A stretch of DNA of 64,000 bases, from the NCBI RefSeq assembly GCF_033880585.1, contig NZ_CP137624.1, positions 1,604,001 to 1,668,000 of the forward strand. The letters run 5' to 3'. Below the pieces are notes generated by a model. It was not told where the DNA came from and did no database searches. It worked only from the letters and a program-made list of their open reading frames with translations. Positions 1 to 64,000 of the stretch are shown in pieces. This stretch comes from Lysinibacillus louembei (lineage in GTDB: Bacteria > Bacillota > Bacilli > Bacillales_A > Planococcaceae). Position numbers and translations under genes: made by a program. Numbering within the stretch: position 1 is the stretch's first letter; each line of letters starts with the position of its first letter.

Positions 1-795
1 GTCATTATGATGGCAGATAATTCACTTGCCTCCCCACGTATTAGCAATATTGCGATGGCTTCGATTTTAAAATTGCAGCATGGTGTTCGTGCATTGCCTC
101 ATTTAACATGCCGTGATCGTAATTTAATTGGCTTACAGTCGCATTTAATGGGCTTAGATGCCTTGGATTTAAATGATATTTTAGTTGTGACAGGTGACCC
201 GACAAAGGTAGGAGATTTCCCAGGAGCAACAAGCGTTTATGATGTATCCTCAATGGAGCTAATTACTTTAATTAAAAAATTAAACGAAGGCATTTCCTTC
301 TCAGGGAAATCATTGCGCAAGCAGGCGAACTTCTCTGTTGCTGCGGCATTTAACCCAAATGTGCGTGTATTAGATCGTGCGGTAAGCCGTTTAGAGAAAA
401 AAATTGAGCATGGTGCAGATTATTTTATTACACAGCCTGTTTATACGAAAGAAAAAATCGTTGAAATATATGAGGCAACAAAGCATTTAGACACACCAAT
501 TTATATCGGTATCATGCCATTAACAAGCTTTAGAAGCGCAGAGTTTTTACATCATGAGGTGCCAGGTATTAAATTATCTGATGATGCATTAGCACGTATG
601 GAAGCTTGCGGGGATGATAAGGAAAAAGCAACGGCTGAGGGTATTGCTATTGCACAGGAATTACTCGATACAGCATGCGAATATTTCAATGGTATTTATT
701 TAATTACACCATTTTTACGCTACGATATGACACGACAATTAATGGACTATGTGAAGCAATTTGATGCACAAAAAGGAGTCAAAGCAAATGTTTAA
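1..795 (+). CDS. Bifunctional homocysteine S-methyltransferase / methylenetetrahydrofolate reductase, C-terminal part
   Basis: The reading frame is open from base 1, so the gene starts outside the window and only about the last 264 residues are seen. These form a methylenetetrahydrofolate reductase TIM barrel: a [13 protein letters not shown] segment, the [10 protein letters not shown] folate-site motif, the flavin-side VTGDP stretch and FITQPVYT. In the YitJ family this reductase domain follows an N-terminal homocysteine methyltransferase domain; that half cannot be seen, so the bifunctional call is inferred from how the visible start resembles YitJ. It would reduce 5,10-methylene-THF to 5-methyl-THF, the methyl donor of MetH, whose start codon overlaps its 3' end by 8 bp. 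This implies translational coupling. Confidence 0.85.
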
Positions 796-3700
796 TCACC
801 CAATTGAAGAACAGTTAGCAAAGCGCATTTTAATCATTGATGGCGCAATGGGAACGATGCTACAAAATGAAAATTTAACATATGACGATTTTGGTGGTGA
901 GGAGCTGGATGGCTGTAACGAGAACCTTGTACTGACACGTCCAGACGTTTTGCACAAAATACATCGTGCCTATTTAGAAGCGGGCGCAGATATTATTTGT
1001 ACAAATACATTCGGTGGGACACCGCTCGTATTGAATGAATACGATTTAGGGCATAAGGCAATTGAAATTAATAAGCGTGCTGTAGAAATAGCCAAGGAAG
1101 AGGCTGCAAAAATTTCAACACCAGAATGGCCACGCTTCGTAGCAGGTGCTATTGGACCAACGACGAAAACGTTGTCGGTAACGGGTGGTATTACCTTTGA
1201 TGAATTAGAGGAAAACTTCTATGTACAAGCACATGCACTTGTAGAAGCGGGCGCAGACTTAATTTTGCTTGAAACGAGCCAGGATATGCTGAACGTCAAA
1301 GCAGCGACAATTGGTATTAAACGTGCTTTTACTGATTTGGGGAAAGAGCTACCAATTATGATTTCAGGTACGATTGAACCGATGGGTACAACGCTAGCAG
1401 GACAGTCGATTGAAGCCTTTTATATTTCAATTGAGCATGTCCAGCCATTATCAATCGGCTTAAACTGTGCAACAGGCCCAGAGTTTATGACAGACCACAT
1501 TCGTTCATTATCTGAACTAAGCACAAGCTATGTAAGCTGTTATCCAAATGCAGGGCTACCTGATGAAAATGGCTGTTACCATGAAACACCAGAATCTTTA
1601 TCGAAAAAGCTACAAGGCTTTGCAGAAAAAGGCTGGTTAAATATTGTTGGCGGCTGCTGTGGAACAACACCTGCGCATATTGCGGCAATTCGAGAAGCGG
1701 TAGACGGACATACACCACGTCAGCCACAGCAAGCAAGTGGAGAGCATATGGTATCTGGCATTGAGCCATTGCAATATGATGAGTCAATGCGCCCATTATT
1801 TATTGGTGAGCGTACAAATGTTATCGGCTCACGTAAATTCAAAAACTTAATTATTGATGGCAAATTTGAAGAAGCAGCGGAAATCGCACGTGCACAGGTG
1901 AAAAGCGGTGCACATGTTATCGATATTTGCTTAGCGAACCCTGACCGTGATGAAGTAGCCGATATGCAGAACTTTATGCAGGAGGTTGTGAAAAAAGTAA
2001 AGGTTCCGCTTGTAATTGACTCGACAGATGAAAAAGTAATGGAAGAGGCGCTGAAATTTTCGCAAGGAAAGGCCATCATTAACTCGATTAACTTAGAGGA
2101 TGGCGAGGAACGCTTTGATGCGGTAATGCCACTTGTTAAAAAATACGGAGCTTCCATTGTTGTTGGAACAATTGATGAACAAGGGATGGCAGTTACACGC
2201 GAACGTAAATTAGAAGTAGCAGAGCGCTCTTATAAGCTGTTAACAGAAAAATGGGGCATTTCGCCAGAGGATATTATTTTTGACCCACTAATGTTCCCAG
2301 TTGGCACAGGGGACGAGCAGTATATTGGTGCAGCAGAGGAAACAATTGAGGGGATTCGCCTTATTAAAACGAAATTGCCAGGTGTTTTAACGGTGCTTGG
2401 TGTAAGTAACGTCTCGTTTGGCTTGCCACCAGTTGGTCGTGAAGTATTAAATGCAGTGTATTTATATCACTGTACACAGGCAGGTCTTGACTATGCAATT
2501 GTCAATACTGAAAAGCTAGAGCGCTATGCATCCATTCCAGAAGATGAAATTAAGCTTGCCAATGATTTAATTTTTAAGACAAACGATGAAACGCTAGCAG
2601 TCTTTACCGATTTTTATCGCGATAAGAAAAAGGAAAAAACAGAGGCGGACATCCCAAAAACAGTAGAAGGTCGATTAGCGTACTACATTTTAGAAGGTAC
2701 GAAGGAAGGCTTAGTAGAGGATTTAAATGCGGCGATGGAAATGTTCGATACCCCTCTTGATATTATTAATGGACCATTAATGGCAGGGATGGCGGAAGTA
2801 GGTCGTCTATTTAATGATAACCAGTTAATTGTAGCAGAAGTGTTGCAATCAGCAGGTGTTATGAAGGCTGCTGTTGCTCATTTAGAGCAATTTATGGAGA
2901 AAAATGATGACTCCGCAAACAAAGGGAAATTAGTGTTAGCGACAGTAAAAGGTGATGTGCATGATATCGGGAAAAACCTCGTAGACATTATTTTAAGTAA
3001 TAACGGCTATAAAGTAGTGGATCTGGGTATTAAAGTAACACCAACTGAGTTAATTGAAGCGATTCGCAAGGAGCAACCTGATTTCGTTGGTTTATCAGGC
3101 TTGCTTGTAAAATCAGCACAGCAAATGGTATTAACAGCGCAAGATTTTAAGGAGGCAGGTATTGATATCCCGATTTTAGTAGGCGGTGCGGCATTATCGC
3201 GTCGCTTTACAGAAACGAAAATTGCTGCGGAATATGATGGTCCTGTTATTTATTCAAAGGACGCAATGCAAGGCTTAGATTTTGCCAATCGTTTAATGAA
3301 TAAGGCAGAACGGGAAGGGCTGTTAGAAGAACTTCGCGATGCGCGTGAAAAGCGTTTAGAGGCGGATGAAAAACGTGCAGCTAAACCGAAGGCAGAGCCA
3401 CTAGTAAAGCCTGCTCGCACAGTGGAGGATGCATCTGTATTTGTACCAAAAGATTTAACACGTCGCATTAAGCGTAATTATGCTGTGTCACATTTACAGC
3501 CATATGTAAATTTACGTACATTAATCGGGCACCACCTTGGCTTAAAGGGCAATGTTGATAAGTTTTTAGAGGAAGGTGATAGCCGTGCGATTGAGCTACA
3601 TGAGCTTGTAACAGGCTATTTACAGAGCGACACATTCCAGCCATCAGGCATGTATCAATTTTTCCCAGCACAAGCGGATGGTGATGATGTCATCGTGTAC

Positions 3701-4219
3701 AGTCCAGATGATGCAAAAACAGAAATTGAACGCTTCACATTCCCGCGTCAGCAAGTAGAGCCATATTTATGCTTAGCAGACTTCTTGAAAACAGTAGATA
3801 GCGGTGAAATGGATTATATTGCATTAATGGTTGTCACGGCCGGTCATGGTGTTAGTGATAAAGCCCGTGAATTGAAGGAGCAAGGTCGCTTCTTAGAAAG
3901 TCATGCACTACAAGCGACAGCGCTAGAATTGGCGGAAGGCTTTGCGGAGCGTATTCACCAAGAAATTCGCGACCAATGGGGCTTCCCAGATGCAACAGAT
4001 TTCACGATGCGTGACCGCTTTGCAGCAAAATACCAAGGACAACGCTTCAGCTTTGGCTACCCAGCTTGTCCGAATTTAGAGGATCAAGAAAAACTATTCG
4101 GCTTATTGAAGCCAGAGGAAATTGGCGTACAGCTAACGGATGGCTTTATGATGGAGCCTGAGGCGAGCGTATCCGCAATTGTCTTTGCACATCCAAATGC
4201 GAGATATTTTAATGTATAA
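788..4219 (+). CDS. metH: Methionine synthase, cobalamin-dependent
   Basis: This 1143-residue protein has the full four-module MetH layout. Residues 1-310 are the homocysteine domain, with zinc cysteines at C227 (GLNCATG) and C290/C291 (GGCCGTTP). Residues about 335-600 are the pterin-binding barrel ([14 protein letters not shown]). Residues about 625-880 are the B12 cap and Rossmann domain, with DVHDIG giving the cobalt-ligand His725. The rest is the SAM-binding reactivation domain (FGYPACPN). It transfers a methyl group from methyl-THF to homocysteine in the cytosol. The ATG at 788 is chosen because AAAAGGAG lies just upstream; an in-frame ATG at 761 inside the preceding gene has no such site. 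Confidence 0.95.
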
Positions 4220-4228
4220 ATAAGACGA

Positions 4229-4272
4229 AAGAGCCTGAAAAGCAGTATAGTATGCTACTTTTCAGGTTCTTT
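4229..4272 (+). terminator. Intrinsic terminator after metH
   Basis: A 19-bp imperfect stem (GAGCCTGAAAAGCAG paired with CTACTTTTCAGGTTC) is followed by a T-rich run. It lies 10 bp after the metH stop codon and closes the methionine operon. Confidence 0.85.
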
Positions 4273-4531
4273 TCTTATTCTGCGCACAAATTATAAATAT
4301 CAATGTCGACAGAGGCATTGAGTTGATTGAAAAAAATGTATCGCCAAATAGACGAATCATAATACTAGAATGATATTTTTTCATAGCTCACTCTCCATTT
4401 AATTATGTATCAATAATTATTTTCTATATAAATGGTTGGATATCCTTTAAAATCCAATATTTTTCTCTGTAAGTTTTGATTGAAAACAAATATCTATAAG
4501 TATAGTATTTGATAAAAAGGAGGAATCGCCA
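4273..4531. other. AT-rich intergenic stretch, no gene seen
   Basis: There is no convincing coding frame here. A TTGATT (4476-4481) and a TATAGT (4501-4506) could form a weak promoter for the acetyltransferase, but the 19-bp spacer is longer than usual. Confidence 0.3.
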
Positions 4532-5017
4532 ATGATTCGCAGAGCGGTAAAAGAAGATGTTGCAGGGATGCTTGAAATTTTTAATGATGCGATTTTAACG
4601 ACTACAGCAGTTTATTTATATGAGCCACAAACGTTGGAGCAAAGATTAGCTTGGTTTAAGGCGAAGCAAGCGGCAAACGAGCCGATTTTTATTTATGAGG
4701 AGAATGAACGAGTAGCAGGCTATGCCACATATGGACCATATCGTGCCTATCCGGGCTATGCGTATACGGTTGAGCATTCTGTTTATGTACATAAGAAGCA
4801 TCATCGCAAAGGAATTGCGACGAAGCTAATGCATGCATTAATTGCAGAAGCAAAGACACAAAAATTAAAAACGATGATTGCTGTCATTGATGCTGAAAAT
4901 GAGGCGAGTATACTTTCGCATGAAAAGCTAGGCTTCACTTATAGCGGGACAATTCGCAATGCAGGCTATAAATTTGAGCGCTGGTTGGATGTGTCATTTT
5001 ATCAGTTAGATTTATAA
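4532..5017 (+). CDS. GNAT N-acetyltransferase, phosphinothricin acetyltransferase-like
   Basis: This 161-residue single-domain GNAT protein starts MIRRAVKEDVAGMLEIFNDA, an N-terminus typical of the Pat/YwnH subgroup. The acetyl-CoA loop appears as HRKGIATKLM (about residues 92-101), followed by a C-terminal DAENEASILSHEKLGF motif where GNAT enzymes pack the cofactor. Family members acetylate phosphinothricin, methionine sulfoximine or related small amines; the substrate here cannot be read from sequence. It has a strong AAGGAGGA site and stands alone between metH and the desaturase. Confidence 0.8.
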   Translation: MIRRAVKEDVAGMLEIFNDAILTTTAVYLYEPQTLEQRLAWFKAKQAANEPIFIYEENERVAGYATYGPYRAYPGYAYTVEHSVYVHKKHHRKGIATKLMHALIAEAKTQKLKTMIAVIDAENEASILSHEKLGFTYSGTIRNAGYKFERWLDVSFYQLDL

Positions 5018-5070
5018 AAGCATCATGATTTCGCCCATTTTTCTTACATTTCTCCCTAATTTAGCACCTA

Positions 5071-5105
5071 GTCATATGACAGTTGTCATAAAAAAATCAT
5101 GATAT
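5071..5105. promoter_or_regulatory. Candidate DesR operator: overlapping palindromes upstream of des
   Basis: The region holds GTCATATGAC (5071-5080), then ATGACA-GT-TGTCAT (5076-5089) and ATCATGAT (5096-5103), all just upstream of the candidate promoter. Phosphorylated DesR is known to bind dyads upstream of the des -35 element in Bacillus subtilis, and the desKR pair lies immediately downstream here. Assigning the site to DesR is inference from position and symmetry. Confidence 0.5.
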
Positions 5106-5115
5106 TTAAGTCTAC

Positions 5116-5144
5116 TTGTCATTCGTTTAATTGTTTAATATGAA
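5116..5144 (+). promoter_or_regulatory. Candidate sigma-A promoter of des
   Basis: TTGTCA at 5116-5121 and TATGAA at 5139-5144 are separated by 17 bp. They lie just downstream of the palindromes and 34 bp before the des start codon. Both boxes are imperfect, as expected for an activator-dependent promoter. Confidence 0.45.
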
Positions 5145-5177
5145 GTTAATAAATTGAACGAAGGTAGGGATTTTTAC

Positions 5178-6212
5178 ATGGCACATATCGATGCTGAAAA
5201 AACAAAGCAGCTCCGAAAAGATGTTGCTCCATTTGCAAAGTCTGAAATGAGAAAAAGTATTCAACAGCTTATTAATACGCTTTTGCCAATGATTGCATTG
5301 TGGGCACTCGCATTTTATGTGATGCAATATTCACCTTGGCTAAGCGTTGCATGTAGCGTTTTTGCGGCAGGCTTTTTAGTACGCACGTTTATTATTTTCC
5401 ATGATTGCACGCACGGCTCATTTTTCAAAAATAAAACAGCGAACAATATTGTTGGCTTTATTACGGGCACATTAACATCTTTCCCATATGAAAAATGGAA
5501 ACGTGAGCATACAATCCATCATGCGACAAGCTCGAACTTAGATAAGCGTGGTATCGGTGATATCGATATGTTAACAGTAGAGGAATATGTAGAGAAGTCA
5601 AAGCTAGGTCGTATCGGTTACCGCTTATACCGCAATCCGATTGTCATGTTCGGTTTAGGACCACTTTACATGGTGTTAGTGTTAAATCGTTTTAATCGCA
5701 GTGATGCAAAAAAGAAAGAGCGTATCAATACACATTTAACGACACTTGTATTAATTGCAATTTGTGCAATTTTAATTTATGCTTTCGGCTGGCAAGCGTT
5801 TTTACTTGTTTATGGTGTAACATTATTTATCGCTGGCTCTCTAGGGATTTGGTTATTTTATATTCAGCATACGTACGAAGATTCGTATTTTGAATATGAA
5901 GAGGATTGGGATTATGTAAAAGCAGCAGTAGAAGGAAGCTCATATTATAAGCTACCAAAAGTGCTACAATGGATTACAGGAAATATTGGCTTCCACCATG
6001 TGCATCATTTATCACCGCGTATCCCGAACTATCATTTAGAAGCAGCGCATGAAAATGTAAAGCCATTGCAGCATGCAACGACGATTACATTAAAAACGAG
6101 CTTAGAGTCAATTCGCTTTAAGCTATATGATTCAGATAGCAAAAAGTTTGTAACATTTAAAGAAGCAAATGCATTGATTGCCTTGCGCAATAAAAAACCT
6201 ATACAAGCATAA
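5178..6212 (+). CDS. des: Membrane acyl-lipid fatty acid desaturase
   Basis: This 344-residue integral membrane di-iron desaturase has three histidine clusters: HDCTH (75-79), HTIHH (111-115) and HHVHH (273-277). They are spaced as in the Bacillus Des family (about 350 residues), with hydrophobic hairpins around residues 32-72 and 182-230. It introduces a cis double bond into membrane phospholipid acyl chains to restore fluidity in the cold; the bond position cannot be read. The ATG at 5178 has AAGGTAGGGA upstream and is preferred over an in-frame ATG at 5154. The sensor kinase and response regulator that control this enzyme in B. subtilis follow directly. Confidence 0.92.
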   Translation: MAHIDAEKTKQLRKDVAPFAKSEMRKSIQQLINTLLPMIALWALAFYVMQYSPWLSVACSVFAAGFLVRTFIIFHDCTHGSFFKNKTANNIVGFITGTLTSFPYEKWKREHTIHHATSSNLDKRGIGDIDMLTVEEYVEKSKLGRIGYRLYRNPIVMFGLGPLYMVLVLNRFNRSDAKKKERINTHLTTLVLIAICAILIYAFGWQAFLLVYGVTLFIAGSLGIWLFYIQHTYEDSYFEYEEDWDYVKAAVEGSSYYKLPKVLQWITGNIGFHHVHHLSPRIPNYHLEAAHENVKPLQHATTITLKTSLESIRFKLYDSDSKKFVTFKEANALIALRNKKPIQA

Positions 6213-6220
6213 TGACTAAG

Positions 6221-6255
6221 AGGCTGTTTGGAAAGTAAGACTTTCTGAGCAGCCT
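6221..6255 (+). terminator. Stem-loop between des and desK
   Basis: AGGCTG...AAAGT pairs with ACTTT...CAGCCT in an interrupted stem, but no T-run follows. It could be a partial terminator or a stabilising processing hairpin, which would lower desKR expression relative to des. A TATAAT at 6310-6315 suggests desK also has its own promoter. Confidence 0.4.
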
Positions 6256-6356
6256 TACGTTTGTAAAATCATTGTAAGCTTTTTTCAACTATATGGAAGA
6301 ACATTTTGATATAATACGATTAAAAAGGTACACATTTTAATGGAAAGGAGGCGCTT

Positions 6357-7490
6357 ATGCAAAGCTGGTATAGCATTATCCCGAAAAGCCCGTGGTTAAG
6401 TATTTACATATGGATTATTTTTTGTATTATGCCATTTTTCTTTATCGTTCGTTCGCTTTCCATTTGGCATATATTATTGGGCACTTGCTTAATATTACTT
6501 TACTTCGTTTTCCACCGCTTTTCATTTAAATCTAGAAATGGGCTCGTCTACATGTGGCTGAGCTTTCAAATGGTACTGAATGTTGTAATGACATTGCTGT
6601 TTGGCTACGTCTACTTGTCGCTATTTACTGCATTTTTTATCGGTAATATAAGACGACCTGTAGGGTTTTATATTATGTATGGTCTACATATCGGTTTCAC
6701 AGTGCTATCAATCGTAGCAGGCTATTTTATTTATTTAGAAATGTTTTTAGCGCAGACGCCGTTTATTATTTTGGCGGTGATTGGGGTTGTCTTATTACCA
6801 TTTACGCTCTATACGCGCAATAAGCAGGAAAATTTAGAGGGTGAGCTTGAAACAGCTCGCGAGCGTATTTCGGAGCTCATTATTCATGAGGAACGTCAGC
6901 GCATTGCACGTGATTTGCATGATACACTTGGGCAAAAGCTATCAATGATTGGTTTGAAAAGTGATTTAGCAATGCGTCTCGTAGAGAAAAACCCAGAGCA
7001 GGCAAAGGTTGAAATTAAAGATATTCGTCATACCGCATCAATTGCTTTAAAAGAAGTGCGAGAGCTTGTTGCAGATATGCGAGCTGTTCGTATTGAGGAG
7101 GAACTGTATCGCATTGAGCAAATTTTAAAGGCGGCAGAAATCGAGCTTGTTCTCCATAATGAAGGGCATGATTTGAACATGCCTGTACTATCCGAAAATG
7201 TTGTTAGCATGGCGATGAAAGAAGCTGTCACAAATGTAGTAAAGCATAGCAAAGCATCTCGCTGCGATATTACAATTGCCCAAACAGATAACGAAGTGAT
7301 TATTACAATACAGGATAACGGTATCGGTTTATCGAAGCGCGTTATTAATAGTGGTAGCGGTTTGAAAGGGATGCAGGAGCGATTGGAGTTTATTAATGGC
7401 ACAGTGGAGTTAATGGATGACAATGGTACGCTATTAATCATTCGTGTACCACTTACGATAACGCATCAGAAGGGGAGTGAGTCGAAATGA
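6357..7490 (+). CDS. desK: Membrane thermosensor histidine kinase DesK
   Basis: This 377-residue protein has four or five transmembrane segments in residues 15-150, then a linker coiled coil and the HisKA_3 phosphoacceptor helix HEERQRIARDLHDTLGQ with His188, the same residue number as in B. subtilis DesK. The C-terminal ATPase domain has KEAVTNVVKHS (N box), DNGIG and GSGLKGM (G boxes). DesK senses bilayer thickness, acting as a kinase when the membrane is ordered and as a phosphatase when it is fluid. AAAGGAGG precedes the ATG, and the 3' end overlaps desR by 4 bp. The neighbouring desaturase supports the specific name over a generic NarL-type kinase. Confidence 0.9.
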   Translation: MQSWYSIIPKSPWLSIYIWIIFCIMPFFFIVRSLSIWHILLGTCLILLYFVFHRFSFKSRNGLVYMWLSFQMVLNVVMTLLFGYVYLSLFTAFFIGNIRRPVGFYIMYGLHIGFTVLSIVAGYFIYLEMFLAQTPFIILAVIGVVLLPFTLYTRNKQENLEGELETARERISELIIHEERQRIARDLHDTLGQKLSMIGLKSDLAMRLVEKNPEQAKVEIKDIRHTASIALKEVRELVADMRAVRIEEELYRIEQILKAAEIELVLHNEGHDLNMPVLSENVVSMAMKEAVTNVVKHSKASRCDITIAQTDNEVIITIQDNGIGLSKRVINSGSGLKGMQERLEFINGTVELMDDNGTLLIIRVPLTITHQKGSESK

Positions 7491-8092
7491 TACGAATTGT
7501 CATTGCCGAAGATCAAGGAATGCTACTAGGAGCGATGAAATCCTTACTTAGCTTAGAAGAAGATATGGAAGTAGTAGGTCTGGCGAAAAATGGTGAAGAA
7601 GCAATTGAGCTTGTGACGGAATTGCAGCCTGATATTTGTATTATGGATATTGAAATGCCCGTGAAGACAGGGCTAGATGCAGCAGAGCTGCTGCGCGAGC
7701 ACGAATGTAAAATTATCATTTTAACAACATTTGCTCGCCCTGGTTATTTTGAGCGTGCGCGTAAAGCAGGAGTGCGTGGCTATTTATTAAAGGATAGCCC
7801 GATTGAGGAGCTAGTCCATGCGATACGTACAATTATGGATGGTCGCAAAATTTATGCACCAGAGCTCGTTGATTTCGTTTATGAGGATGATAGTGAAAAT
7901 CCTTTAACAGAGCGCGAAAGCCAAGTGTTAGAGTTAGTAGCGGAAGGGAAAACAACGAAGGAAATCGCAGCAGAGCTTTATTTATCGGCAGGCACAGTGC
8001 GCAATTATATTTCAACAATTTTAGATAAGCTCGGTGTCAGCAACCGCATTGAAGCAATTGCTCGCTTTAAAGAAAAGGGCTGGAATAAATAA
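7487..8092 (+). CDS. desR: Response regulator DesR (NarL/LuxR type)
   Basis: This 201-residue protein has a receiver domain with acidic pocket E8/D9, phosphoacceptor Asp54 (CIMDIEMP) and switch Lys in LLKDSP. A LuxR-type helix-turn-helix follows (LTERESQVLELVAEGKTTKE ... GTVRNYISTILDKL). Phosphorylated by DesK, it would activate des, probably through the palindromes at 5071-5105. Its start codon overlaps the desK stop (ATGA), so the pair is translationally coupled. Confidence 0.9.
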   Translation: MIRIVIAEDQGMLLGAMKSLLSLEEDMEVVGLAKNGEEAIELVTELQPDICIMDIEMPVKTGLDAAELLREHECKIIILTTFARPGYFERARKAGVRGYLLKDSPIEELVHAIRTIMDGRKIYAPELVDFVYEDDSENPLTERESQVLELVAEGKTTKEIAAELYLSAGTVRNYISTILDKLGVSNRIEAIARFKEKGWNK

Positions 8093-8131
8093 GGGAACAT
8101 GGAATAAACCTTGAAAAACGTGGAATAAACT

Positions 8132-8169
8132 AAAAAAGCTGTCGGAAAAACTTTTCCGACAGCTGTACA
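8132..8169. terminator. Bidirectional terminator between desR and the proline dehydrogenase gene
   Basis: AGCTGTCGGAAAA pairs perfectly with TTTTCCGACAGCT around a short loop, flanked by A-rich and T-rich tracts on either side. It can therefore serve the two convergent genes. Confidence 0.85.
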
Positions 8170-8171
8170 TA

Positions 8172-9146
8172 TTATTTTTTCTTTTTCGTTAAGCGACCTA
8201 ATGCGAATGCACCTGCTGCTACTGCTAGCACTGTGTTCGTTTTTTTGTTAAATACTTGCTTTGTTACAAGGTTTAAGTTTTGTGGACGCTCTGCTAGGCG
8301 ACGCATGAAGTAACCATACCAGTCTTTACCGAATGGTACATACGTACAGAAGTTATAGCCTTCTTTTGCTAAAGAAATTTGCATTTCTTTGCGGAAGCCA
8401 TATAACATTTGGAATTCGAATTTATCGTTCGGAATGTTATGGTCTTTTACGAAACGTTTCACATGCTCAATTACATTGTGGTCATGTGTAGCGATTGATG
8501 TAAATTTACCGTTTAATAAATGGTATTCGATTAAATCGATATAGTTTAAGTCGATATCCAATTTATCTTGATACGCTACAGATTCTGATTCTTTATATGC
8601 ACCTTTTACAATACGTAAACGGTAGTCTTTGAATTTTTCAATGTCTTCTTTCGCGCGGAAGAAGTAAGCTTGGATTACTGTACCTACGTTATCGTAAGTT
8701 TTAGAAAGCTCTTCAACTAAATCGAAAGAAACTTGTAAACGATCGTAGTTTTCCATATCAAAGTTTACAAAAATATCGTACTCAGCAGCTTGTGCTACGA
8801 TTTCACGTAAGTTGTCATAGCAGAAGTCGATGTCGATATCAAGACCAAGCTGAGAAGGCTTTAATGAGATATGAGCATCTACACCTTCAGCATGAATTGC
8901 TTCGATTACAGCTAAAATTTGCTCTTTTGCTGCTGTTGCCTCAGACTTTTCGAAAACGAATTCGCCTAAGTTATCTACTGTACATGAAATGCCTAAAGCA
9001 TTTAATTCTTTAATGCTTTGGATTACTTCAGAGATATTTGTTCCTGCAACAACGCTTTGAGCGCCTAATTTTAAGCCATACTTTTGTGCTGCGCTATTTA
9101 AAAGTTGGTTTTCAGATAAGTGGATAAAAAAGTCACGTAATAGCAT
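8172..9146 (-). CDS. Proline dehydrogenase, FAD-dependent
   Basis: This 324-residue protein matches the monofunctional Gram-positive PRODH (PutM/FadM) length. Family landmarks are ISLKPSQLGLD, RIVKGAYKES, IATHD, FQMLYGFR and the C-terminal substrate-site motif GYFMRRLAERP. It oxidises proline to pyrroline-5-carboxylate at the membrane and passes electrons to the respiratory chain. No P5C dehydrogenase gene is adjacent. The last residues (AAGAFALGRLTKKKK) form a small hydrophobic-basic tail that may help membrane attachment. An AAAGGAGCAC site precedes the ATG. Confidence 0.92.
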   Translation of the reverse strand: MLLRDFFIHLSENQLLNSAAQKYGLKLGAQSVVAGTNISEVIQSIKELNALGISCTVDNLGEFVFEKSEATAAKEQILAVIEAIHAEGVDAHISLKPSQLGLDIDIDFCYDNLREIVAQAAEYDIFVNFDMENYDRLQVSFDLVEELSKTYDNVGTVIQAYFFRAKEDIEKFKDYRLRIVKGAYKESESVAYQDKLDIDLNYIDLIEYHLLNGKFTSIATHDHNVIEHVKRFVKDHNIPNDKFEFQMLYGFRKEMQISLAKEGYNFCTYVPFGKDWYGYFMRRLAERPQNLNLVTKQVFNKKTNTVLAVAAGAFALGRLTKKKK

Positions 9147-9187
9147 AAACAGTGCTCCTTTTATTTTTTAGAATATAAATCTAAATT

Positions 9188-9196
9188 ATTATAACA
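9188..9196 (-). promoter_or_regulatory. Extended -10 element of the proline dehydrogenase gene
   Basis: Read on the minus strand, TGTTATAAT (TG, one base, TATAAT) lies about 42 bp before the start codon. No good -35 box is visible, which is common for extended -10 promoters. Confidence 0.5.
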
Positions 9197-9233
9197 TATT
9201 TAGGCGAATATGCTATAAAAGCATGAGGGAACT

Positions 9234-9992
9234 TTAATTAAAAGAATTTTTAATTAATTGCATTCTCTCATTAAATAAGGCTGGGTAAATGAGAAATCCA
9301 AAAACGACACTAGTTACTGTAGCGCATGTAAGCAAAGCAAAAACAATTAAAATTTGAAACTGCACAGCTTGTATTGGATCAGCCCCACCGATAATTTGCC
9401 CACTCATCATACCTGGAAGCTGTACAAGCCCGATCGTTTTTTGCGCCTCGATTGTCGGAATCATACTTGCCTTAATAGCTTTTGTTAAATGGCGATGAAC
9501 TGCCTGCTTTGGCATTCCACCTAACGATAAAATAAGCTCGATTTCATGCTCATGTGACTCAATCTCAGAGGAAAAGCGATTTAAAAATAAAATAGCTAAA
9601 ACCATGGAGTTTCCAATCAACATTCCGCTAATAGGAATAATATATTGCGGTGTTGGTGGGATAATATGAAAGCCGAGCAGTACACATTGTGTAATTGCTT
9701 CCACAATAATTAATGTAACGGCTAGCTTCCATGTAATTCCTGGAATGTTTTTTCCTTTTTTCCGCGCATTAAGTGTTGCAACGCAAATCATCAGTGTAAT
9801 CATTAACAATGAATAAGCAATATGCTCCGTGTCAAAGACGAATTTCAATACATAGCCAATAAATAGCAATTGTATAACAGAGCGAACAGTAGCAATAACG
9901 GTATCCTTTTCCAAGTCCAGACGCAATACTTTTGATAGAACAAGTGGAATCAAAATAAAAATGAGCGTTAAGGCAAGTGTAGAATATGTCAT
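9234..9992 (-). CDS. ABC transporter permease, FetB/UPF0014 family
   Basis: This 252-residue polytopic membrane protein has about seven hydrophobic segments and the UPF0014 signature around ISGMLIGNSMV and QLPGMMSGQIIGGADP. E. coli FetB (YbbM) forms, with FetA, an exporter linked to iron and peroxide stress; other family members are associated with metal or membrane stress. It overlaps the upstream ATPase gene by 4 bp, so the two form one operon. Substrate unknown; iron export is inferred from the family only. Confidence 0.8.
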   Translation of the reverse strand: MTYSTLALTLIFILIPLVLSKVLRLDLEKDTVIATVRSVIQLLFIGYVLKFVFDTEHIAYSLLMITLMICVATLNARKKGKNIPGITWKLAVTLIIVEAITQCVLLGFHIIPPTPQYIIPISGMLIGNSMVLAILFLNRFSSEIESHEHEIELILSLGGMPKQAVHRHLTKAIKASMIPTIEAQKTIGLVQLPGMMSGQIIGGADPIQAVQFQILIVFALLTCATVTSVVFGFLIYPALFNERMQLIKNSFN

Positions 9993-10705
9993 TGTTTGCC
10001 CCCTAGTAAAAATGCTTGAATAGAGGGCTCACTTGAATTGATGATTTCACTTGTTGTCCCGCTAGCGATAACTTGCCCCTGCGCCATCACCCATATATAA
10101 TCACCCATTGTTTGCGCCTGTTCAATGTTATGTGTAATCCATATAATAGTTATGCCTTTTTGGCGGATTTTCATAATTAATTGTTCAATTTCCTGTACTG
10201 AATGAGGGTCGAGGGCTGATGTGATTTCATCAAGCAGTAAAATTTCTGAGCGATTCAATAGCGTGCGCGCGATAGCTAGCTTTTGCTTTTGTCCTCCTGA
10301 CAAATCGGTTGCTTGGCGCATTAATAGCGCTTCATCTAAACCAACATCCTCCAGTATTTGAAGAGCCTCATCTTCTGTTAATTGTTGTTTGTGTAGATGT
10401 TTTGGCAAAGCTAAATTATGATAGACGGTTGTTCGAAGAATGGGAGCATTTTGCAAAACGATGCCTACCTTTTGTCTAAGTGCTGTTGGTGTATATGTGT
10501 CGATGGCTTGACCATCCACATAAATAGCTCCAGCTGTAGGGCTTAATAAGGCATTGCACATTTTCAATAAAGTCGTTTTACCCGCTCCGGAAGGACCAAT
10601 TAACGTCGTAATAGCACTAGCATGTATATGTTGTGAGATATTATGTAAAATACTTTGCTCATTAACTGTATAGCTCATGTTTTGAAACTGTATAGCGTAT
10701 GACAT
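9989..10705 (-). CDS. ABC transporter ATP-binding protein, FetA-like
   Basis: This 238-residue single nucleotide-binding domain has Walker A GPSGAGKTTLLK, Q-loop VLQNAP, signature LSGGQKQKLAIARTL, Walker B LLLDEITSALDP and switch His in ITHN. It energises the adjacent FetB-type permease (4-bp overlap) in the cytoplasmic membrane. The pairing of a short ATPase with a UPF0014 permease is diagnostic of FetAB-type exporters rather than importers. No binding-protein gene is present. Confidence 0.85.
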   Translation of the reverse strand: MSYAIQFQNMSYTVNEQSILHNISQHIHASAITTLIGPSGAGKTTLLKMCNALLSPTAGAIYVDGQAIDTYTPTALRQKVGIVLQNAPILRTTVYHNLALPKHLHKQQLTEDEALQILEDVGLDEALLMRQATDLSGGQKQKLAIARTLLNRSEILLLDEITSALDPHSVQEIEQLIMKIRQKGITIIWITHNIEQAQTMGDYIWVMAQGQVIASGTTSEIINSSEPSIQAFLLGGKQ

Positions 10706-10737
10706 AGCTCGCTCCTTTTAAATGGTATTTGCTAATA

Positions 10738-10766
10738 AGCATACCTCTATATGATGACAGTGACAA
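10738..10766 (-). promoter_or_regulatory. Candidate promoter of the fetAB-like operon
   Basis: On the minus strand, TTGTCA (10766-10761) and TATGCT (10743-10738) are separated by exactly 17 bp, about 32 bp upstream of the ATPase start codon. Confidence 0.5.
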
Positions 10767-10785
10767 TGAGGAAAGTTAGAGTAAA

Positions 10786-10826
10786 AATAAAAGCTTGAGC
10801 TACTTAAAAATAGTACAGCTCAAGCT
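10786..10826 (-). terminator. Intrinsic terminator of the PII-amt operon
   Basis: AGCTTGAGCT (10792-10801) pairs perfectly with AGCTCAAGCT (10817-10826), with a further TACT/AGTA extension inside. On the minus strand it is followed by TTTTATTTTT. Confidence 0.88.
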
Positions 10827-10834
10827 CCACGTGA

Positions 10835-12118
10835 TTACGCTGAAGTTTGCTTTGTCCCCGCAGTTGTTAAACGGTGGGCGAAGGATTCATTCGGCACAAG
10901 CCCTTTAAATGTTTCTTGCTGGAACTCATATGCATTAGCTCCATGCTCTGTAATATCAAGTCCACCGATTTCCTCTTCACGTGAAACACGTAAGGGCATA
11001 AATACTTTAATAAGTGACAGGCTTGCAAATACTGCAACTGCTGTCCAAGCAATAACAGCAACAACTCCAATAGCTTGCACCCCTAATTGTGCAAGACCTC
11101 CACCGTAAAATAACCCATTTGCTACATCGAAGAAGCCGATAGCTAATGTTCCCCAAATACCGCATAAACCATGCACAGCAATTGCTCCAACCGGGTCATC
11201 TACTTTTAAGCGATGTTCAATCAAGCGAACACCTTCCACTAGTATCGGACCTGCTAGCAAGCCGATAATAATGGAACCAATAATACTGACGTTTGCAGCA
11301 CCGGCTGTAATACTTACTAAACCAGCTAATGCACCATTTAATGTTAGAGAACCATCTATATAACGGTAGCGTAGCTTTGTATAAAAGGCAGTGGCAACTA
11401 CAGCAGCAGCGGCAGCTAAAAAGGTGCTGGCAATGACGCTAGGCACTGCTTCAGGGTCAGCAGCTAGTGTAGAGCCACCATTAAAGCCAAACCAGCCTAA
11501 CCATAAAATGAAGACACCAAGTGCACCAAGTGGAATAGAATGACCAGGAATAACATTGACACGATTTTTTGTGTATTTACCAATGCGTGGACCAATCATT
11601 GCTGCTGCAACGAATGCACCAACAGCCCCCGTTAAGTGTACAACTGTTGAGCCGGCAAAATCAATAAAGCCTAGCTGCGTAATCCAGCCATCACCTTGCC
11701 AAATCCAATGTCCAACAACTGGGTAAACGAACAATGTCATCACGACAACTATCACCATATAAGCCATAATATTTGTACGCTCTGCAACAGCTCCTGAAAT
11801 GATTGTTGCACATGTTGCGGCAAACATCGCTTGGAAAATAAAGAAGCCAATGTCCTCCACACCATGTAAGAAAAAGCCCGAAATACCAACAAAACCCCCA
11901 GCAGTATCGCCAAACATAATGGCATAGCCTGCAACGAAGTAAACAATACCGCCAATCGAAATTGTTAAAATGTTCTTAATTAAAATATTGACCGCATTTT
12001 TAGAGCGGGTAAAGCCGGCCTCGACCATAGCGAAGCCTGTATGCATGAAAAATACTAAAAATGCTCCTAACATGACCCATACAAGATTAATGGAAAGTTC
12101 TAATGCCTCATTCGTCAT
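10835..12118 (-). CDS. amt: Ammonium transporter, Amt family
   Basis: This 427-residue protein has about 11 membrane segments. The Amt landmarks are present: two pore histidines in FAGSTVVHLTGAVGAF and AIAVHGLCGIWGT, and the GGSTLAADP loop. Its cytoplasmic tail is where PII proteins dock in this family. It conducts NH4+/NH3 across the cytoplasmic membrane for scavenging under nitrogen limitation. It lies 24 bp downstream of the PII gene in the same operon, with the order PII then amt (the reverse of B. subtilis nrgAB). Confidence 0.93.
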   Translation of the reverse strand: MTNEALELSINLVWVMLGAFLVFFMHTGFAMVEAGFTRSKNAVNILIKNILTISIGGIVYFVAGYAIMFGDTAGGFVGISGFFLHGVEDIGFFIFQAMFAATCATIISGAVAERTNIMAYMVIVVVMTLFVYPVVGHWIWQGDGWITQLGFIDFAGSTVVHLTGAVGAFVAAAMIGPRIGKYTKNRVNVIPGHSIPLGALGVFILWLGWFGFNGGSTLAADPEAVPSVIASTFLAAAAAVVATAFYTKLRYRYIDGSLTLNGALAGLVSITAGAANVSIIGSIIIGLLAGPILVEGVRLIEHRLKVDDPVGAIAVHGLCGIWGTLAIGFFDVANGLFYGGGLAQLGVQAIGVVAVIAWTAVAVFASLSLIKVFMPLRVSREEEIGGLDITEHGANAYEFQQETFKGLVPNESFAHRLTTAGTKQTSA

Positions 12119-12142
12119 ACAATCTCCTCATTTCTTTTAAAT

Positions 12143-12484
12143 TTAATTAATGGCAACTGAGCCAACTTCTTTTGTACGAATGCGTATTGCTTGCTCTATA
12201 GTAGAAATGAAAATTTTCCCATCCCCTACTTCTCCTGTGGAAGCCTCCTGCAAAATGACATCAACAATTGCTTGCACCATAGCGTCTTCCACAACCATTT
12301 CCAACTTTAGCTTTGGAGAAAACTCCATCGTGTATGAATTGCCACGAAATAGAGCTGTACGTCCTTCTTGTCTTCCGCAGCCAGCAATTTCATAAATGCT
12401 TAATCCATCGATTCCTTGTTCTGCTAGCCCTTCACGTACTGCTACGAATACTTCAGGTCGAATAATTGCTTCAATCTTTTTCAT
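12143..12484 (-). CDS. Nitrogen regulatory protein PII (GlnK/NrgB type)
   Basis: This 113-residue PII protein starts MKKIEAIIRPEVF at the ATG at 12484, which has AAGGAGTGG upstream; a longer frame running to 12565 has an N-terminus foreign to the family. The T-loop reads RGNSYTMEFSPKLKLE and keeps the tyrosine uridylylated in other bacteria, but has SYTM where many PII proteins have EYVV. The C-terminal GEVGDGKIFI nucleotide-binding motif is present. Trimers plug or open the Amt channel according to ATP/ADP and 2-oxoglutarate. It is co-transcribed with amt. Confidence 0.92.
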   Translation of the reverse strand: MKKIEAIIRPEVFVAVREGLAEQGIDGLSIYEIAGCGRQEGRTALFRGNSYTMEFSPKLKLEMVVEDAMVQAIVDVILQEASTGEVGDGKIFISTIEQAIRIRTKEVGSVAIN

Positions 12485-12549
12485 ACAACCACTCCTTAAG
12501 TTAGAATATAGAAAATGATAAAGGGTATTTGCATGGAAAAAAAGGTTTG

Positions 12550-12566
12550 TGTAAGGAAACCTCACA
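12550..12566 (-). promoter_or_regulatory. TnrA/GlnR box upstream of the PII-amt operon
   Basis: TGTAA-GGAAACC-TCACA is an exact match to the TGTNA-N7-TNACA consensus of TnrA/GlnR. Its centre is about 50 bp upstream of the start expected from a TATCAT -10 box (12520-12515, minus strand), the spacing known for TnrA-activated promoters. This suggests induction during nitrogen limitation; the -10 choice is uncertain. Confidence 0.65.
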
Positions 12567-12703
12567 TAGAAAAAATCGATGACTTTGATCTAATTGTGAG
12601 ATGTATATTTCAGCCATCATATTGTGTGAGAAGTTTTCTATGCCGATTAATAAAAAAAATAGTGTATACTAGGACTAATATATTTTGGAAGAAGGGAATT
12701 AGT

Positions 12704-14173
12704 ATGGAAACGAAGTATCGAGATGATGGTTTAGCGTTACACACAGACTTATATCAAATTAATATGGCTGAAAGCTATTGGGCTGATAATGTTCATAATC
12801 GAAAAGCTGTGTTTGAGCTATATTTTAGAAAGCTGCCATTTGGTAATGGCTATGCTGTTTTTGCAGGACTTGAACGAGCACTTGATTATTTAAAAAACTT
12901 CCATTTTACAGAAAGCGATATTGCTTATTTACGTGAAGAGCTTGGCTATGAGGAGGATTTTTTAAGCTATTTACAGGGAGTTCGTTTTACAGGAACAGTG
13001 TATTCAATGGTAGAAGGTGAGCTTGCTTTCGGCAATGAGCCAATTATGCGTATTGAAGCCCCTTTAATTGAGGCGCAGTTAATTGAAACAGCGCTATTGA
13101 ATATTGTTAATTTCCAAACGCTAATTGCAACAAAGGCGAGTCGTATTAAGCAAGTCATTAAAGATGAAATCGGCATGGAGTTTGGTACGCGACGTGCGCA
13201 GGAAATGGACGCTGCTTTATGGGGAGCAAGGGCGGCAATTATCGGTGGTTTTGAATCGACATCGAATGTGCGTGCTGGAAAACGCTTTAATATTCCCGTA
13301 TCAGGCACACATGCACATGCGCTTGTTCAAGCATATAAAAATGATTATGACGCCTTCCATGCTTATGCAAAGCGCCATCGCAATTGCGTCTTTTTAGTAG
13401 ACACATATAACACATTGAAATCAGGTGTACCAACGGCTATTAAGGTGGCAAAGGAGCTTGGCGATAAAATTAATTTTATTGGCATTCGCTTAGATAGTGG
13501 CGATATTGCCTTTTTATCGAAGGCTGCACGTCGCATGCTTGATGAGGCAGGGTTCCCAGATGCAAAAATTATCGTATCGAATGATTTAGATGAATATACG
13601 ATTTTAAACTTGAAGGCACAAGGTGCAAGAGTAGATATGTGGGGAATTGGTACAAAGCTTATTACTGCATACGATCAGCCAGCATTAGGTGCTGTCTATA
13701 AAATGGTAGCGATTGAAAATGATGATGGGGTAATGGAGGATACAATTAAAATTTCTGCAAATGCGGAAAAAGTAACGACACCAGGCTTGAAAAAGGTTTA
13801 CCGTATTATTGACCGAGTAACAGGTAAATCGGAGGGTGATTACATTGTGATGGAAGATGAGCAGCCACAAGCGGAGGAGCGCATTAAAATGTTCCATCCA
13901 GTGCATACATTTGTTTCGAAGTTTGTGACAAATTTTGAGGCGAAAAACTTGCATGAAAAAGTAATCGAAGATGGCAAAATCGTTTATCAAAATCCAGAGC
14001 TTATGGCGATTCGTCAGTATGCTGCAGATAATTTAGAGCTACTTTGGGATGAATATAAGCGCTCATTAAATCCAGAGGAATATCCAGTTGATTTAAGTCA
14101 AAAATGCTGGGACAATAAAATGCGCAACATTAGCGAGGCGCGTGAAATGGTTGAAAAGTTGGAGCAATCATAA
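12704..14173 (+). CDS. pncB: Nicotinate phosphoribosyltransferase
   Basis: This 489-residue enzyme converts nicotinate and PRPP (with ATP) to nicotinate mononucleotide, the entry step of the Preiss-Handler NAD salvage route. It has the family opening LALHTDLYQINMAESYW, ELYFRKLPFGNGYAVFAGL, EFGTRRAQ near the catalytic His, and SGTHAHALV. The ATG at 12704 has AAGAAGGGAA upstream and gives the usual family length; the frame stays open upstream to 12515 but that part is unrelated. nadE follows after 13 bp, so the two form a salvage operon. A TATACT at 12665-12670 may be its -10 box. Confidence 0.92.
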   Translation: METKYRDDGLALHTDLYQINMAESYWADNVHNRKAVFELYFRKLPFGNGYAVFAGLERALDYLKNFHFTESDIAYLREELGYEEDFLSYLQGVRFTGTVYSMVEGELAFGNEPIMRIEAPLIEAQLIETALLNIVNFQTLIATKASRIKQVIKDEIGMEFGTRRAQEMDAALWGARAAIIGGFESTSNVRAGKRFNIPVSGTHAHALVQAYKNDYDAFHAYAKRHRNCVFLVDTYNTLKSGVPTAIKVAKELGDKINFIGIRLDSGDIAFLSKAARRMLDEAGFPDAKIIVSNDLDEYTILNLKAQGARVDMWGIGTKLITAYDQPALGAVYKMVAIENDDGVMEDTIKISANAEKVTTPGLKKVYRIIDRVTGKSEGDYIVMEDEQPQAEERIKMFHPVHTFVSKFVTNFEAKNLHEKVIEDGKIVYQNPELMAIRQYAADNLELLWDEYKRSLNPEEYPVDLSQKCWDNKMRNISEAREMVEKLEQS

Positions 14174-14186
14174 GGAGTGTTGAAAA

Positions 14187-15011
14187 GTGACTTTACAACA
14201 GCAAATTATTGAGGAACTAAAGGTTTTACCAGCAATTGACCCAGAGGTAGAGGTGCGTAAAACGGTTAATTTTTTGAAAAGCTATGTGAAAAAGCACGCT
14301 TTTATTAAAGGCTTTGTGCTTGGCATTAGCGGTGGGCAAGATTCAACTTTAACAGGAAAGCTTACGCAGTTAGCTGTAGACGAGCTTAATGCAGAGGCAG
14401 GAGAAAATAAATATGCATTTTGGGCTGTGCGCTTGCCATATGGTACGCAATTTGATGAGCAGGACTGTCAGGATGCACTTGATTTTATTCAGCCAACACA
14501 TATTTATACAATTAATATTAAAGCAGCAGTAGATGCGAGTGTACAAACGCTAGAAAACGCAGGTATCCAATTAAGCGACTTTGCGAAAGGCAATGAAAAG
14601 GCACGTGAGCGTATGAAGGCACAGTTTTCGATTGCTGCAATGCATGGGGCAGTTGTGCTTGGCACAGACCATGCAGCCGAAGCTGTTACAGGCTTTTACA
14701 CAAAGTTTGGTGACGGTGGTGCAGACTTAATGCCGATTTACCGTTTAAATAAGCGACAAGGCAAGCAAATTTTAGCACACTTAAATTGCCCAAAGCATTT
14801 ATATGTGAAAGTGCCAACAGCTGATTTAGAGGAAAATCGTCCAGCATTGCCTGATGAAACAGCTTTAGGTATTACCTATGATTTAATTGATGATTATTTA
14901 GAGGGCAAGGAAATTCCAGCAGAGCCTCGTGCTATTTTAGAAGGGCATTATTTACGCTCACAGCATAAACGCCATATGCCAATTACGATTTTTGATGATT
15001 TTTGGAAATAA
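14187..15011 (+). CDS. nadE: NAD+ synthase, ammonia-dependent
   Basis: This 274-residue N-type ATP pyrophosphatase has the P-loop [14 protein letters not shown] (residues about 46-59), [20 protein letters not shown] and the [13 protein letters not shown] substrate loop. There is no glutaminase domain, so free ammonia is the nitrogen donor. It turns nicotinate adenine dinucleotide into NAD+. The start is GTG with TAAGGAGTG upstream; the N-terminus [11 protein letters not shown] matches the family start. Its position after pncB makes this a compact salvage operon, although nadD is not here. Confidence 0.93.
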
Positions 15012-15018
15012 GAAAATG

Positions 15019-15061
15019 AAAAGCCGAACTATGAACTGTTTCAGCATAGCGCGGCTTTTTT
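15019..15061 (+). terminator. Intrinsic terminator after nadE
   Basis: AAAGCCG-aa-CTATG pairs with CATAG-cg-CGGCTTT and is followed by a T-run. Confidence 0.85.
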
Positions 15062-15135
15062 ATTCAAGAAAAAATTTATGCTTCTTAATAAAAATACGAT
15101 ATAAATAATACAAATATGGAAAGGAGGTATGTGTA

Positions 15136-15468
15136 ATGCGCACATCGAGAGTGAGTGCCACTCATAATAATATGTTTCGTGATAGTCGTCATTATGTGCA
15201 GGCAAGCGATGCTTTTCAGCAAGTGATGGATGGAGATAATCGACCGCCTTTTAATCAATCCAATCAACAAGCATTGCTGCAAAATAATAATAAGCAAAAG
15301 AAAAAGAAGAGCATCATTTTAAAAAATAGTCCACGTCTTATTATTAAAGGGATGCAATACAATGCGGACTCAGCTATTATTCGCAATCGATTGCTCGTGG
15401 CCTCTCAGGTTGTCAATTATACGAGCAATATAAAAAGCCGCCATTACACATACCGAAATTCGATTTGA
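15136..15468 (+). CDS. Hypothetical small basic protein
   Basis: This 110-residue protein is not recognised. It has a near-ideal AAAGGAGGT site and no overlap with other genes. The sequence is hydrophilic and rich in Asn, Gln and Ser in its first half, with a KQKKKKS patch at about residues 54-60 and no membrane segment. The C-terminal half (LIIKGMQYNADSAIIRNRL) could be helical. It sits alone between two terminators. The composition would suit a small cytosolic or spore-type protein, but that is a guess. Confidence 0.55.
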   Translation: MRTSRVSATHNNMFRDSRHYVQASDAFQQVMDGDNRPPFNQSNQQALLQNNNKQKKKKSIILKNSPRLIIKGMQYNADSAIIRNRLLVASQVVNYTSNIKSRHYTYRNSI

Positions 15469-15510
15469 AGAAGGGGAATAGCCAAAATTCATAGAAGGGC
15501 TTTATGCGAA

Positions 15511-15546
15511 TGGAAAAACTCTATTTAAATTAGAGCTTTTTGTTTT
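15511..15546 (+). terminator. Terminator after the small basic protein gene
   Basis: AAACTCTA and TAGAGCTTTTT form an A/T-rich stem around TTTAAAT, followed by a T-run. The stem is short, so confidence is moderate. Confidence 0.55.
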
Positions 15547-15571
15547 TGCATGATATCATATCCCCTTTCAA

Positions 15572-15600
15572 TTGTGTTTAAAACCATTTTTCGTTATGCT
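15572..15600 (+). promoter_or_regulatory. Promoter of the MoxR-DUF58-transglutaminase operon
   Basis: TTGTGT (15572-15577) and TATGCT (15595-15600) have a 17-bp spacer and lie about 95 bp upstream of the moxR-like start codon. Confidence 0.5.
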
Positions 15601-15693
15601 TAAAGTACTGGAAATGAGTTGTTAATGCCTCGCACTGTGCCGAGGTATGTTTGATTATTCAAAAAATAGCTGCTGTTGCAAGGGGGATATTGG

Positions 15694-16638
15694 ATGCATC
15701 ATCAAATTGAAGCGATTATTCAAAATATAGAAAAAGTGATGATTGGTAAGAGGGAAGTAGCCGAGCTAAGCGTTATCGCACTGCTTGCAGGAGGACATGT
15801 TTTATTGGAAGATGTTCCAGGAGTAGGGAAGACGATGATGGTTCGCTCTTTAGCGAAATCGGTGAGTGCGGAGTTTCGTAGAATTCAATTTACACCAGAT
15901 TTATTGCCATCAGATGTTGTAGGTGTGTCGGTTTATAATCCGAAAACATTGGAATTTGAGTTCCGACCAGGGCCAATTATCGGCAATATTATATTGGCGG
16001 ATGAAATTAATAGAACCTCTCCTAAAACACAATCGGCTTTACTTGAAGCGATGGAAGAGGCATCTGTCACAATTGATGGTGAAACATTAAAAATTGCTAA
16101 GCCGTTTTTCGTTATGGCAACACAAAATCCAATCGAATATGAAGGTACATATCCGTTGCCAGAGGCGCAACTTGATCGTTTTTTACTGAAAATTAAAATG
16201 GGCTACCCAACAGTAGCTGAAGAAGTGGAAGTATTGAGAAGGGCGCAATATGCACAGCCAATTGAGCATATTGAAGCAGTTTTGACTTTAGATGAGTTAC
16301 TTGCATTGCAGCATGAAGTAAAGCAAGTTTTTATCGAGGATAGCATCAAAACCTATATTGTTGAATTAGCTGCTGCCACTCGCCGTGACGGCCAAATTTA
16401 TTTAGGTGTCAGCCCACGTGCCTCACTCTCTTTAATGAAGGCAGCGCAAGCGTACGCTTTATTAAAGGGCAGGGATTTTGTTACACCTGATGATGTGCAA
16501 TATTTAGCGCCATTTGTTTTTAGCCACCGTTTAATTTTACAGCCCGAAGCACGCTATGATGGGATTACAGCAGAGCAAGTGATGGGACGCATCGTTGAGT
16601 GGGTAAATGTGCCTGTTCAAAGGTATAGTGAAAGATGA
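15694..16638 (+). CDS. MoxR-family AAA+ ATPase
   Basis: This 314-residue AAA_3 protein has Walker A EDVPGVGKT, Walker B ILADEINR, sensor 1 ATQNPIEYEGTYPLPEAQ and an AAA lid at the C-terminus. MoxR ATPases act as chaperones that mature or activate partners, typically DUF58/VWA proteins encoded next door. It is first in a three-gene operon with 4-bp overlaps. The ATG at 15694 has AGGGGGAT upstream, better than a TTG 18 bp earlier. The precise client is unknown; a cell-envelope role is inferred from the membrane transglutaminase in the operon. Confidence 0.88.
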   Translation: MHHQIEAIIQNIEKVMIGKREVAELSVIALLAGGHVLLEDVPGVGKTMMVRSLAKSVSAEFRRIQFTPDLLPSDVVGVSVYNPKTLEFEFRPGPIIGNIILADEINRTSPKTQSALLEAMEEASVTIDGETLKIAKPFFVMATQNPIEYEGTYPLPEAQLDRFLLKIKMGYPTVAEEVEVLRRAQYAQPIEHIEAVLTLDELLALQHEVKQVFIEDSIKTYIVELAAATRRDGQIYLGVSPRASLSLMKAAQAYALLKGRDFVTPDDVQYLAPFVFSHRLILQPEARYDGITAEQVMGRIVEWVNVPVQRYSER

Positions 16639-17810
16639 CAATCATTCGTCAGCACGTTAAATTTGTAAGCCTCGCAGTGCTTACAATTATTTTACTTTGT
16701 TTTGCGATGTTTCAAGGTGGCTTTGTCAGTTGGTTTATTTTTTTCGCTATAAGTCCATTTTTACTTTATGCAATGCTATTGCATTTCACTCCGCTGAAAT
16801 TTGAAATTGTGGAGCGTTCAGTTTATCCAGCTCATCCAAAGCATGGCGATGATTTGGGGGTTATAGTAAGCTTCCGCAATAGCACGAGACTGCCGTTAGC
16901 GTTTGTTGTTGTTCGTGAAATAGCGAATGACCAGCATATAAACGACCATAGCAAATTGCTGTTTGTTGGCTTCAAACGTTCCTTTGACTGGACGTATGAA
17001 ATCAAAAATGTGGCACGTGGTGAATATCATTTTCAAGGTTTAGAATTTGTGGTAACTGACTTCTTCGGCTGGATTACACGTACGAAAAAAGTGGAGCGAC
17101 CACATACTACGTTAGTGTATCCGAAAACTGTTGCAATTCCTTTTTCAACAATGCAAATGCAGTATGATCAAGGTACAGTTCTTTCTAAATATACGATGAT
17201 GAAGGATACCACAATGGCAACAGGTATCCGCAATTATCAGCCAGGTGATCGTTTTTCATGGATTCATTGGAAGTCCTTTGCAAAGGGTGGGGAGCTGCGT
17301 ACAAAGGAGTTTGAAGACCGTCAAGCACAACGCTTGCTCGTTTGTATTCAGCAATCCTCATCTAAGCATTTTGAACAAGCCGTTAGTTTAACTGCTTCTA
17401 TTATGCAATCAATTGTTAAGCATCAAGGGGAAGTGTCGTTTGCCACAGCGGGAGAAAAACGCGTATATATGCCGCTTGTTCGCACGGATGGGCAGCTTGA
17501 AAAGGTGATGCGCCATTTAGCTGTTATTGAAGCGAATGGAGAGGATACTGCCTCAGCGATTGTTCGCAGCCGCTATGAAAGGTTAAATCAATCCATTTTA
17601 ATTATCATCACAGGGGAATTTACGAAAGAATGTCAGCAGCTGTTATTAAGTAGTGCTCAGCATGTACGTGCAATCATTTGCTTTGTTGTCGTTACGCTAG
17701 ATGAATTAAAAAGCATGGCAAATACATACCGCACGATTGGACAAAATCGAGTTGTTTATTTAACGGAGGATATGTTTAATCAAGCGTTCACGGAGGTGAA
17801 TCGACCGTGA
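16635..17810 (+). CDS. DUF58 domain membrane protein
   Basis: This 391-residue protein has two N-terminal transmembrane helices (about residues 10-55), an Ig-like stretch, then the DUF58 core with its signature GIRNYQPGDRFSWIHWKS at about residues 195-212. The C-terminal part resembles a von Willebrand A fold. DUF58 proteins are almost always encoded with MoxR ATPases and are thought to be their membrane partners. It overlaps both neighbours by 4 bp, so the three proteins are probably made together. Confidence 0.85.
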   Translation: MTIIRQHVKFVSLAVLTIILLCFAMFQGGFVSWFIFFAISPFLLYAMLLHFTPLKFEIVERSVYPAHPKHGDDLGVIVSFRNSTRLPLAFVVVREIANDQHINDHSKLLFVGFKRSFDWTYEIKNVARGEYHFQGLEFVVTDFFGWITRTKKVERPHTTLVYPKTVAIPFSTMQMQYDQGTVLSKYTMMKDTTMATGIRNYQPGDRFSWIHWKSFAKGGELRTKEFEDRQAQRLLVCIQQSSSKHFEQAVSLTASIMQSIVKHQGEVSFATAGEKRVYMPLVRTDGQLEKVMRHLAVIEANGEDTASAIVRSRYERLNQSILIIITGEFTKECQQLLLSSAQHVRAIICFVVVTLDELKSMANTYRTIGQNRVVYLTEDMFNQAFTEVNRP

Positions 17811-19960
17811 AAAGAGATAGTCAATTTTATGTAGAATATAGCATCTATTACCTTATTGTTTTTCTTATTTTATGTGAGTGGCTAAAGCCGATTATGGAAC
17901 TAACCAACACAGGATACGACCATTATTTTCTAATTTTTATTGCTCTTTCACTTGCACTTGCTTTGTTGGGATTACCGTTAATCATTACATGGCTCATTAA
18001 AATAGCTTATATCGCCTTTTTTATTGTTCAAGCCTATAGCGATTATTCCATAGCTTCAACAGAGGGATTTGCATTTTTATATAGTGATTTGCAATGGAAT
18101 ATATGGCAGCTAGTGCAACGGAATTTTACAGAAGTATCAAATCCATTCCGCACATTGCTCTTTTTAATTTTAATTTGGATGCTCGTGTATTTAATACATC
18201 ATTGGATTACTGTACGTATGAGCATTTTTTATTTTTTAGCGCTAACGATTTTCTTTATCGCAATGCTCGATACATTTAGTGAATATGATGGAAAAGTGGC
18301 AATTATAAAGGTGGTATTACTTGGATTAATGCTAACAGCCTTCCTGTTCTTAAAGCGCTTCTCCACAACGATGGGCGCATTTATGCAAAGGAAATCATCC
18401 CTGTACTATTGCATACCTGTCATCTTCTTTGTTAGCTTAGTAGGCTTGATTGCTTTTATGCTACCAAAAGCGCCACCTCAATGGGCAGATCCTGTACCGT
18501 TTATTAAAGGGGTAGCAGGGGGAGGCATTGGGGGCACAGTAGAGGGGAAGGTTGGTTATGGAGAAAATGATGAAAAATTAGGCGGTGGCTTTTCTCAGGA
18601 TGATACGGTGGTTTTCCGTGCCCATGCACCAAAAAAGCAATATTGGCGCATAGAAACGAAGGATTTCTACACGACAAAAGGCTGGACTGTTGCAAATGGT
18701 AGCTATAATGAATGGGAAATCCCTTCGAATACATTATTACCACTATCCATTCCGATTGGTGAAGAGCAGTCACAGGCAGAAATATTCCCACTTACTGATC
18801 TTCCATTTATTTTACAACCATATGGCTTGCAGCGCGTATTATTTGATGGTTCCACTATTTTTACAGAGGAAACGGAAAAGCTACAAACAGTCGTACAGAA
18901 TACTATTGCTGTGCCAGAGCATTATCAGCTTATTTATAGTGAGCCTTCTTATAGCTTTACAGCATTGAAGGATGAGAATATGCCGAGAACGACTGTGAAT
19001 TCAAGGTTTTTGCAATTGCCGCATGAATTGCCAGAGCGTGTACGAGATTTAGCCGAGGAAATTACTGGAGAATATCATACGACGTATGATAAAGCGAGAG
19101 CAATTGAGCGTTACTTCCAGCAAAATGGCTTTATCTATGACACGAGAAATATTGCCTATCCGGCGCAGGAGCAGGACTATGTAGACCAATTTTTATTTGA
19201 AACGAAGCGCGGCTACTGTGATAATTTCTCTACAGCAATGGTTGTTATGCTGCGCTCTGTTGATATCCCTGCAAGATGGGTTAAAGGCTTTGTTGGCGGT
19301 GAGCAAATTGATCGTACAGATGATGGGTTACTTGTCTTTGAAGTGCAAAACAACGATGCCCATTCTTGGGTAGAAGTCTATGTCGATGGGCTTGGCTGGA
19401 TGCCATTTGAGCCAACAATTGGCTTCTCTAGCCCAGCATCTGTTGATTATGATGTAGATTTATCTGATATCGAGGACGAGCTTGTACCAGAGGAACAACG
19501 TGAGCTTGAACAGCAGCAGAAGGAAGAAATGGAGCAAGCTGTACAAAATGATCAAACAAATGAAGTAGCTACAAATCTATTCAACGAAAAAAATAGAAAA
19601 TGGCTCATTGCTTTAGCTATTGTAGTTATTGTTATTGCATATATCATGTATCGCCACCGTCGCAAGTGGCTACCGACAGTATATGTAAAAATGAATCGCC
19701 AAAAGAAGCAAAATGCAGGAAGCTTTGATTTATCGTATAGCCGTTTATTAAAGCAATTGGAGTACCAAGGCTTTAAACGTCAAAACCATCAAACACTGAA
19801 AAGCTTTGCACAAGAAGTTGATGCGCATTTTGGTACAAGTGATATGACAATTTTAACAGAAGCATATGAGCGCATGATTTACAGTGAAAATGGTGAGGAA
19901 TTAGATTTTGAACAATTGAAACAATGCTGGGAAAGTTTAATCGAGCGTGCAAGTAGTTAA
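17807..19960 (+). CDS. Membrane transglutaminase-like protein, TgpA family
   Basis: This 717-residue protein has about six N-terminal membrane helices (residues 10-220), then an extracytoplasmic domain containing a transglutaminase/protease fold. Cys471 (GYCDNFSTAM), His519 (AHSWVEVY) and Asp527 (VDGLGWMPFEPT) form the expected triad. Another membrane helix (about 596-616) and a cytosolic DUF4129-like tail follow. TgpA-type proteins are essential or envelope-related in some bacteria; the biochemical substrate is not known. The start is GTG at 17807 with GGAGG upstream. Confidence 0.85.
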   Translation: MKRDSQFYVEYSIYYLIVFLILCEWLKPIMELTNTGYDHYFLIFIALSLALALLGLPLIITWLIKIAYIAFFIVQAYSDYSIASTEGFAFLYSDLQWNIWQLVQRNFTEVSNPFRTLLFLILIWMLVYLIHHWITVRMSIFYFLALTIFFIAMLDTFSEYDGKVAIIKVVLLGLMLTAFLFLKRFSTTMGAFMQRKSSLYYCIPVIFFVSLVGLIAFMLPKAPPQWADPVPFIKGVAGGGIGGTVEGKVGYGENDEKLGGGFSQDDTVVFRAHAPKKQYWRIETKDFYTTKGWTVANGSYNEWEIPSNTLLPLSIPIGEEQSQAEIFPLTDLPFILQPYGLQRVLFDGSTIFTEETEKLQTVVQNTIAVPEHYQLIYSEPSYSFTALKDENMPRTTVNSRFLQLPHELPERVRDLAEEITGEYHTTYDKARAIERYFQQNGFIYDTRNIAYPAQEQDYVDQFLFETKRGYCDNFSTAMVVMLRSVDIPARWVKGFVGGEQIDRTDDGLLVFEVQNNDAHSWVEVYVDGLGWMPFEPTIGFSSPASVDYDVDLSDIEDELVPEEQRELEQQQKEEMEQAVQNDQTNEVATNLFNEKNRKWLIALAIVVIVIAYIMYRHRRKWLPTVYVKMNRQKKQNAGSFDLSYSRLLKQLEYQGFKRQNHQTLKSFAQEVDAHFGTSDMTILTEAYERMIYSENGEELDFEQLKQCWESLIERASS

Positions 19961-20064
19961 TATGTGTCTTATTCATAATTTTGTTATATCTATCTTTATG
20001 TTTATGCTGAAAAAGAGCAGGAAAAAGGGTAGAATAAATAGCATTAAGAGGAGGTTGTATCAAC

Positions 20065-21369
20065 TTGAAGCAAGACAACATTTTAGTATTAGATTTGGGC
20101 AGCAGTGAGAACACGACGATTGCACGTTGGATTCGCGATTTAGGTGTGTATAGCGAGATTCATCCACACGATATTACTGCACAAAATATTGAAGATTTAA
20201 AAACAGTAAAAGGTATTATTTTGAATGGTGGAAAAAATAATATCGTGGATGGCGAAGCGATCAACGTATTAGATGAGATTTACACATTAAATATTCCAGT
20301 AATGAGCGTTAACCACCCATCAGCAAAAGCATCGAAAACGCTAGAAGCATGGCCACACGAAGAAGAAACGAAAGCTCTTTTAAAGGACTTCGTTTTCAAT
20401 ACATGTCAAGCGGAAGCAAACTGGAACATGAAAAACTTCATCGAAGACCAAATTGCGTTAGTGCGCAAGCAAGTAGGGGATAAAAAAGTACTTTTAGCCC
20501 TTTCGGGAGGCGTCGATTCATCCGTTGTTGCTGCATTATTAATTAAAGCGATTGGCAAGCAATTAGTTTGCGTGCATGTGAATCATGGCTTGATGCGTAA
20601 AAACGAATCTGAAGGCGTTATCGCAATGTTTGAAAAAGACCTTGAAGAAAACCTAATTTACGTAGATGCAAGCGAGCGCTTCTTAGGCAAGCTAAAAGGG
20701 GTAAGCGAGCCAGAGGAAAAACGCAAAATTATCGGTAATGAATTTATTCGTGTGTTTGAGGAAGAGGCACGTAAACTGGAAGGAATCGATTTCCTAGCAC
20801 AAGGAACGATCTATCCAGATATCGTAGAATCAGGCACGAAAACACATAAAGTTGTAAAATCACATCACAATGTTGGTGGACTTCCAGAAGACTTACAATT
20901 TGAATTGGTGGAGCCATTATTCCAGTTATTTAAAGATGAGGTGCGTGCATGTGGCGTAGAGCTTGGTTTACCGCATGATATGGTTTACCGTCAACCATTC
21001 CCAGGTCCGGGTCTTGGTGTGCGCTGCCTAGGTGAAATTGAAATTGATCGTCTTGAAGCAGTACGTGAATCAGATGCGATTTTACGTGAAGAATTTGCAC
21101 TTGCAGGCTTAGACCAAAAAGTGTGGCAATACTTCACAGTTGTACCAAACTTCAAATCTGTTGGTGTGCGCAACAATGAACGCACATATGAATACCCAGT
21201 TATTATTCGTGCAGTGAATACAGTAGATGCGATGACAGCAACAGTTGAGCAAATCGACTGGCCAATCCTTCTAAAAATTACTGACCGTATCATTAACGAA
21301 GTGAAAAACGTCAATCGTGTCTGCTACGACCTGTCTCCAAAGCCAGGCGGCACGATTGAGTGGGAATAA
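20065..21369 (+). CDS. GMP synthetase paralogue with a degenerate glutaminase domain
   Basis: This 434-residue protein is clearly related to GuaA but about 80 residues shorter. Residues 1-110 keep the first half of the class I glutamine amidotransferase fold, but the nucleophile loop GICYGMQ is replaced by VMSVNHPS and the FHPE His/Glu motif is deleted, so glutaminase activity should be absent. From residue 140 on, the ATP pyrophosphatase half looks intact: SGGVDSS (147-153), [12 protein letters not shown] and [16 protein letters not shown]. In the XMP-binding end, GVMGDGRTY of the neighbouring GuaA is GVRNNERTY and [10 protein letters not shown] is PKPGGTIEWE. It starts at TTG with AGAGGAGG upstream. 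It may be an ammonia-dependent GMP synthetase, an enzyme on another nucleotide, or a regulatory relic. Confidence 0.85.
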   Translation: MKQDNILVLDLGSSENTTIARWIRDLGVYSEIHPHDITAQNIEDLKTVKGIILNGGKNNIVDGEAINVLDEIYTLNIPVMSVNHPSAKASKTLEAWPHEEETKALLKDFVFNTCQAEANWNMKNFIEDQIALVRKQVGDKKVLLALSGGVDSSVVAALLIKAIGKQLVCVHVNHGLMRKNESEGVIAMFEKDLEENLIYVDASERFLGKLKGVSEPEEKRKIIGNEFIRVFEEEARKLEGIDFLAQGTIYPDIVESGTKTHKVVKSHHNVGGLPEDLQFELVEPLFQLFKDEVRACGVELGLPHDMVYRQPFPGPGLGVRCLGEIEIDRLEAVRESDAILREEFALAGLDQKVWQYFTVVPNFKSVGVRNNERTYEYPVIIRAVNTVDAMTATVEQIDWPILLKITDRIINEVKNVNRVCYDLSPKPGGTIEWE

Positions 21370-21375
21370 TTTTAA

Positions 21376-21413
21376 GCAAAAAGCTAGTCTGATTTTTTCA
21401 GACTAGCTTTTCA
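21376..21413. terminator. Bidirectional terminator between the guaA paralogue and the membrane-protein operon
   Basis: AAAAGCTAGTCTGA pairs perfectly with TCAGACTAGCTTTT around a T-rich loop. The end of the convergent membrane-protein gene lies inside the stem. Confidence 0.9.
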
Positions 21414-21945
21414 TTTCTCTATTGAGCATAAAAAATAAGTAAACTACCCCAAGCTCTACAATTAACGGGATAAAAATAATGTTTAAACGGAAGAAAATGA
21501 TACTTATCACAATAGCTACACAAATAAAAAGTGAACTATAGCGGTAACTTTTAGATTGATAAAAGAATGAATATGGTAATAAATGTGCACCATAAATAAT
21601 TGCATATGCTGGTAAAACCCACATAGGTGCTTTCATTAATAGAACAATACAAATAAGTAAATATAAAATCTGATTGTTTGTTGCAATTAATAGCCCATTA
21701 ATCAATGGATTGTCCTTATAAAATAAATTAACATTTACGATTTTGGCACAAAGAATCGAAACAGGAAATAGCAGTGCACCACAAGATAAAACGCCAATAT
21801 TTTTAATCATTATATCTAAAGGCAGCAGCGTGATAATTGTGATAACTACCCAAATAAATAGCGAGGCCATTATAAAGGGAAGTCCCTTCTTTTGTTTCTG
21901 TGCAATATCATGTAATAATACTTGTAAGCTTGTATCGAGGTTCAT
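21403..21945 (-). CDS. Hypothetical polytopic membrane protein
   Basis: This 180-residue protein has about five membrane helices. The N-terminal motif QKQKKGLPFIMASLFIWVV resembles the DUF7010 group of small membrane proteins, though I cannot confirm that. It is third in an operon after a LytTR regulator and a DUF3021 protein. In comparable LytTR/membrane-inhibitor pairs the downstream genes are the regulon. Function unknown. Confidence 0.65.
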   Translation of the reverse strand: MNLDTSLQVLLHDIAQKQKKGLPFIMASLFIWVVITIITLLPLDIMIKNIGVLSCGALLFPVSILCAKIVNVNLFYKDNPLINGLLIATNNQILYLLICIVLLMKAPMWVLPAYAIIYGAHLLPYSFFYQSKSYRYSSLFICVAIVISIIFFRLNIIFIPLIVELGVVYLFFMLNREMKS

Positions 21946-21956
21946 GTTCCGTCTCC

Positions 21957-22373
21957 TTAATGTTCTAGCGACCTATTCAAACTCTCCGCTAGTTTTTTAT
22001 TTCCATATTTTGAGAAAAAATAAAATCCAATAATATGACCAATTAATGTTATTGCTAAAATGAGCAATAAATAAGGTTTAATAAAATCAAATGCTTGCAG
22101 TGAAAACAGATAAACACTTGCTATACTGCAGGAAAAATTCAAAAAAGTGCTGATGGCAATTTTAGCTGTTACTTTTAATGTAGAGTAATTCCATAAATAA
22201 GGGTAAGCAATACCGAAAACAATTCCCATCAGAACGCTAATACCAATTAAATTCCAAACATAAAGAAAGGGAACAAATTCTTCATGAAGATGAAAAATAG
22301 TTATTAAAAAAACAATCCAAACCATACTCAAAAATGAAACATATAAAAAGCTGTTTTTTAAGTTTTTGATCAT
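21957..22373 (-). CDS. DUF3021 family membrane protein, partner of the LytTR regulator
   Basis: This 138-residue protein has four predicted membrane helices, the DUF3021 pattern. It overlaps the LytTR gene by 4 bp. In streptococci, cognate membrane proteins of stand-alone LytTR regulators (HdrM/BrsM type) hold the regulator inactive; by analogy this protein probably restrains its upstream partner. The inducing signal is unknown. Confidence 0.75.
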   Translation of the reverse strand: MIKNLKNSFLYVSFLSMVWIVFLITIFHLHEEFVPFLYVWNLIGISVLMGIVFGIAYPYLWNYSTLKVTAKIAISTFLNFSCSIASVYLFSLQAFDFIKPYLLLILAITLIGHIIGFYFFSKYGNKKLAESLNRSLEH

Positions 22374-22810
22374 AGCAACTTCTCCTTAATAAATTTTGCA
22401 TAATGTCTACTAACGACATATTTATTTTGCTGCTTTGTAATAACTTCCAATCTAGCGTGACTTCCTGAAGCAAATGAATGTATTTGATTTAAATTTAAAA
22501 TCATGGAATTGTTAATTCTAACTAACCCGAATGGTTCCAAATAAGATAATTCCTTCAAAATTTTATTCAGCAATAGCTGTGTACCATCTAGTAAGAAGAT
22601 TTTAGTGAAATGACCAGATGCTTCAATTACTTCGATATTACCCACTTCAATCATCACCTGACGATTTGTTTTGAAGTCTGTTGCGTTTAATGTAATGGAT
22701 TGAAAAAAGCGTTGTTCAAATGTTGATAGCAATTCTTTATTCGATGGATTACTAATAATCTCAATTTCAGAGGCTGGCTGATTGCTTTTCCAAATATAGC
22801 TGAATTTCAT
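22370..22810 (-). CDS. LytTR-family DNA-binding regulator without receiver domain
   Basis: In this 146-residue protein the C-terminal ~100 residues form a LytTR DNA-binding domain (VGNIEVIEASGHFTKIFLLD, then LVRINNSMILNLNQIHSF and HARLEVITKQQNKYVVSR). The first ~45 residues are a short extension with no receiver Asp, so activity is not phosphorylation-dependent. First gene of a three-gene operon with a DUF3021 membrane protein. A pair of direct repeats 21 bp apart lies upstream and may be its own binding site. Confidence 0.88.
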   Translation of the reverse strand: MKFSYIWKSNQPASEIEIISNPSNKELLSTFEQRFFQSITLNATDFKTNRQVMIEVGNIEVIEASGHFTKIFLLDGTQLLLNKILKELSYLEPFGLVRINNSMILNLNQIHSFASGSHARLEVITKQQNKYVVSRHYAKFIKEKLL

Positions 22811-22871
22811 GTTGTTCTCCTTTCTGTTTTCATCGTAGCAATCCTCTTCAGAACTTACGATAAGTTTTCGT

Positions 22872-22902
22872 TTTGTTGCAAAAAAAGTAGACTTTGTTAC
22901 AA
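22872..22902 (-). promoter_or_regulatory. Direct repeats spaced 21 bp: candidate LytTR binding site
   Basis: TTTGTTGCAA (22872-22881) and TTTGTTACAA (22893-22902) are direct repeats with starts exactly 21 bp apart, about two helical turns. This is the arrangement LytTR dimers recognise. They lie 61-92 bp upstream of the LytTR start codon and also face the guaA promoter region. Confidence 0.55.
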
Positions 22903-22936
22903 CATTACACCATCTAAAAAGCCAAAGTGTATTTAA

Positions 22937-22966
22937 TTGTAAAGTGAATTAAAAAAAGAATATTCT
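22937..22966 (+). promoter_or_regulatory. Candidate guaA promoter
   Basis: TTGTAA (22937-22942) and TATTCT (22961-22966) are separated by 18 bp. This would give a leader of about 150 nt before the guaA start codon. Confidence 0.4.
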
Positions 22967-23047
22967 ATCAATTTTACTAGTAGTTGATTTTCTTTTTCGC
23001 AACGTTTAAAATTTAAAAAATAAAATGTAGTGTACTGGTGATACTAT

Positions 23048-23081
23048 AAACGCGTAGAAAGCATAATTTCCACGCGTTTTT
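23048..23081 (+). terminator. Terminator-like hairpin in the guaA leader (possible attenuator)
   Basis: AAACGCGT-a-GAAA pairs with TTTC-c-ACGCGTTT, followed by TTTT, only 44 bp before the guaA start codon. There is no gene upstream on this strand for it to terminate except the guaA transcript itself. A weaker hairpin, ATCAA...TTGAT, lies earlier in the leader. No purine aptamer is recognisable. Confidence 0.65.
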
Positions 23082-23124
23082 CGTGGTTGTAGACTGCATT
23101 AATACATTAGAAGAGGTGAAAGTT

Positions 23125-24675
23125 GTGGCAACTCCTTTATTAAAAGAGCAAGAAAAGATTGTCGTTCTTGATTTCGGAAGTCAATTTAATCAATTAATTA
23201 CGCGTCGCATTCGTGAATTTGGTGTGTTCTCAGAATTACATCCACATACAGTAACAGCGCAAGAAATTAAAGAAATGAACGCTGTAGGTATCGTATTTTC
23301 AGGCGGCCCAAATTCAGTTTATGATGACCAAGCATTCAAAGTAGACCCAGCTATTTTTGACTTAGGCTTACCGATTTTCGGGATTTGCTACGGCATGCAA
23401 TTAATGGCCCATACACAAGGTGGGAAAGTAGAAAGCGCAGAGACACGTGAATACGGCAAAGCAGAAATTAATGTAGTGACAGAGGGCAAATTATTCGGTG
23501 ATTTACCGAAAGAGCAAGTAGTATGGATGAGCCATGGTGACCACGTAACAGAAGTACCAGCAGGCTTTGAAATCATTGCAACAAGCCCAGCATGTCCAAT
23601 TGCGGCTATGGCGAACGTAGAGCGCAAACTTTATGCAGTACAATTCCACCCCGAAGTACGTCACTCTGTATACGGCAATGACTTACTGAAAAATTTCGTG
23701 TTTGATATTTGTAACGCAAAGGGCGATTGGTCGATGGCAAACTTCATCGATATGGAAATTGCAAAAATTCGCGAGCAAGTCGGCGATAAGCAAGTTCTTT
23801 GTGCACTATCAGGCGGCGTAGATTCTTCAGTAGTAGCTGTATTAATCCACAAAGCAATCGGCGATCAACTAACATGTATGTTCGTAGACCACAACTTAAA
23901 CCGTAAAGGCGAAGTCGAGCAAGTGATGAAAACTTTCACTGAAGATTTCGATATGAAAGTCATCAAAATCGATGCACGTGAACGCTTTATGAACAAGCTA
24001 AAAGGCGTATCAGATCCAGAACAAAAACGCAAAATTATTGGCAATGAATTCATCTATGTATTCGACGAAGAATCAGCAAAGCTAGAGGACATGGACTTCT
24101 TAGCACAGGGCACTCTGTACACAGACATCATCGAATCAGGCACAGCAACAGCCCAAACAATTAAATCGCACCACAATGTAGGCGGATTACCAGAAGATAT
24201 GAAGTTCCAACTAATCGAGCCATTAAATACACTATTTAAAGATGAGGTACGTGCACTAGGCTTAGAGCTAGGCCTTCCAGAAGCAGTCGTATGGCGTCAA
24301 CCATTCCCAGGTCCAGGCTTAGGTATCCGTGTACTTGGCGAAGTAACAGAGGAAAAATTAGAAATCGTACGTGAAGCTGACTACATTTTACGTGAAGAAA
24401 TCAAAAATGCAGGTTTAGAGCGCGACATTTGGCAATACTTCGCAGTCCTACCAGATATCCGTTCAGTAGGCGTAATGGGCGATGGCCGTACATACGACTA
24501 TGCAATCGGCATCCGCGGCGTAACATCCATTGACGGCATGACATCAGACTGGGCGCGCATCCCATACGATGTGCTAGAGAAAATTTCAGTACGCATTGTC
24601 AATGAAGTAACAGGCGTTAACCGTGTGCTGTATGATATTACATCGAAGCCACCTGCGACGATTGAGTGGGAGTAG
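23125..24675 (+). CDS. guaA: GMP synthase (glutamine-hydrolysing)
   Basis: This 516-residue two-domain enzyme has a glutaminase domain with Cys88 (GICYGMQ) and His175/Glu177 (FHPE), then the ATP pyrophosphatase with SGGVDSS (229-235), and a C-terminal dimerisation domain ending [10 protein letters not shown]. It aminates XMP to GMP using glutamine and ATP. The GTG at 23125, with AGAGGTG upstream, gives the usual length; the frame continues to 23083 but that part would begin inside the leader hairpin. Its 3' end is the integration site of the downstream island. Confidence 0.96.
24661..24671. repeat. attL-like core at the guaA 3' end
   Basis: ATTGAGTGGGA, encoding the IEWE end of GuaA, recurs at 40240-40250 beyond the island and next to another integrase remnant. 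It also occurs at 21355-21365 in the guaA paralogue. GuaA 3' ends are a known target of tyrosine integrases. The true crossover length is not known. Confidence 0.6.
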
Positions 24676-24682
24676 TTGTAGT

Positions 24683-24732
24683 AGAGCTAGAAACCTTTGT
24701 GTATCAAGGGTTTTTGGCTCTTTTTTATTTTT
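24683..24732 (+). terminator. Intrinsic terminator after guaA
   Basis: GAGCtaGAAACCTT pairs with AAGGGTTTttGGCTC, followed by a long T-run. It lies between the guaA end and the end of the integrase gene. A related hairpin follows the second att-like copy at 40258. Confidence 0.75.
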
Positions 24733-24742
24733 CATTGCACTT

Positions 24743-25933
24743 TTATTGCACTTTTTGTTTCTGCTTTCCTAAATAGTCCACAGTAAATTGATTTTTAGGG
24801 GAGGAATCATAGTTTTGCTTTGTCTCCTTAAAGGAGATGATCCCATTTAATTTGTTAGCTACTTCAAAATTACTGTTAGGATAAAGATGTCCATATGTTC
24901 CCAAAGTAGTTTCGATATCTTCATGTCCTAGACGATCTTTAATAATGAGCGGGTTTTCTCCCATACTGATTAACAAGGAAGCATGAGAGTGACGCAGCCC
25001 ATGAATTCTGATACGATGAATACCAGCCAACTTGGCATAGCGTTCAATAGCATATGCTAGCGTATGTTTTTGCGTAGGAATACCATTGTAGCTCATCACA
25101 AAGTCGGTCTTAATCAGACTTTGTTGCACATTTTTCCATTCAGTTAAAACATTCAATGTACATTTATCTAATACAATGTGTCTAACACTTGCTTTTGTTT
25201 TTGGTTCAACAAATCTGTAATTGGTTTGGTTCTTGTAATAAAGATTTTTGTTGATGGTTAGTACTCCTGAATCAAAATCAACATCCTCCCATTGAATGGC
25301 GGTAGCTTCTCCGATTCGCATTCCAGTCATAAACAAGAACCATAAAGAAACAAAAAGGAAATGTTGATAGTAATCCTTTTTATAAATGAAAGAGATTACT
25401 TTTTCAAATTCTTCTTTTGTCCAGAATTCAATTTTTGTTTTTTGTTTTTTTACATTTCCAATAATCTTAGAAGGATTTGTCGCTGTAATGCCTAGTACAA
25501 TTGCTCTATCCATTGCGACAGAGAATAATCCTTGAACCGCTCTTACATATGAAGGCTTAAGTTTTTTTGATAACTTCAACTGCCAATTCTGCACATGAAT
25601 TGGTTCAATATCATCTACTGCTAATTTATAAAAATAAGGGAAATGTTTTTTTACAGTCGGTAATCGGTTATCATAAGTTCTAAGCTTTACTCTTGTTTTA
25701 TACCAAGGTAGAAAAATATCTAAGATATAATGTTCAAACATCATTTTATCTTTAGTATCGCTTAGATCTTCTGGATTCATTAATATTAATTTTGAATATT
25801 CTTCTCTTGCTTCTTTTTTAGTTTTGAAACCACTACGGTATTTCTGAATCTTCTTTCCTTTAGAGTCATAACCTAGATTAGCACGAAAATAGTAAGTACC
25901 ATTTTTAGCTTTTTTAATGGGGTCTTTAGACAT
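24743..25933 (-). CDS. Tyrosine recombinase / phage-type integrase
   Basis: This 396-residue integrase has an N-terminal AP2-like arm-binding domain (GTYYFRANLGYDSKGKKIQK), a SAM-like core-binding domain (about residues 62-165) and a catalytic domain. The catalytic residues are Arg in MTGMRIGEA, HGLRHSH (His-x-x-Arg), LGHEDIETTLGTYGHLY (His and the nucleophile Tyr). It appears intact and points towards the guaA end, ending 68 bp from it. Two other, broken copies of this gene type lie at 36.3 and 40.3 kb. Confidence 0.93.
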   Translation of the reverse strand: MSKDPIKKAKNGTYYFRANLGYDSKGKKIQKYRSGFKTKKEAREEYSKLILMNPEDLSDTKDKMMFEHYILDIFLPWYKTRVKLRTYDNRLPTVKKHFPYFYKLAVDDIEPIHVQNWQLKLSKKLKPSYVRAVQGLFSVAMDRAIVLGITATNPSKIIGNVKKQKTKIEFWTKEEFEKVISFIYKKDYYQHFLFVSLWFLFMTGMRIGEATAIQWEDVDFDSGVLTINKNLYYKNQTNYRFVEPKTKASVRHIVLDKCTLNVLTEWKNVQQSLIKTDFVMSYNGIPTQKHTLAYAIERYAKLAGIHRIRIHGLRHSHASLLISMGENPLIIKDRLGHEDIETTLGTYGHLYPNSNFEVANKLNGIISFKETKQNYDSSPKNQFTVDYLGKQKQKVQ

Positions 25934-25959
25934 AGTTTTTACTCCTTACCGTGCAAAAA

Positions 25960-26160
25960 CTAATCAGACCTGTTGTCATCCGAAAAATTGATCCCAAGAA
26001 TTTCTTCTACAGCTTCACGAGGGACTCTATCTAGCTTTCTAGACTCATAGTAGGAATGCCCCTTTGTAACCATTAATTCTTTTGCTTTTTTAATGATATC
26101 CGCTGAAAAAGAAGTTCCATATCCTAGCTCAATTAAGTCTTTTTTAGTGACCGTTATCAT
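25960..26160 (-). CDS. DUF3173 family protein (excisionase-position gene)
   Basis: This 66-residue protein opens MITVTKKDLIELGYG and contains RKLDRVPREAVEEILG, the DUF3173 pattern found just upstream of integrases in many Firmicute conjugative elements. It probably binds DNA and directs excision, as Xis does in Tn916; this is inferred from position and size. It lies 26 bp upstream of the integrase gene. Confidence 0.85.
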   Translation of the reverse strand: MITVTKKDLIELGYGTSFSADIIKKAKELMVTKGHSYYESRKLDRVPREAVEEILGINFSDDNRSD

Positions 26161-26280
26161 CGATACTCCTTTCCACTATAGGCTAGGGAAAACTCAAATA
26201 TTCGCCTATAATTATAACGCACAATTTAAAATAATTGAATTTTAAGATGCATCTAAAGTAAAAACTTTAGATGGTGGTAT

Positions 26281-26600
26281 GAACTACAACTTCTCCCAAA
26301 TCAAATGATGAATAAGCAATCGAACAGCTTTGGTTAAGCTCACGGGAATTTCACCCCCGCATGGTTCGCATGCAGCTATACCCATTGCCTGCGGCACTCT
26401 AAACGCTCGGGCTGTGGCTGTACAGGAGTATCATTATCTCGATAGAGAAGTCATGGCAGTGACTTGTCCAAAAGACACTTACGGATCACTGAAAAGAATC
26501 GCTAGTTTTGCATTATCTACAAAGTCATGGCGTATCAGTCCGTCAGCTCAATCTCTACCGAAACGTATTCGATTACTTTTTATTTAGTTGTCAAAGAACA
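26281..26600 (-). ncRNA. Candidate structured RNA or leader within the integrative element
   Basis: This 550-bp gap between the Orf8-like and DUF3173 genes has no credible gene but is rich in short perfect hairpins: AGCTT/AAGCT (about 26327-26341), GGG-AATTTCA-CCC, GCATG-GTTCG-CATGC (about 26359-26373) and CTGTACAG. It is also visibly more GC-rich than its flanks. On the minus strand it would be transcribed into DUF3173 and int, with a TTGACA at 26594-26589. I do not recognise an RNA family. It might instead be a recombination or accessory DNA site. Confidence 0.35.
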
Positions 26601-26605
26601 TTGGC

Positions 26606-26656
26606 TTGTCAGCCTATTAAAATACACTGAAACAGCATATTTTAATAGAATGACAA
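26606..26656. repeat. Long palindrome downstream of the Orf8-like gene
   Basis: TATTAAAATA (26615-26624) and TATTTTAATA (26638-26647) are perfect arms. CTG/CAG pairs inside the loop, and TTGTCA and TGACAA form an outer stem. There is no T-run, so a simple terminator is unlikely. It may be a processing hairpin or protein-binding site. Confidence 0.5.
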
Positions 26657-26712
26657 ACTTCTAATTAGGAAGCGTGTAACGCCCCAACACGCTTCCGTGA
26701 ATGGAGATTTGT

Positions 26713-26943
26713 TTATCTGATTTTAAAAGACAAAACTTTGGTGATCAGTCGAGTTTGCATTCTACCATATAGCATTTCATCGGCAACCAATAGTTGATTC
26801 CCATATTCATCTTTCATGGGACGTAAGGAGCGTTTTGAGATATACCCTCTATAATGTCTTAAAATGTAGTAAATCGCTTCTGTATCACCATCTGCTGCTT
26901 GTACAATTAAAGAGAAGGGAACCATCGGATATGTTATTTTCAT
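26713..26943 (-). CDS. Helix-turn-helix protein, Tn916 Orf8-like
   Basis: This 76-residue protein contains PFSLIVQAADGDTEAIYYIL and RYRGYISKRSLRPMKDEYGN-like segments typical of the small HTH_16 proteins that follow the Orf7-like sigma gene in Tn916-family elements (the string is interrupted in the middle as HYRGYISKRS). It overlaps the sigma-like gene by 4 bp. The pair normally activates excision and transfer genes. Confidence 0.8.
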   Translation of the reverse strand: MKITYPMVPFSLIVQAADGDTEAIYYILRHYRGYISKRSLRPMKDEYGNQLLVADEMLYGRMQTRLITKVLSFKIR

Positions 26944-27371
26944 TCTGCATGCTCCTTCATAAATTCTTTAATAATGGTTAGTCCACTGGTTCGGTGACGA
27001 TAGATTGTAGAACGACTTAAATTTAATAACTTTGAGATTTCTGTATCATTCATATCCACGAAATAATACAGCAAAATGATGTTACGCTTTTTATTTGACA
27101 AGTTTTTCAATGCTTCACTTAGTAAGTCATTTTTTAAACCAATACTAGAGCCGTACAATGAAAACATATGCATATCGATGTCATAGTAATCAATAGTAGA
27201 AAACTGATTGACAAGATGTTCTCCTGCATTTGAGAAGGAAACTTCTTGTTTTGAAATTCTTGATAGATATTTGAGATAATCTTTCCGTTCATCTTCTATC
27301 GCACGCTTACAAATGTAATCAAACTGGTTTTCTATGGTAGTTTGAAAAGAAGTTGTTCTCATTTTTCTCAC
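26940..27371 (-). CDS. Sigma-70-like regulator, Tn916 Orf7-like
   Basis: This 143-residue protein opens with TTIENQFDYICKRAIEDERK, as in Tn916 Orf7 relatives. The C-terminal region-4 helix-turn-helix reads LSNKKRNIILLYYFVDMNDT followed by SKLLNLSRSTIYRHR. It is coupled to the Orf8-like gene. In Tn916 these two proteins stimulate int/xis and transfer transcription. No transfer genes remain here, so its targets are reduced to the recombination genes. Confidence 0.85.
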   Translation of the reverse strand: MRKMRTTSFQTTIENQFDYICKRAIEDERKDYLKYLSRISKQEVSFSNAGEHLVNQFSTIDYYDIDMHMFSLYGSSIGLKNDLLSEALKNLSNKKRNIILLYYFVDMNDTEISKLLNLSRSTIYRHRTSGLTIIKEFMKEHAE

Positions 27372-27992
27372 CCCCTTTTTTGTGATGAAGAGAAGTGAGC
27401 TATGCTCTTTTGTCTCCCTTTGTACTTAGTCCCGACGCGAAAGGGCTGTTTGTTGCATTTTTGATGAAAAAACTTTTAAAAAGTTTTTAATAAACAAAAA
27501 AACACATAAACAGATTGCTCAGTCTGTCTATGTGTTTCAACAGTTGGTCTTATATACTCTAAAAAAACACATTTATAGGAGCTTTCATCCATGATAGATG
27601 AATAACTCATAATAATTAGAATAAAGAATATGAGTTTTGTTATACAAAAAAATCAACTAAACATATGTTAGTTGAGTAAAAAATAAAAATATATAGTAAA
27701 AGTCCTTACTCATAAAATATTTTAAAAGGGAAGAATATAAAGCCCAATCCTCCCTTCAGTAAATTAACAATTAAATAAAGAATTATCTAGCGATAAATTG
27801 ATAGCGTGTAGTATGATTATTTGTTATTTGTTTAAATGCTAATAATAATTGACTTCGTACAAATACATTGGTTTTTTACTGTATTCTCACTACCAGCAAT
27901 CGATCATTATTAGATGTAACAATTACCTCGAAACAATAGTAGAAGTCGACATACGAACTAAATGGTCTTGATGACATCGTTCGAGAACAAAC
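27372..27992. other. Non-coding remnant between the sigma-like gene and IS66
   Basis: This AT-rich stretch has no supported gene. It contains an A/T hairpin near 27469-27489 and a terminator at 27494-27535. The rest was probably flanking element DNA before IS66 inserted. Confidence 0.4.
27494..27535 (-). terminator. Minus-strand intrinsic terminator upstream of the sigma-like gene
   Basis: ACACATA (27502-27508) pairs with TATGTGT (27529-27535), with ACAGA/TCTGT inside. On the minus strand it is followed by a T-run. It would insulate the Orf7-like gene from upstream transcription; the gene it originally ended is gone or replaced by IS66. Confidence 0.65.
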
Positions 27993-28046
27993 GTAAGCGT
28001 CAAATAGCGGCCACCTAGTTTTAGGCAGCCGCTATTGTTATGTTAT

Positions 28047-29687
28047 CTATATAGTTCGTTTTGGTACGTGGCAGTGGGTCGGAATTTTATCTGACCAAGG
28101 CATCAACGCATCTAACGCTGCGTCGTCTGTTCGTTCAATTAACGGCAGCTGTTCCAAGACATACGTTAAATATTTCAGCGGATCGAGTTGGTTCTCTTTG
28201 GCTGTTTCTACAATGCTGTAAATGACAGCACTAGCCTTTGCGCCTTTTGGAGAACGCGCAAATAACCACGCCTTGCGGCCGATAACGAAAGGTTTAATCG
28301 AACGTTCGCCTCGATTATTATCTAACTCTAGGCGACCATCCTTTAAAAATACCACGAGTTTTTGCCACTGATTTAAACAGTATGTAATGGCTTCACCTAA
28401 TTTTGTTTTTGGTGCGACACGGGCTTTTTCTGTTTTTAGCCATACTAAAAAATCATCTAATACAGGTTTACTCTGCTTCAGACGTTCCTCGTAGCGACCT
28501 TCAGGTGTACAGTCGTCCATTTTATTAATCTTTTTGTCGATCGCAAATAAACGATTACAGAATTGAAGGCCTATTTTTGCGGCACATGGCTGCTCTGTAT
28601 TTTGTAGATTTGCTGGTAAGGATTTCAGTGCTTCCTCATATTTTCGACGCGCGTGCGCCCAGCACCCGACCAACTCGACATTTTTCAAGTCGTGATAACC
28701 TGCATATCCATCGACATGGAGATAACCTGAAAAACCTTGTAAAAATGCTTTGGGATGTTTACCCGAGCGTGTTGTTTGATAGTCATAAAGCACGATGGGC
28801 GTTACTGCTCGACCTGTTCGATACATCCACATAAACGATTTACTTGTCGCAGCGCGACCAGGTTCATTTAATACTTGTAAACTGGTCTCATCCGCATGGG
28901 CAATATCCTCTTGTAGTAGTTTTTTATGAAGATGATGATATAAATGGATGAGCCATGTGTTCGCCCCATACATCATCCAGTTCGCCATCGTTTGACGTGA
29001 GAGTGAAATGCCCATTCGCTCTAATTGTTTTTCTTGTCGATAAAGCGGAAGACCTTCACAATATTTTTGGCTCATCAAATAAGCCATCGCTGATGGCAAA
29101 GCTAAGCTACCTGGATACATAGGCGCTGGCATTTTCGCTGTGACGATTGGTGTCTCAGTTCCTTCTTTTTCACACTGACGGCAACTATAGATGTGTTGCA
29201 CATGTTCAACCACTTCGACTTGTGCCGGAATGATTTTTAATTCACGACGGATTTGTGTGCTCATTTCGTGTGTCTTTTCACCGCAACACAAACAAACCTG
29301 TTCCTCATCGGTTAAACGATAGTGAATCGTTTCGACAGACAAGTTTTCTAACATCGCTTCGATTTGACCCGAACGCTTTTTACGTTTATATGTAACCGTT
29401 TCAAGCATCGGTTCTTCGACCGTGTTATCTGACGTCATTTCCATTTCATTGAATAGCGTCAGCGCAAGTTGATCTTGGTTGGTTTTTTCACTTGAAGCCC
29501 CAAATTTCTTTTGTTGGCTGAGGCGGAACTGTGCTTCCAACCAGTTGAGTTTAGCCATAAGGACTTCATTTTGTTTTTCCAACGCCGCATTCTTTTTTAC
29601 GAGTTCTTCAATTGTAAGTGTGGGTGTTTGTTCGATTTTTACCATAGCTAAAGAAATTCGACTTGAATAGCCGAATTCCTTTTTCAA
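28047..29687 (-). CDS. tnpC: IS66 transposase TnpC
   Basis: This 546-residue transposase has an N-terminal leucine-zipper-like coiled coil (about residues 20-55), a Cys-rich zinc-finger region (CLCCG, CRQC), and a DDE domain with Asp in HADET, Asp in HVDGYAGYHD and Glu in NRGERSIKPF. The C-terminal IS66 tail (LDPLKYLTYVLEQLP) is present. It overlaps tnpB by 4 bp. No internal stop is seen, so it may be active. Confidence 0.93.
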   Translation of the reverse strand: MKKEFGYSSRISLAMVKIEQTPTLTIEELVKKNAALEKQNEVLMAKLNWLEAQFRLSQQKKFGASSEKTNQDQLALTLFNEMEMTSDNTVEEPMLETVTYKRKKRSGQIEAMLENLSVETIHYRLTDEEQVCLCCGEKTHEMSTQIRRELKIIPAQVEVVEHVQHIYSCRQCEKEGTETPIVTAKMPAPMYPGSLALPSAMAYLMSQKYCEGLPLYRQEKQLERMGISLSRQTMANWMMYGANTWLIHLYHHLHKKLLQEDIAHADETSLQVLNEPGRAATSKSFMWMYRTGRAVTPIVLYDYQTTRSGKHPKAFLQGFSGYLHVDGYAGYHDLKNVELVGCWAHARRKYEEALKSLPANLQNTEQPCAAKIGLQFCNRLFAIDKKINKMDDCTPEGRYEERLKQSKPVLDDFLVWLKTEKARVAPKTKLGEAITYCLNQWQKLVVFLKDGRLELDNNRGERSIKPFVIGRKAWLFARSPKGAKASAVIYSIVETAKENQLDPLKYLTYVLEQLPLIERTDDAALDALMPWSDKIPTHCHVPKRTI

Positions 29688-30037
29688 ATGACAACTTTAG
29701 CAGAAACCTTCATATGTGAGGATTTTTGATTCATAGCTAACCCTTCCAGTAACCATTTAAATTGACGCCCGGAGATTTTTAAAGGTGTGGTTGCTTCATT
29801 AGGCCAGTCAAACAAGCCTTCTTCTAACCGGCGATAAAAGAGCCAAAAGCCATTATGGTCCCAGTGAAGAATTTTTAATTTATCCTTTTTTCGATTACAG
29901 AATACAAAGAGATGCGATGAAAAGGGATCAAGCTGAAAGCTTTCTTGTACAATCGCAGCGAGCCCATCCACGGATTTCCGTAAATCCGTTGGTCCACACG
30001 CAATGAACACTTGATCCATTCGTAAATTAGTGAACAT
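29684..30037 (-). CDS. tnpB: IS66 accessory protein TnpB
   Basis: This 117-residue IS66 Orf2 protein has the hallmark ACGPTDLRKSVDGLAAIV and HLFVFCNRKKDKLKILHWD. It is needed for transposition together with TnpA and TnpC, though its biochemical role is unclear. The ATG at 30037 is preferred over a TTG 12 bp upstream. Confidence 0.92.
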   Translation of the reverse strand: MFTNLRMDQVFIACGPTDLRKSVDGLAAIVQESFQLDPFSSHLFVFCNRKKDKLKILHWDHNGFWLFYRRLEEGLFDWPNEATTPLKISGRQFKWLLEGLAMNQKSSHMKVSAKVVI

Positions 30038-30344
30038 GATGTTGTACAACCTGAAGAACTTTACTTAACGTTCCTTCATCAAAATCGGGTGGACAATCAA
30101 TGGTGATGCCATTTAATTTAATCGTAATAGGAATTATTTCAGGTAGAACAGGCTCTTGTACAACAACTGGCAACCAATGAGCAGGCTGAATTTTTGTCTG
30201 TGTACGTGATTTACGTAGCCACTGGTACATACTTTGAACAGGTATATTTTCTTTTGTGCACCAAGCGGCAACGCTTGCTTCACCACTTGTGTGGAAAGCT
30301 TGAATACGAGATTGCCACATTAATTGGCGTTCCGATCGTTTCAT
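30027..30344 (-). CDS. tnpA: IS66 accessory protein TnpA
   Basis: This 105-residue IS66 Orf1-type protein has a helix-turn-helix segment (GEASVAAWCTKENIPVQSMY, then QWLRKSR). The ATG at 30344 has GGAGG at proper distance; the frame extends 10 codons further without a better site. It overlaps tnpB by about 11 bp. Confidence 0.85.
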   Translation of the reverse strand: MKRSERQLMWQSRIQAFHTSGEASVAAWCTKENIPVQSMYQWLRKSRTQTKIQPAHWLPVVVQEPVLPEIIPITIKLNGITIDCPPDFDEGTLSKVLQVVQHHVH

Positions 30345-30471
30345 AAAAAAACCTCCAACTTGATTCATTTTCATGATTGTCTCATGGCCATGAAATTCGT
30401 TGAAGGTGTGCTGTATTTGGCGCTTACTTTTGAACGTAATCTTTCACCATAAGAGACGTAGGTTAGTTATA

Positions 30472-31185
30472 TTATTTTGATAAATTATTCAGTTGACTTT
30501 TTAGAACTTTAACTTCAAACGGATATAAGATTAAATGAAAGCACATATGAACCAGTATTGCAGCAATGATACCATTATTATAAAATTGCCATCCACAAAT
30601 TATACCTACAAGCATATTGCCAATAAAAATGTAACTATACAGTGTAAATGACTTTCCAGCTATTGACGAACCTTGATAATGCGCTAGTGTAAAAATCAAA
30701 CTAGATACAACAACAGATGTGGCTACCGATATTCCTTCTGTTAGGAAAGATTGCGTTAACCAAAGTAATAAACTCATTATTCCCCAACGAAAAATAAGTT
30801 CTTCAACTACACTTGCATACAGTATTCGATTCGCGATGCCAATTGAATTTCTATGTTTTTCAATCTTATAAAAAGCTTTACCTAAAAGAGGTCTAAAGAA
30901 GACATAATAGATTAAAATATGTGTAATTGAACATCCAATACCTACTAAGGCAGCTTCTATCCAACTACTAATAAAGATATTCTCCGTAGGAAGACTTATT
31001 TTATTAATTAATGCGACACCCAGCGCTACAAATACACTTAGGAAAACAAGTTGTAAAATAATAGCTACAATAACAGGCACTTCTCGTTTTCCAGAAGCCG
31101 TTTTATTATTAAGCAAAATGGAAGAAATAATTGTACCAGGGATAGAGATAGAAACGAGAGTTATAAACACTACCCAATTAAACAT
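30472..31185 (-). CDS. CPBP-family intramembrane metalloprotease
   Basis: This 237-residue polytopic protein (about seven helices) carries the CAAX/CPBP motifs: EELIFR (EExxxR), FTLAH (FxxxH) and HMCFH for the third, His-containing motif. Family members cleave within membranes and in bacteria are often linked to bacteriocin immunity or peptide processing. It overlaps the MarR-type gene by 8 bp and is probably controlled by it. Substrate unknown. Confidence 0.82.
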   Translation of the reverse strand: MFNWVVFITLVSISIPGTIISSILLNNKTASGKREVPVIVAIILQLVFLSVFVALGVALINKISLPTENIFISSWIEAALVGIGCSITHILIYYVFFRPLLGKAFYKIEKHRNSIGIANRILYASVVEELIFRWGIMSLLLWLTQSFLTEGISVATSVVVSSLIFTLAHYQGSSIAGKSFTLYSYIFIGNMLVGIICGWQFYNNGIIAAILVHMCFHLILYPFEVKVLKSQLNNLSK

Positions 31186-31630
31186 GATCAGATTCCTCAG
31201 TAATTATATTATACAATTTTTGGGCAAAATCCCTAAATTGCTTTGTTTCTTTTAAAGATAATTTAGAATAATACTTTTCTATAACCAAGTCATCCATTTC
31301 CTCGTACTTTTTAAAAAAATCTTTTCCTTTCCCATCGATTCTTACCAAAATTTCTCTTCTATTCTGTGGATTGATACTTCTTGAGACATAGTTTCCTTGC
31401 TCTAGTTTATTAACAAGTTGACTTACTGAACTCATTGATAGCTGTAACTGATGAGATATGTCTTGAATTTTTGCCGGTTCAATTTCATGAATAAGATGGA
31501 GTACCATAAACTGCTTTGGAGAGAGTTCAATATCTAGTATAGAGTAATAGTTAATTACTAAATGATGATTGATTTTATCAAATAATGAAAATCCTTCTTT
31601 AATGAAATCACCTTGTTTCAAATTATTCAC
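31178..31630 (-). CDS. MarR-family transcriptional regulator
   Basis: This 150-residue winged helix protein has recognition helix region IQDISHQLQLSMSSVSQLVN and wing NRREILVRIDGKG, typical of MarR. It is the first gene of a two-gene unit with the CPBP protease. A perfect palindrome 17 bp upstream of the start codon is its probable operator, so it is likely autorepressing. Ligand unknown. Confidence 0.88.
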   Translation of the reverse strand: MNNLKQGDFIKEGFSLFDKINHHLVINYYSILDIELSPKQFMVLHLIHEIEPAKIQDISHQLQLSMSSVSQLVNKLEQGNYVSRSINPQNRREILVRIDGKGKDFFKKYEEMDDLVIEKYYSKLSLKETKQFRDFAQKLYNIITEESDHV

Positions 31631-31646
31631 CTCTTAATATTTATAT

Positions 31647-31663
31647 GATTAAATATTTTAATC
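31647..31663. promoter_or_regulatory. Palindromic operator candidate for the MarR-type regulator
   Basis: GATTAAATATTTTAATC has perfect 7-bp arms around TAT and lies 17 bp upstream of the regulator start codon. MarR dimers bind symmetric sites of about this length. The AT-rich background makes chance symmetry possible. Confidence 0.45.
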
Positions 31664-32362
31664 CGATAAACTATTTATGTAATTAAACTATAATGCTATC
31701 TATTTAAATTGTCAAGAAAATTTAAAAGTAATTTTAAATCTTGATTATTCACTGTAATTTCCTCCTTCATATACTATAACGTTTTACAGTAACGGTTTAT
31801 TGGTAAATTAATAAATATGATTTTAGAACATTAATCCTAAACATGATTAAAATTAATATCACTATAAGTACAACTTCCTAAGTATTCAATTCAATATATT
31901 GAATATTTAACTATGACCTATAATCTGCCTCAATTTTCCTTGACCCACTTTTTGACTTTAAATGTTCTAGTTTTTTAGACATAAAAATAGCCCTATCACA
32001 TTACTAGAATCTAAAGAGGCAAAACGGGGCGGCTTTTCACAAACGGTACGAATCCTATTTATTATCATATTATTGTCCTTTGACAAAGAAAGCATGGAAG
32101 ATAACGTCGTACAGTATATAACTAAAAATCAGGTTTGTTTTACTAACGATGAGCTATCTGGTTTTTGCACCATGAATTTCCATAGAAAAGAGCAAATTAA
32201 TAAATCTAATGTAATCGTGGTAGATTACTGGCGATAACTCATCAGTAAGGTAATGATACTTCTCCTCTCATGGTTTGGGCGTTCAAAGCGTCACAAGCCA
32301 TGAGAAGGATTGGCGTACTATGAGTAGTAGTTTAACGTTTTATTAAAAATTTTTTCTTGCTT
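31664..32362. other. Gap of about 700 bp with an ORF remnant and a hairpin
   Basis: No intact gene is seen. A plus-strand frame of about 88 codons with no start codon runs from about 31974 to the stop at 32237 (contains ESKEAKRGGFSQTVRILF, then DVVQ-like and KSNVIVVDYWR segments) and looks like the end of a lost gene that I cannot identify. A long imperfect hairpin (CTCATGG...CCATGAG) spans about 32262-32309 and could terminate that gene or the convergent LysR gene. Confidence 0.4.
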
Positions 32363-33232
32363 TCATTTAAATACATTTTTTGCTATATGAAGAAATTCCT
32401 TAACCGCAGGAGAAGCATTCGTAATAGATTGACAGGCAAGTGCTACTTCACGGCTGTTTTCAATATTTAGTTTGCTGATTTTTATATTTTGCTGTGTCTT
32501 TAAAAATAATTCTGGACCAATCGTAACGCCAAGTCCTTCCTGTACCATATTAGCGATGGTTGTACAGTCGTGTACTTCGAAAAGAATAGATGGTTTAATT
32601 TGTGCTTCTGCAAATAATTCCTCAACATGTGATTGGTACATCCCTGTTGGCATAATAAAGGATTCATCCATTAAATCATTCATCTCTACTATTTCTTTAG
32701 AATGGAATTGATGAGCAGGGTGATAAGCGACTACCATTTTGTCTTTAATCAAAGGAACCAAATCGAAATTGGGGTTTGATTTTCCTTTTACTACAAATCC
32801 AATGTCAATAATGCCTGAACCCAACCATTCCGTAATTTCTTCATAGGTTCCTTCATAAAATTTAAATTCTATTTTAGGATGCTTTTTCCGGAATTTTGCA
32901 AGTAATTTAGGCAATAAGCAGGAAGAAGCACTTGCAAAAGTGCCGATACGAATAATACCTGTTTCCAAGCTGGTCATAAGCGCAATTTCTTGATTAATGG
33001 TCTCCACTCTTTTCAATATTTCTCTAATATGCGGCAGAATTTTTTGCCCCATTTCTGTAAGTATTATTCCTTTTTTTCGATCACGAATTAATAAAGAAAC
33101 TCCCCATTCAGATTCTAAACTCGCAACTGCATGGCTCACGGCTGATTGAGTCATATTTAATATTTCAGCAGTTTCTGTAAAGCTTCCTATCTCAACCACT
33201 TTTGCAATGATTTCATAGCGTACAATAGTCAT
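32363..33232 (-). CDS. LysR-family transcriptional regulator
   Basis: This 289-residue protein has an N-terminal winged helix (FTETAEILNMTQSAVSHAVA, residues about 18-37) and a periplasmic-binding-like effector domain from about residue 90. It is divergent from an MFS transporter gene 100 bp away, the usual arrangement in which the LysR protein controls its neighbour. A perfect 16-bp palindrome overlaps its own start codon. Effector unknown. Confidence 0.88.
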   Translation of the reverse strand: MTIVRYEIIAKVVEIGSFTETAEILNMTQSAVSHAVASLESEWGVSLLIRDRKKGIILTEMGQKILPHIREILKRVETINQEIALMTSLETGIIRIGTFASASSCLLPKLLAKFRKKHPKIEFKFYEGTYEEITEWLGSGIIDIGFVVKGKSNPNFDLVPLIKDKMVVAYHPAHQFHSKEIVEMNDLMDESFIMPTGMYQSHVEELFAEAQIKPSILFEVHDCTTIANMVQEGLGVTIGPELFLKTQQNIKISKLNIENSREVALACQSITNASPAVKEFLHIAKNVFK

Positions 33233-33246
33233 GAGTAATTACTCAT
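33231..33246. promoter_or_regulatory. Palindrome overlapping the LysR gene start
   Basis: ATGAGTAATTACTCAT is perfectly self-complementary and covers the start codon and Shine-Dalgarno region of the LysR gene. It could be an autoregulatory operator or an RNA hairpin limiting its translation. Confidence 0.4.
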
Positions 33247-33332
33247 CTCCCTTATTAAAAACATCAATTTTACTTATGTTAACATGGGATTTAAAATAAA
33301 AACAGTAGTTCAAATATAAGGAGATGTACAAA

Positions 33333-34505
33333 TTGAAAAATAATATAAATCAACTAATCATCATACTTTTAGCTTTAGGAGCTTTTGTCACAGGAACAGC
33401 AGAGTTTGTTGTTTCTGGAATTTTAGAACTGATTTCCTTTGAATTGGATGTTTCAATTTCAATGGCTGGTCAGTTAATTACGATTTATTCTTTATCTTAT
33501 GCTATTGGAGCATTGGTATTGGTCATGCTAACGTCTAAATTTGACCGTAAGAAAGTGCTTTTATGTGCCATCTCTATATTTATTCTAGGAAATCTAGTTG
33601 CATTTTTGAGCTATAATTTTGTCCTTCTTATGTTATCCAGAGTCATTATGGCGATAAGTGGAGGGTTATACATTGTTGTTGCCACCAATTATGCTGCGCA
33701 AATTGCAGTTCCAGAAAAAAGAGGTAGTGCTATGGCAACAGTCATTACAGGTTTCACTGTTTCATTAGTACTTGGAGTGCCTATCGGAACATTTTTAGCT
33801 GGACATTTTGATTGGCACTATATTTTCTTAATCATTGCACTTGGCACAGTTTTTTTAATGATGGGACTTTATAAATTATTACCAGCTATAAAAGGAAACC
33901 AACCGCTGCCATTTACACAACAGCTACAAATTATGAAAGATAAACGAGTCCTTACTGGTTTAATGACAACAATCTTTTGGATTTTAGGTTATACGATGGT
34001 GTTTGCCTACATTGCTCCATTATTAAGTCATACTGTTGATTTTTCTATAGAAATGACAAGTATCGCTTTATTTGTTTTAGGCACTTTTGCTTTTATTGGT
34101 TCACGCTTTGGAGGATATGCCGTAGACAGATGGGGACCTAATCGAACAATATCATTAAGTTTATGTGTTCATATCATCTCTTTATTTGTACTAGCATTTA
34201 CACAGTATAAGGCAGTAGGTGTATTTGTCACATTCGCTTTTTGGGGAGTAGCAACTTGGACAACGACACCAGCAAAGCAATTTTATCTGATTTCACTAAA
34301 ACCACAATCCTCTGAAACAGTACTTAGTTTTAATACAGCCTTAATGAATGTAGGAATGATGCTGGGTTCTGCATTAGGAGGAATCATTATTCAGTATACA
34401 AATATAGTGAATTTAAGCTGGATTGGTGGATTATTCGTTATACTCGCACTTATTTTTATCAGATATTCTTTTTATTTAAATAAAAATGTTATGAAGAACC
34501 ACTAA
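33333..34505 (+). CDS. MFS transporter, DHA1 drug:H+ antiporter type
   Basis: This 390-residue protein has 12 membrane helices. It shows the DHA1 loop 2-3 motif (LTSKFDRKKVLL) and TAEFVVSGILELIS in helix 1, as in AraJ/YdhP-like sugar or drug exporters. AAGGAG lies 9 bp before a TTG at 33333, whereas an in-frame ATG at 33324 would abut the ribosome site, so TTG is preferred. Export of a drug or metabolite under LysR control is inferred. Confidence 0.85.
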   Translation: MKNNINQLIIILLALGAFVTGTAEFVVSGILELISFELDVSISMAGQLITIYSLSYAIGALVLVMLTSKFDRKKVLLCAISIFILGNLVAFLSYNFVLLMLSRVIMAISGGLYIVVATNYAAQIAVPEKRGSAMATVITGFTVSLVLGVPIGTFLAGHFDWHYIFLIIALGTVFLMMGLYKLLPAIKGNQPLPFTQQLQIMKDKRVLTGLMTTIFWILGYTMVFAYIAPLLSHTVDFSIEMTSIALFVLGTFAFIGSRFGGYAVDRWGPNRTISLSLCVHIISLFVLAFTQYKAVGVFVTFAFWGVATWTTTPAKQFYLISLKPQSSETVLSFNTALMNVGMMLGSALGGIIIQYTNIVNLSWIGGLFVILALIFIRYSFYLNKNVMKNH

Positions 34506-34578
34506 TTTTCAGGAATTAAAAGATAATGTCTAAACCCAACTTGTACTTACCCCTGTCAAGTAGACAGCTTTAAAAAGA

Positions 34579-35441
34579 CTAAGCAGCCATCTGGTGTCGA
34601 TATTCTATCGGCGCCAGGTGGTTGAGTCGTTTTTGGAAGCGCTGGTAGTTATAAAAGTAGATGTATTGCTCTACAGCTTGTCTCACTGCTTCCTCCGAAT
34701 AATCATGTAACAGATACAAACATTCGCTTTTAAAGTGTGAGAAGAATGACTCGATACAAGCGTTGTCATGGTAGTTGCCTTTGCGAGAATGACTACCTAT
34801 CATGCCAAGCTGCTCTACTGTTTGATGATACTTAATGGATGTGTATTGGAAGCCCTGATCGGAGTGGAGGATGCTTCGATACACATTTCTTTTTGCCGTC
34901 AACTCTTGGAGTGTGTCCATGACTAACTCTAAATCATTACGCTCGCTAATTTTCCACGCGACAATTTCGTTGTTATATAAATCTTGAACAGCTGACAGGT
35001 ATAGGAAGCCATTTTTTGTTGGCAAATACGTAATGTCCGTAACGAGTACCTCATTTACTGTACGTCCTTGAATTTGCGTTCTAACACATTATCGAATACA
35101 CGGGAAATACGATTTCCCCACACACGACGCTTTTTACGAATCATCGATTGAATACCCAACTCACTCATTAAGCGATAGACTTTCTTATGATTCACATGAA
35201 AACCTTTGTCTTGTAAAGCCATCTTCATACGCGGATACCCATACATTTTATGCGTTTGATGAATCGCTAAAATGTGCTCCTTTAAAAGGATATCATTACG
35301 TTTACGTAAAGATACCTTGCCATTTTTAAGCCACTTATAATAGCCTGAGCGTTCCACTTTTGCCATTTCAGTGAGCCAGGTAATGGGGTAACGACCTTTC
35401 ATTTCTTCAATCATGAGGTAACGGTCTGGGTACGTTGGCAT
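34579..35441 (-). pseudogene. IS3-family transposase OrfB, frameshifted
   Basis: Two consecutive frames encode the halves of an IS150-type OrfB. The first (35441-35055) carries the HTH_21-like region (MYGYPRMKMALQDKGFHVN, RKKRRVWGN). The second (to 34579) carries the integrase core with TDITYLPTKNG, SILHSDQGFQYTS and NACIESFFSHFKSE, which supply the DDE residues. They meet near 35046-35060, where a single-base deletion fits best (the frame resumes as VNEVLVTDITY). A sequencing error cannot be excluded. Confidence 0.85.
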
Positions 35442-35449
35442 TCCTCCAT

Positions 35450-35770
35450 TTACAGATTTGGATACTGCTTTTTTAAGTATTCTACCTGTGCCTTATAGTA
35501 GTCCCGCTCTTCTTCTACATTTTTAAAGTGGACCCGTTTTCCTTTTAACGGATTCTTCACACCCTTTGCCCCTGAGCCTGTAGATGGAAGACGATTAAAC
35601 GCTTCAATTGATTTCCCTTCTTTAAATTTTTTCACCCAAGCCTTCACTTGTGAAACATTGCGAATCTTGTATTTGTCCGCAATCTTTTGCATACTTTCTT
35701 CTCCTGCTAAATAGGCCTGTACTATTTCTAATTTCAATTCATTTGAATACGTATTATTTTTTCTCGACAT
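35450..35770 (-). CDS. IS3-family transposase OrfA
   Basis: This 106-residue helix-turn-helix protein (ELKLEIVQAYLAGEESMQKI, then VSQVKAWVKKFKEG) is followed by a short coiled coil near the end. In IS3 elements OrfA binds the ends and fuses to OrfB by programmed -1 frameshifting. Here it is intact but its partner is broken. Confidence 0.88.
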   Translation of the reverse strand: MSRKNNTYSNELKLEIVQAYLAGEESMQKIADKYKIRNVSQVKAWVKKFKEGKSIEAFNRLPSTGSGAKGVKNPLKGKRVHFKNVEEERDYYKAQVEYLKKQYPNL

Positions 35771-35987
35771 AGAAAAACCCCCTTTAAGTAATGTTATCTA
35801 CAGCGTACTGTAGGTTTTTTAACATGTCTACTTAAAGGGGATAATATCAACTGCTTGAAATTCAGTTGGGTTTTTATTTTTTCTTGAAAATACTTTCCAA
35901 TACTTAGCATTTCAAAAAAATCTTGTTGAAGGTTATGAAAGAGGAAACCATTACCCACCTTTGCAGTTGCGAAGGAAGCGGAGATGC

Positions 35988-36290
35988 ATGATAGAACCAG
36001 ATTGTACCGAATGGCAAGTTCGCTGTGCCTTTAACACCTTTTGTAAACGAGTATTGAAGAATGAGGTGATTAATATTTACAACGAAAGGCAGCAAAGGTG
36101 ATGACATTTTTGAATCTTACTCCACAAAAAGAAAATCAACTGTTTATCCTAGATAAGCAATATGAAGGAGAAGAAGGGTAAAGTTTTCAAATGGCTGGAA
36201 AGAACATCACTTTGAAATTATTTGCTGAAGCGTTGCTTACTTTGCCAAAGGAAAAGCGTAAGATCGTCCTACTATACTATTTTTTTAACC
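35988..36290 (+). pseudogene. Fossil of an integrative-element sigma-factor gene
   Basis: Fragments in one direction but with stops and frame changes read MIEPDCTEWQVRCAFNTFCK, RVLKNEVINIYNERQ, NLTPQKENQLFILDKQYEG and LLTLPKEKRKIVLLYYFFNL. This is the layout of the sigma-70-like proteins carried by Firmicute conjugative elements (N-terminal FCKRVL block, EKR-LLYYF region-4 helix). It lies on the strand opposite to the intact Orf7-like gene at 27 kb and belongs to a different subtype, so it is a relic of another element. Confidence 0.7.
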
Positions 36291-36296
36291 TTAGGC

Positions 36297-36352
36297 TTTT
36301 GCTTTTTGATATTTCCAATAATTTTAGATAGGTTTGTTGGAGTGATGTTCAA
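36297..36352 (-). pseudogene. Short integrase gene fragment
   Basis: Read on the minus strand it gives ITPTNLSKIIGNIKKQKPK, aligning with ITATNPSKIIGNVKKQKTK of the intact integrase (about residues 149-168). Only about 19 codons remain, directly abutting the sigma-factor fossil. Confidence 0.75.
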
Positions 36353-36370
36353 TGGGAATGATAAATATTT

Positions 36371-37615
36371 TTATTTTTCTTGCTTAGTCAGGTGAGATGT
36401 TAATACCCAAAATAAAAAGGCCAACGCACTAACAGATGCACCCAATAGACATACTCCATTCCATCCATAAGTTGCGTAAATATTGGTTGAAGCAATTGAA
36501 CCTGTTGCACTGCCAATAGAATAAAAAATCATGTAAGCAGCAGTAAGCCGACTTCTCGCTTCAGGACGTACTGTAAAAATCATACTTTGGTTGGTAACAT
36601 GTACAGCTTGCACAGCGAGATCAAGAAGGATAATACCGATAATCAATACAAACAAAGAGTAATGAATCAAGCTGATTAGAAACCATGATAGTAACAATAA
36701 AGCTAGAGAGATACCTGTTGTTCGCTGTCCTAATCCTTTATCAGCCAAACGCCCTGCCCGAGTAGCAGCTAATGCTCCCGCCACTCCAGCAAGACCAAAT
36801 GCACCAATAGCCGAATGCTGAAGAAAATAAGGTGTTGAACTAAGAGGCAGTACTAAGGAAGTCCACAGCGTACTAAATGAAATAAAAATTAGCAATGCTA
36901 GTATTCCACGAACTAGTAGAATCCTTTCATGTATGAATAACAAAAGAACGGAACGCAATAGTTTTGGATAGGACATGGATGTTTTGTTCTGTTTTGGATT
37001 TGGTAATTTTTTATATAACAAACTAACGATGAAGAGCATAAGTGTAGCAGATGTAAGATAGACTAAACGCCACCCACCTATATCTGTCAAAATGCCAGCG
37101 AATACTCGGGAAAGAAGGATCCCTATTACTACGCCACTAGTGACGAAACCTACTATACTTCCACGTTCTGCTGGAGCAGATAATGTCGATGCGTATGCAA
37201 CAAGTGTTTGTGTTACACTAGCAAGCATTCCCACCATAGCCATACCTATAAAAAGTGCTGTACTTGAGTTAGCAAAGCCAATAACAATGAGAGCAGCAAC
37301 AGATAGTAGCATTTGCCCGATAATAAGCTGCCGCTGGTTTAATAAATCACCAAGTGGAACTAGTAGGAGTAATCCTAGTGCATAACAGATTTGAGTGATT
37401 GTAATGATAATGCCAATAGTTGAATAATCAATCTGAAATTCATGCGATAGTTCATCAAGCAATGGGTGTGCATAGTATATATTTGCAACAGCCATCCCAC
37501 AAGCGGCTGCAAATAATAGTGCAATAAATCGAGACATGGTTGTACTGGCTCCTGTTTGTAATTGATTATCGTGATATTCAGGTACAATTGTTGTTTTTCC
37601 TCTAAACTTCTCCAT
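36371..37615 (-). CDS. MFS transporter
   Basis: This 414-residue, 12-helix permease has the loop 2-3 motif LGDLLNQRQLI and GRLADKGLGQR in the second half. The first ~28 residues are a hydrophilic leader before helix 1 (FAAACGMAVANIYYAHPLL, typical of the YgaY/AraJ-like group). It is divergent from a SnoaL-like gene, with two similar palindromes between them, and a TetR regulator lies downstream on the other side. Efflux of a toxic compound is likely; substrate unknown. Confidence 0.85.
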   Translation of the reverse strand: MEKFRGKTTIVPEYHDNQLQTGASTTMSRFIALLFAAACGMAVANIYYAHPLLDELSHEFQIDYSTIGIIITITQICYALGLLLLVPLGDLLNQRQLIIGQMLLSVAALIVIGFANSSTALFIGMAMVGMLASVTQTLVAYASTLSAPAERGSIVGFVTSGVVIGILLSRVFAGILTDIGGWRLVYLTSATLMLFIVSLLYKKLPNPKQNKTSMSYPKLLRSVLLLFIHERILLVRGILALLIFISFSTLWTSLVLPLSSTPYFLQHSAIGAFGLAGVAGALAATRAGRLADKGLGQRTTGISLALLLLSWFLISLIHYSLFVLIIGIILLDLAVQAVHVTNQSMIFTVRPEARSRLTAAYMIFYSIGSATGSIASTNIYATYGWNGVCLLGASVSALAFLFWVLTSHLTKQEK

Positions 37616-37630
37616 TATTAATATCTCCTT

Positions 37631-37646
37631 TTTATACCTATTAGTA
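37631..37646. promoter_or_regulatory. TetR-type operator candidate, MFS side
   Basis: TATAC-CTATTA-GTATA is a palindrome immediately upstream of the MFS start (AGGAG at about 37621-37627 on the minus strand). It resembles the second site at 37794-37809. Confidence 0.5.
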
Positions 37647-37793
37647 TAATATACCGATAAGTACGTAATAATTCTCGATAAATATAACGAATAAAAAGTT
37701 ATATTGTCAAGTGATTTATATTGATATTTGAATGTTCTTATTAAATAGGGAATTACAAATTGACAAATTTATTTTCATTTAATAGAATTGAAA

Positions 37794-37809
37794 TATACCA
37801 ATCGGTATA
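37794..37809. promoter_or_regulatory. TetR-type operator candidate, SnoaL side
   Basis: TATACC-AATC-GGTATA has perfect 6-bp arms and lies just before the ribosome site of the SnoaL-like gene. Together with the 37631 site it suggests that one TetR protein represses both divergent promoters. Confidence 0.6.
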
Positions 37810-37826
37810 AAATGGGAGGGTTATCT

Positions 37827-38348
37827 ATGACTAAAATTAACTCACAGGGGACAATAGGTGAGTCACATCAATTAGCAGAAAATAACGAATTAAGTGAAAT
37901 AACAATGAATGATTCATTGTTACAAACAAACGAACAGATTTTAAAAAGCTTCTATGAAATTGTAAGAACAGGTCGTCATCCCGAAAGAGCTGAGCTTTTT
38001 ATGGCAAAAGAGGTAAAAGCACATCAAATAAATTCAGAAAATATGGTGACCATTATAAGGTCACCTCAGAATTATGCTGACCATATAAGAGAAATGAAGG
38101 ACTCGTGGGGGAATTTCAAAATAGAAATTGAAGAATTGATTACTCAAAATCAAAAAGTTTATGTTAGATGGAAACAAATAGGGATACACATTGGTGAGTA
38201 TGAGGGCTATCAACCTACAAATAAAGAGGTCGTTGAATTAGGTAGTGCGATATATCGACTAGAGAATCAAAAAATAGTGGAGTATTGGATTCAAGTAGAT
38301 AGACTTGGAATCATTGAACAATTAAAAAAGAATCAAGAAGCAGATTAG
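37827..38348 (+). CDS. SnoaL-like / ester cyclase fold protein
   Basis: This 173-residue protein has about 45 unstructured N-terminal residues followed by a SnoaL/NTF2-like cone fold (QILKSFYEIVRTGRHPERAE, VYVRWKQIGIH, GSAIYRLENQKIVEYWIQVD). Such proteins act as cyclases, isomerases or ligand binders. The ATG at 37827 has GGGAGGG upstream; an in-frame ATG at 37788 precedes the operator and lacks a site. It is followed after 39 bp by a TetR gene, so it is probably part of an inducible detoxification unit. Confidence 0.7.
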   Translation: MTKINSQGTIGESHQLAENNELSEITMNDSLLQTNEQILKSFYEIVRTGRHPERAELFMAKEVKAHQINSENMVTIIRSPQNYADHIREMKDSWGNFKIEIEELITQNQKVYVRWKQIGIHIGEYEGYQPTNKEVVELGSAIYRLENQKIVEYWIQVDRLGIIEQLKKNQEAD

Positions 38349-38387
38349 TTATTTAGTGAGGAAATTTTTTGAAAAGAGGGATTTTTT

Positions 38388-38969
38388 GTGGTTCGACAAC
38401 GTGAATTTGATGAAGAAAGAGCATTAGATGAGGCTATGCAGCTTTTTTGGGAGAAAGGGTATAAGGCTACCTCATTAAGTGATTTGACAAAAAAGATGGG
38501 GATACAACGACCAAGTTTATACTCAGCTTTTGGAGATAAAGAGGAATTGTTTGAAGCTGCATTACGCAAATATATAAAACAACATTCTTTTGATATTCGA
38601 AAAAAACTTCAAAATCATCAATCTGTAAAGGAAGCATTTCGCATGTTTTTTGAAGAATTAGTGGAAGAGGCATACAAAGAAAATCCGAGTAAGGGATGTT
38701 TTTGTATTAATACAATGGTAGAACTTGCTCCTCATGATGAAAAGTTTGAAATTCTTACAAGGGAACATCAAATGTATCTTTCGGTCATATTTCAAGAAAT
38801 GATTGTAACAGGGATTAACTCAGGAGAGCTCAAAAGTAGTTTAAACATTAAAATGTTAGCACAGACACTAGTTGTTTCATTAATTGGGCTTACAGTGCTG
38901 ATGAAATCTCGTCCAGATCGCTCATTTGTAGATAATTCTGTAATGATGATATTATCATTATTAAAATAA
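38388..38969 (+). CDS. TetR/AcrR-family transcriptional regulator
   Basis: This 193-residue protein has the N-terminal helix-turn-helix ATSLSDLTKKMGIQRPSLYS then AFGDKEELFEAAL (residues about 26-58). The C-terminal ligand domain contains GCFCINTMVELAPHD, as in regulators of quinone- or electrophile-responsive genes (YxaF/LmrA-like). The GTG start has AGAGGGA upstream. It probably represses itself with the SnoaL-like gene and the divergent MFS gene through the TATACC-type palindromes. Confidence 0.9.
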   Translation: MVRQREFDEERALDEAMQLFWEKGYKATSLSDLTKKMGIQRPSLYSAFGDKEELFEAALRKYIKQHSFDIRKKLQNHQSVKEAFRMFFEELVEEAYKENPSKGCFCINTMVELAPHDEKFEILTREHQMYLSVIFQEMIVTGINSGELKSSLNIKMLAQTLVVSLIGLTVLMKSRPDRSFVDNSVMMILSLLK

Positions 38970-39221
38970 ATTCAGCCTCTGGAGGGATGGAGCATTTTTT
39001 ACAAATAACTTTCGGTCATATTTTTTGTTGAATGAAGTCATACACATACTATCGAGCTACAAAGGATGGAGCAATGTCGAAGGAAATATTTAATCATAGC
39101 TCACAAAAGATTATATTACGTTATATTGGCATTACAGAGTAAGCGATTGAGAATAGCATAAAGAGTATTTCATTCTTTTGAGGAAGTTATTACTTTGATG
39201 AATTGGTTTTGAAAATTGGGT
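38970..39221. other. Degenerate non-coding stretch before the guaA fossil
   Basis: Frames are broken and no gene is recognised. The DNA runs directly into a fragment homologous to the end of guaA. Confidence 0.3.
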
Positions 39222-39354
39222 AGATTGATGCGACAAATGCGGACTGGGCACGCATTTCATATGATATCCTAGAGAAAGTTTCAGTACGTATTATCAACGA
39301 AGTGACAGGTGTGCTGTATGACATGACATCGAAGCCACCAGCGACGATTAAGTT
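39222..39354 (+). pseudogene. Diverged fragment of a guaA 3' end
   Basis: The translation [20 protein letters not shown] then [19 protein letters not shown] matches the last ~45 codons of GuaA, with a 9-bp deletion (VNR missing) and the final TIEWE changed to TIKLY. It is roughly 80% identical to the guaA end at 24541-24675. It is best read as a displaced or element-carried guaA end left by an integration event. Confidence 0.85.
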
Positions 39355-39373
39355 ATACTGGATTAAATGAAAA

Positions 39374-39432
39374 AAGCTTATTTAAAGGAATCTGTCTAGG
39401 GAATAAATCCTTTTAATAGGCTTATTTTTAAA
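39374..39432 (+). terminator. Terminator after the guaA fossil
   Basis: AAGCTTATTtAAAGGA pairs with TCCTTTtAATAGGCTT, followed by ATTTTTAAAT. It may be the terminator that once belonged to the guaA copy whose end is preserved here. Confidence 0.6.
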
Positions 39433-39567
39433 TAGTTTCCCACTAAAAAATATGGAAGGTCATTAGATTGGTTGAAACTCAATACTTGTTTGCTTGTCGA
39501 ATTAAATCTGGCAAAGTAAAATTTAAAAATATATAAAGTAGTAAACAAAACTTGAGGAGGTATTGTA

Positions 39568-40017
39568 GTGAATCAACATAAAATGATAATTACTCAGTAT
39601 AATCCTAAATACGCGGAACAAACAGTAGCTATGTGGCGAAATAGTAAGGAACAGGCTATTGGTCAGAAAGAAATTCACAGTTTTGAAAATCACCTTTATT
39701 TTTTAAATCATATATTATCTGAACAGTTTCAAATAGATTTAGCGTTAATTGATGAAAAAGTAGTTGGAATGATTGCCTATAATGAAAGGGAAATAAGCCA
39801 ACTATATATTCATATAGACTATCAAGGAATCGGTATAGGTCATACATTACTAGATAAAGTAAAAGCGCACTCAAGTGGGAGATTAACTTTATACACATTT
39901 GAAGTAAATGAAAAGGCACAACGGTTTTATGAAAAACATGGATTTGAAATCATAGGTAGAGGACATGAAAATGAAGAAAATTTAGCTGATATTCAGTATG
40001 AATGGATATCAAAATAA
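39568..40017 (+). CDS. GNAT N-acetyltransferase
   Basis: This 149-residue GNAT domain has the acetyl-CoA loop DYQGIGIGHTLLDKVK (about residues 86-101) and the C-terminal NEKAQRFYEKHGFEIIGRG. It starts at GTG with TTGAGGAGG upstream. It sits between the guaA fossil and the outer att-like repeat, as probable island cargo. Substrate unknown. Confidence 0.82.
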   Translation: MNQHKMIITQYNPKYAEQTVAMWRNSKEQAIGQKEIHSFENHLYFLNHILSEQFQIDLALIDEKVVGMIAYNEREISQLYIHIDYQGIGIGHTLLDKVKAHSSGRLTLYTFEVNEKAQRFYEKHGFEIIGRGHENEENLADIQYEWISK

Positions 40018-40304
40018 ATGATTAATAGGTGCTTTTGTGATAAAAAAGCTAAAGTTCTTCTTCAAATAATGAGGGGATAGTTGAAGAAGATAGCCAGAAC
40101 CAACAATATTTGAAAAGCAGCCTTTTTAATTAACAAAGGCGAGAAAACTATAGAAAACACTTTAGAGGTTTTTCTTACTGAATGCTCGGACCACCAAAGT
40201 CAGGAAATCTGTCAGTTAAAGGGGGCTGTATCGTCTATTATTGAGTGGGAATAAGATGAGCTAAAAGTCCAGTGTTTACTGATTTTTCGGCTCTTTTTAT
40301 TTTT
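40018..40304. other. Island edge: hairpin and outer att-like repeat
   Basis: There is no intact gene. TCTTCTTCAA (about 40055) and TTGAAGAAGA form a perfect 10-bp hairpin without a T-run. An open frame then ends SSIIEWE at the att core. After it a hairpin GAGC...GGCTC with a T-run (about 40258-40302) mirrors the guaA terminator at 24683. Confidence 0.5.
40240..40250. repeat. attR-like core
   Basis: ATTGAGTGGGA is identical to the guaA end at 24661-24671. As there, it is followed by a terminator hairpin and then the 3' end of an integrase gene on the minus strand. Confidence 0.6.
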
Positions 40305-40657
40305 CATTGCACTTTGTATTACCGACTTTTCTTAAGTAATCAACAATGAATTGATTTCTAGGCGAATCATCAAGATTTTGTTTTGCTGATTCAAAGTCAA
40401 TGATTGCATTTAATTTGTCAGCTACTTAGAAATTACTGTTCGGATATAAATGTCCATATGTGCCAAGTGTCGTCTCAATATCTTCATGTTCAAGACGCTC
40501 TTCGATAATCAATGGATTTTCACCTATACTGATTAAGAGAGACGCATGAGAATGACACAAAGCATAGATTCAGATTCGATGAACACTAGCTTTTTTTGCA
40601 TAGCATTCAATAGCGCAGGTAATAGTATGCTTTTGGATAGGGATTCCGTTGTCGTCG
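40305..40657 (-). pseudogene. 3' half of a second integrase gene
   Basis: The minus-strand frame aligns with the C-terminal ~125 residues of the intact integrase: HSHASLLISIGENPLIIEE, LEHEDIETTLGTYGHLYPNS and SPRNQFIVDYL. The catalytic HxxR segment is altered (ALCHSH), several stops are present and the 5' two-thirds are gone. It is the remnant of a separate, related element inserted in tandem. Confidence 0.9.
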
Positions 40658-40691
40658 ATTATTTAATACAAATTTATATTGAAATAAAACA

Positions 40692-40725
40692 GACCACCAA
40701 ATGCAAAAATTAAAATTTGGTGGTC
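40692..40725 (-). terminator. Terminator of the 40765-41325 gene
   Basis: GACCACCAAAT and ATTTGGTGGTC are perfect 11-bp arms, followed on the minus strand by TGTTTTATTT. Confidence 0.8.
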
Positions 40726-40764
40726 ATATTTTGCCAAAGCCAATCTACTTTTAGGTCAGGTTGG

Positions 40765-41325
40765 TTATTCAATTTCAAAAAATTCGTGTGTACGAATGAT
40801 ATTTTCTTTTTTTATATAGGGCGTATGAGTTTGGATAATTCCACTTGTAAAAATGGAAGATTGAATCACACCATTGGCAATATTATTTAATAACCGATTA
40901 ATATCGATTTCTGAGTATGGAGGAACCAAGACAATTGGAGGCATTAAGAATTGAAAATCATTTAAATCAATGCATATTGGGTTAAAGTTTTCTTGATATT
41001 CTAGTTCTAAAATAACTGAGCCCTGAGATGAAAACTGTTTCCACAAGCTAACGATTACCTCCTTTTTTCTAATCATCAGCTCTTTAAATTCATCTATATC
41101 AGATATTTCTAACAGGCTCCTATTATCTGTTTTAGCAAAACCAAATATTACTCCTGGCATATGACTACCATTCACATTATTATAAGAATGAAGCATAAAC
41201 GTATAGAGGTCTTTTAAAGATGGTATTTTTTCCAAATAGCTACTTTTATTGAAATCAGGAATATATACATTATTCCCCATGATGTCATCCACCACTTGTT
41301 TCGATTGAATCGTCCATATTTTCAT
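40765..41325 (-). CDS. Hypothetical protein
   Basis: This 186-residue protein is not recognised with confidence. The opening MKIWTIQSKQVVDDIMGNNV resembles DUF3841-type proteins, whose function is unknown. It is cytosolic, with no signal or membrane segment and a mixed alpha/beta pattern. It has an AAGGAG site and its own terminator, so it is a real single-gene unit, located just outside the decayed integrase remnant. Confidence 0.6.
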   Translation of the reverse strand: MKIWTIQSKQVVDDIMGNNVYIPDFNKSSYLEKIPSLKDLYTFMLHSYNNVNGSHMPGVIFGFAKTDNRSLLEISDIDEFKELMIRKKEVIVSLWKQFSSQGSVILELEYQENFNPICIDLNDFQFLMPPIVLVPPYSEIDINRLLNNIANGVIQSSIFTSGIIQTHTPYIKKENIIRTHEFFEIE

Positions 41326-41877
41326 CCTTCTAAGCTCCTTCTTATTGAAAAAATATGTGTACCTATATCTAAACTTTCACTGCTGGTGCATTAAAATCTC
41401 ATTCTATTCTGCAAAACAAAAAATCCTTTATACTAGCATTTGGATGACTTATCTAAAATCAATACAAAGAACCACAACATGGACAAGTATAAACTAAATT
41501 ATGCATTCAATAAATCGGTTTCTATTATAATTAAAGAAAATATACCTTTTACAAAAATTGATTTCAGATTACAATTCCTACCATAAAAAAACCTGTCTTT
41601 TGAGGCTGTTCTCAAGATCGTTCTCTACGGTAGTAACAAAGAAAAAGAAGGTTTGTGTGATTTAAGCTCTTCCTTGATAATTCGACAACTACAAAGAAAA
41701 ACTATCAGTCATTTCCAATTATCATGGGCGTTTGCACAGTTTCTTTTTCATTTTTTAGAAACGATAATTATTAGAATATTCCTAATTTTTCACACGACAC
41801 TAATGTGATAAAGTATATATTTTTTAATATTTAACAAGCTAAATGTTTGTTTTGCTTATTTTAAAAAGATTTCATTG

Positions 41878-41907
41878 TTGACATACCCTTAAGGGGTATG
41901 ATAAATT
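41878..41907 (+). promoter_or_regulatory. Promoter with CsoR/CstR-like operator in the spacer
   Basis: TTGACA (41878-41883) and TAAATT (41902-41907) flank the palindrome ATACCCTTAAGGGGTAT (41883-41899), which fills the spacer. CsoR-family repressors (copper-sensing CsoR, persulfide-sensing CstR) bind TACCC...GGGTA-type sites in just this position. No csoR gene is in the window. Confidence 0.6.
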
Positions 41908-41979
41908 ATATTTGCAAATTACTACCATTCTATTTATCGTGAATTAGAAGGTATATTATTTTTTTATTTATTTTATACC

Positions 41980-41991
41980 ATACCTAGGTAT
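41980..41991. promoter_or_regulatory. Second palindrome ATACCTAGGTAT in the leader
   Basis: It is a perfect 12-bp palindrome with the same ATACC/GGTAT arms as the operator 90 bp upstream. It may be an auxiliary repressor site or roadblock. Confidence 0.4.
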
Positions 41992-42101
41992 AGATTGTTA
42001 GGGGAGTGGGGAAAATTTCGAGTATCTAGGGTATAAGAGCGTAGCCAAAAGCGATATTAGCAGTTAGTAATAAAAATAAAATGTATAAAGGAGAAGTCTA
42101 G

Positions 42102-42881
42102 ATGAAAAAAAATATATGGATTTGGGGAATAGTGGCAATCGTATGTGTCGGAATTATTATTGGAGGTTACAGTATATATGTAAACAAGGCGGATGAAGCT
42201 AATGATCATAAGCAAAGTGGTCATGGTGGGCATAGTGCAAGTACAGCAAGCGAGGTTACACCAAAAGTATCTTATGCTAATGGAGAAATTACGATTGAGC
42301 TAAAAGACAAAAATGGTAACATTCCAAGTTTAGAGGTTTCTCATGAAAAATTAATGCACCTAATTGTTGTTGGAGCGGATTTAAAGGAATACTATCATTT
42401 GCATCCAGAAGAAGTGGGCAATGGCGTATATTTGCAAAAGTTTGATTTAACAGGCGGCTCCTATAAAGCGTTTGTAGATATTAAACCAAAGGATTTAAGC
42501 TATTCCGTAGAGCCAATTGAGTTACACGTTGGAGAAGGTCATCAGGGGCATGGTGAAAATAAATTGATTATAGATACTGAGTTTACAAAAGTTATCAATA
42601 ATCAGGCAGTTAAATTAACGATTTCATCATTTGAGGTGAATAAAGAAGTTACCCTTACTTTTGATGTGAAGGATGCAAAGCCAGAGCCCTATCTCGGTGC
42701 TTTAGGGCATGTCGTAATTTTAGATGAAAATGGAGAAGACTTCATTCATGTACATCCTGCATCAAATGATGAAACGATTTTTAATACACAGTTTACTAAA
42801 CCTGGTGTATATAAAATATGGGCTGAATTTAAATTTGGTGAGCAAGTGAATGTTTACCCATTTGTGATAGAGATAAAATAA
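42102..42881 (+). CDS. Membrane-anchored, histidine-rich extracytoplasmic protein
   Basis: This 259-residue protein has one N-terminal membrane helix or uncleaved signal (about residues 5-27), then an exported part. Histidine-rich stretches include HKQSGHGGHSAS, YYHLHPEEVGN, GEGHQGHGEN and DFIHVHPAS; the two HxHP-type motifs recur at equivalent points of what look like two tandem beta-sandwich halves. This suggests metal binding at the membrane surface. The CsoR-like operator upstream hints at copper or sulfur stress. It has an AAAGGAGAAG site. No enzyme family is recognised. Confidence 0.65.
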   Translation: MKKNIWIWGIVAIVCVGIIIGGYSIYVNKADEANDHKQSGHGGHSASTASEVTPKVSYANGEITIELKDKNGNIPSLEVSHEKLMHLIVVGADLKEYYHLHPEEVGNGVYLQKFDLTGGSYKAFVDIKPKDLSYSVEPIELHVGEGHQGHGENKLIIDTEFTKVINNQAVKLTISSFEVNKEVTLTFDVKDAKPEPYLGALGHVVILDENGEDFIHVHPASNDETIFNTQFTKPGVYKIWAEFKFGEQVNVYPFVIEIK

Positions 42882-42992
42882 CAAACTATGTAAGCAAAGC
42901 TAAATAAAGTTTTGCAGCTTATGCTACTATATGACTTACTGCTTGCAAAAAATAATGTTTGATTTTGAATGAAATAAGGGTGTGAATTTACG

Positions 42993-43622
42993 ATGGAGCA
43001 AAAAGAAAAAACAGTGAAACTAGCTATTAATGGTGGCATATCGTTTGGATCAAAATTAAACGCTAAGCAATTAGCTGTAATTGCTGAATATTTAACAGAT
43101 GGAGATGAGTTGGAATTAACAACTTTCCAGCAGCTTTACATTGCTGTTGCTGAAAGTAAAGTGGAATTGATTAAAGAAAAATTTAAAGAGGCTGGACTAT
43201 CCTGTTATCCTGTAGGCAATTTTGTAAAAAGCTTAAGAACGTGCAATTTTTGTAAAGGTGAAGAAGAGGAAGGAATGCCTGTAGCGATTGAACTAAATAA
43301 ACGAATCGCAGGCAAAGAAGTACCGTTTACACTTAGACCAGCCTATACGGGTTGTCCAGTTGGCTGTGGCGAACCTTTAGTCAATGATATTGGGGTAATG
43401 AAAATAGGAGATGGCTACGATTTATATATGGGTGGTAGTGCAAAGGGAAAAACAGCTCAAATCGGTACATTAATTATGGAACAATTAACGCCTAACGAGC
43501 TTTATGAGACTGTAGAAAAAGCGGTAAATATTTATGCCGAGCATGGAAAGAAAAGAGAAACATTCTTTAGATTTATTAACCGTTATGGGATTGAAAGCTT
43601 AAAAAGTGAATTGATTAGTTAA
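42993..43622 (+). CDS. Small siroheme / Fe4S4 nitrite-sulfite reductase-like protein
   Basis: This 209-residue protein corresponds to one half of a nitrite/sulfite reductase: a ferredoxin-like half domain (LNAKQLAVIAEYLTDGDELE) then the cluster/siroheme motifs RTCNFCKG and TGCPVGCGEP, which supply four cysteines. Full assimilatory reductases have a duplicated fold of over 500 residues, so this is a stand-alone minimal form. Its activity is unknown; it may reduce nitrite or sulfite or act in siroheme/sulfur handling. It follows the histidine-rich gene after 111 bp and may share its promoter. Confidence 0.75.
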   Translation: MEQKEKTVKLAINGGISFGSKLNAKQLAVIAEYLTDGDELELTTFQQLYIAVAESKVELIKEKFKEAGLSCYPVGNFVKSLRTCNFCKGEEEEGMPVAIELNKRIAGKEVPFTLRPAYTGCPVGCGEPLVNDIGVMKIGDGYDLYMGGSAKGKTAQIGTLIMEQLTPNELYETVEKAVNIYAEHGKKRETFFRFINRYGIESLKSELIS

Positions 43623-43629
43623 AAGTATG

Positions 43630-43700
43630 GTCTTCGCATGCCAAACATTTTCAATACTTGCATTAATGATAATCGCACTGTTCAATTTGCCGTTATTCAT
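43630..43700 (-). pseudogene. 5' stub of an SRPBCC/AHSA1-type gene
   Basis: Behind a perfect AGGAGGAAACAATT site, the minus strand reads MNNGKLNSAIIINASIENVW followed by HAKT. This is the first beta strand and helix of an SRPBCC domain, but it runs straight into the 3' end of the siroheme-type gene and stops after about 33 codons. The rest of the gene was deleted. Confidence 0.6.
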
Positions 43701-43837
43701 AATTGTTTCCTCCTATTATTCAATATATGATACAATATAATGGAAGAATAATAAAGGGATTCCTCAATCTTACATAAAAGAATGACTAGAGAAAATTTAT
43801 GAAAATAGGTCATAATTCTTTTGAAAGGGTGATTATC

Positions 43838-44194
43838 ATGAAAACGATTTATATTTATCCAAAATTAGCAATCGGATTTGGTGGCGGTGCGGCAGGTTTA
43901 GATAGAGAAGGATTTCTTTTTAAGAAAAAGTCAACAAAACTAAGAAAAAGTATAGAAAATGCATTGAAAGAGAATAATTTGAATTCTTTTAATGTAGAGG
44001 TTACGCATGGGTTTGAATCGCCAGAGGAATTATTGGAAAACGACGGCGCTTTAGTGTTGATTTCCCCATATTTAAAAAGCTTACTTAGCCACATTGATTT
44101 TTCTAAAAAGGAATACTATCTTTTATCAGAGGCAGAATATAATTCTGAAAATATGGATAATATCTTGAAGTATATAAAAACGCAGCTAAGTTAA
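43838..44194 (+). CDS. Hypothetical small protein
   Basis: This 118-residue protein is not recognised. It has no membrane segment. The start MKTIYIYPKLAIGFGGGAAG contains a glycine-rich turn, and the rest alternates helices and strands. The ATG at 43838 with GAAAGGGTGAT upstream is preferred over the in-frame ATG at 43799. It is followed by a strong terminator, so it is likely a real monocistronic gene. Confidence 0.5.
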   Translation: MKTIYIYPKLAIGFGGGAAGLDREGFLFKKKSTKLRKSIENALKENNLNSFNVEVTHGFESPEELLENDGALVLISPYLKSLLSHIDFSKKEYYLLSEAEYNSENMDNILKYIKTQLS

Positions 44195-44618
44195 TGTTTG
44201 AAAATCCAAAATTCTTAAAAGATAATCCCTTTAAAAATATTTATAAAACAGGAATGTTTATGCGAGCATTCTTGTTTTTTATTAGATATAAGGTTTCTTA
44301 TTTAATAATGTACACTTTTGCACAGTTTTCTTTAAGGGAATGGGTATGTATAGAACGTTAGATGTTCAAACGAATTTTGAGGTTCACAGTTTTTCAGATA
44401 TATTCAAATTCAAACTGCTAATAGAAAATTTAATGATGGAAATTATTAAGAGCTGATCAGCAAGAGAAATAGGTATTAACCAACATACAATTGATAAGCA
44501 CCTCTGTGTATTTACCTGAAAATAGATGGAGAAGACAATGAATAGTCTGAATAGAAATATTTTTTTGTTTTATAAACTTACATTACAAATTATATACTTT
44601 TGAATAGGGAGTGGGGAA
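44195..44618. other. Intergenic stretch with terminator and a possible transposase trace
   Basis: The first part holds a terminator (44247-44283). Around 44455-44505 one frame reads REIGINQHTIDKHL, resembling the helix-turn-helix of IS21-type transposases, but it is only a few codons long. The rest is AT-rich and non-coding. Confidence 0.35.
44247..44283 (+). terminator. Terminator after the small hypothetical gene
   Basis: AACAGGAATG pairs with CATTCTTGTT (one bulge), followed by a T-run. Confidence 0.75.
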
Positions 44619-45482
44619 ATGAAAATTGAAGATTTAGTTGCGATGAAGGAAAATGGAATTGTTTATGATTTTGAGGATTTAAAAGAATTTGAATATGAAA
44701 AATGGTTTATTCCGTATTTTGGTACAAATGTAAAAGAGAGATTTGAAGTTGATTTAGAAAGATTCAAACGATCTCAATATAATAACGGTAGGAAATTAGC
44801 GTATAAATATTGTTTTGATGCAGATAGATGTTCCTTAGCTCTGGAAATTTATCAAGCCCTTTGGCAAGAGCAAATAAATTTTGAAGTGATGACTTGTGCC
44901 GATAAGAAAAATAGAATATTGAGAACTAAGAATAATTTAAAGTTTTCTGGTGAAACAATGAATAGCTATAATACAACATTTTGTAGTAAGACGAGAGGTA
45001 GATGGGCTAACAATAAATACTTTATTGAGGGAGAACAAGTAGAGAAGTATTATTCTCTCACACATTCTATTGGTAATTTTATTCCGGTTCCTCAAATTAC
45101 AGGTTATAGTTTCAATTCTAGCAGAGGAGGGGGGAAGGTTGCTTGCTATTTACGTGATTATTGGGATTTAACTCTTTTAGCAATAAAAAATTGGTACGGC
45201 AATAAAGATTTAAATAAACAAATTATTAATGAATGGTTAGATGGTAATGCTAAGTGGTTAGATGAGATGTTTGGTTGCTGGAGGAATTTTATTAATCATA
45301 ATTATCTTAACTCGTTTGTTGATGGAAATTATGAAGTTAAATTATTTTGGGATGGGCATTCTTTTGAAAATCCTCGGCCGAAGAATAAAGAGGAAGTTGA
45401 AGTATTTTTATATCGAGTACAAACTTGTATCAAAGAGCGTGGTAAGTTGATGATCAGTAAGCTTGAAAAGGAATTTTTATAG
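44619..45482 (+). CDS. Hypothetical protein
   Basis: This 287-residue protein has no signal or membrane segment and is rich in Trp, Tyr and Asn. The central SLTHSIGNFIPVPQITGYSF resembles a motif in a family of uncharacterised Firmicute proteins (DUF6994-like, from memory and not confirmed). Its composition is more AT-rich than the housekeeping genes, as expected for horizontally acquired cargo. GGGAGTGGGG precedes the ATG. Confidence 0.55.
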   Translation: MKIEDLVAMKENGIVYDFEDLKEFEYEKWFIPYFGTNVKERFEVDLERFKRSQYNNGRKLAYKYCFDADRCSLALEIYQALWQEQINFEVMTCADKKNRILRTKNNLKFSGETMNSYNTTFCSKTRGRWANNKYFIEGEQVEKYYSLTHSIGNFIPVPQITGYSFNSSRGGGKVACYLRDYWDLTLLAIKNWYGNKDLNKQIINEWLDGNAKWLDEMFGCWRNFINHNYLNSFVDGNYEVKLFWDGHSFENPRPKNKEEVEVFLYRVQTCIKERGKLMISKLEKEFL

Positions 45483-45568
45483 ATAGTTGTATTTATATTG
45501 GTCGGGAAAAGAGTTAGGATCACTTGAAGTATCAAAGCTTCGGATTCTTTTTCATTTCTCTGTTCTTG

Positions 45569-46069
45569 CTATTTCACTAACTTCAAAATATCCGCTTTAA
45601 TTTTTGTAGGCTCAACAGTCGGAGAATAGCGGTGTACAACTTGACCATTTGCATCAATTAAAAATTTTGTGAAATTCCAATAAATTGCATTAGCTTCGCT
45701 GTTCGGATTAAATGCCCGTATTTTTTCTATAAAAGCTTGTGCCCCTGAACCTTCATCTGATGGCTTGCTCTCCCTTAACCATTGATATAAAGTAGCGGTA
45801 TTTATGCCGTTTACATCAATTTTTTCGAAGCGTGGCCATAATTTAAGGAGCAAAATTGATTAATTTCCTCAATCGTTCCATGCGCTTGCTCAGCAAATTG
45901 ATTGCAAGGGAAATCAAGAACCTCAAATTTCTCTTCAGCGAATTCCTTATATAAAGATTCCAATGCTTCATATTGCTTAGTAAAGCCACATTCTGTTGGA
46001 GTATTAACGATTAATACAACAGTTCCTTGATAGTTTTTTAAAGGAAAATCATTTCCTGACGCATCCTTT
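45569..46069 (-). pseudogene. Glutathione peroxidase-like gene, frameshifted and lacking its start
   Basis: The minus strand encodes KDASGNDFPLKNYQGTVVLI then NTPTECGFTKQYEALESLYK and DFPCNQFAEQAHGTIEEINQ, then shifts frame near 45850 to FEKIDVNG and WNFTKFLIDANGQVV. The peroxidatic Cys (TECGF), CNQF and WNFTKFL motifs are conserved. The first residues are replaced by a stop just upstream, and the frame change removes a few codons at the NYG-FEK junction. Relatives are thioredoxin-dependent peroxidases. Confidence 0.85.
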
Positions 46070-46208
46070 TTCTTATTTTACTATGGGCAATCTATACGTA
46101 GCCAGTGAATTGGCTTCATATCAAAAATGTGAAAGATTGACGTTAATTTAGTGAAAGAAAAGGGTAATGCTATAAAAAGATGTTTGTAGCAAAGGAGGAG
46201 CTGGAAAG

Positions 46209-47592
46209 ATGAACAATAAAGCAATTACGAGTATGTACAGTATCGCATTGATTGGTAGTTTGATAGGAATAATTGTTATACCAATGCAGGCTATGGCAAA
46301 GACAGCACAGCAAATAGATAGTCAATTTACCGATTTAAACTACAGATCATTATGCTTATGAAGCGATTATTTGGGCCAAAAGAAAAGGGATTGTTAGTGG
46401 TTATTCGGATGGAACCTTTAGACCAAATGAAGCGATAACAGAAGCACAATTGGCAAAAATGTTAGCACAGTTTTTAGGTTTGCAGGATGATAAAGGGGAT
46501 TTAATTAAATATACACCTGCTAGTCATTGGTCAGATAGCTATTATGATAGCCTAGCTGCCTATGGTACGCCTTTAAACGCTTATTTCGATAATAAGTTAA
46601 AAGTTGAACCTGTTAAACGAGGTGTAGTAGCACAGGCAATTAGTCATTTAACTGGTAATGTTAATTCCTTGGATGAATCTATTAATTTTATGATGGATAA
46701 AGGGATTACGACAGGTCAAAACCCACAATTTGAGGGAGAGGATTTAAAGGAGTTTTTTGGCTCTTCTAATACTCTAACAAGAGCTCAACTAGCAGTATTT
46801 TTATATAGTATGTTGATTGTAGATGTACGGGATGTTACAGGTATTGCAGTGGAAGTACATAATAATAAAGAAGGCTTAAGCTTAGTAGCGTTAGCTAATA
46901 AAGGGATGAATACACTTGATCGCTCCTTACGCATAGGGCAATTGGGGAGTGAGACACCTATTAGTGAGCCAGTTGTAGAAGTGAAAGAGGCTTACATTGC
47001 TGTTAAAAAATTAATGCAAAATCCAGAGCTCCCGAACGGCTGTGAAATTGTTTCTCTGACAGCTATATTTAATTATTATGGCTATGCGGTATCCAAAACG
47101 ACAATGGCTGATCAATATTTGCCAAAGCAAGCTTTCAGCTGGAAGCAAGGAAAACGCTTTGGGCCTCATCCTTATAATATGTACGCGGGGAACCCTAGAA
47201 GTAAAACAGGGGGATGGTATAGCTTAGTACCACCGATTATGCAGGCCTCTAATAAGTATATGGCAACACAGAAAAATAAAATGACAGCAATCAATATTAC
47301 AGGCAGCAGTAAGGAAGAATTAATTACATATTTAAATAATGGCGTACCTGTTGTTGTATGGGTAACCCTTGATTTAAGCAAGCCTCAATTAAGTGGACAC
47401 TGGTATTTAAGTGATACAGGTGAATACTATAAGGCTTATACAAACTTGCATACGGTCGTTCTCCATGGATATAAAGAAGGAAAAGTGCATGTAATGAACC
47501 CTTTGAAAGGGCAAGTAGAATATAATATGAATGCTTTTTTTAAAAGCTATGAGGAGATGGGGAAACGAGCGCTTATTTTAGAAAAGGAGTAA
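46209..47592 (+). pseudogene. SLH-domain / C39-like peptidase surface protein, single-base frameshift
   Basis: It begins at an ATG with AAAGGAGGAG upstream and a signal peptide (MNNKAITSMYSIALIGSLIG ... MQAMA). After FTDLN a single extra T near 46345 shifts the frame to DHYAYEAIIWAKRKGIVSGY and SDGTFRPNEAITEAQLA, a classic S-layer homology domain. About two more SLH-like repeats follow, then a C39-like (peptidase_C39_2) domain with LPNGCEIVSLTAIFNYYGY and LHTVVLHGYKEGKVHVMNP. The protein would attach to secondary cell-wall polymer and act as a cysteine peptidase. The lesion may be genuine or a sequencing error. Confidence 0.82.
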
Positions 47593-47624
47593 GGCATATA
47601 ATGGAGATGGTGATTTTTCATCGC

Positions 47625-47672
47625 AAAAAGCTCTTTAATTTCTTGCCATATGGAGAAATTAAAGAGCTTTTT
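47625..47672. terminator. Very strong bidirectional terminator
   Basis: AAAAAGCTCTTTAATTTC (47625-47642) is the perfect reverse complement of 47655-47672, with a 12-nt loop and T-run. It follows the SLH-C39 gene. Confidence 0.92.
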
Positions 47673-47942
47673 ACTGTGCAGAAGCAAGGCAATAAATACA
47701 AACCATTTATTCAGTCTCACATAGTTGGGAGCCATACTTTATAAGTTAGAAAAATCTATCAAAACACCAGTCACAGCAATTGTATATTTTTTGTTCAACT
47801 CCCTATGTTAGTTTTGATTATATCCGTCTAGGTATGCACTAGGCGAAAATTGTCGACGCATATCTAATCATCTTTTGAAAGAAAGGATATAGCATATGCC
47901 ATAGTCGATAAGAACTATACAGAAAAGGAGGAGGCTCTAGTA

Positions 47943-50900
47943 ATGAAACGAAAACGTGGTATATCACTGTTGTCATTTTGGCTGACAGTAATGCTTATTT
48001 TGCAAACATTGACATTTGCTATTCCTACGTATGCAGAAAGCGGGATAAACACTGCAGAAGGAAATGTAGAAGATGCATCAGCTGTTACTAATGAGGTAAT
48101 AGATGGCGAAGATGAATCAATCAATGTGGATAAGACAATGGACAAAGAGGCTGGTCAAACAATCACACCAGATACAGCAAAAATTGTTATGCCAATGACA
48201 ATGGGGCCTGCTGATAAAACAGCGGTGTTTATGGCAGCAAATATACCTTTTCCATTGAAGGTGGAACAGGGAAGTCCCCTTGCTGAAATTGCACCTGGAG
48301 GAGATATTCAGGGTAGGCAGTCATTTATACTTAAATCAGAAGGGCTCACAGTACCAGTAAATGGTGACGACCCAAATCCAACGAATGCAGATCCTGAAAA
48401 ATACATTCAAAAGGGTGACTGGATTGAGTTGAAAAGAGAGGACTACTTCAAAGAAGTGGTGTTACCAACAACTAATAAAATCTTAAATGCACAGACTGAA
48501 TCAGGTCCGAAAAAGCTAGGGACAGTACAATTCACGCCAAATAGCATCAGAATTGTATTTGATGGTGATGATGGCTTTTTCAATGGTGTTGGACGAAATA
48601 TTATTTTCAGCTTTGAAACGACTGCTAACTCGGATGTCGAAGGAGTAGGGTATGGTGAGAGCAAGCCAATTGATATCTTTGGTACAACTTATCAGTTAGT
48701 AAATCCAGATGTTACACCAGATTATAGCATGACAATAAGTTCACCTGGGATGATTCAATGGGATCAGTACGCTTATCGAGGACTTCAACCCTCGCAATTT
48801 GTTGAGGGAATTGTTACTTGGGAATCAATAGTATCTGCCTCCGACAAGTTTGATAAGACAATCCAACTTCCGTTGGATGGGAAGACGTTTTATACAGATT
48901 TAGCGACTTATGCAAATAATGCAAATAATGTACCTCAGAGTTATGGTGTTAAAGGTATTTATGTACCAGGTTCATTTAAAGTGAATAACATAGAGGTAAC
49001 GCCAACTATTAATGGAGATGTATTAAGTTATATCTTCCCAACAGGGACAGGCGAGAATCCAAAGGTGGAGTATAAAGTATGGATTCCGAAAGAAGGCTAC
49101 TATTATGAATATAGAAACCCCCCAGGTAATCTAGGGCGTACGCACCGTGTTATGCTGGGAAGAGCAGAACTACAACAAGATGGAACTAAAATAGTAGATG
49201 CAACTAGAGAGATTGCCTTTGCGCCAGACTGGATTCAAGCTGTTGCCTCATATGACCATTCTAGTGAAACCATCACATGGACAATCAATGTCAACAGCCG
49301 TTATAACAAAAAAGGCTTAAAGGATTTTACCATTACAAATGTATTACCTGATGGGCTGGAATTCAAATCAGCTACATGGCAAACATGGGTAGATGGTGTT
49401 GCATCTACTGCAACATCAATTACACCAGATGCGAATGATGTTTATTCCTTTGGAGATATTGATGGTAGGGTGCAGCTAGTGATACAGAGTAGGGTGAAAA
49501 ATGGTTCTAATTTCAGGATTGATCCACGTGCCAACTGGAATTTGGATACACCAAATGGTGTTCAGAACAACGATGTGACGAATGGTGTAAGACCTGTCGC
49601 AGTAACTGATGAGGCAACCGTTATTGTCGGTGCACATACATTTACAAAAAGCGGCGCTGTTTCACAGGAGGATTTCAATCTTGGGGGCGTGACATGGACA
49701 GTCAATCTAGCCCCGCAATATGCATTACCAGATGCGGTAGTATATGATGTGCTTGTGCGTGGTGGAGATTTAGGTGTTTTAGACCATGCTGTGGATGCAA
49801 CGAATGAGGTGGATGCAGCGACAATTGCAAAAATAAAAGCCAATATTACAGTTGCACAGCTTTGGAAGCAATATCATCAAGGAAGTCTTAGTAGTGCAAA
49901 TGGTCTAAATGTGAAGGCTATTCCGTTGACAGTGAATGGTGAAGTAGTAGCAGATTTAATTAAAGTGACAGGCTATACTACAGATCAGAATGCGTCCTTC
50001 AGTTTCCGAGCACTTGAAACAAAGCCAGATAACCTCTTTAGACAGGATATTAATATAGAGAAAACAAAACGGAATCGCGCCTTATTATTTGATGGTGAAA
50101 CGGTAAAAACGGCAGAGAATACGGTGAATCTGCATGTGCGTATGCTGAATAAGGATATGCTCACAGCATCTTATCCTGTTAATGCAGCAGGCGTTACTGA
50201 TTCATGGTTTATTCCAAATAATATTCATCGTTATCTTGGTTATAATGCTGTATCGAATACTGATGAATATACTTTAGCTGCATATGACAGAACAACGAAG
50301 ACCGTTACTTTCCGTTTAAGTTTCAATATGCCAGGATATAACACAGAGGAATTGGCAAAAGACGGTGGCAATCGCGTTGTTAGCAATATCAAGTTAGTAG
50401 ATACTTTACCAGAAGGATGGGAATTTGTTCCGTTCGAAAATGGACAATATTATGAGCTTTATAAAGGCTCTTCAACCAATTATAGTGGAACAGGGTTTGG
50501 GATTTTAAATACTGCACAAGAGCTTATCGGCTTAGGTACTGCTGCTCATGTTGTCACAAACTTTGAGCGCAATGGAGAAGTAGGAACATTCACTTTCTCT
50601 AAGTTTGAAAGCCCTTATGTTATTTTAGTGAAAGCAAGACCAACTAACACAGCATTAGAACAATACTTGGACGAATATGTGACTAGTGGTACTGATAAAC
50701 AGGTAGTTTATAATAAAGCAGACCTTCATATGACATGGGGGGCAGAAGAAAAAGTTGTAACTGAGCAACGTAAGGTTATCGTACCCGTTCGAGCCCTAAG
50801 TAAATCAGTTAATAAGCCGTTCCCAGGTGTACTAGAATGGACAGTGGATTATACACCACCATTCAATCTGGCACAAGGTGTTTACTTGCAAGATACTATA

Positions 50901-53900
50901 GGTGCAGGTATGAAGCTACGTTATGATGAAAGTGGCAACCCGATATTGACTGCACCTAGTATGTCAGTATATCCTGCTAAGCTGACAGCGAGCGGTGCTT
51001 TAGAGCGAGAGGGTGCAGCATTAGATCTTAGTGCACCGAACGCTGAAGTTCAAGTAGAGGTTGCACCAGGAGCAGGGGGCACTACAGTTATTGAGTTTCA
51101 CTTGAGTGACCCAAATAAAATTTATCAATTTGTGTATCAAACAGAGGTTGATAAAGCCCAAGAACCAAAAGCAGGAGACAAAATGGGGAATGAAGTAAGG
51201 TTAGTGGGCGATGATAATTTGCAAACTGTTAGTGTAAAAAGCGAAACTACACTAGACAGTTCGGATGTAGCAGGTAGCTCCACTTCCAATGCATTATTAT
51301 CACTAATCAAGGTAGATCCAGACGGTAATCCACTTGGTGATGTATGCTTTGAGTTGTATCAGAAGAGCGATGGAACGAAGGTTGCAGAAGGAAAAACAAC
51401 CAGCGATGGAAAACGTAATTTGTTGTTCCCTGATCCGGGGTACTACGAATTGGTAGAAACTTGTTATGATAAGGACACTTACCTACCAAATACAAAAGTT
51501 TATCAAGTATACGTAGGAAATACACCAGGAAAACCGGTTTGGGTAGATGGGGTAAAAGTAACTTCTGATGACCCACTAATTGTACCAACTCCTGCCGCAG
51601 GTAAATTAAAAATCGACAACACTGTAACAGGCAATGGTGGAGACCAAAACAAAGACTTTAACTACACAATTGTCTTTAATGGGGAAGGCGAGAGTGTGGA
51701 ATATGAATATATTAAAGATGGGGCAAAAGCTACTTTAAAAAGTGGCGATTCTATCATTCTGAAACATGGTGAGGAAATCACATTCCCCTTATTACTTGAA
51801 GGTCTTTCTTACACAGTAACACAACAAAGCTACACAGATGATGGCTACACAACATCACCAAATACATTTATTTATTCAGGCGTAATTGAAAAAGATAAAA
51901 CAAAAGAGCTAGCATTTGTCAATAACCGCATTGTCTCAGGCAATTTATTTATTGATAATACGGTGACAGGTGCAGGCGATCAAAGTAAAGACTTTGAATA
52001 TACAATAAATTTCGCTGACACAGGTGCAAGTGAATCCTATGAATATACAAAGCCTGACGGAACAACAGGCACAATTAAATCAGGTGATAAAATCCTATTG
52101 AAGCATGGTCAGTCAGCTACAATTAATAACTTACCTGTAGGGCTGACTTACACAGTCGAGCAAACAGATTATGCAAATGAAGATTATACAACAGAGCCAA
52201 GTAGCTTGACATTTACAGGTCCAATTGAAGAATCAACAACAGCAGAAGCGAAATTTGTGAACCATAAGGATGCACCAGGCAGTTTAGTTGTAAGCAATAC
52301 TGTAATGGGTAATGGCAGTGATGCCAATAAAGAGTTTGAATACAAAGTGATTTTCACTGGACTAGGTGCAAATAGAACGTATAACTATACAAAATCTGAT
52401 GGCACAACAGGGACTATTGAATCAGGTGATACATTCACGCTGAAGCATGGTGAAAAAATCACAATTGAAGGCATAATTAAGGATACAGGTTATGTAGTAA
52501 CAGAAGAGGATTATACAAGCGAATACTACACAACAAATCCAACAAGCCGTGAGTATACAGGAACAATTGAAGTGGGCACAATCGCGGAAGCACCATTTGA
52601 AAATGCTCGTTACCTTCCAGGTACACTTGCTTTAGAACCAAAAGAACAGAAGGTACGTGGAAATGGAGAGGTTCCTGTTGATTTAACAGCAACGCTAACA
52701 GGGGAAGACGGGCGTCCAGTAGAAGGTGAGGAAATTACCTTTATCGTAGATGGTGTGGAAGTGGGTAAAGCTATCACAGATGAAAATGGCAAAGCAACAA
52801 TTACGTATCAGCCTCCAAAATTGACGGAGGAAACACCGAAAGAGCATGATGTTGTAGCCACAACGAAGGCGACAAGTCCTTCTGGACAGCCTTATAACGA
52901 GGATGATGCGACAGCAAAAGTGATTACAATGCCAGCAGCATTAACAGGTGTGTTACGTGATAATGAAACAGGACTAGTTATTCCTGACGCAGAAATCCAA
53001 GTGAAGAATGTGAAAACAGGTGAGGTTACAGTTATTAAAACGGATGAGGAGGGACGTTACTACCATCTTGTACAACGAGATGAGGAGTATACGATTACTT
53101 ACAACCGTACGATTATGATTAATGGTGTGCCAACATCCATTCCATTCACACAAAAAGCATTTATTGAAGATAAAGATGCAGCACCAGTGGAAGGAAATTT
53201 GATTCCAGCAGAAATTACAGCAGTAGGTATTGTGTTATTGCAACAACCAAATGGCAACAAATCTCTACTAAATGAAGCATTTGCAGGCAAGCTGCATATT
53301 TACTTGAAGGATGCGTCTGGCAACTACGTATCAGAAAATGGCGTGCCAAAAGCATTCCCAGTAGAAGACAATGGTACATTCTTAGCTGAAGGCTTAACGA
53401 CAGGTACTTATCTGATGGAAGTACGCTATGAGTTTGAGCCAGGCAAGGAGTTAACATTATTTAAAGATAAAGCATTAAACCTAACAGCAAATGGCGAGCT
53501 GAACATCTCAGAAGAACTAGTCGATCCTTATGGTACTGTGTATGATGAAACGACAGGTGACGCAAACACAGGTAAGAAAATCGAAGGTGCGACAGTAACG
53601 CTTTACTATGCAGATACACCGAGAAATCGTGCCAAAGGTATTGTACCAGGCACAAAGGTTGTATTACCAGCTATTCCAGGCTTTGCACCAAACGATAACG
53701 CAAGCCCAGAGCAATTAAGTGACCTATATGGTTTCTATGCTTACATGGTATTCCCAGAAGCAGATTACTATTTAGTTGTAACAAAAGAAGGCTATGAAAC
53801 ATATACAAGCCCAACGATTTCTGTTGAATGGGATATTGTTCGACATGATGTACCGATGAAGCCAATTAGCTCAGGCGGTAATCCAGGAGGTAATCCAGAT

Positions 53901-54350
53901 CCAGGAACAAATCCGGGCAATCCAGGAGGGAATCCAAACCCGGGAACAAACCCAGGCAACCCTGGAAGTAATCCAAATCCGGGAACAAACCCAAGTAAAC
54001 CAGATGTAGAAGAAACATCAGAACAACCTGAAGGTAATCCAGATTCAGAAGAAATGACAGAAGAACCTGAGGGTAATCCAGATACAGAAGAAATTACAGA
54101 ACAACCTGAAAGCAACCCAGGTTCAGGAGAAACGACAGAAGAATCTGTAGAACAACCTGAAGCAAATGAGCAACAAGAGAATAATCAGCCACAGAAAAAT
54201 AATGAAGCGAAGCAAGAAAATAAGCTAGACAATGTACCAAAAACAGGTGATGATAGCCTATCACCGCTATTCTATATGGCGTTGGCATTAATGTCTTCAA
54301 TCATGTTAGGCTTGCTATTGCTTAGCAACAGAAAGAAAAAACACATTTAG
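47943..54350 (+). CDS. Giant LPXTG-type cell-wall adhesin with CnaB and repeat domains
   Basis: This 2135-residue protein has a signal peptide at residues 1-31. Residues about 60-1110 form a long beta-rich region of adhesin/DUF11-like modules. A SpaA/CnaB domain lies at about 1119-1190 (LIKVDPDGNPLGDVCFELYQ), followed by three tandem ~112-residue repeats at about 1219, 1330 and 1444, each with a K/S-[IV]-x-N-TV opening and KSGD...LKHG core. A bacterial Ig-like domain (about 1558-1660) and carboxypeptidase-regulatory-like domains (about 1663-1970) come next, then an Asn/Pro/Gly then Glu-rich wall-spanning linker (about 1978-2094). The sorting signal VPKTG (2098-2102), a membrane helix and an NRKKKHI tail end the protein. 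It would be exported and covalently fixed to peptidoglycan. The sortase gene follows at once. Confidence 0.9.
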   Translation: MKRKRGISLLSFWLTVMLILQTLTFAIPTYAESGINTAEGNVEDASAVTNEVIDGEDESINVDKTMDKEAGQTITPDTAKIVMPMTMGPADKTAVFMAANIPFPLKVEQGSPLAEIAPGGDIQGRQSFILKSEGLTVPVNGDDPNPTNADPEKYIQKGDWIELKREDYFKEVVLPTTNKILNAQTESGPKKLGTVQFTPNSIRIVFDGDDGFFNGVGRNIIFSFETTANSDVEGVGYGESKPIDIFGTTYQLVNPDVTPDYSMTISSPGMIQWDQYAYRGLQPSQFVEGIVTWESIVSASDKFDKTIQLPLDGKTFYTDLATYANNANNVPQSYGVKGIYVPGSFKVNNIEVTPTINGDVLSYIFPTGTGENPKVEYKVWIPKEGYYYEYRNPPGNLGRTHRVMLGRAELQQDGTKIVDATREIAFAPDWIQAVASYDHSSETITWTINVNSRYNKKGLKDFTITNVLPDGLEFKSATWQTWVDGVASTATSITPDANDVYSFGDIDGRVQLVIQSRVKNGSNFRIDPRANWNLDTPNGVQNNDVTNGVRPVAVTDEATVIVGAHTFTKSGAVSQEDFNLGGVTWTVNLAPQYALPDAVVYDVLVRGGDLGVLDHAVDATNEVDAATIAKIKANITVAQLWKQYHQGSLSSANGLNVKAIPLTVNGEVVADLIKVTGYTTDQNASFSFRALETKPDNLFRQDINIEKTKRNRALLFDGETVKTAENTVNLHVRMLNKDMLTASYPVNAAGVTDSWFIPNNIHRYLGYNAVSNTDEYTLAAYDRTTKTVTFRLSFNMPGYNTEELAKDGGNRVVSNIKLVDTLPEGWEFVPFENGQYYELYKGSSTNYSGTGFGILNTAQELIGLGTAAHVVTNFERNGEVGTFTFSKFESPYVILVKARPTNTALEQYLDEYVTSGTDKQVVYNKADLHMTWGAEEKVVTEQRKVIVPVRALSKSVNKPFPGVLEWTVDYTPPFNLAQGVYLQDTIGAGMKLRYDESGNPILTAPSMSVYPAKLTASGALEREGAALDLSAPNAEVQVEVAPGAGGTTVIEFHLSDPNKIYQFVYQTEVDKAQEPKAGDKMGNEVRLVGDDNLQTVSVKSETTLDSSDVAGSSTSNALLSLIKVDPDGNPLGDVCFELYQKSDGTKVAEGKTTSDGKRNLLFPDPGYYELVETCYDKDTYLPNTKVYQVYVGNTPGKPVWVDGVKVTSDDPLIVPTPAAGKLKIDNTVTGNGGDQNKDFNYTIVFNGEGESVEYEYIKDGAKATLKSGDSIILKHGEEITFPLLLEGLSYTVTQQSYTDDGYTTSPNTFIYSGVIEKDKTKELAFVNNRIVSGNLFIDNTVTGAGDQSKDFEYTINFADTGASESYEYTKPDGTTGTIKSGDKILLKHGQSATINNLPVGLTYTVEQTDYANEDYTTEPSSLTFTGPIEESTTAEAKFVNHKDAPGSLVVSNTVMGNGSDANKEFEYKVIFTGLGANRTYNYTKSDGTTGTIESGDTFTLKHGEKITIEGIIKDTGYVVTEEDYTSEYYTTNPTSREYTGTIEVGTIAEAPFENARYLPGTLALEPKEQKVRGNGEVPVDLTATLTGEDGRPVEGEEITFIVDGVEVGKAITDENGKATITYQPPKLTEETPKEHDVVATTKATSPSGQPYNEDDATAKVITMPAALTGVLRDNETGLVIPDAEIQVKNVKTGEVTVIKTDEEGRYYHLVQRDEEYTITYNRTIMINGVPTSIPFTQKAFIEDKDAAPVEGNLIPAEITAVGIVLLQQPNGNKSLLNEAFAGKLHIYLKDASGNYVSENGVPKAFPVEDNGTFLAEGLTTGTYLMEVRYEFEPGKELTLFKDKALNLTANGELNISEELVDPYGTVYDETTGDANTGKKIEGATVTLYYADTPRNRAKGIVPGTKVVLPAIPGFAPNDNASPEQLSDLYGFYAYMVFPEADYYLVVTKEGYETYTSPTISVEWDIVRHDVPMKPISSGGNPGGNPDPGTNPGNPGGNPNPGTNPGNPGSNPNPGTNPSKPDVEETSEQPEGNPDSEEMTEEPEGNPDTEEITEQPESNPGSGETTEESVEQPEANEQQENNQPQKNNEAKQENKLDNVPKTGDDSLSPLFYMALALMSSIMLGLLLLSNRKKKHI
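53877..54120 (+). repeat. Tandem DNA repeats encoding the wall-spanning linker
   Basis: Short units encoding NPGGNPDPGT-type repeats (about 53877-54000) are followed by units encoding EQPEGNPDSEE-type repeats (about 54015-54120). Such arrays change copy number by slippage. Confidence 0.8.
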
Positions 54351-54373
54351 TAACAGAGAAAGGCGGTAAGATA

Positions 54374-55141
54374 GTGAGTAAAATAAGAAAACTTCTTATC
54401 GTCTTTTTTACTGTTGTACTTATTTATTCTTTAGCAGTTCTTGCAAAAACCTATTTGCAAAATTATGCTGATAATCAGCAAATAAAAGAATTAGCAGCAA
54501 TACGCTACCAAGCAATACCTAAAGGTGAGGAAAAGCTTGCTAAGCAAGAGCTACAAACACCAACGATGCTTCCTGAATTTCAGAAGCTTTATCAGCGAAA
54601 TTCAGATATTATAGGGTGGCTGAAAATAGATGGAACACGTATTGATTATCCGATTATGCAAAGTAAGCAGGACCCGCACTACTATTTGAAGCATGATTTT
54701 GATCAAAAGGAAAACATCAACGGGCTTCCTTTTTTAGATGAATATAGCGATATAGTAGATTCTAATATTTTGCTTATTCATGGGCATCATATGAAGAGTG
54801 GCTCAATGTTTGCCGACTTAGAAAAGTACAAAAAAGAGCGCTTTTATAAGGAGCATGCGACATTTCAATTTAGCACGCTTTATGAGCAAGAGGAATATGA
54901 AATTGTAGCGGTCATTTTGTCGAAGGTATATACCCAAACAGAGGATGTTTTTAAATATTATCATATTGAGGGAATCAAAACATCTGATGAATTTGACTTG
55001 TATATCCGAAATATTAAGCAGCAGGCACTTTATGATACAGGTGTGACAGCACAATATGGAGATAAGCTGATTATACTTTCCACGTGCGAGTATTCAACCG
55101 AAAATGGTCGATTAGCGGTAGTGGCTCGGAAGTATAGATAA
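54374..55141 (+). CDS. Class B sortase
   Basis: This 255-residue membrane-anchored transpeptidase has an N-terminal helix (about residues 7-25), then a sortase fold with His138 (IHGHHMKSGSMF), Cys238 (ILSTCEYSTENGR) and Arg246. The LSTCEYS...R arrangement and length fit class B. It begins at GTG with AGGCGG upstream, 24 bp after the adhesin stop, so it is very probably dedicated to that protein. The substrate motif VPKTG differs from the NPQTN of iron-regulated SrtB. Confidence 0.92.
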   Translation: MSKIRKLLIVFFTVVLIYSLAVLAKTYLQNYADNQQIKELAAIRYQAIPKGEEKLAKQELQTPTMLPEFQKLYQRNSDIIGWLKIDGTRIDYPIMQSKQDPHYYLKHDFDQKENINGLPFLDEYSDIVDSNILLIHGHHMKSGSMFADLEKYKKERFYKEHATFQFSTLYEQEEYEIVAVILSKVYTQTEDVFKYYHIEGIKTSDEFDLYIRNIKQQALYDTGVTAQYGDKLIILSTCEYSTENGRLAVVARKYR

Positions 55142-55163
55142 TGGAAAAAGTCATGAATTTAAT

Positions 55164-55206
55164 AAAAATACCAAGGCATTGATTATACAAGGTCTTGGTA
55201 TTTTTT
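55164..55206 (+). terminator. Terminator after the sortase gene
   Basis: AATACCAAG pairs with CTTGGTATT, followed by TTTTTC. Confidence 0.82.
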
Positions 55207-55256
55207 CTTTGCAAGGTAATCATGAGCCTTCTCAAGCAATTTTACTGTTGTTGTAT

Positions 55257-55661
55257 TTAGAGTTTTAGAGTTGGTAATTGATTTAGAGAAAAGTATTGCA
55301 AATCACTGCTTTCTTCATTTTTTTTGAGAGTACCAGTAACAATAGTAGCCTCAAAAATAGCGGTTGCATTATAAATTTCGTCGCCATGTGGGAAATGATA
55401 GTAGAGCTCTTTTCCGGAGGCTAGGCCAATCAATTTCATTTCTTGTGCGATTAGTCCTGTTTCCTCAAATAATTCCTTCTGTGCAGTTTCTTCAAAGCTG
55501 TCGCCCATTTCCATTCCACCACCTGGAAGTCCCCAATCATTTGTATCTGAGCGTAATTGTAATAGAATTTCTTTGTGCTCATTTAATACAATAATAGCTG
55601 AGCCCGGCGCAATAATTGGCTTTGTTCCAACATATTGACGTATGTATTTAATATAGTTCAT
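55257..55661 (-). CDS. Nudix hydrolase, C-terminus truncated by an 8-bp tandem duplication
   Basis: This 134-residue Nudix domain has the box GGMEMGDSFEETAQKE then LFEETGL, so it should bind metal and hydrolyse nucleoside-diphosphate compounds. The start is the second ATG (55661), which has GGAGG at 6 bp; an in-frame ATG four codons earlier contains that site. The last codons read LPTLKL-stop because TTTAGAGT is duplicated at 55256-55263 and 55264-55271; removing one copy restores LPTLNTTTVKLLEKAHDYL and about 20 further residues, the usual C-terminal helix. The protein may be still active or a recent pseudogene. Confidence 0.82.
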   Translation of the reverse strand: MNYIKYIRQYVGTKPIIAPGSAIIVLNEHKEILLQLRSDTNDWGLPGGGMEMGDSFEETAQKELFEETGLIAQEMKLIGLASGKELYYHFPHGDEIYNATAIFEATIVTGTLKKNEESSDLQYFSLNQLPTLKL

Positions 55662-55795
55662 ATTGACCTCCATTGCTCTTAATAACTAAATATTATCTCA
55701 TTTATTAGCAAATAGACTAGTACAAGATTGCTGGTCAAGTCTTACATATAGTAAACTGAAGAAATAGGAAAAGGATGAGGGAATGGGGGATTATA

Positions 55796-56470
55796 TTGGA
55801 AAAGAATAGAGCAACAATTTATACACTTGCTATCGGTATGCCAAAAGAATTGCGTTATGGTGATGGGCGTTCCATGGTTACAGGGATTGCAAAACAACAA
55901 GTACCAAATGTTTATTTAGCAAGTCGTGGATTTGAGGGGGACGATGTAGCAGATAAAAAACATCATGGTGGACCTGATCGCGCTATCTGTTTATATCCTT
56001 TGGAGCATTATGCACAATGGCAGCAGGAGCTAGGGAAAACATTGCCAACAGCAGCCTTTGGTGAAAATTTAACCGTAACAAATATGCTAGAGGCAGATGT
56101 TTATATTGGCGATATTTACAAAATTGGTGATGCAGTCATTCAAATTACACAAGGACGTGTTCCATGTAGCACGATTGATAAATACACAGAGGCGACTACA
56201 TTATTGAAACGTTTGATTGAAACTGGTTATACAGGATACCTTGGGCGAGTGTTAGAGGAAGGAACGATTTATGCAGATTCGCCAATTGAACTAATCGAAA
56301 AAGACTCTGCAGGCATTTCTGTATTGTATTGCAATGAAGTGTATTTCCAAAATAAAGATGCAGATGCAATGCAGCGTATTTTAGCCGTAGAAGCACTTGC
56401 AGATGAGTGGAAACAAAAATTGGAGAAAAGAATTCAAGTGTTGCAAAGTCGCGCAGTTGGAAAAAGTTAA
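55796..56470 (+). CDS. MOSC-domain protein, YiiM-like
   Basis: This protein of about 224 residues has MOSC landmarks: GFEGDDVADKKHHGGPDRAI, then CLYPLEHYAQW and FGENLTV. The likely sulfur-carrying Cys is in QGRVPCSTIDKY. YiiM-type proteins bind molybdenum cofactor and reduce N-hydroxylated bases. The TTG at 55796 with ATGGGGGA upstream is preferred; an ATG at 55775 abuts its own ribosome site. Start uncertain. Confidence 0.82.
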   Translation: MEKNRATIYTLAIGMPKELRYGDGRSMVTGIAKQQVPNVYLASRGFEGDDVADKKHHGGPDRAICLYPLEHYAQWQQELGKTLPTAAFGENLTVTNMLEADVYIGDIYKIGDAVIQITQGRVPCSTIDKYTEATTLLKRLIETGYTGYLGRVLEEGTIYADSPIELIEKDSAGISVLYCNEVYFQNKDADAMQRILAVEALADEWKQKLEKRIQVLQSRAVGKS

Positions 56471-56492
56471 TCAATATATTTTGGAGGAATAA

Positions 56493-56900
56493 ATGATTAG
56501 AGATGTGCTTTATTCTAAAAAGTGGATTATGGAATGGTATAAGCCAGCAACAGTAGAAGAAATTCAGCAGGTTGAAAAAGAGCTACAAATCGTTCTCCCA
56601 AAAGTATATAAAGAGCTTTTGTTTCTCTCAAATGGAGTGCTTGGCAATTTAGTTAAGCTATATACAACGGGTGAATTAATCGAAATGAATAAAACATATG
56701 AAGTGCAAGCTTATGCCCCAGGTTATGTTTCGATTGGAAATGATCATGGTGGCTACCATCTTTTAATGAAGGCGGAGGAAGATGTCGTTCATTTCCAATT
56801 AGTAAGTGATGGATATGGTATCCCTGTAGAAAGTGATGTAACAGACCATTTTCTGTCATGGCTAAATAGTGATGAGGGAGACCCATGGAGAAATGAATAA
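56493..56900 (+). CDS. SMI1/KNR4 family protein
   Basis: This 135-residue protein shows the SUKH fold pattern PATVEEIQQVEKELQIVLPK then VYKELLFLSNG and IGNDHGGYHLLM. In bacteria many such proteins are immunity proteins to polymorphic toxins, others have unknown roles. No toxin gene is adjacent. It starts 22 bp after the MOSC gene with TGGAGGAATAA, probably in the same operon. Confidence 0.8.
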   Translation: MIRDVLYSKKWIMEWYKPATVEEIQQVEKELQIVLPKVYKELLFLSNGVLGNLVKLYTTGELIEMNKTYEVQAYAPGYVSIGNDHGGYHLLMKAEEDVVHFQLVSDGYGIPVESDVTDHFLSWLNSDEGDPWRNE

Positions 56901-56904
56901 TTTA

Positions 56905-56956
56905 GAAAGACTGTTAGAAAAATATGATGATATCTATATTTTCTAACAGTCTTGTT
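56905..56956. terminator. Bidirectional terminator
   Basis: AGACTGTTAGAAAAATAT pairs with ATATTTTCTAACAGTCT, flanked by A-rich and T-rich sequence. It serves the SMI1-type gene and the convergent ASCH gene. Confidence 0.9.
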
Positions 56957-57402
56957 TAACTACTTGTGGAATAAACCTTTTTAAAGCGCTCGCAAACGAC
57001 AAGCATATCAGGTGTAAATTTTAGGTCATATGCCTTTAACTGCGATGTAAAGAAGCGAACATGGGCATCCCACCAATATTGATAATCTCCTTCACCTTCT
57101 GCCAAAGCAAAATCCTCTGTTACTTCGTTCATAGGCACCACTTCAACAGATTGTATTTCAATGATGGCGACAGGTTCATCATGACTATTTAAAACAATTG
57201 AATATTCACCTACTTGTGGCAATGCTTCATTTTCAAGCTCGTAAAAAACATGTCCTGAAGTGGTAGCTGTTTTCTTACCTTGGCAGACTAAATCAGCTAA
57301 CCAATCAGCCTCTACACCAAATTGAAATGCATCCGTGTAGACAATATTTTGCAAATTTTTTTCTTGGCAAAATGCTTCCCAAAAAAGCTGTATTTTGTTC
57401 AT
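56956..57402 (-). CDS. ASCH-domain protein
   Basis: This 148-residue protein has the ASCH/PUA-like fold seen from LADLVCQGKKTATTSG, GEYSIVLNSHDEPVAIIEI and the EGEGDYQYWWDAHVRFF stretch. ASCH proteins bind RNA or act as small hydrolases (for example on acetylated cytidine). It is last in a four-gene minus-strand run. Confidence 0.8.
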   Translation of the reverse strand: MNKIQLFWEAFCQEKNLQNIVYTDAFQFGVEADWLADLVCQGKKTATTSGHVFYELENEALPQVGEYSIVLNSHDEPVAIIEIQSVEVVPMNEVTEDFALAEGEGDYQYWWDAHVRFFTSQLKAYDLKFTPDMLVVCERFKKVYSTSS

Positions 57403-57415
57403 AAATCATACTCCT

Positions 57416-57691
57416 CTAATCTTCTATCAAATTATTAGGTAATGCAAATATCATAAGCATATGAATCGTTAAATAAATGATGGCAACAAAGCATAAGAAA
57501 ATGGGTATTTGTAAAATTTCATGGATAGGGAATGACTGTACCCAGTCGATAGCAGTTGAGCAAAGACCAAATATTGCCCCCATACCAATTATGTATACAA
57601 GCATAGTTTGTGGTATTTTAGCTAATTGTTTACGCTGAAGAAAAATGCGAGCCGTTCCAATAAACATACCGATGACAACCATCTTGAACAT
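57416..57691 (-). CDS. Hypothetical small membrane protein
   Basis: This 91-residue protein has about three hydrophobic helices and starts MFKMVVIGMFIGTARIFLQR. Family not recognised. It is 8 bp downstream of the next gene, so co-transcribed. It could anchor a complex with the neighbours, but nothing in the sequence proves that. Confidence 0.6.
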   Translation of the reverse strand: MFKMVVIGMFIGTARIFLQRKQLAKIPQTMLVYIIGMGAIFGLCSTAIDWVQSFPIHEILQIPIFLCFVAIIYLTIHMLMIFALPNNLIED

Positions 57692-57698
57692 AGTTATG

Positions 57699-58058
57699 TC
57701 ACTCCTCTCCTAAAAATCGATCCATTTCCTGCTGTAATGCTTTGTCAGTTTCATGCATTGATACTATTAGATTATCTAAATATTGTAATGTAATTAACTC
57801 ATCATCACAATAAATATGAAGTGTTGCCTCTGCTGCCTTTAAATCTGCTAGGAGCTGTCTAAAACGGGCAGTGTGGTCAATTTCTAGTAGCTCATCTACA
57901 ACATTGTAAGCATATAAATCGTGACTAACAACATAGTGTCCATTTTTGATATTATTTTTAATTGTTTGAATCGGTAGTGCGCTATTAAACTTGCGGATAA
58001 GGGTAATGTATTTGAGTATATTTGCATCATTGTCAATTTTGATTTGCACATTGCTCAT
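57699..58058 (-). CDS. Hypothetical small protein
   Basis: This 119-residue acidic cytosolic protein is not recognised. It contains KFNSALPIQTIKNNIKNGHY, a pattern that recalls ribosomal L7/L12 C-terminal-like domains in small Firmicute proteins, followed by a long helical C-terminus. AAGGAGCTGACGCAT precedes the ATG. Confidence 0.55.
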   Translation of the reverse strand: MSNVQIKIDNDANILKYITLIRKFNSALPIQTIKNNIKNGHYVVSHDLYAYNVVDELLEIDHTARFRQLLADLKAAEATLHIYCDDELITLQYLDNLIVSMHETDKALQQEMDRFLGEE

Positions 58059-58063
58059 ATGCG

Positions 58064-58315
58064 TCAGCTCCTTATATAAAGCGTTTTGTTTTCATTTAGA
58101 GGGAGATCAATTTCAAGAAACTCCTTAATTATAAAAAAACGGCTATCCACTTCAGCTATTTCGATTCTTGCGCCATAGGTTGTATATGCAACAAAATAAG
58201 CTGCACCTTCAAAAATACATTGTCCTACATGGTCATACATTGGTTCTACTATTTCATAAGCAATTTCCTGTATATCCTCAAATGGTAAGCTGAAAATTTC
58301 GGCGATTTCTTTCAT
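58064..58315 (-). CDS. Hypothetical small protein
   Basis: This 83-residue protein is not recognised and has an alpha/beta character. The ATG at 58315 has AAAGGAGGCTTT upstream. It is the first gene of the four-gene run 58315-56956, with 5-bp spacing to the next gene. Confidence 0.55.
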   Translation of the reverse strand: MKEIAEIFSLPFEDIQEIAYEIVEPMYDHVGQCIFEGAAYFVAYTTYGARIEIAEVDSRFFIIKEFLEIDLPLNENKTLYIRS

Positions 58316-58387
58316 CAATTAAAGCCTCCTTTTCGTTAACTTTATCATATATGGTAAACTGAAAAAAAACAAAGGGGGCAGGGGAAG

Positions 58388-59332
58388 ATGCGAGAGGATT
58401 GGCGTAAACAAGCGATTGTAGATGTATTAACTAAATATGGCGTTGCACAAAATCAAGAGTTAACGAGCTTATTTTTAGAGCATGCGAAAGTAGCATTCCG
58501 TTTTGAGCTTGTAGGTGAAGAAACATATGAAGAGGTGGGAAACAGTCGCATAGCGGGACAACCAGACTTACCACCCTCTATCGAATGGCCCTGCACGCAA
58601 GAGGAAGAAGCATACACTTTCTTAGCCCAAATTAATTTAAATGAGCTGCCATTTTTACCTTCAGAGGATTGGCCGTCAACGGGAATGCTGTATTTTTTTA
58701 TAGGCTTGGACGAGCCAGCCTATAATATTGATCATAAAGTCATTTATTATAATGGTGATTTAACGAATTTAGCATTAACTGATTTACCGGAAGGGGTAGA
58801 AGAAGTCAATGCGGATGAGCGAGAGTTTATTTCACATCAAGTGACATGGCAACCACATTTATCATTGCCTGATTTAGGTGAGGATTCAGATGTTTTGTGT
58901 GCAGAGTATGAAGAGCTTTATACAGAAGTATGTGATGTCAGCGATGCGCTTGCTGGGGGATTGCAATCATGGGCAGGGGAGACACAGCTTGATGCTTATT
59001 TATGTCGTAATGGACTGGAGGCATTATTGTTTAATACGTATAAGATACCAGAACGATTAGAGGGGGAAGCACAACAAGCATTGACAGATGGACGTAATCA
59101 ATATGCTGATCACCTTGAAAAAGTAGTCATACCGCTTCTACGACAATATAAAGAATGTGAAGCGCAGCATGAGCAAGCTGCGAGAAATTGGCAAATATTA
59201 TTCTCTTTATCATCGTTAAATGAAGTGAATATGTGCTGGTGGGACGCAGGGTACTTAGAATTTTTAATTGATATTGAAGATTTAAAAGAAGGTCGCTTTG
59301 ACAATATATATCTAAATTTAGCGACAAGTTAA
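58388..59332 (+). CDS. DUF1963 / YwqG family protein
   Basis: This 314-residue protein has the YwqG pattern: SRIAGQPDLPPSIEWPC, TFLAQINLNELPFLPSEDWP, GMLYFFIGL, and the C-terminal NEVNMCWWDAGYLEFLIDIE. The family is cytosolic and widespread in Firmicutes, often near toxin-immunity clusters. Its biochemical role is unknown. Transcribed divergently from the small-gene run. Confidence 0.85.
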   Translation: MREDWRKQAIVDVLTKYGVAQNQELTSLFLEHAKVAFRFELVGEETYEEVGNSRIAGQPDLPPSIEWPCTQEEEAYTFLAQINLNELPFLPSEDWPSTGMLYFFIGLDEPAYNIDHKVIYYNGDLTNLALTDLPEGVEEVNADEREFISHQVTWQPHLSLPDLGEDSDVLCAEYEELYTEVCDVSDALAGGLQSWAGETQLDAYLCRNGLEALLFNTYKIPERLEGEAQQALTDGRNQYADHLEKVVIPLLRQYKECEAQHEQAARNWQILFSLSSLNEVNMCWWDAGYLEFLIDIEDLKEGRFDNIYLNLATS

Positions 59333-59333
59333 A

Positions 59334-59362
59334 GGGAGGCGCTTTTTAGGCGCCTCTTTTAT
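59334..59362. terminator. Bidirectional terminator after the DUF1963 gene
   Basis: GAGGCGC (59336-59342) pairs with GCGCCTC (59350-59356), followed by TTTTATTTT. The convergent aminotransferase gene ends in the T-run. Confidence 0.88.
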
Positions 59363-60513
59363 TTTGTACTTTCTAAAAATACCTTTTGTGCAGCAAGGAT
59401 ACCTGCACCTGCTGTGAAATCATAGTTGAAATCTTGTAGGGCAGCTTCCATTAATGAAACAGCCTGCAATACATCGCTTGGGAAACAGTAGCCCATATGG
59501 CCAAAGCGGAAGATTTCTCCTTGTAATGAGCCAAGTCCACCTGCGAAGTCTAGATGGTATTTTGCTTTTAAATGTGCAACAAAATCAGCTAGCACGATAC
59601 CTTTAGGCACTTTAATAGCAGTAACTGTTGGTGAAGCATACGCATCCTCTGTTAGTAATCCAATATTTAATGCAGTCATCGCAGCACGCACCATATTTCT
59701 CATTACCACATGGCGTTTCGCGGTTTGCTCAATACCACCCTCCTCATTAATTAGCTTACAAGCTTCATTTAAGCCGTATAGTAGCATAATGGCAGGAGTG
59801 TTTGGTGTCATGCCCTTTTCAGCCCAATTTTTATAGCTTAATAAATTTAAATAATAGCTTTGTGTCTGGTTCGCTTCTATAACTTTCCAAGCCCGCTTGT
59901 TAACAGCAACAAGTGCTAAACCAGGGGGTAACATTAAAGCCTTTTGTGAGCCAGTTACTAAAATATCAATACCCCATTCATCCATTTTCGGAGCGACACC
60001 ACCGATGCAGCTAACTCCATCAACGATAACAAGGGCATCTGTTTTTTCATGTACAACTTTTGCTAATTCCTCGATTGGATTTAAAATGCCTGTAGATGTT
60101 TCGTTATATGTTATAAAAACGGCTTTTATCGAGGGTAAGTCTTGTAAAAATTCGCTTAACTCCTGCGCTGTACATGCCTCGCCCCAAGGCTTCTCTAGCT
60201 TGTGTACTCGGAAGCTATGTTGCTCACAAATATTGACGAAATAATCACCAAATGCCCCTACTGTAATTATGACAACATCTTCCCCAGCAGAAACAGTATT
60301 GATTGCGGCTGCTTCAAGTGCTGCTGTGCCCCCTGATGGTAAAAAAAGAATATTCTCTGTCGTACCGAATATAGGCTTCGCTAATTCCACTGTTTCATTG
60401 TATAGTTCAATAAATTCAGGTGTACGATGACTTATAATGTTTTTACTCATTGCAAGGTCAACACGTTTTGGAATTGGTGTTGGTCCTGGATGACGTAAAA
60501 TATTTTCATACAT
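59359..60513 (-). CDS. Class V aminotransferase, alanine-glyoxylate type
   Basis: This 384-residue PLP enzyme opens ILRHPGPTPIPKRV, has SGGTAALEAA for phosphate binding, VDGVSCIGG and the PLP lysine in VTGSQKALMLPPG. The C-terminal RFGHMGYC motif is typical of the serine-glyoxylate/alanine-glyoxylate (PucG-like) group. It transfers an amino group between small amino acids and glyoxylate or a related keto acid. Isolated, so the exact pathway is undetermined. Confidence 0.88.
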   Translation of the reverse strand: MYENILRHPGPTPIPKRVDLAMSKNIISHRTPEFIELYNETVELAKPIFGTTENILFLPSGGTAALEAAAINTVSAGEDVVIITVGAFGDYFVNICEQHSFRVHKLEKPWGEACTAQELSEFLQDLPSIKAVFITYNETSTGILNPIEELAKVVHEKTDALVIVDGVSCIGGVAPKMDEWGIDILVTGSQKALMLPPGLALVAVNKRAWKVIEANQTQSYYLNLLSYKNWAEKGMTPNTPAIMLLYGLNEACKLINEEGGIEQTAKRHVVMRNMVRAAMTALNIGLLTEDAYASPTVTAIKVPKGIVLADFVAHLKAKYHLDFAGGLGSLQGEIFRFGHMGYCFPSDVLQAVSLMEAALQDFNYDFTAGAGILAAQKVFLESTK

Positions 60514-60611
60514 AATGCTTCTCTCCTTATAAAAACTGAATTTTCCAACTATCTATTATCATAAGAAATATTTCAAGAGATTGACAGCATTTCGCTTCAA
60601 GTCATCAATTA

Positions 60612-61337
60612 TTACGGTGAATCGGGTGAAATAACCTCCCATTGACCAAACAATGTCAATTCACATGCCTTTGCTAGAGAAATGGATGCTGTATTATCTA
60701 GCTGACATCGATATTGTGGCTCATAGCCTTTTTCATAAGCATATTGGCTAATCGCACGTACTACTTTGCGAGCATGTCCCTGTCCACGAAACTGTGATAG
60801 GGTTAAAACCCCTAAATCAGCAAGCTTTGTGTTGTCTGACCAAGGGTACATGCTAGAGGCACATGCTAAGCGCTCTTCTGCAAAGGAGCCGAACACAGCC
60901 CAATGGTCTAATTCCACATAAGCATCATCTAAATCTTGCTCTGATGCTGAATTTTCAAATTCTGAAAATACTTCTACATCCTGTTCTGTTAGTTGACGTA
61001 TATTTTTAGTAGCAGTTTCTGTGCACACTTTCTCCTTTTCTTTTTCCGTAAAATAAAAAATGTGATCTGCACTATGCAATAGGATTCCTATTTCCTCCAA
61101 TTTATTCCGGAAGATTTCTTCAGATATAGGCTGTTCCTTTACAAGCTGTAGCTTAGTTGCGATAGTAGGTGTCATAACAACGGAAACTTTACCATTTGCT
61201 GTTGTTAGCACCATAAGACGGCGACTTTCCTTTAAATGTGGGTTAATAATGCAACAAAAATAATCATCATTATAAAAAATTTCACCATTAAATGAGCTAT
61301 CCCAAAAGTCTATAATTGTTTGTGAAAATAAAGTCAT
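60612..61337 (-). CDS. GNAT N-acetyltransferase, FR47-like
   Basis: This 241-residue protein has about 110 N-terminal residues of a partial GNAT-like fold followed by a complete GNAT domain with the cofactor loop QFRGQGHARKVVRAI (about residues 180-194) and C-terminal DNTASISLAKACELTLFG. Substrate unknown. AGGAGGAAGAG precedes the ATG. Confidence 0.82.
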   Translation of the reverse strand: MTLFSQTIIDFWDSSFNGEIFYNDDYFCCIINPHLKESRRLMVLTTANGKVSVVMTPTIATKLQLVKEQPISEEIFRNKLEEIGILLHSADHIFYFTEKEKEKVCTETATKNIRQLTEQDVEVFSEFENSASEQDLDDAYVELDHWAVFGSFAEERLACASSMYPWSDNTKLADLGVLTLSQFRGQGHARKVVRAISQYAYEKGYEPQYRCQLDNTASISLAKACELTLFGQWEVISPDSP

Positions 61338-61431
61338 TACTCTTCCTCCTTTTTAAATACTGTAAAGCACAACAGCTGTCAAAACAATATTTTCAAGCAG
61401 CATTAAAATAAAAATAAGAGGTGATATATGG

Positions 61432-62514
61432 ATGAAGGATGTCGTACAAAGGATGATTGATTGGACAGAAGACCATTTATTTGAAGGCTTTTCGTTACTT
61501 GAAATGAGCGGAAAAATGGGGTATTCCCCTTATTATTGCTCGTTTAAATTCCATCAAATAACAGGGATAAGCTTAAAGCGTTATATGGCATTAAGAAGAA
61601 TTTATCTTTCTTCGATTGCTTTAAGGGATACGGAGGAAAGAATATTAGATATTGCATTAAATCACGGATATTCTACGCAGGAGTCGTATACAAGAGCCTT
61701 TAAAGAAATATTCGGTGTTAGTCCAAATAGTTACCGTCAAAAACCGATGCCATTACAATCATATGTAAAACTCGCAATCAGAACAGAGGAGATGTATATA
61801 ATGGATATTTCAAAAAAATTACGAATTGAAGATTTGCAGTATGGGCTGAAGGAGCAATTTGATACAAGCATATTAAATATTTTAAATGGGGAGGATATGT
61901 TTAAAAAATTCAAGGAACAACAGTTAATGGGGGCAAGTGATTATGCACCATTTAATGAAGCGATGTGTGTTCATGAAACGACTTTCCCAATTTTCGAGGA
62001 TACGTTTAATGAAATGAGGGCACAAGGGCATAAGGTGGCACTTCACGATTATGAAGCTATTACATTAGCGCCTTTAAAAAATACGCTGTTTTCTAAAAAA
62101 TATGACTGTATTGTACTATGGTTTGGTGAAGATATGTTTTGTCAAATGAACCTATTAACGATGCTTGCTTATTTGGAGCAAATAAACTATGAAGGTGTAA
62201 TTTATTATTACGCCGTGCAGGAGCAGACATATGATGTGAATGAAACGATACTACCATTAGGAATTTATCAGGCTTTATACAAAGCGGTGTTAATTGAAAA
62301 ACGCATGCCAAATGAGAAGGTGATGCCTGTGATGTACCAAGGAATTAAATTATATTTGGAGCTGCAAAAGGAAGCGAATGATATAACGAAGTATATTGAT
62401 GCACACAAACAAATGGTGACAGAGGAATTAGTACGAAACTTGCTAAAGGTATTTCCACAGTATGGCTTAGGGGATACGCAATATATTGAAATAATAAATA
62501 AAATTTCCCGATAG
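61432..62514 (+). CDS. AraC-family regulator with N-terminal DNA-binding domain
   Basis: Residues 1-105 are a two-HTH AraC/XylS domain (FEGFSLLEMSGKMGYSPYYC, then DIALNHGYSTQESYTRAFKE and FGVSPNSYRQ). Residues about 120-360 form an acidic effector-type region without a recognised fold. The HTH-first order is unusual; most AraC proteins have it at the C-terminus. AAGAGGTGAT precedes the ATG. Effector and targets unknown. Confidence 0.85.
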   Translation: MKDVVQRMIDWTEDHLFEGFSLLEMSGKMGYSPYYCSFKFHQITGISLKRYMALRRIYLSSIALRDTEERILDIALNHGYSTQESYTRAFKEIFGVSPNSYRQKPMPLQSYVKLAIRTEEMYIMDISKKLRIEDLQYGLKEQFDTSILNILNGEDMFKKFKEQQLMGASDYAPFNEAMCVHETTFPIFEDTFNEMRAQGHKVALHDYEAITLAPLKNTLFSKKYDCIVLWFGEDMFCQMNLLTMLAYLEQINYEGVIYYYAVQEQTYDVNETILPLGIYQALYKAVLIEKRMPNEKVMPVMYQGIKLYLELQKEANDITKYIDAHKQMVTEELVRNLLKVFPQYGLGDTQYIEIINKISR

Positions 62515-62647
62515 ATTGTTATTTGTTTAACAGTAATTTGATTTTCTAAAATATTTTTTACGAACTTTATCTGTGTAAAACAAAAAAATGTTCGGAAATG
62601 AGTTGAAAAACAGAAAGTGAGGTGATATATTATTGAATGTAAATTAA

Positions 62648-62800
62648 ATAACGTCGTCGTATAATAGCGGGAATAGGCTCGCAAGTATCTACCAAATCAC
62701 CGTAAATGATTTGACTACGATTGAAGCAAATTTGTATTGTAATATACAAATACTTTATTCGTAGACATGTCACTAAAAGGCATGTCTTTGTTTTATTTCC
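62648..62800 (+). promoter_or_regulatory. Guanine riboswitch (purine aptamer plus terminator)
   Basis: The aptamer at about 62650-62725 has the conserved J1/2 TATAATAG, the J2/3 TATCTACC, the P3 arms CAAATCA and TGATTTG around CCGTAAA, and the 3' GACTACGA. The C in GACTA predicts guanine/hypoxanthine rather than adenine specificity. An AT-rich hairpin ATTTGTAT/ATACAAAT follows, then the terminator AGACATG (62763-62769) / CATGTCT (62781-62787) with T-rich tail. Guanine binding should switch off the downstream permease. Confidence 0.93.
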
Positions 62801-62836
62801 TACGATTATAGACGATTAACGGAGGAACAATTCACA

Positions 62837-64000
62837 ATGAAAAAATATTTCGAGTTTGATAAACTTGGAACAAACTACCAAAGAGAAATTCTTGGTGGAT
62901 TCACAACATTTTTAGCAATGGCTTATATTTTAGTCGTTAACCCTATGACGTTAACGCTACAAGATGTGCCTGACTTACCAGAAGCACTTCGTATGAATTA
63001 TGGAGCAGTATTCGTAGCAACTGCTGTTGCAGCAGCAATCGGCTCATTTATTATGGGGATTTTCGCTCGTTATCCATTGGCACTGGCACCAGGCTTAGGA
63101 TTAAATGCATTTTTTGCATATACAGTTATTTTAACGAATGGTAGCCCTTGGCAGCATGCATTAGCAGCAGTATTTGTGTCAGGTGTATTTTTCTTAATCT
63201 TAACGTTAACAGGTTTACGAGAAAAATTAATTAATGCAATTCCAATGGAGCTAAAATTAGCAGTTGGTGCAGGTATCGGTTTATTTATCGCATTTATCGG
63301 TTTAAAAAATGCAGAAATCGTTGTAGCGAATCCAGCGACATTTGTAGGCATTGGTAATTTAACAGATCCAAAAGTGTTATTAGCAATTTTCGGTATTATT
63401 ATTACAGTTATTTTCTTAGTTCGTGGTGTAAAAGCAGGTGTATTTTTAGGAATGGCGATTACTGCAGTGGCAGGAATGATTTTCGGCTTAGTTAATTTGC
63501 CATCAGGCGTTGTTGCTATGCCACCATCTATTGCACCAACATTTGGTTCATTATTCTCAGCATTTGGTGATACAGAGTTTTACACATTATCGATGCTGTC
63601 TGTTATTTTAACTTTCTTATTTGTTGATTTCTTTGATAATGCAGGTACATTGATGGCTGTTGCAAATCAAGCAGGCTTTGTGAAAGATAATAAACTACCA
63701 CGTGCAGGCAGGGCATTAGTTTCTGACTCAATTGCCACAATTGTAGGTTCTATTTTTGGTACATCAACAATTACATCATTTGTAGAGTCTTCATCAGGCG
63801 TTGCAGCAGGTGCTCGTACAGGCTTTGCTTCTATCGTAACAGGTGTATTATTCCTATTATCATTGTTCTTTTTACCTTTATTGAGTGTTGTAACACCAGC
63901 AGTAACCGCACCTGCTTTAATTGTTGTGGGGGTATTAATGGTAGCTTCGCTAGGGAAAATTGAATGGGGCAAGTTCGAAGTAGCTGTGCCAGCATTCTTT
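62837..64000 (+). CDS. pbuG: NCS2 family hypoxanthine/guanine permease, 5' part
   Basis: The gene starts at the ATG at 62837 (GGAGGAAC upstream) and runs off the window end after about 388 codons; the family is about 435-440 residues. It has many membrane helices and the AzgA/PbuG landmarks REILGGFTTFLAMAYILVVN, LAPGLGLNAFFAY, FVDFFDNAGTLMAVANQAG and TSTITSFVESSSGVAAGART. It imports hypoxanthine and guanine by proton symport. The guanine riboswitch upstream supports PbuG rather than the adenine permease PbuP. Confidence 0.93.
   Translation, partial: MKKYFEFDKLGTNYQREILGGFTTFLAMAYILVVNPMTLTLQDVPDLPEALRMNYGAVFVATAVAAAIGSFIMGIFARYPLALAPGLGLNAFFAYTVILTNGSPWQHALAAVFVSGVFFLILTLTGLREKLINAIPMELKLAVGAGIGLFIAFIGLKNAEIVVANPATFVGIGNLTDPKVLLAIFGIIITVIFLVRGVKAGVFLGMAITAVAGMIFGLVNLPSGVVAMPPSIAPTFGSLFSAFGDTEFYTLSMLSVILTFLFVDFFDNAGTLMAVANQAGFVKDNKLPRAGRALVSDSIATIVGSIFGTSTITSFVESSSGVAAGARTGFASIVTGVLFLLSLFFLPLLSVVTPAVTAPALIVVGVLMVASLGKIEWGKFEVAVPAFF

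Follow-up and report, generated by a model that had tools for sequence, protein, structure and literature searches.

A short GuaA without its glutaminase active site in Lysinibacillus louembei, predicted to be a GMP synthetase working on free ammonia

The window, a stretch of 64,000 nucleotides of Lysinibacillus louembei DNA, carries at 20065..21369 (+ strand) a short guaA gene, whose 434-aa product (P0001) is predicted, with a probability of about 0.86, to be a GMP synthetase that aminates its substrate with free ammonia. The protein has kept the synthetase half; the catalytic residues of the glutaminase are lost, and its fold is shorter by about 80 residues. Since a short form is the only GMP synthetase found in some relatives, it most likely uses free ammonia directly.

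The short guaA gene, its protein and its surroundings

The gene was assigned from its ORF, Pfam and NCBIfam matches and homologues. Its frame is open throughout the 434 codons from a TTG start, and the ribosome-binding site AGAGGAGG (20047..20054, + strand) was read 10 nt before that start, as had been predicted. Residues 1-82 (20065..20310, +) correspond to the N-terminal half of the GATase fold, including helix 1, and Pfam GATase (PF00117) covers residues 7-82 only (profile positions 1-78 of 190). When aligned with the normal GuaA of the window, the nucleophile region reads PVMSVNHPS and the stretch with FHPE is missing, so that the replaced Cys loop and the deletion of about 80 residues described in the original prediction were both seen; Cys, His and Glu of the class I GATase triad are all absent. 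The score against the NCBIfam model of the glutaminase half (TIGR00888) was 53.9 bits, below the cut-off of 172.15, and that against the model of the C-terminal half (TIGR00884) was 455.6 (cut-off 338.75). The protein also passes the whole-protein model NF000848 (563 bits, cut-off 400), and annotation by that model would therefore misname it 'glutamine-hydrolyzing'.

The ATP pyrophosphatase (ATPPase) core was found intact, as claimed earlier, with the P-loop SGGVDSS (residues 147-153; 20503..20523, +; invariant in 38/38 aligned short forms) and a complete GMP_synt_C domain (92/92, Pfam). The catalytic D252 and E255 and the lid residues K265, H267, H268 and N269 (20818..20871, +), which follow the K-x-H-H-N pattern and are likewise invariant in 38/38, were aligned with Pf residues D371, E374, K386, H388, H389 and N390, respectively; essential or important roles are known for the Plasmodium and Methanocaldococcus equivalents (PMC4673825, PMC10526850). 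The lid reads VKSHHN, and valine takes the place of isoleucine in most short forms aligned; the literature motif is IK(T/S)HHN, its isoleucine being given as invariant (PMC10526850). The XMP loop (21163..21189, +) reads GVRNNERTY, with the MGD of the normal GVMGDGRTY replaced and the arginine kept as R373, and the C-terminal XMP-binding tail (21337..21366, +) reads PKPGGTIEWE. Both were thus altered as first described, but R373 and, in the tail, K426 and E432 are the same as in the normal GuaA and do not vary in 38/38. The XMP-binding Arg, Lys and Glu are represented by R418, K426 and E432, and their Pf equivalents are reported as essential (PMC10526850). An AlphaFold model of the protein had a pLDDT of 85.9 and a pTM of 0.86, with block means of 87-96 for the remnant (residues 1-82) and pLDDT below 50 for the lid (263-271), and its 40 best PDB matches were GMP synthetase chains.

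Upstream of the short gene lie MoxR-type and transglutaminase-type genes (Pfam), and 1.8 kb downstream lies the normal two-domain guaA (23125..24675, +; P0002, 516 aa, triad intact by Pfam, NCBIfam and alignment), which agrees with the predicted position between the MoxR genes and guaA. The two GuaA proteins share 61% identity over the synthetase half. Just after the short gene comes an intrinsic-terminator-like hairpin (21379..21411, +; terminator scan, three such sites found vs 1.8 expected in shuffles). The promoter scan of the window performed no better than shuffles, and the Rfam scan gave no riboswitch upstream of the short guaA. On the - strand between the two guaA genes (21403-22810) lie a gene for a DUF7010 protein, an ORF that Pfam left unmatched and a gene for a LytTR regulator. 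Other features of the window are a phage-type integrase gene directly 3' of the normal guaA (24743-25933, -; Pfam), a purine riboswitch at 62637-62737 (+; 79 bits, Rfam) and an Rfam pemK RNA match at 26340-26437 (-; 59.1 bits vs the gathering score of 34.8).

The short guaA and the three ORFs between the two guaA genes make up a block of about 3.1 kb (19962..23108) without counterpart in the conspecific genome G061, in which 267 other bases occupy the place. The flanks of G061 and the window are 98.9% identical upstream and 91-92% at guaA, so the guaA side and the upstream side differ in history. In the window's genus, the short gene was found in three of five genomes, the conspecific being without it. 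Besides the normal GuaA, the window's genome encodes glutamine synthetase and an intact PurQ and has a gene of GltB strength. Given these and the conspecific without the gene, the short guaA is judged dispensable in this strain; with glutamine synthetase, the GltB-strength gene and a normal PurQ kept, its product would be an accessory enzyme there. A PF01645 match was present in the window's genome and in both genomes of its genus without short guaA, and was not obtained for the other two carriers in the genus (G001 and G003).

Distribution, selection and origin of the short clade

Whole-query matches in a scan of GTDB r220 (best 80 of at least 586 relatives) came from Lachnospiraceae and further Clostridia, along with Erysipelotrichia-like assemblies and a few others. 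In the alignment of 38 short-form members (426-438 aa), two belong to the same bacterial family as the window (94 and 91% identity to the window protein) and 35 others were 63-76% identical to it over the whole length. Invariant in 38/38 were D252, E255, K265, H267, H268, N269, K290, R373, R418, K426 and E432 and, in the remnant, D10, G12, N16, A20, R21, R24, Y29, S30, E31 and I32.

The window's family was sampled with 253 genomes (at least 90% complete, 19 genera). The short clade was present in 23 of them, from five genera, at 91-100% identity to the window protein, and a different shortened form was present in three further genomes (58-60% identity). No stop was found inside any short-clade match listed among the 253 genomes. 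For 20 distinct window-clade sequences, the median dN/dS was 0.083 in residues 1-122 and 0.031 in the rest (median dS 0.96 and 1.23, respectively). The short GuaA clade is under strong purifying selection, as the undamaged frame had led the original prediction to suppose.

Trees built on the synthetase half recovered the short clade as one fully supported group, the kind of conserved clade that the original prediction had asked to look for. Copies from the window's family branch among those of Clostridia, with poorly supported inner branches, so transfer of the short guaA from Clostridia is likely, though not certain. Because the window protein is closer to the other short forms (63-76% over the whole length) than to the neighbouring GuaA (61% over the synthetase half), it most likely arrived already without glutaminase. 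The original view of a paralogue that lost its active site therefore misleads here: the triad is missing, but the loss probably preceded arrival.

In the family of G075 (Lachnospiraceae type, 296 genomes), the 430-aa form was found in 43 genomes at E <= 1e-200 among the matches listed, and 37 of these 43 had a second GuaA match, again among the matches listed. At least 40 of the 296 genomes had a form whose match begins only at about residue 120, with frames mostly of 327-371 codons. An even shorter GMP synthetase, about 330 aa long and lacking any N-terminal domain, was seen at four Lachnospiraceae-type loci (L092, L093, L095 and L110), and such forms show XMP-loop variants such as GVRDGKRYEG. 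Among 39 genomes from other sources with short forms, nine gave no full-length GuaA match, several being metagenome assemblies; five genomes of the class sample gave no glutaminase match. At 56 loci, in 54 of which the gene itself was clustered, no conserved operon partner of the short guaA was found. The Clostridia copies instead had a repressor-like family nearby at 13/56 loci, an integrase-like one at 11/56 and both at 9/56 (functions assigned by eye), a pattern that fits the 3' end of guaA serving as an integration site.

Short GuaA as sole copy and erosion of native GuaA in the genus that holds Sporosarcina

A shortened GuaA was the sole GuaA match in 13 of the 253 family genomes (10 with the short clade and three with a native deletion form), all of them in the genus that holds Sporosarcina (g3; Sporosarcina sp. 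ACRSM), where each of 64 genomes gave one GuaA match at E <= 1e-60. Of these 13, G281, G282 and G278 are one-contig assemblies and G249 was covered in part. A GuaA-type glutaminase over the TIGR00888 cut-off was found in 0/13, vs 14/14 controls; in two of the 13, a whole protein of the glutaminase fold exists separately and scores about 103 bits (cut-off 172). Short and normal GuaA coexist in 13 family genomes, the window's included, and in all 11 of them with both positions available, the short guaA stands just upstream of guaA on the same strand.

The short guaA at L037 (G271) and L038 (G232), and likewise in the one-contig genomes G281 and G282, has a purine riboswitch and next rRNA behind it, with a purine permease gene between the last two in L037 (Pfam); at the Caryophanon loci, the normal guaA stands between the short guaA and the riboswitch and rRNA. 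L038, deposited as Arthrobacter beigongshangensis, belongs to the same genus as Sporosarcina sp. ACRSM. A purine riboswitch directly upstream of a glutaminase-less guaA was found in 7/17 family genomes examined (5/15 with the short clade and 2/2 with native deletion forms) and at 0/4 Clostridia loci examined. The specificity position was C in 8/8 sequences read (two from one genome), and C at this position marks the guanine class.

The native GuaA of g3 is itself eroded. Among 63 g3 GuaA read, nine belong to the short clade, 45 are native with the catalytic Cys replaced or deleted and nine keep the Cys; glutaminase residues are thus lost in 54/63, and one of the nine Cys-keeping proteins (G284) has lost His and Glu. 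Both GuaA read from g9 are also without the Cys. Three different in-frame internal deletions of native GuaA were distinguished (G241; G278 with G236; G279 with G255; loci L129, L127/L130, L128/L131, L213 and L214), each sparing the N-terminal half and the linker. The ratio of divergence in the glutaminase region to that in the synthetase half was 3.66 (about 3.7-fold) in 39 full-length Cys-less g3 proteins, computed without five short-clade rows and three gappy rows, 3.1 in the nine Cys-keeping g3 proteins and 1.8 in 27 normal relatives. These ratios suggest that constraint relaxed before the Cys was lost.

The MGD loop was found in 0/63 g3 GuaA. In 209 sequences sorted by Cys and loop, 88 had Cys with MGD, nine Cys with another loop, 111 no Cys with another loop and one no Cys with MGD, the last being from a truncated contig; in these sequences, the XMP-loop change accompanies the loss of the glutaminase. 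The short clade and the Sporosarcina clade were separate in the careful tree and joined in 2% of bootstrap trees. A single joined clade was not rejected (AU p = 0.24 with 73 rows; p = 0.73 with 105 rows, the joined tree having the better score there), so the Cys-by-loop table is no count of independent events, and by these tests one shared origin of both glutaminase losses would be compatible with the sequences.

Other glutamine enzymes were examined in the same genus. PurQ was sought in 18 stretches of 20 kb and found in 11 of 12 from g3 (L241-L247 and L249-L252) and three of six others (NCBIfam identity from scans of two). In all 11 g3 stretches the Cys of GVCNGFQ is Gly and the His of PHPER is Leu; both residues are intact in 3/3 normal relatives, the window's genome included. 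In CarA from five short-only g3 genomes (L236-L240), compared with one another and with an E. coli entry as the only outside reference, the Cys is Gly and HPE is kept in 5/5. The E. coli entry has Ser at the Cys position and is presumably the C269S mutant, the wild-type residue being Cys. The PurF Cys is kept in 11/11 g3 proteins read, and ten other glutaminase-fold hydrolases of g3 keep theirs.

Glutamine synthetase (PF00120, E <= 1e-20) was absent from 26/64 g3 genomes (eight of these absences by elimination, among the matches listed), 1/2 g9 genomes and 1/187 others, that is, from 2/189 family genomes outside g3. The absence in g3 agrees with the reported physiology of S. pasteurii, which is described as having neither glutamine synthetase nor glutamate synthase activity and as requiring ammonia; strain DSM33 is reported to have grown without added glutamine, and in urea medium without an added ammonia source (PMC7775470).

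Three correlates of the erosion were tried and rejected. The absence of glutamine synthetase tracks the genus, but inside g3 it runs opposite to the loss of the GuaA Cys: all nine Cys-keeping genomes are without it (3/9 by elimination, among the matches listed) vs 17/55 others. Urease was found in 12/13 short-only vs 39/51 other g3 genomes (p = 0.27). GltB-strength matches, taken for GOGAT, occurred in 2/64 g3 genomes, but g15, with normal GuaA, also had none.

With moderate confidence, we favour the reading that the whole genus moved nucleotide synthesis from glutamine to free ammonia while its GuaA eroded stepwise. Under that same reading, the XMP loop would have changed first, the Cys would have been lost next, and in the end several different internal deletions would have arisen or the mobile short GuaA of this window would have replaced the native one. 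The loop change may let GuaA work well on free ammonia.

Proposed function, alternatives and meaning

The short GuaA is proposed to be an active GMP synthetase that cannot hydrolyse glutamine. Its synthetase half would bind ATP and XMP and form adenyl-XMP with the usual residues, and free ammonia, supplied from the solvent and not via a glutaminase, would aminate this intermediate. Like other GuaA proteins, it would dimerise through the C-terminal domain. The GuaA enzymes characterised to date are reported to accept external ammonia (PMC10526850), and a nucleophile mutant of Plasmodium GuaA keeps NH4Cl-dependent activity, with a Km for NH4Cl of 8 mM vs 19 mM for the wild type (PMC4673825). The most likely reason for keeping the GATase remnant is the packing of its first helix against those helices on which the catalytic Asp and Glu sit; helix 1 of the GATase domain is a known interdomain interface (PMC10526850), and support of the catalytic helix by this part of the remnant is offered as a hypothesis, as is an improvement of ammonia use by the changed XMP loop. 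In the window's strain, the protein would be an extra, horizontally acquired isoenzyme beside the normal guaA product, useful when ammonia is plentiful or glutamine scarce, and most genomes of the Sporosarcina-holding genus would by now depend on this enzyme or on a native GuaA in eroded form. Ammonia use, the role of the remnant, the direction of transfer and the benefit are all inferred.

Four other explanations were weighed. A separate glutaminase encoded elsewhere might pass on glutamine-derived ammonia, as archaeal GuaAa does to GuaAb; archaeal ATPPase subunits are described as working in two-subunit systems (PMC10526850), and short-only genomes do hold sub-threshold glutaminase-fold proteins, the two whole ones noted above included. 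This is improbable, given that no GuaA-type glutaminase exceeded the cut-off in the 13 short-only genomes, that no neighbour of glutaminase kind recurred among the 56 loci (judged by eye) and that the CarA and PurQ of g3 are themselves without the Cys where read. Equally improbable is an inactive subunit that would form mixed dimers with normal GuaA and tune or protect it, a role raised in the original prediction. The coexistence of both genes in 13 genomes, mostly near each other on one strand, would suit such a partner, as would the retention of the C-terminal domain, through which GuaA is reported to dimerise (PMC9312489); but no normal GuaA was found in the 13 short-only genomes, which counts against the earlier suggestion, and the catalytic residues checked are invariant, of which an inactive partner would need none.

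Amination of another nucleotide, also suggested at the outset, could account for the replaced MGD and for the valine of the lid at a position given as invariant (PMC10526850). It is less probable still: the XMP-binding residues checked (R373 of the loop; R418, K426 and E432 of the tail) are invariant, similar loop changes occur in full-length GuaA proteins that are the sole match in their own genome, and guanine-class riboswitches precede several copies. A functionless decay product of a recent guaA duplication is the least credible of all. The patchy distribution (3/5 genomes of the window's genus, with a conspecific lacking the gene) speaks for it, but the clade is conserved with a median dN/dS of 0.03-0.08, which excludes the single-strain decay product or recent deletion allele that had been named as the refuting case, and the listed matches are free of stops and have Clostridia homologues at 63-76% identity. 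Taken together, the sole-copy status, the conserved residues, the selection and the riboswitches fit poorly with a regulatory role, with decay or with amination of another nucleotide. GMP synthesis from free ammonia, the remaining proposal of the original prediction, is supported by the shortened form being the sole GuaA in 13 genomes and by the invariant residues, and is the preferred reading.

The short form was compared with known systems. With two-domain GuaA (EC 6.3.5.2, NF000848) it shares the fold, the synthetase half, the P-loop, the Asp and Glu, the lid HHN and the XMP tail, and it differs in having no triad, about 80 glutaminase residues fewer and the MGD replaced. Archaeal GuaAb (6jp9, 2dpl) is likewise a synthetase without attached glutaminase, and the model matched 6jp9 with a TM-score of 0.93 on the target; unlike GuaAb, whose chain starts directly at the ATPPase, the short form keeps half a GATase fold (residues 1-82), and no separate GuaAa-type glutaminase over the cut-off was found in any of the 13 short-only genomes. 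NadE, a single-domain NAD synthetase, performs a related PP-loop amidation with ammonia as physiological donor, and its ammonia form has been argued to be ancestral (PMC3376133), whereas the short GuaA would have lost its glutaminase. CPS1 retains a dead glutaminase-like domain (Cys to Ser294) and uses free ammonia, and frog CPS1 keeps the triad yet is unable to use glutamine, to which the triad-keeping g3 genomes may be alike (PMC4655335); CPS1 is, however, another enzyme and fold with the domain at full length. Archaeal PurF' without the N-terminal Cys has been suggested to be an ammonia-dependent purine enzyme without glutaminase nucleophile (PMC3261824), but it belongs to another enzyme and glutaminase class and occurs alongside normal PurF. 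GuaA was 100% fused, with none glutaminase-free, in a 2012 table of 730 genomes (PMC3376133), and among the papers listed in searches on glutaminase-less or ammonia-dependent GMP synthetase, Sporosarcina glutamine enzymes and glutamine-independent purine synthesis, none describes the form in its title or abstract opening.

In textbooks, GMP synthetase of bacteria is a glutamine enzyme with both parts fused; the short family shows that nature can undo this fusion. The family provides ready-made sequences for testing the coupling of glutaminase and synthetase, and it points to a loop in the synthetase half whose changes go along with those of the glutaminase. The public name 'glutamine-hydrolyzing' (NF000848) misfits these proteins. 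For S. pasteurii, the biocement organism, a genomic explanation is offered of the described ammonia requirement and missing enzyme activities (PMC7775470).
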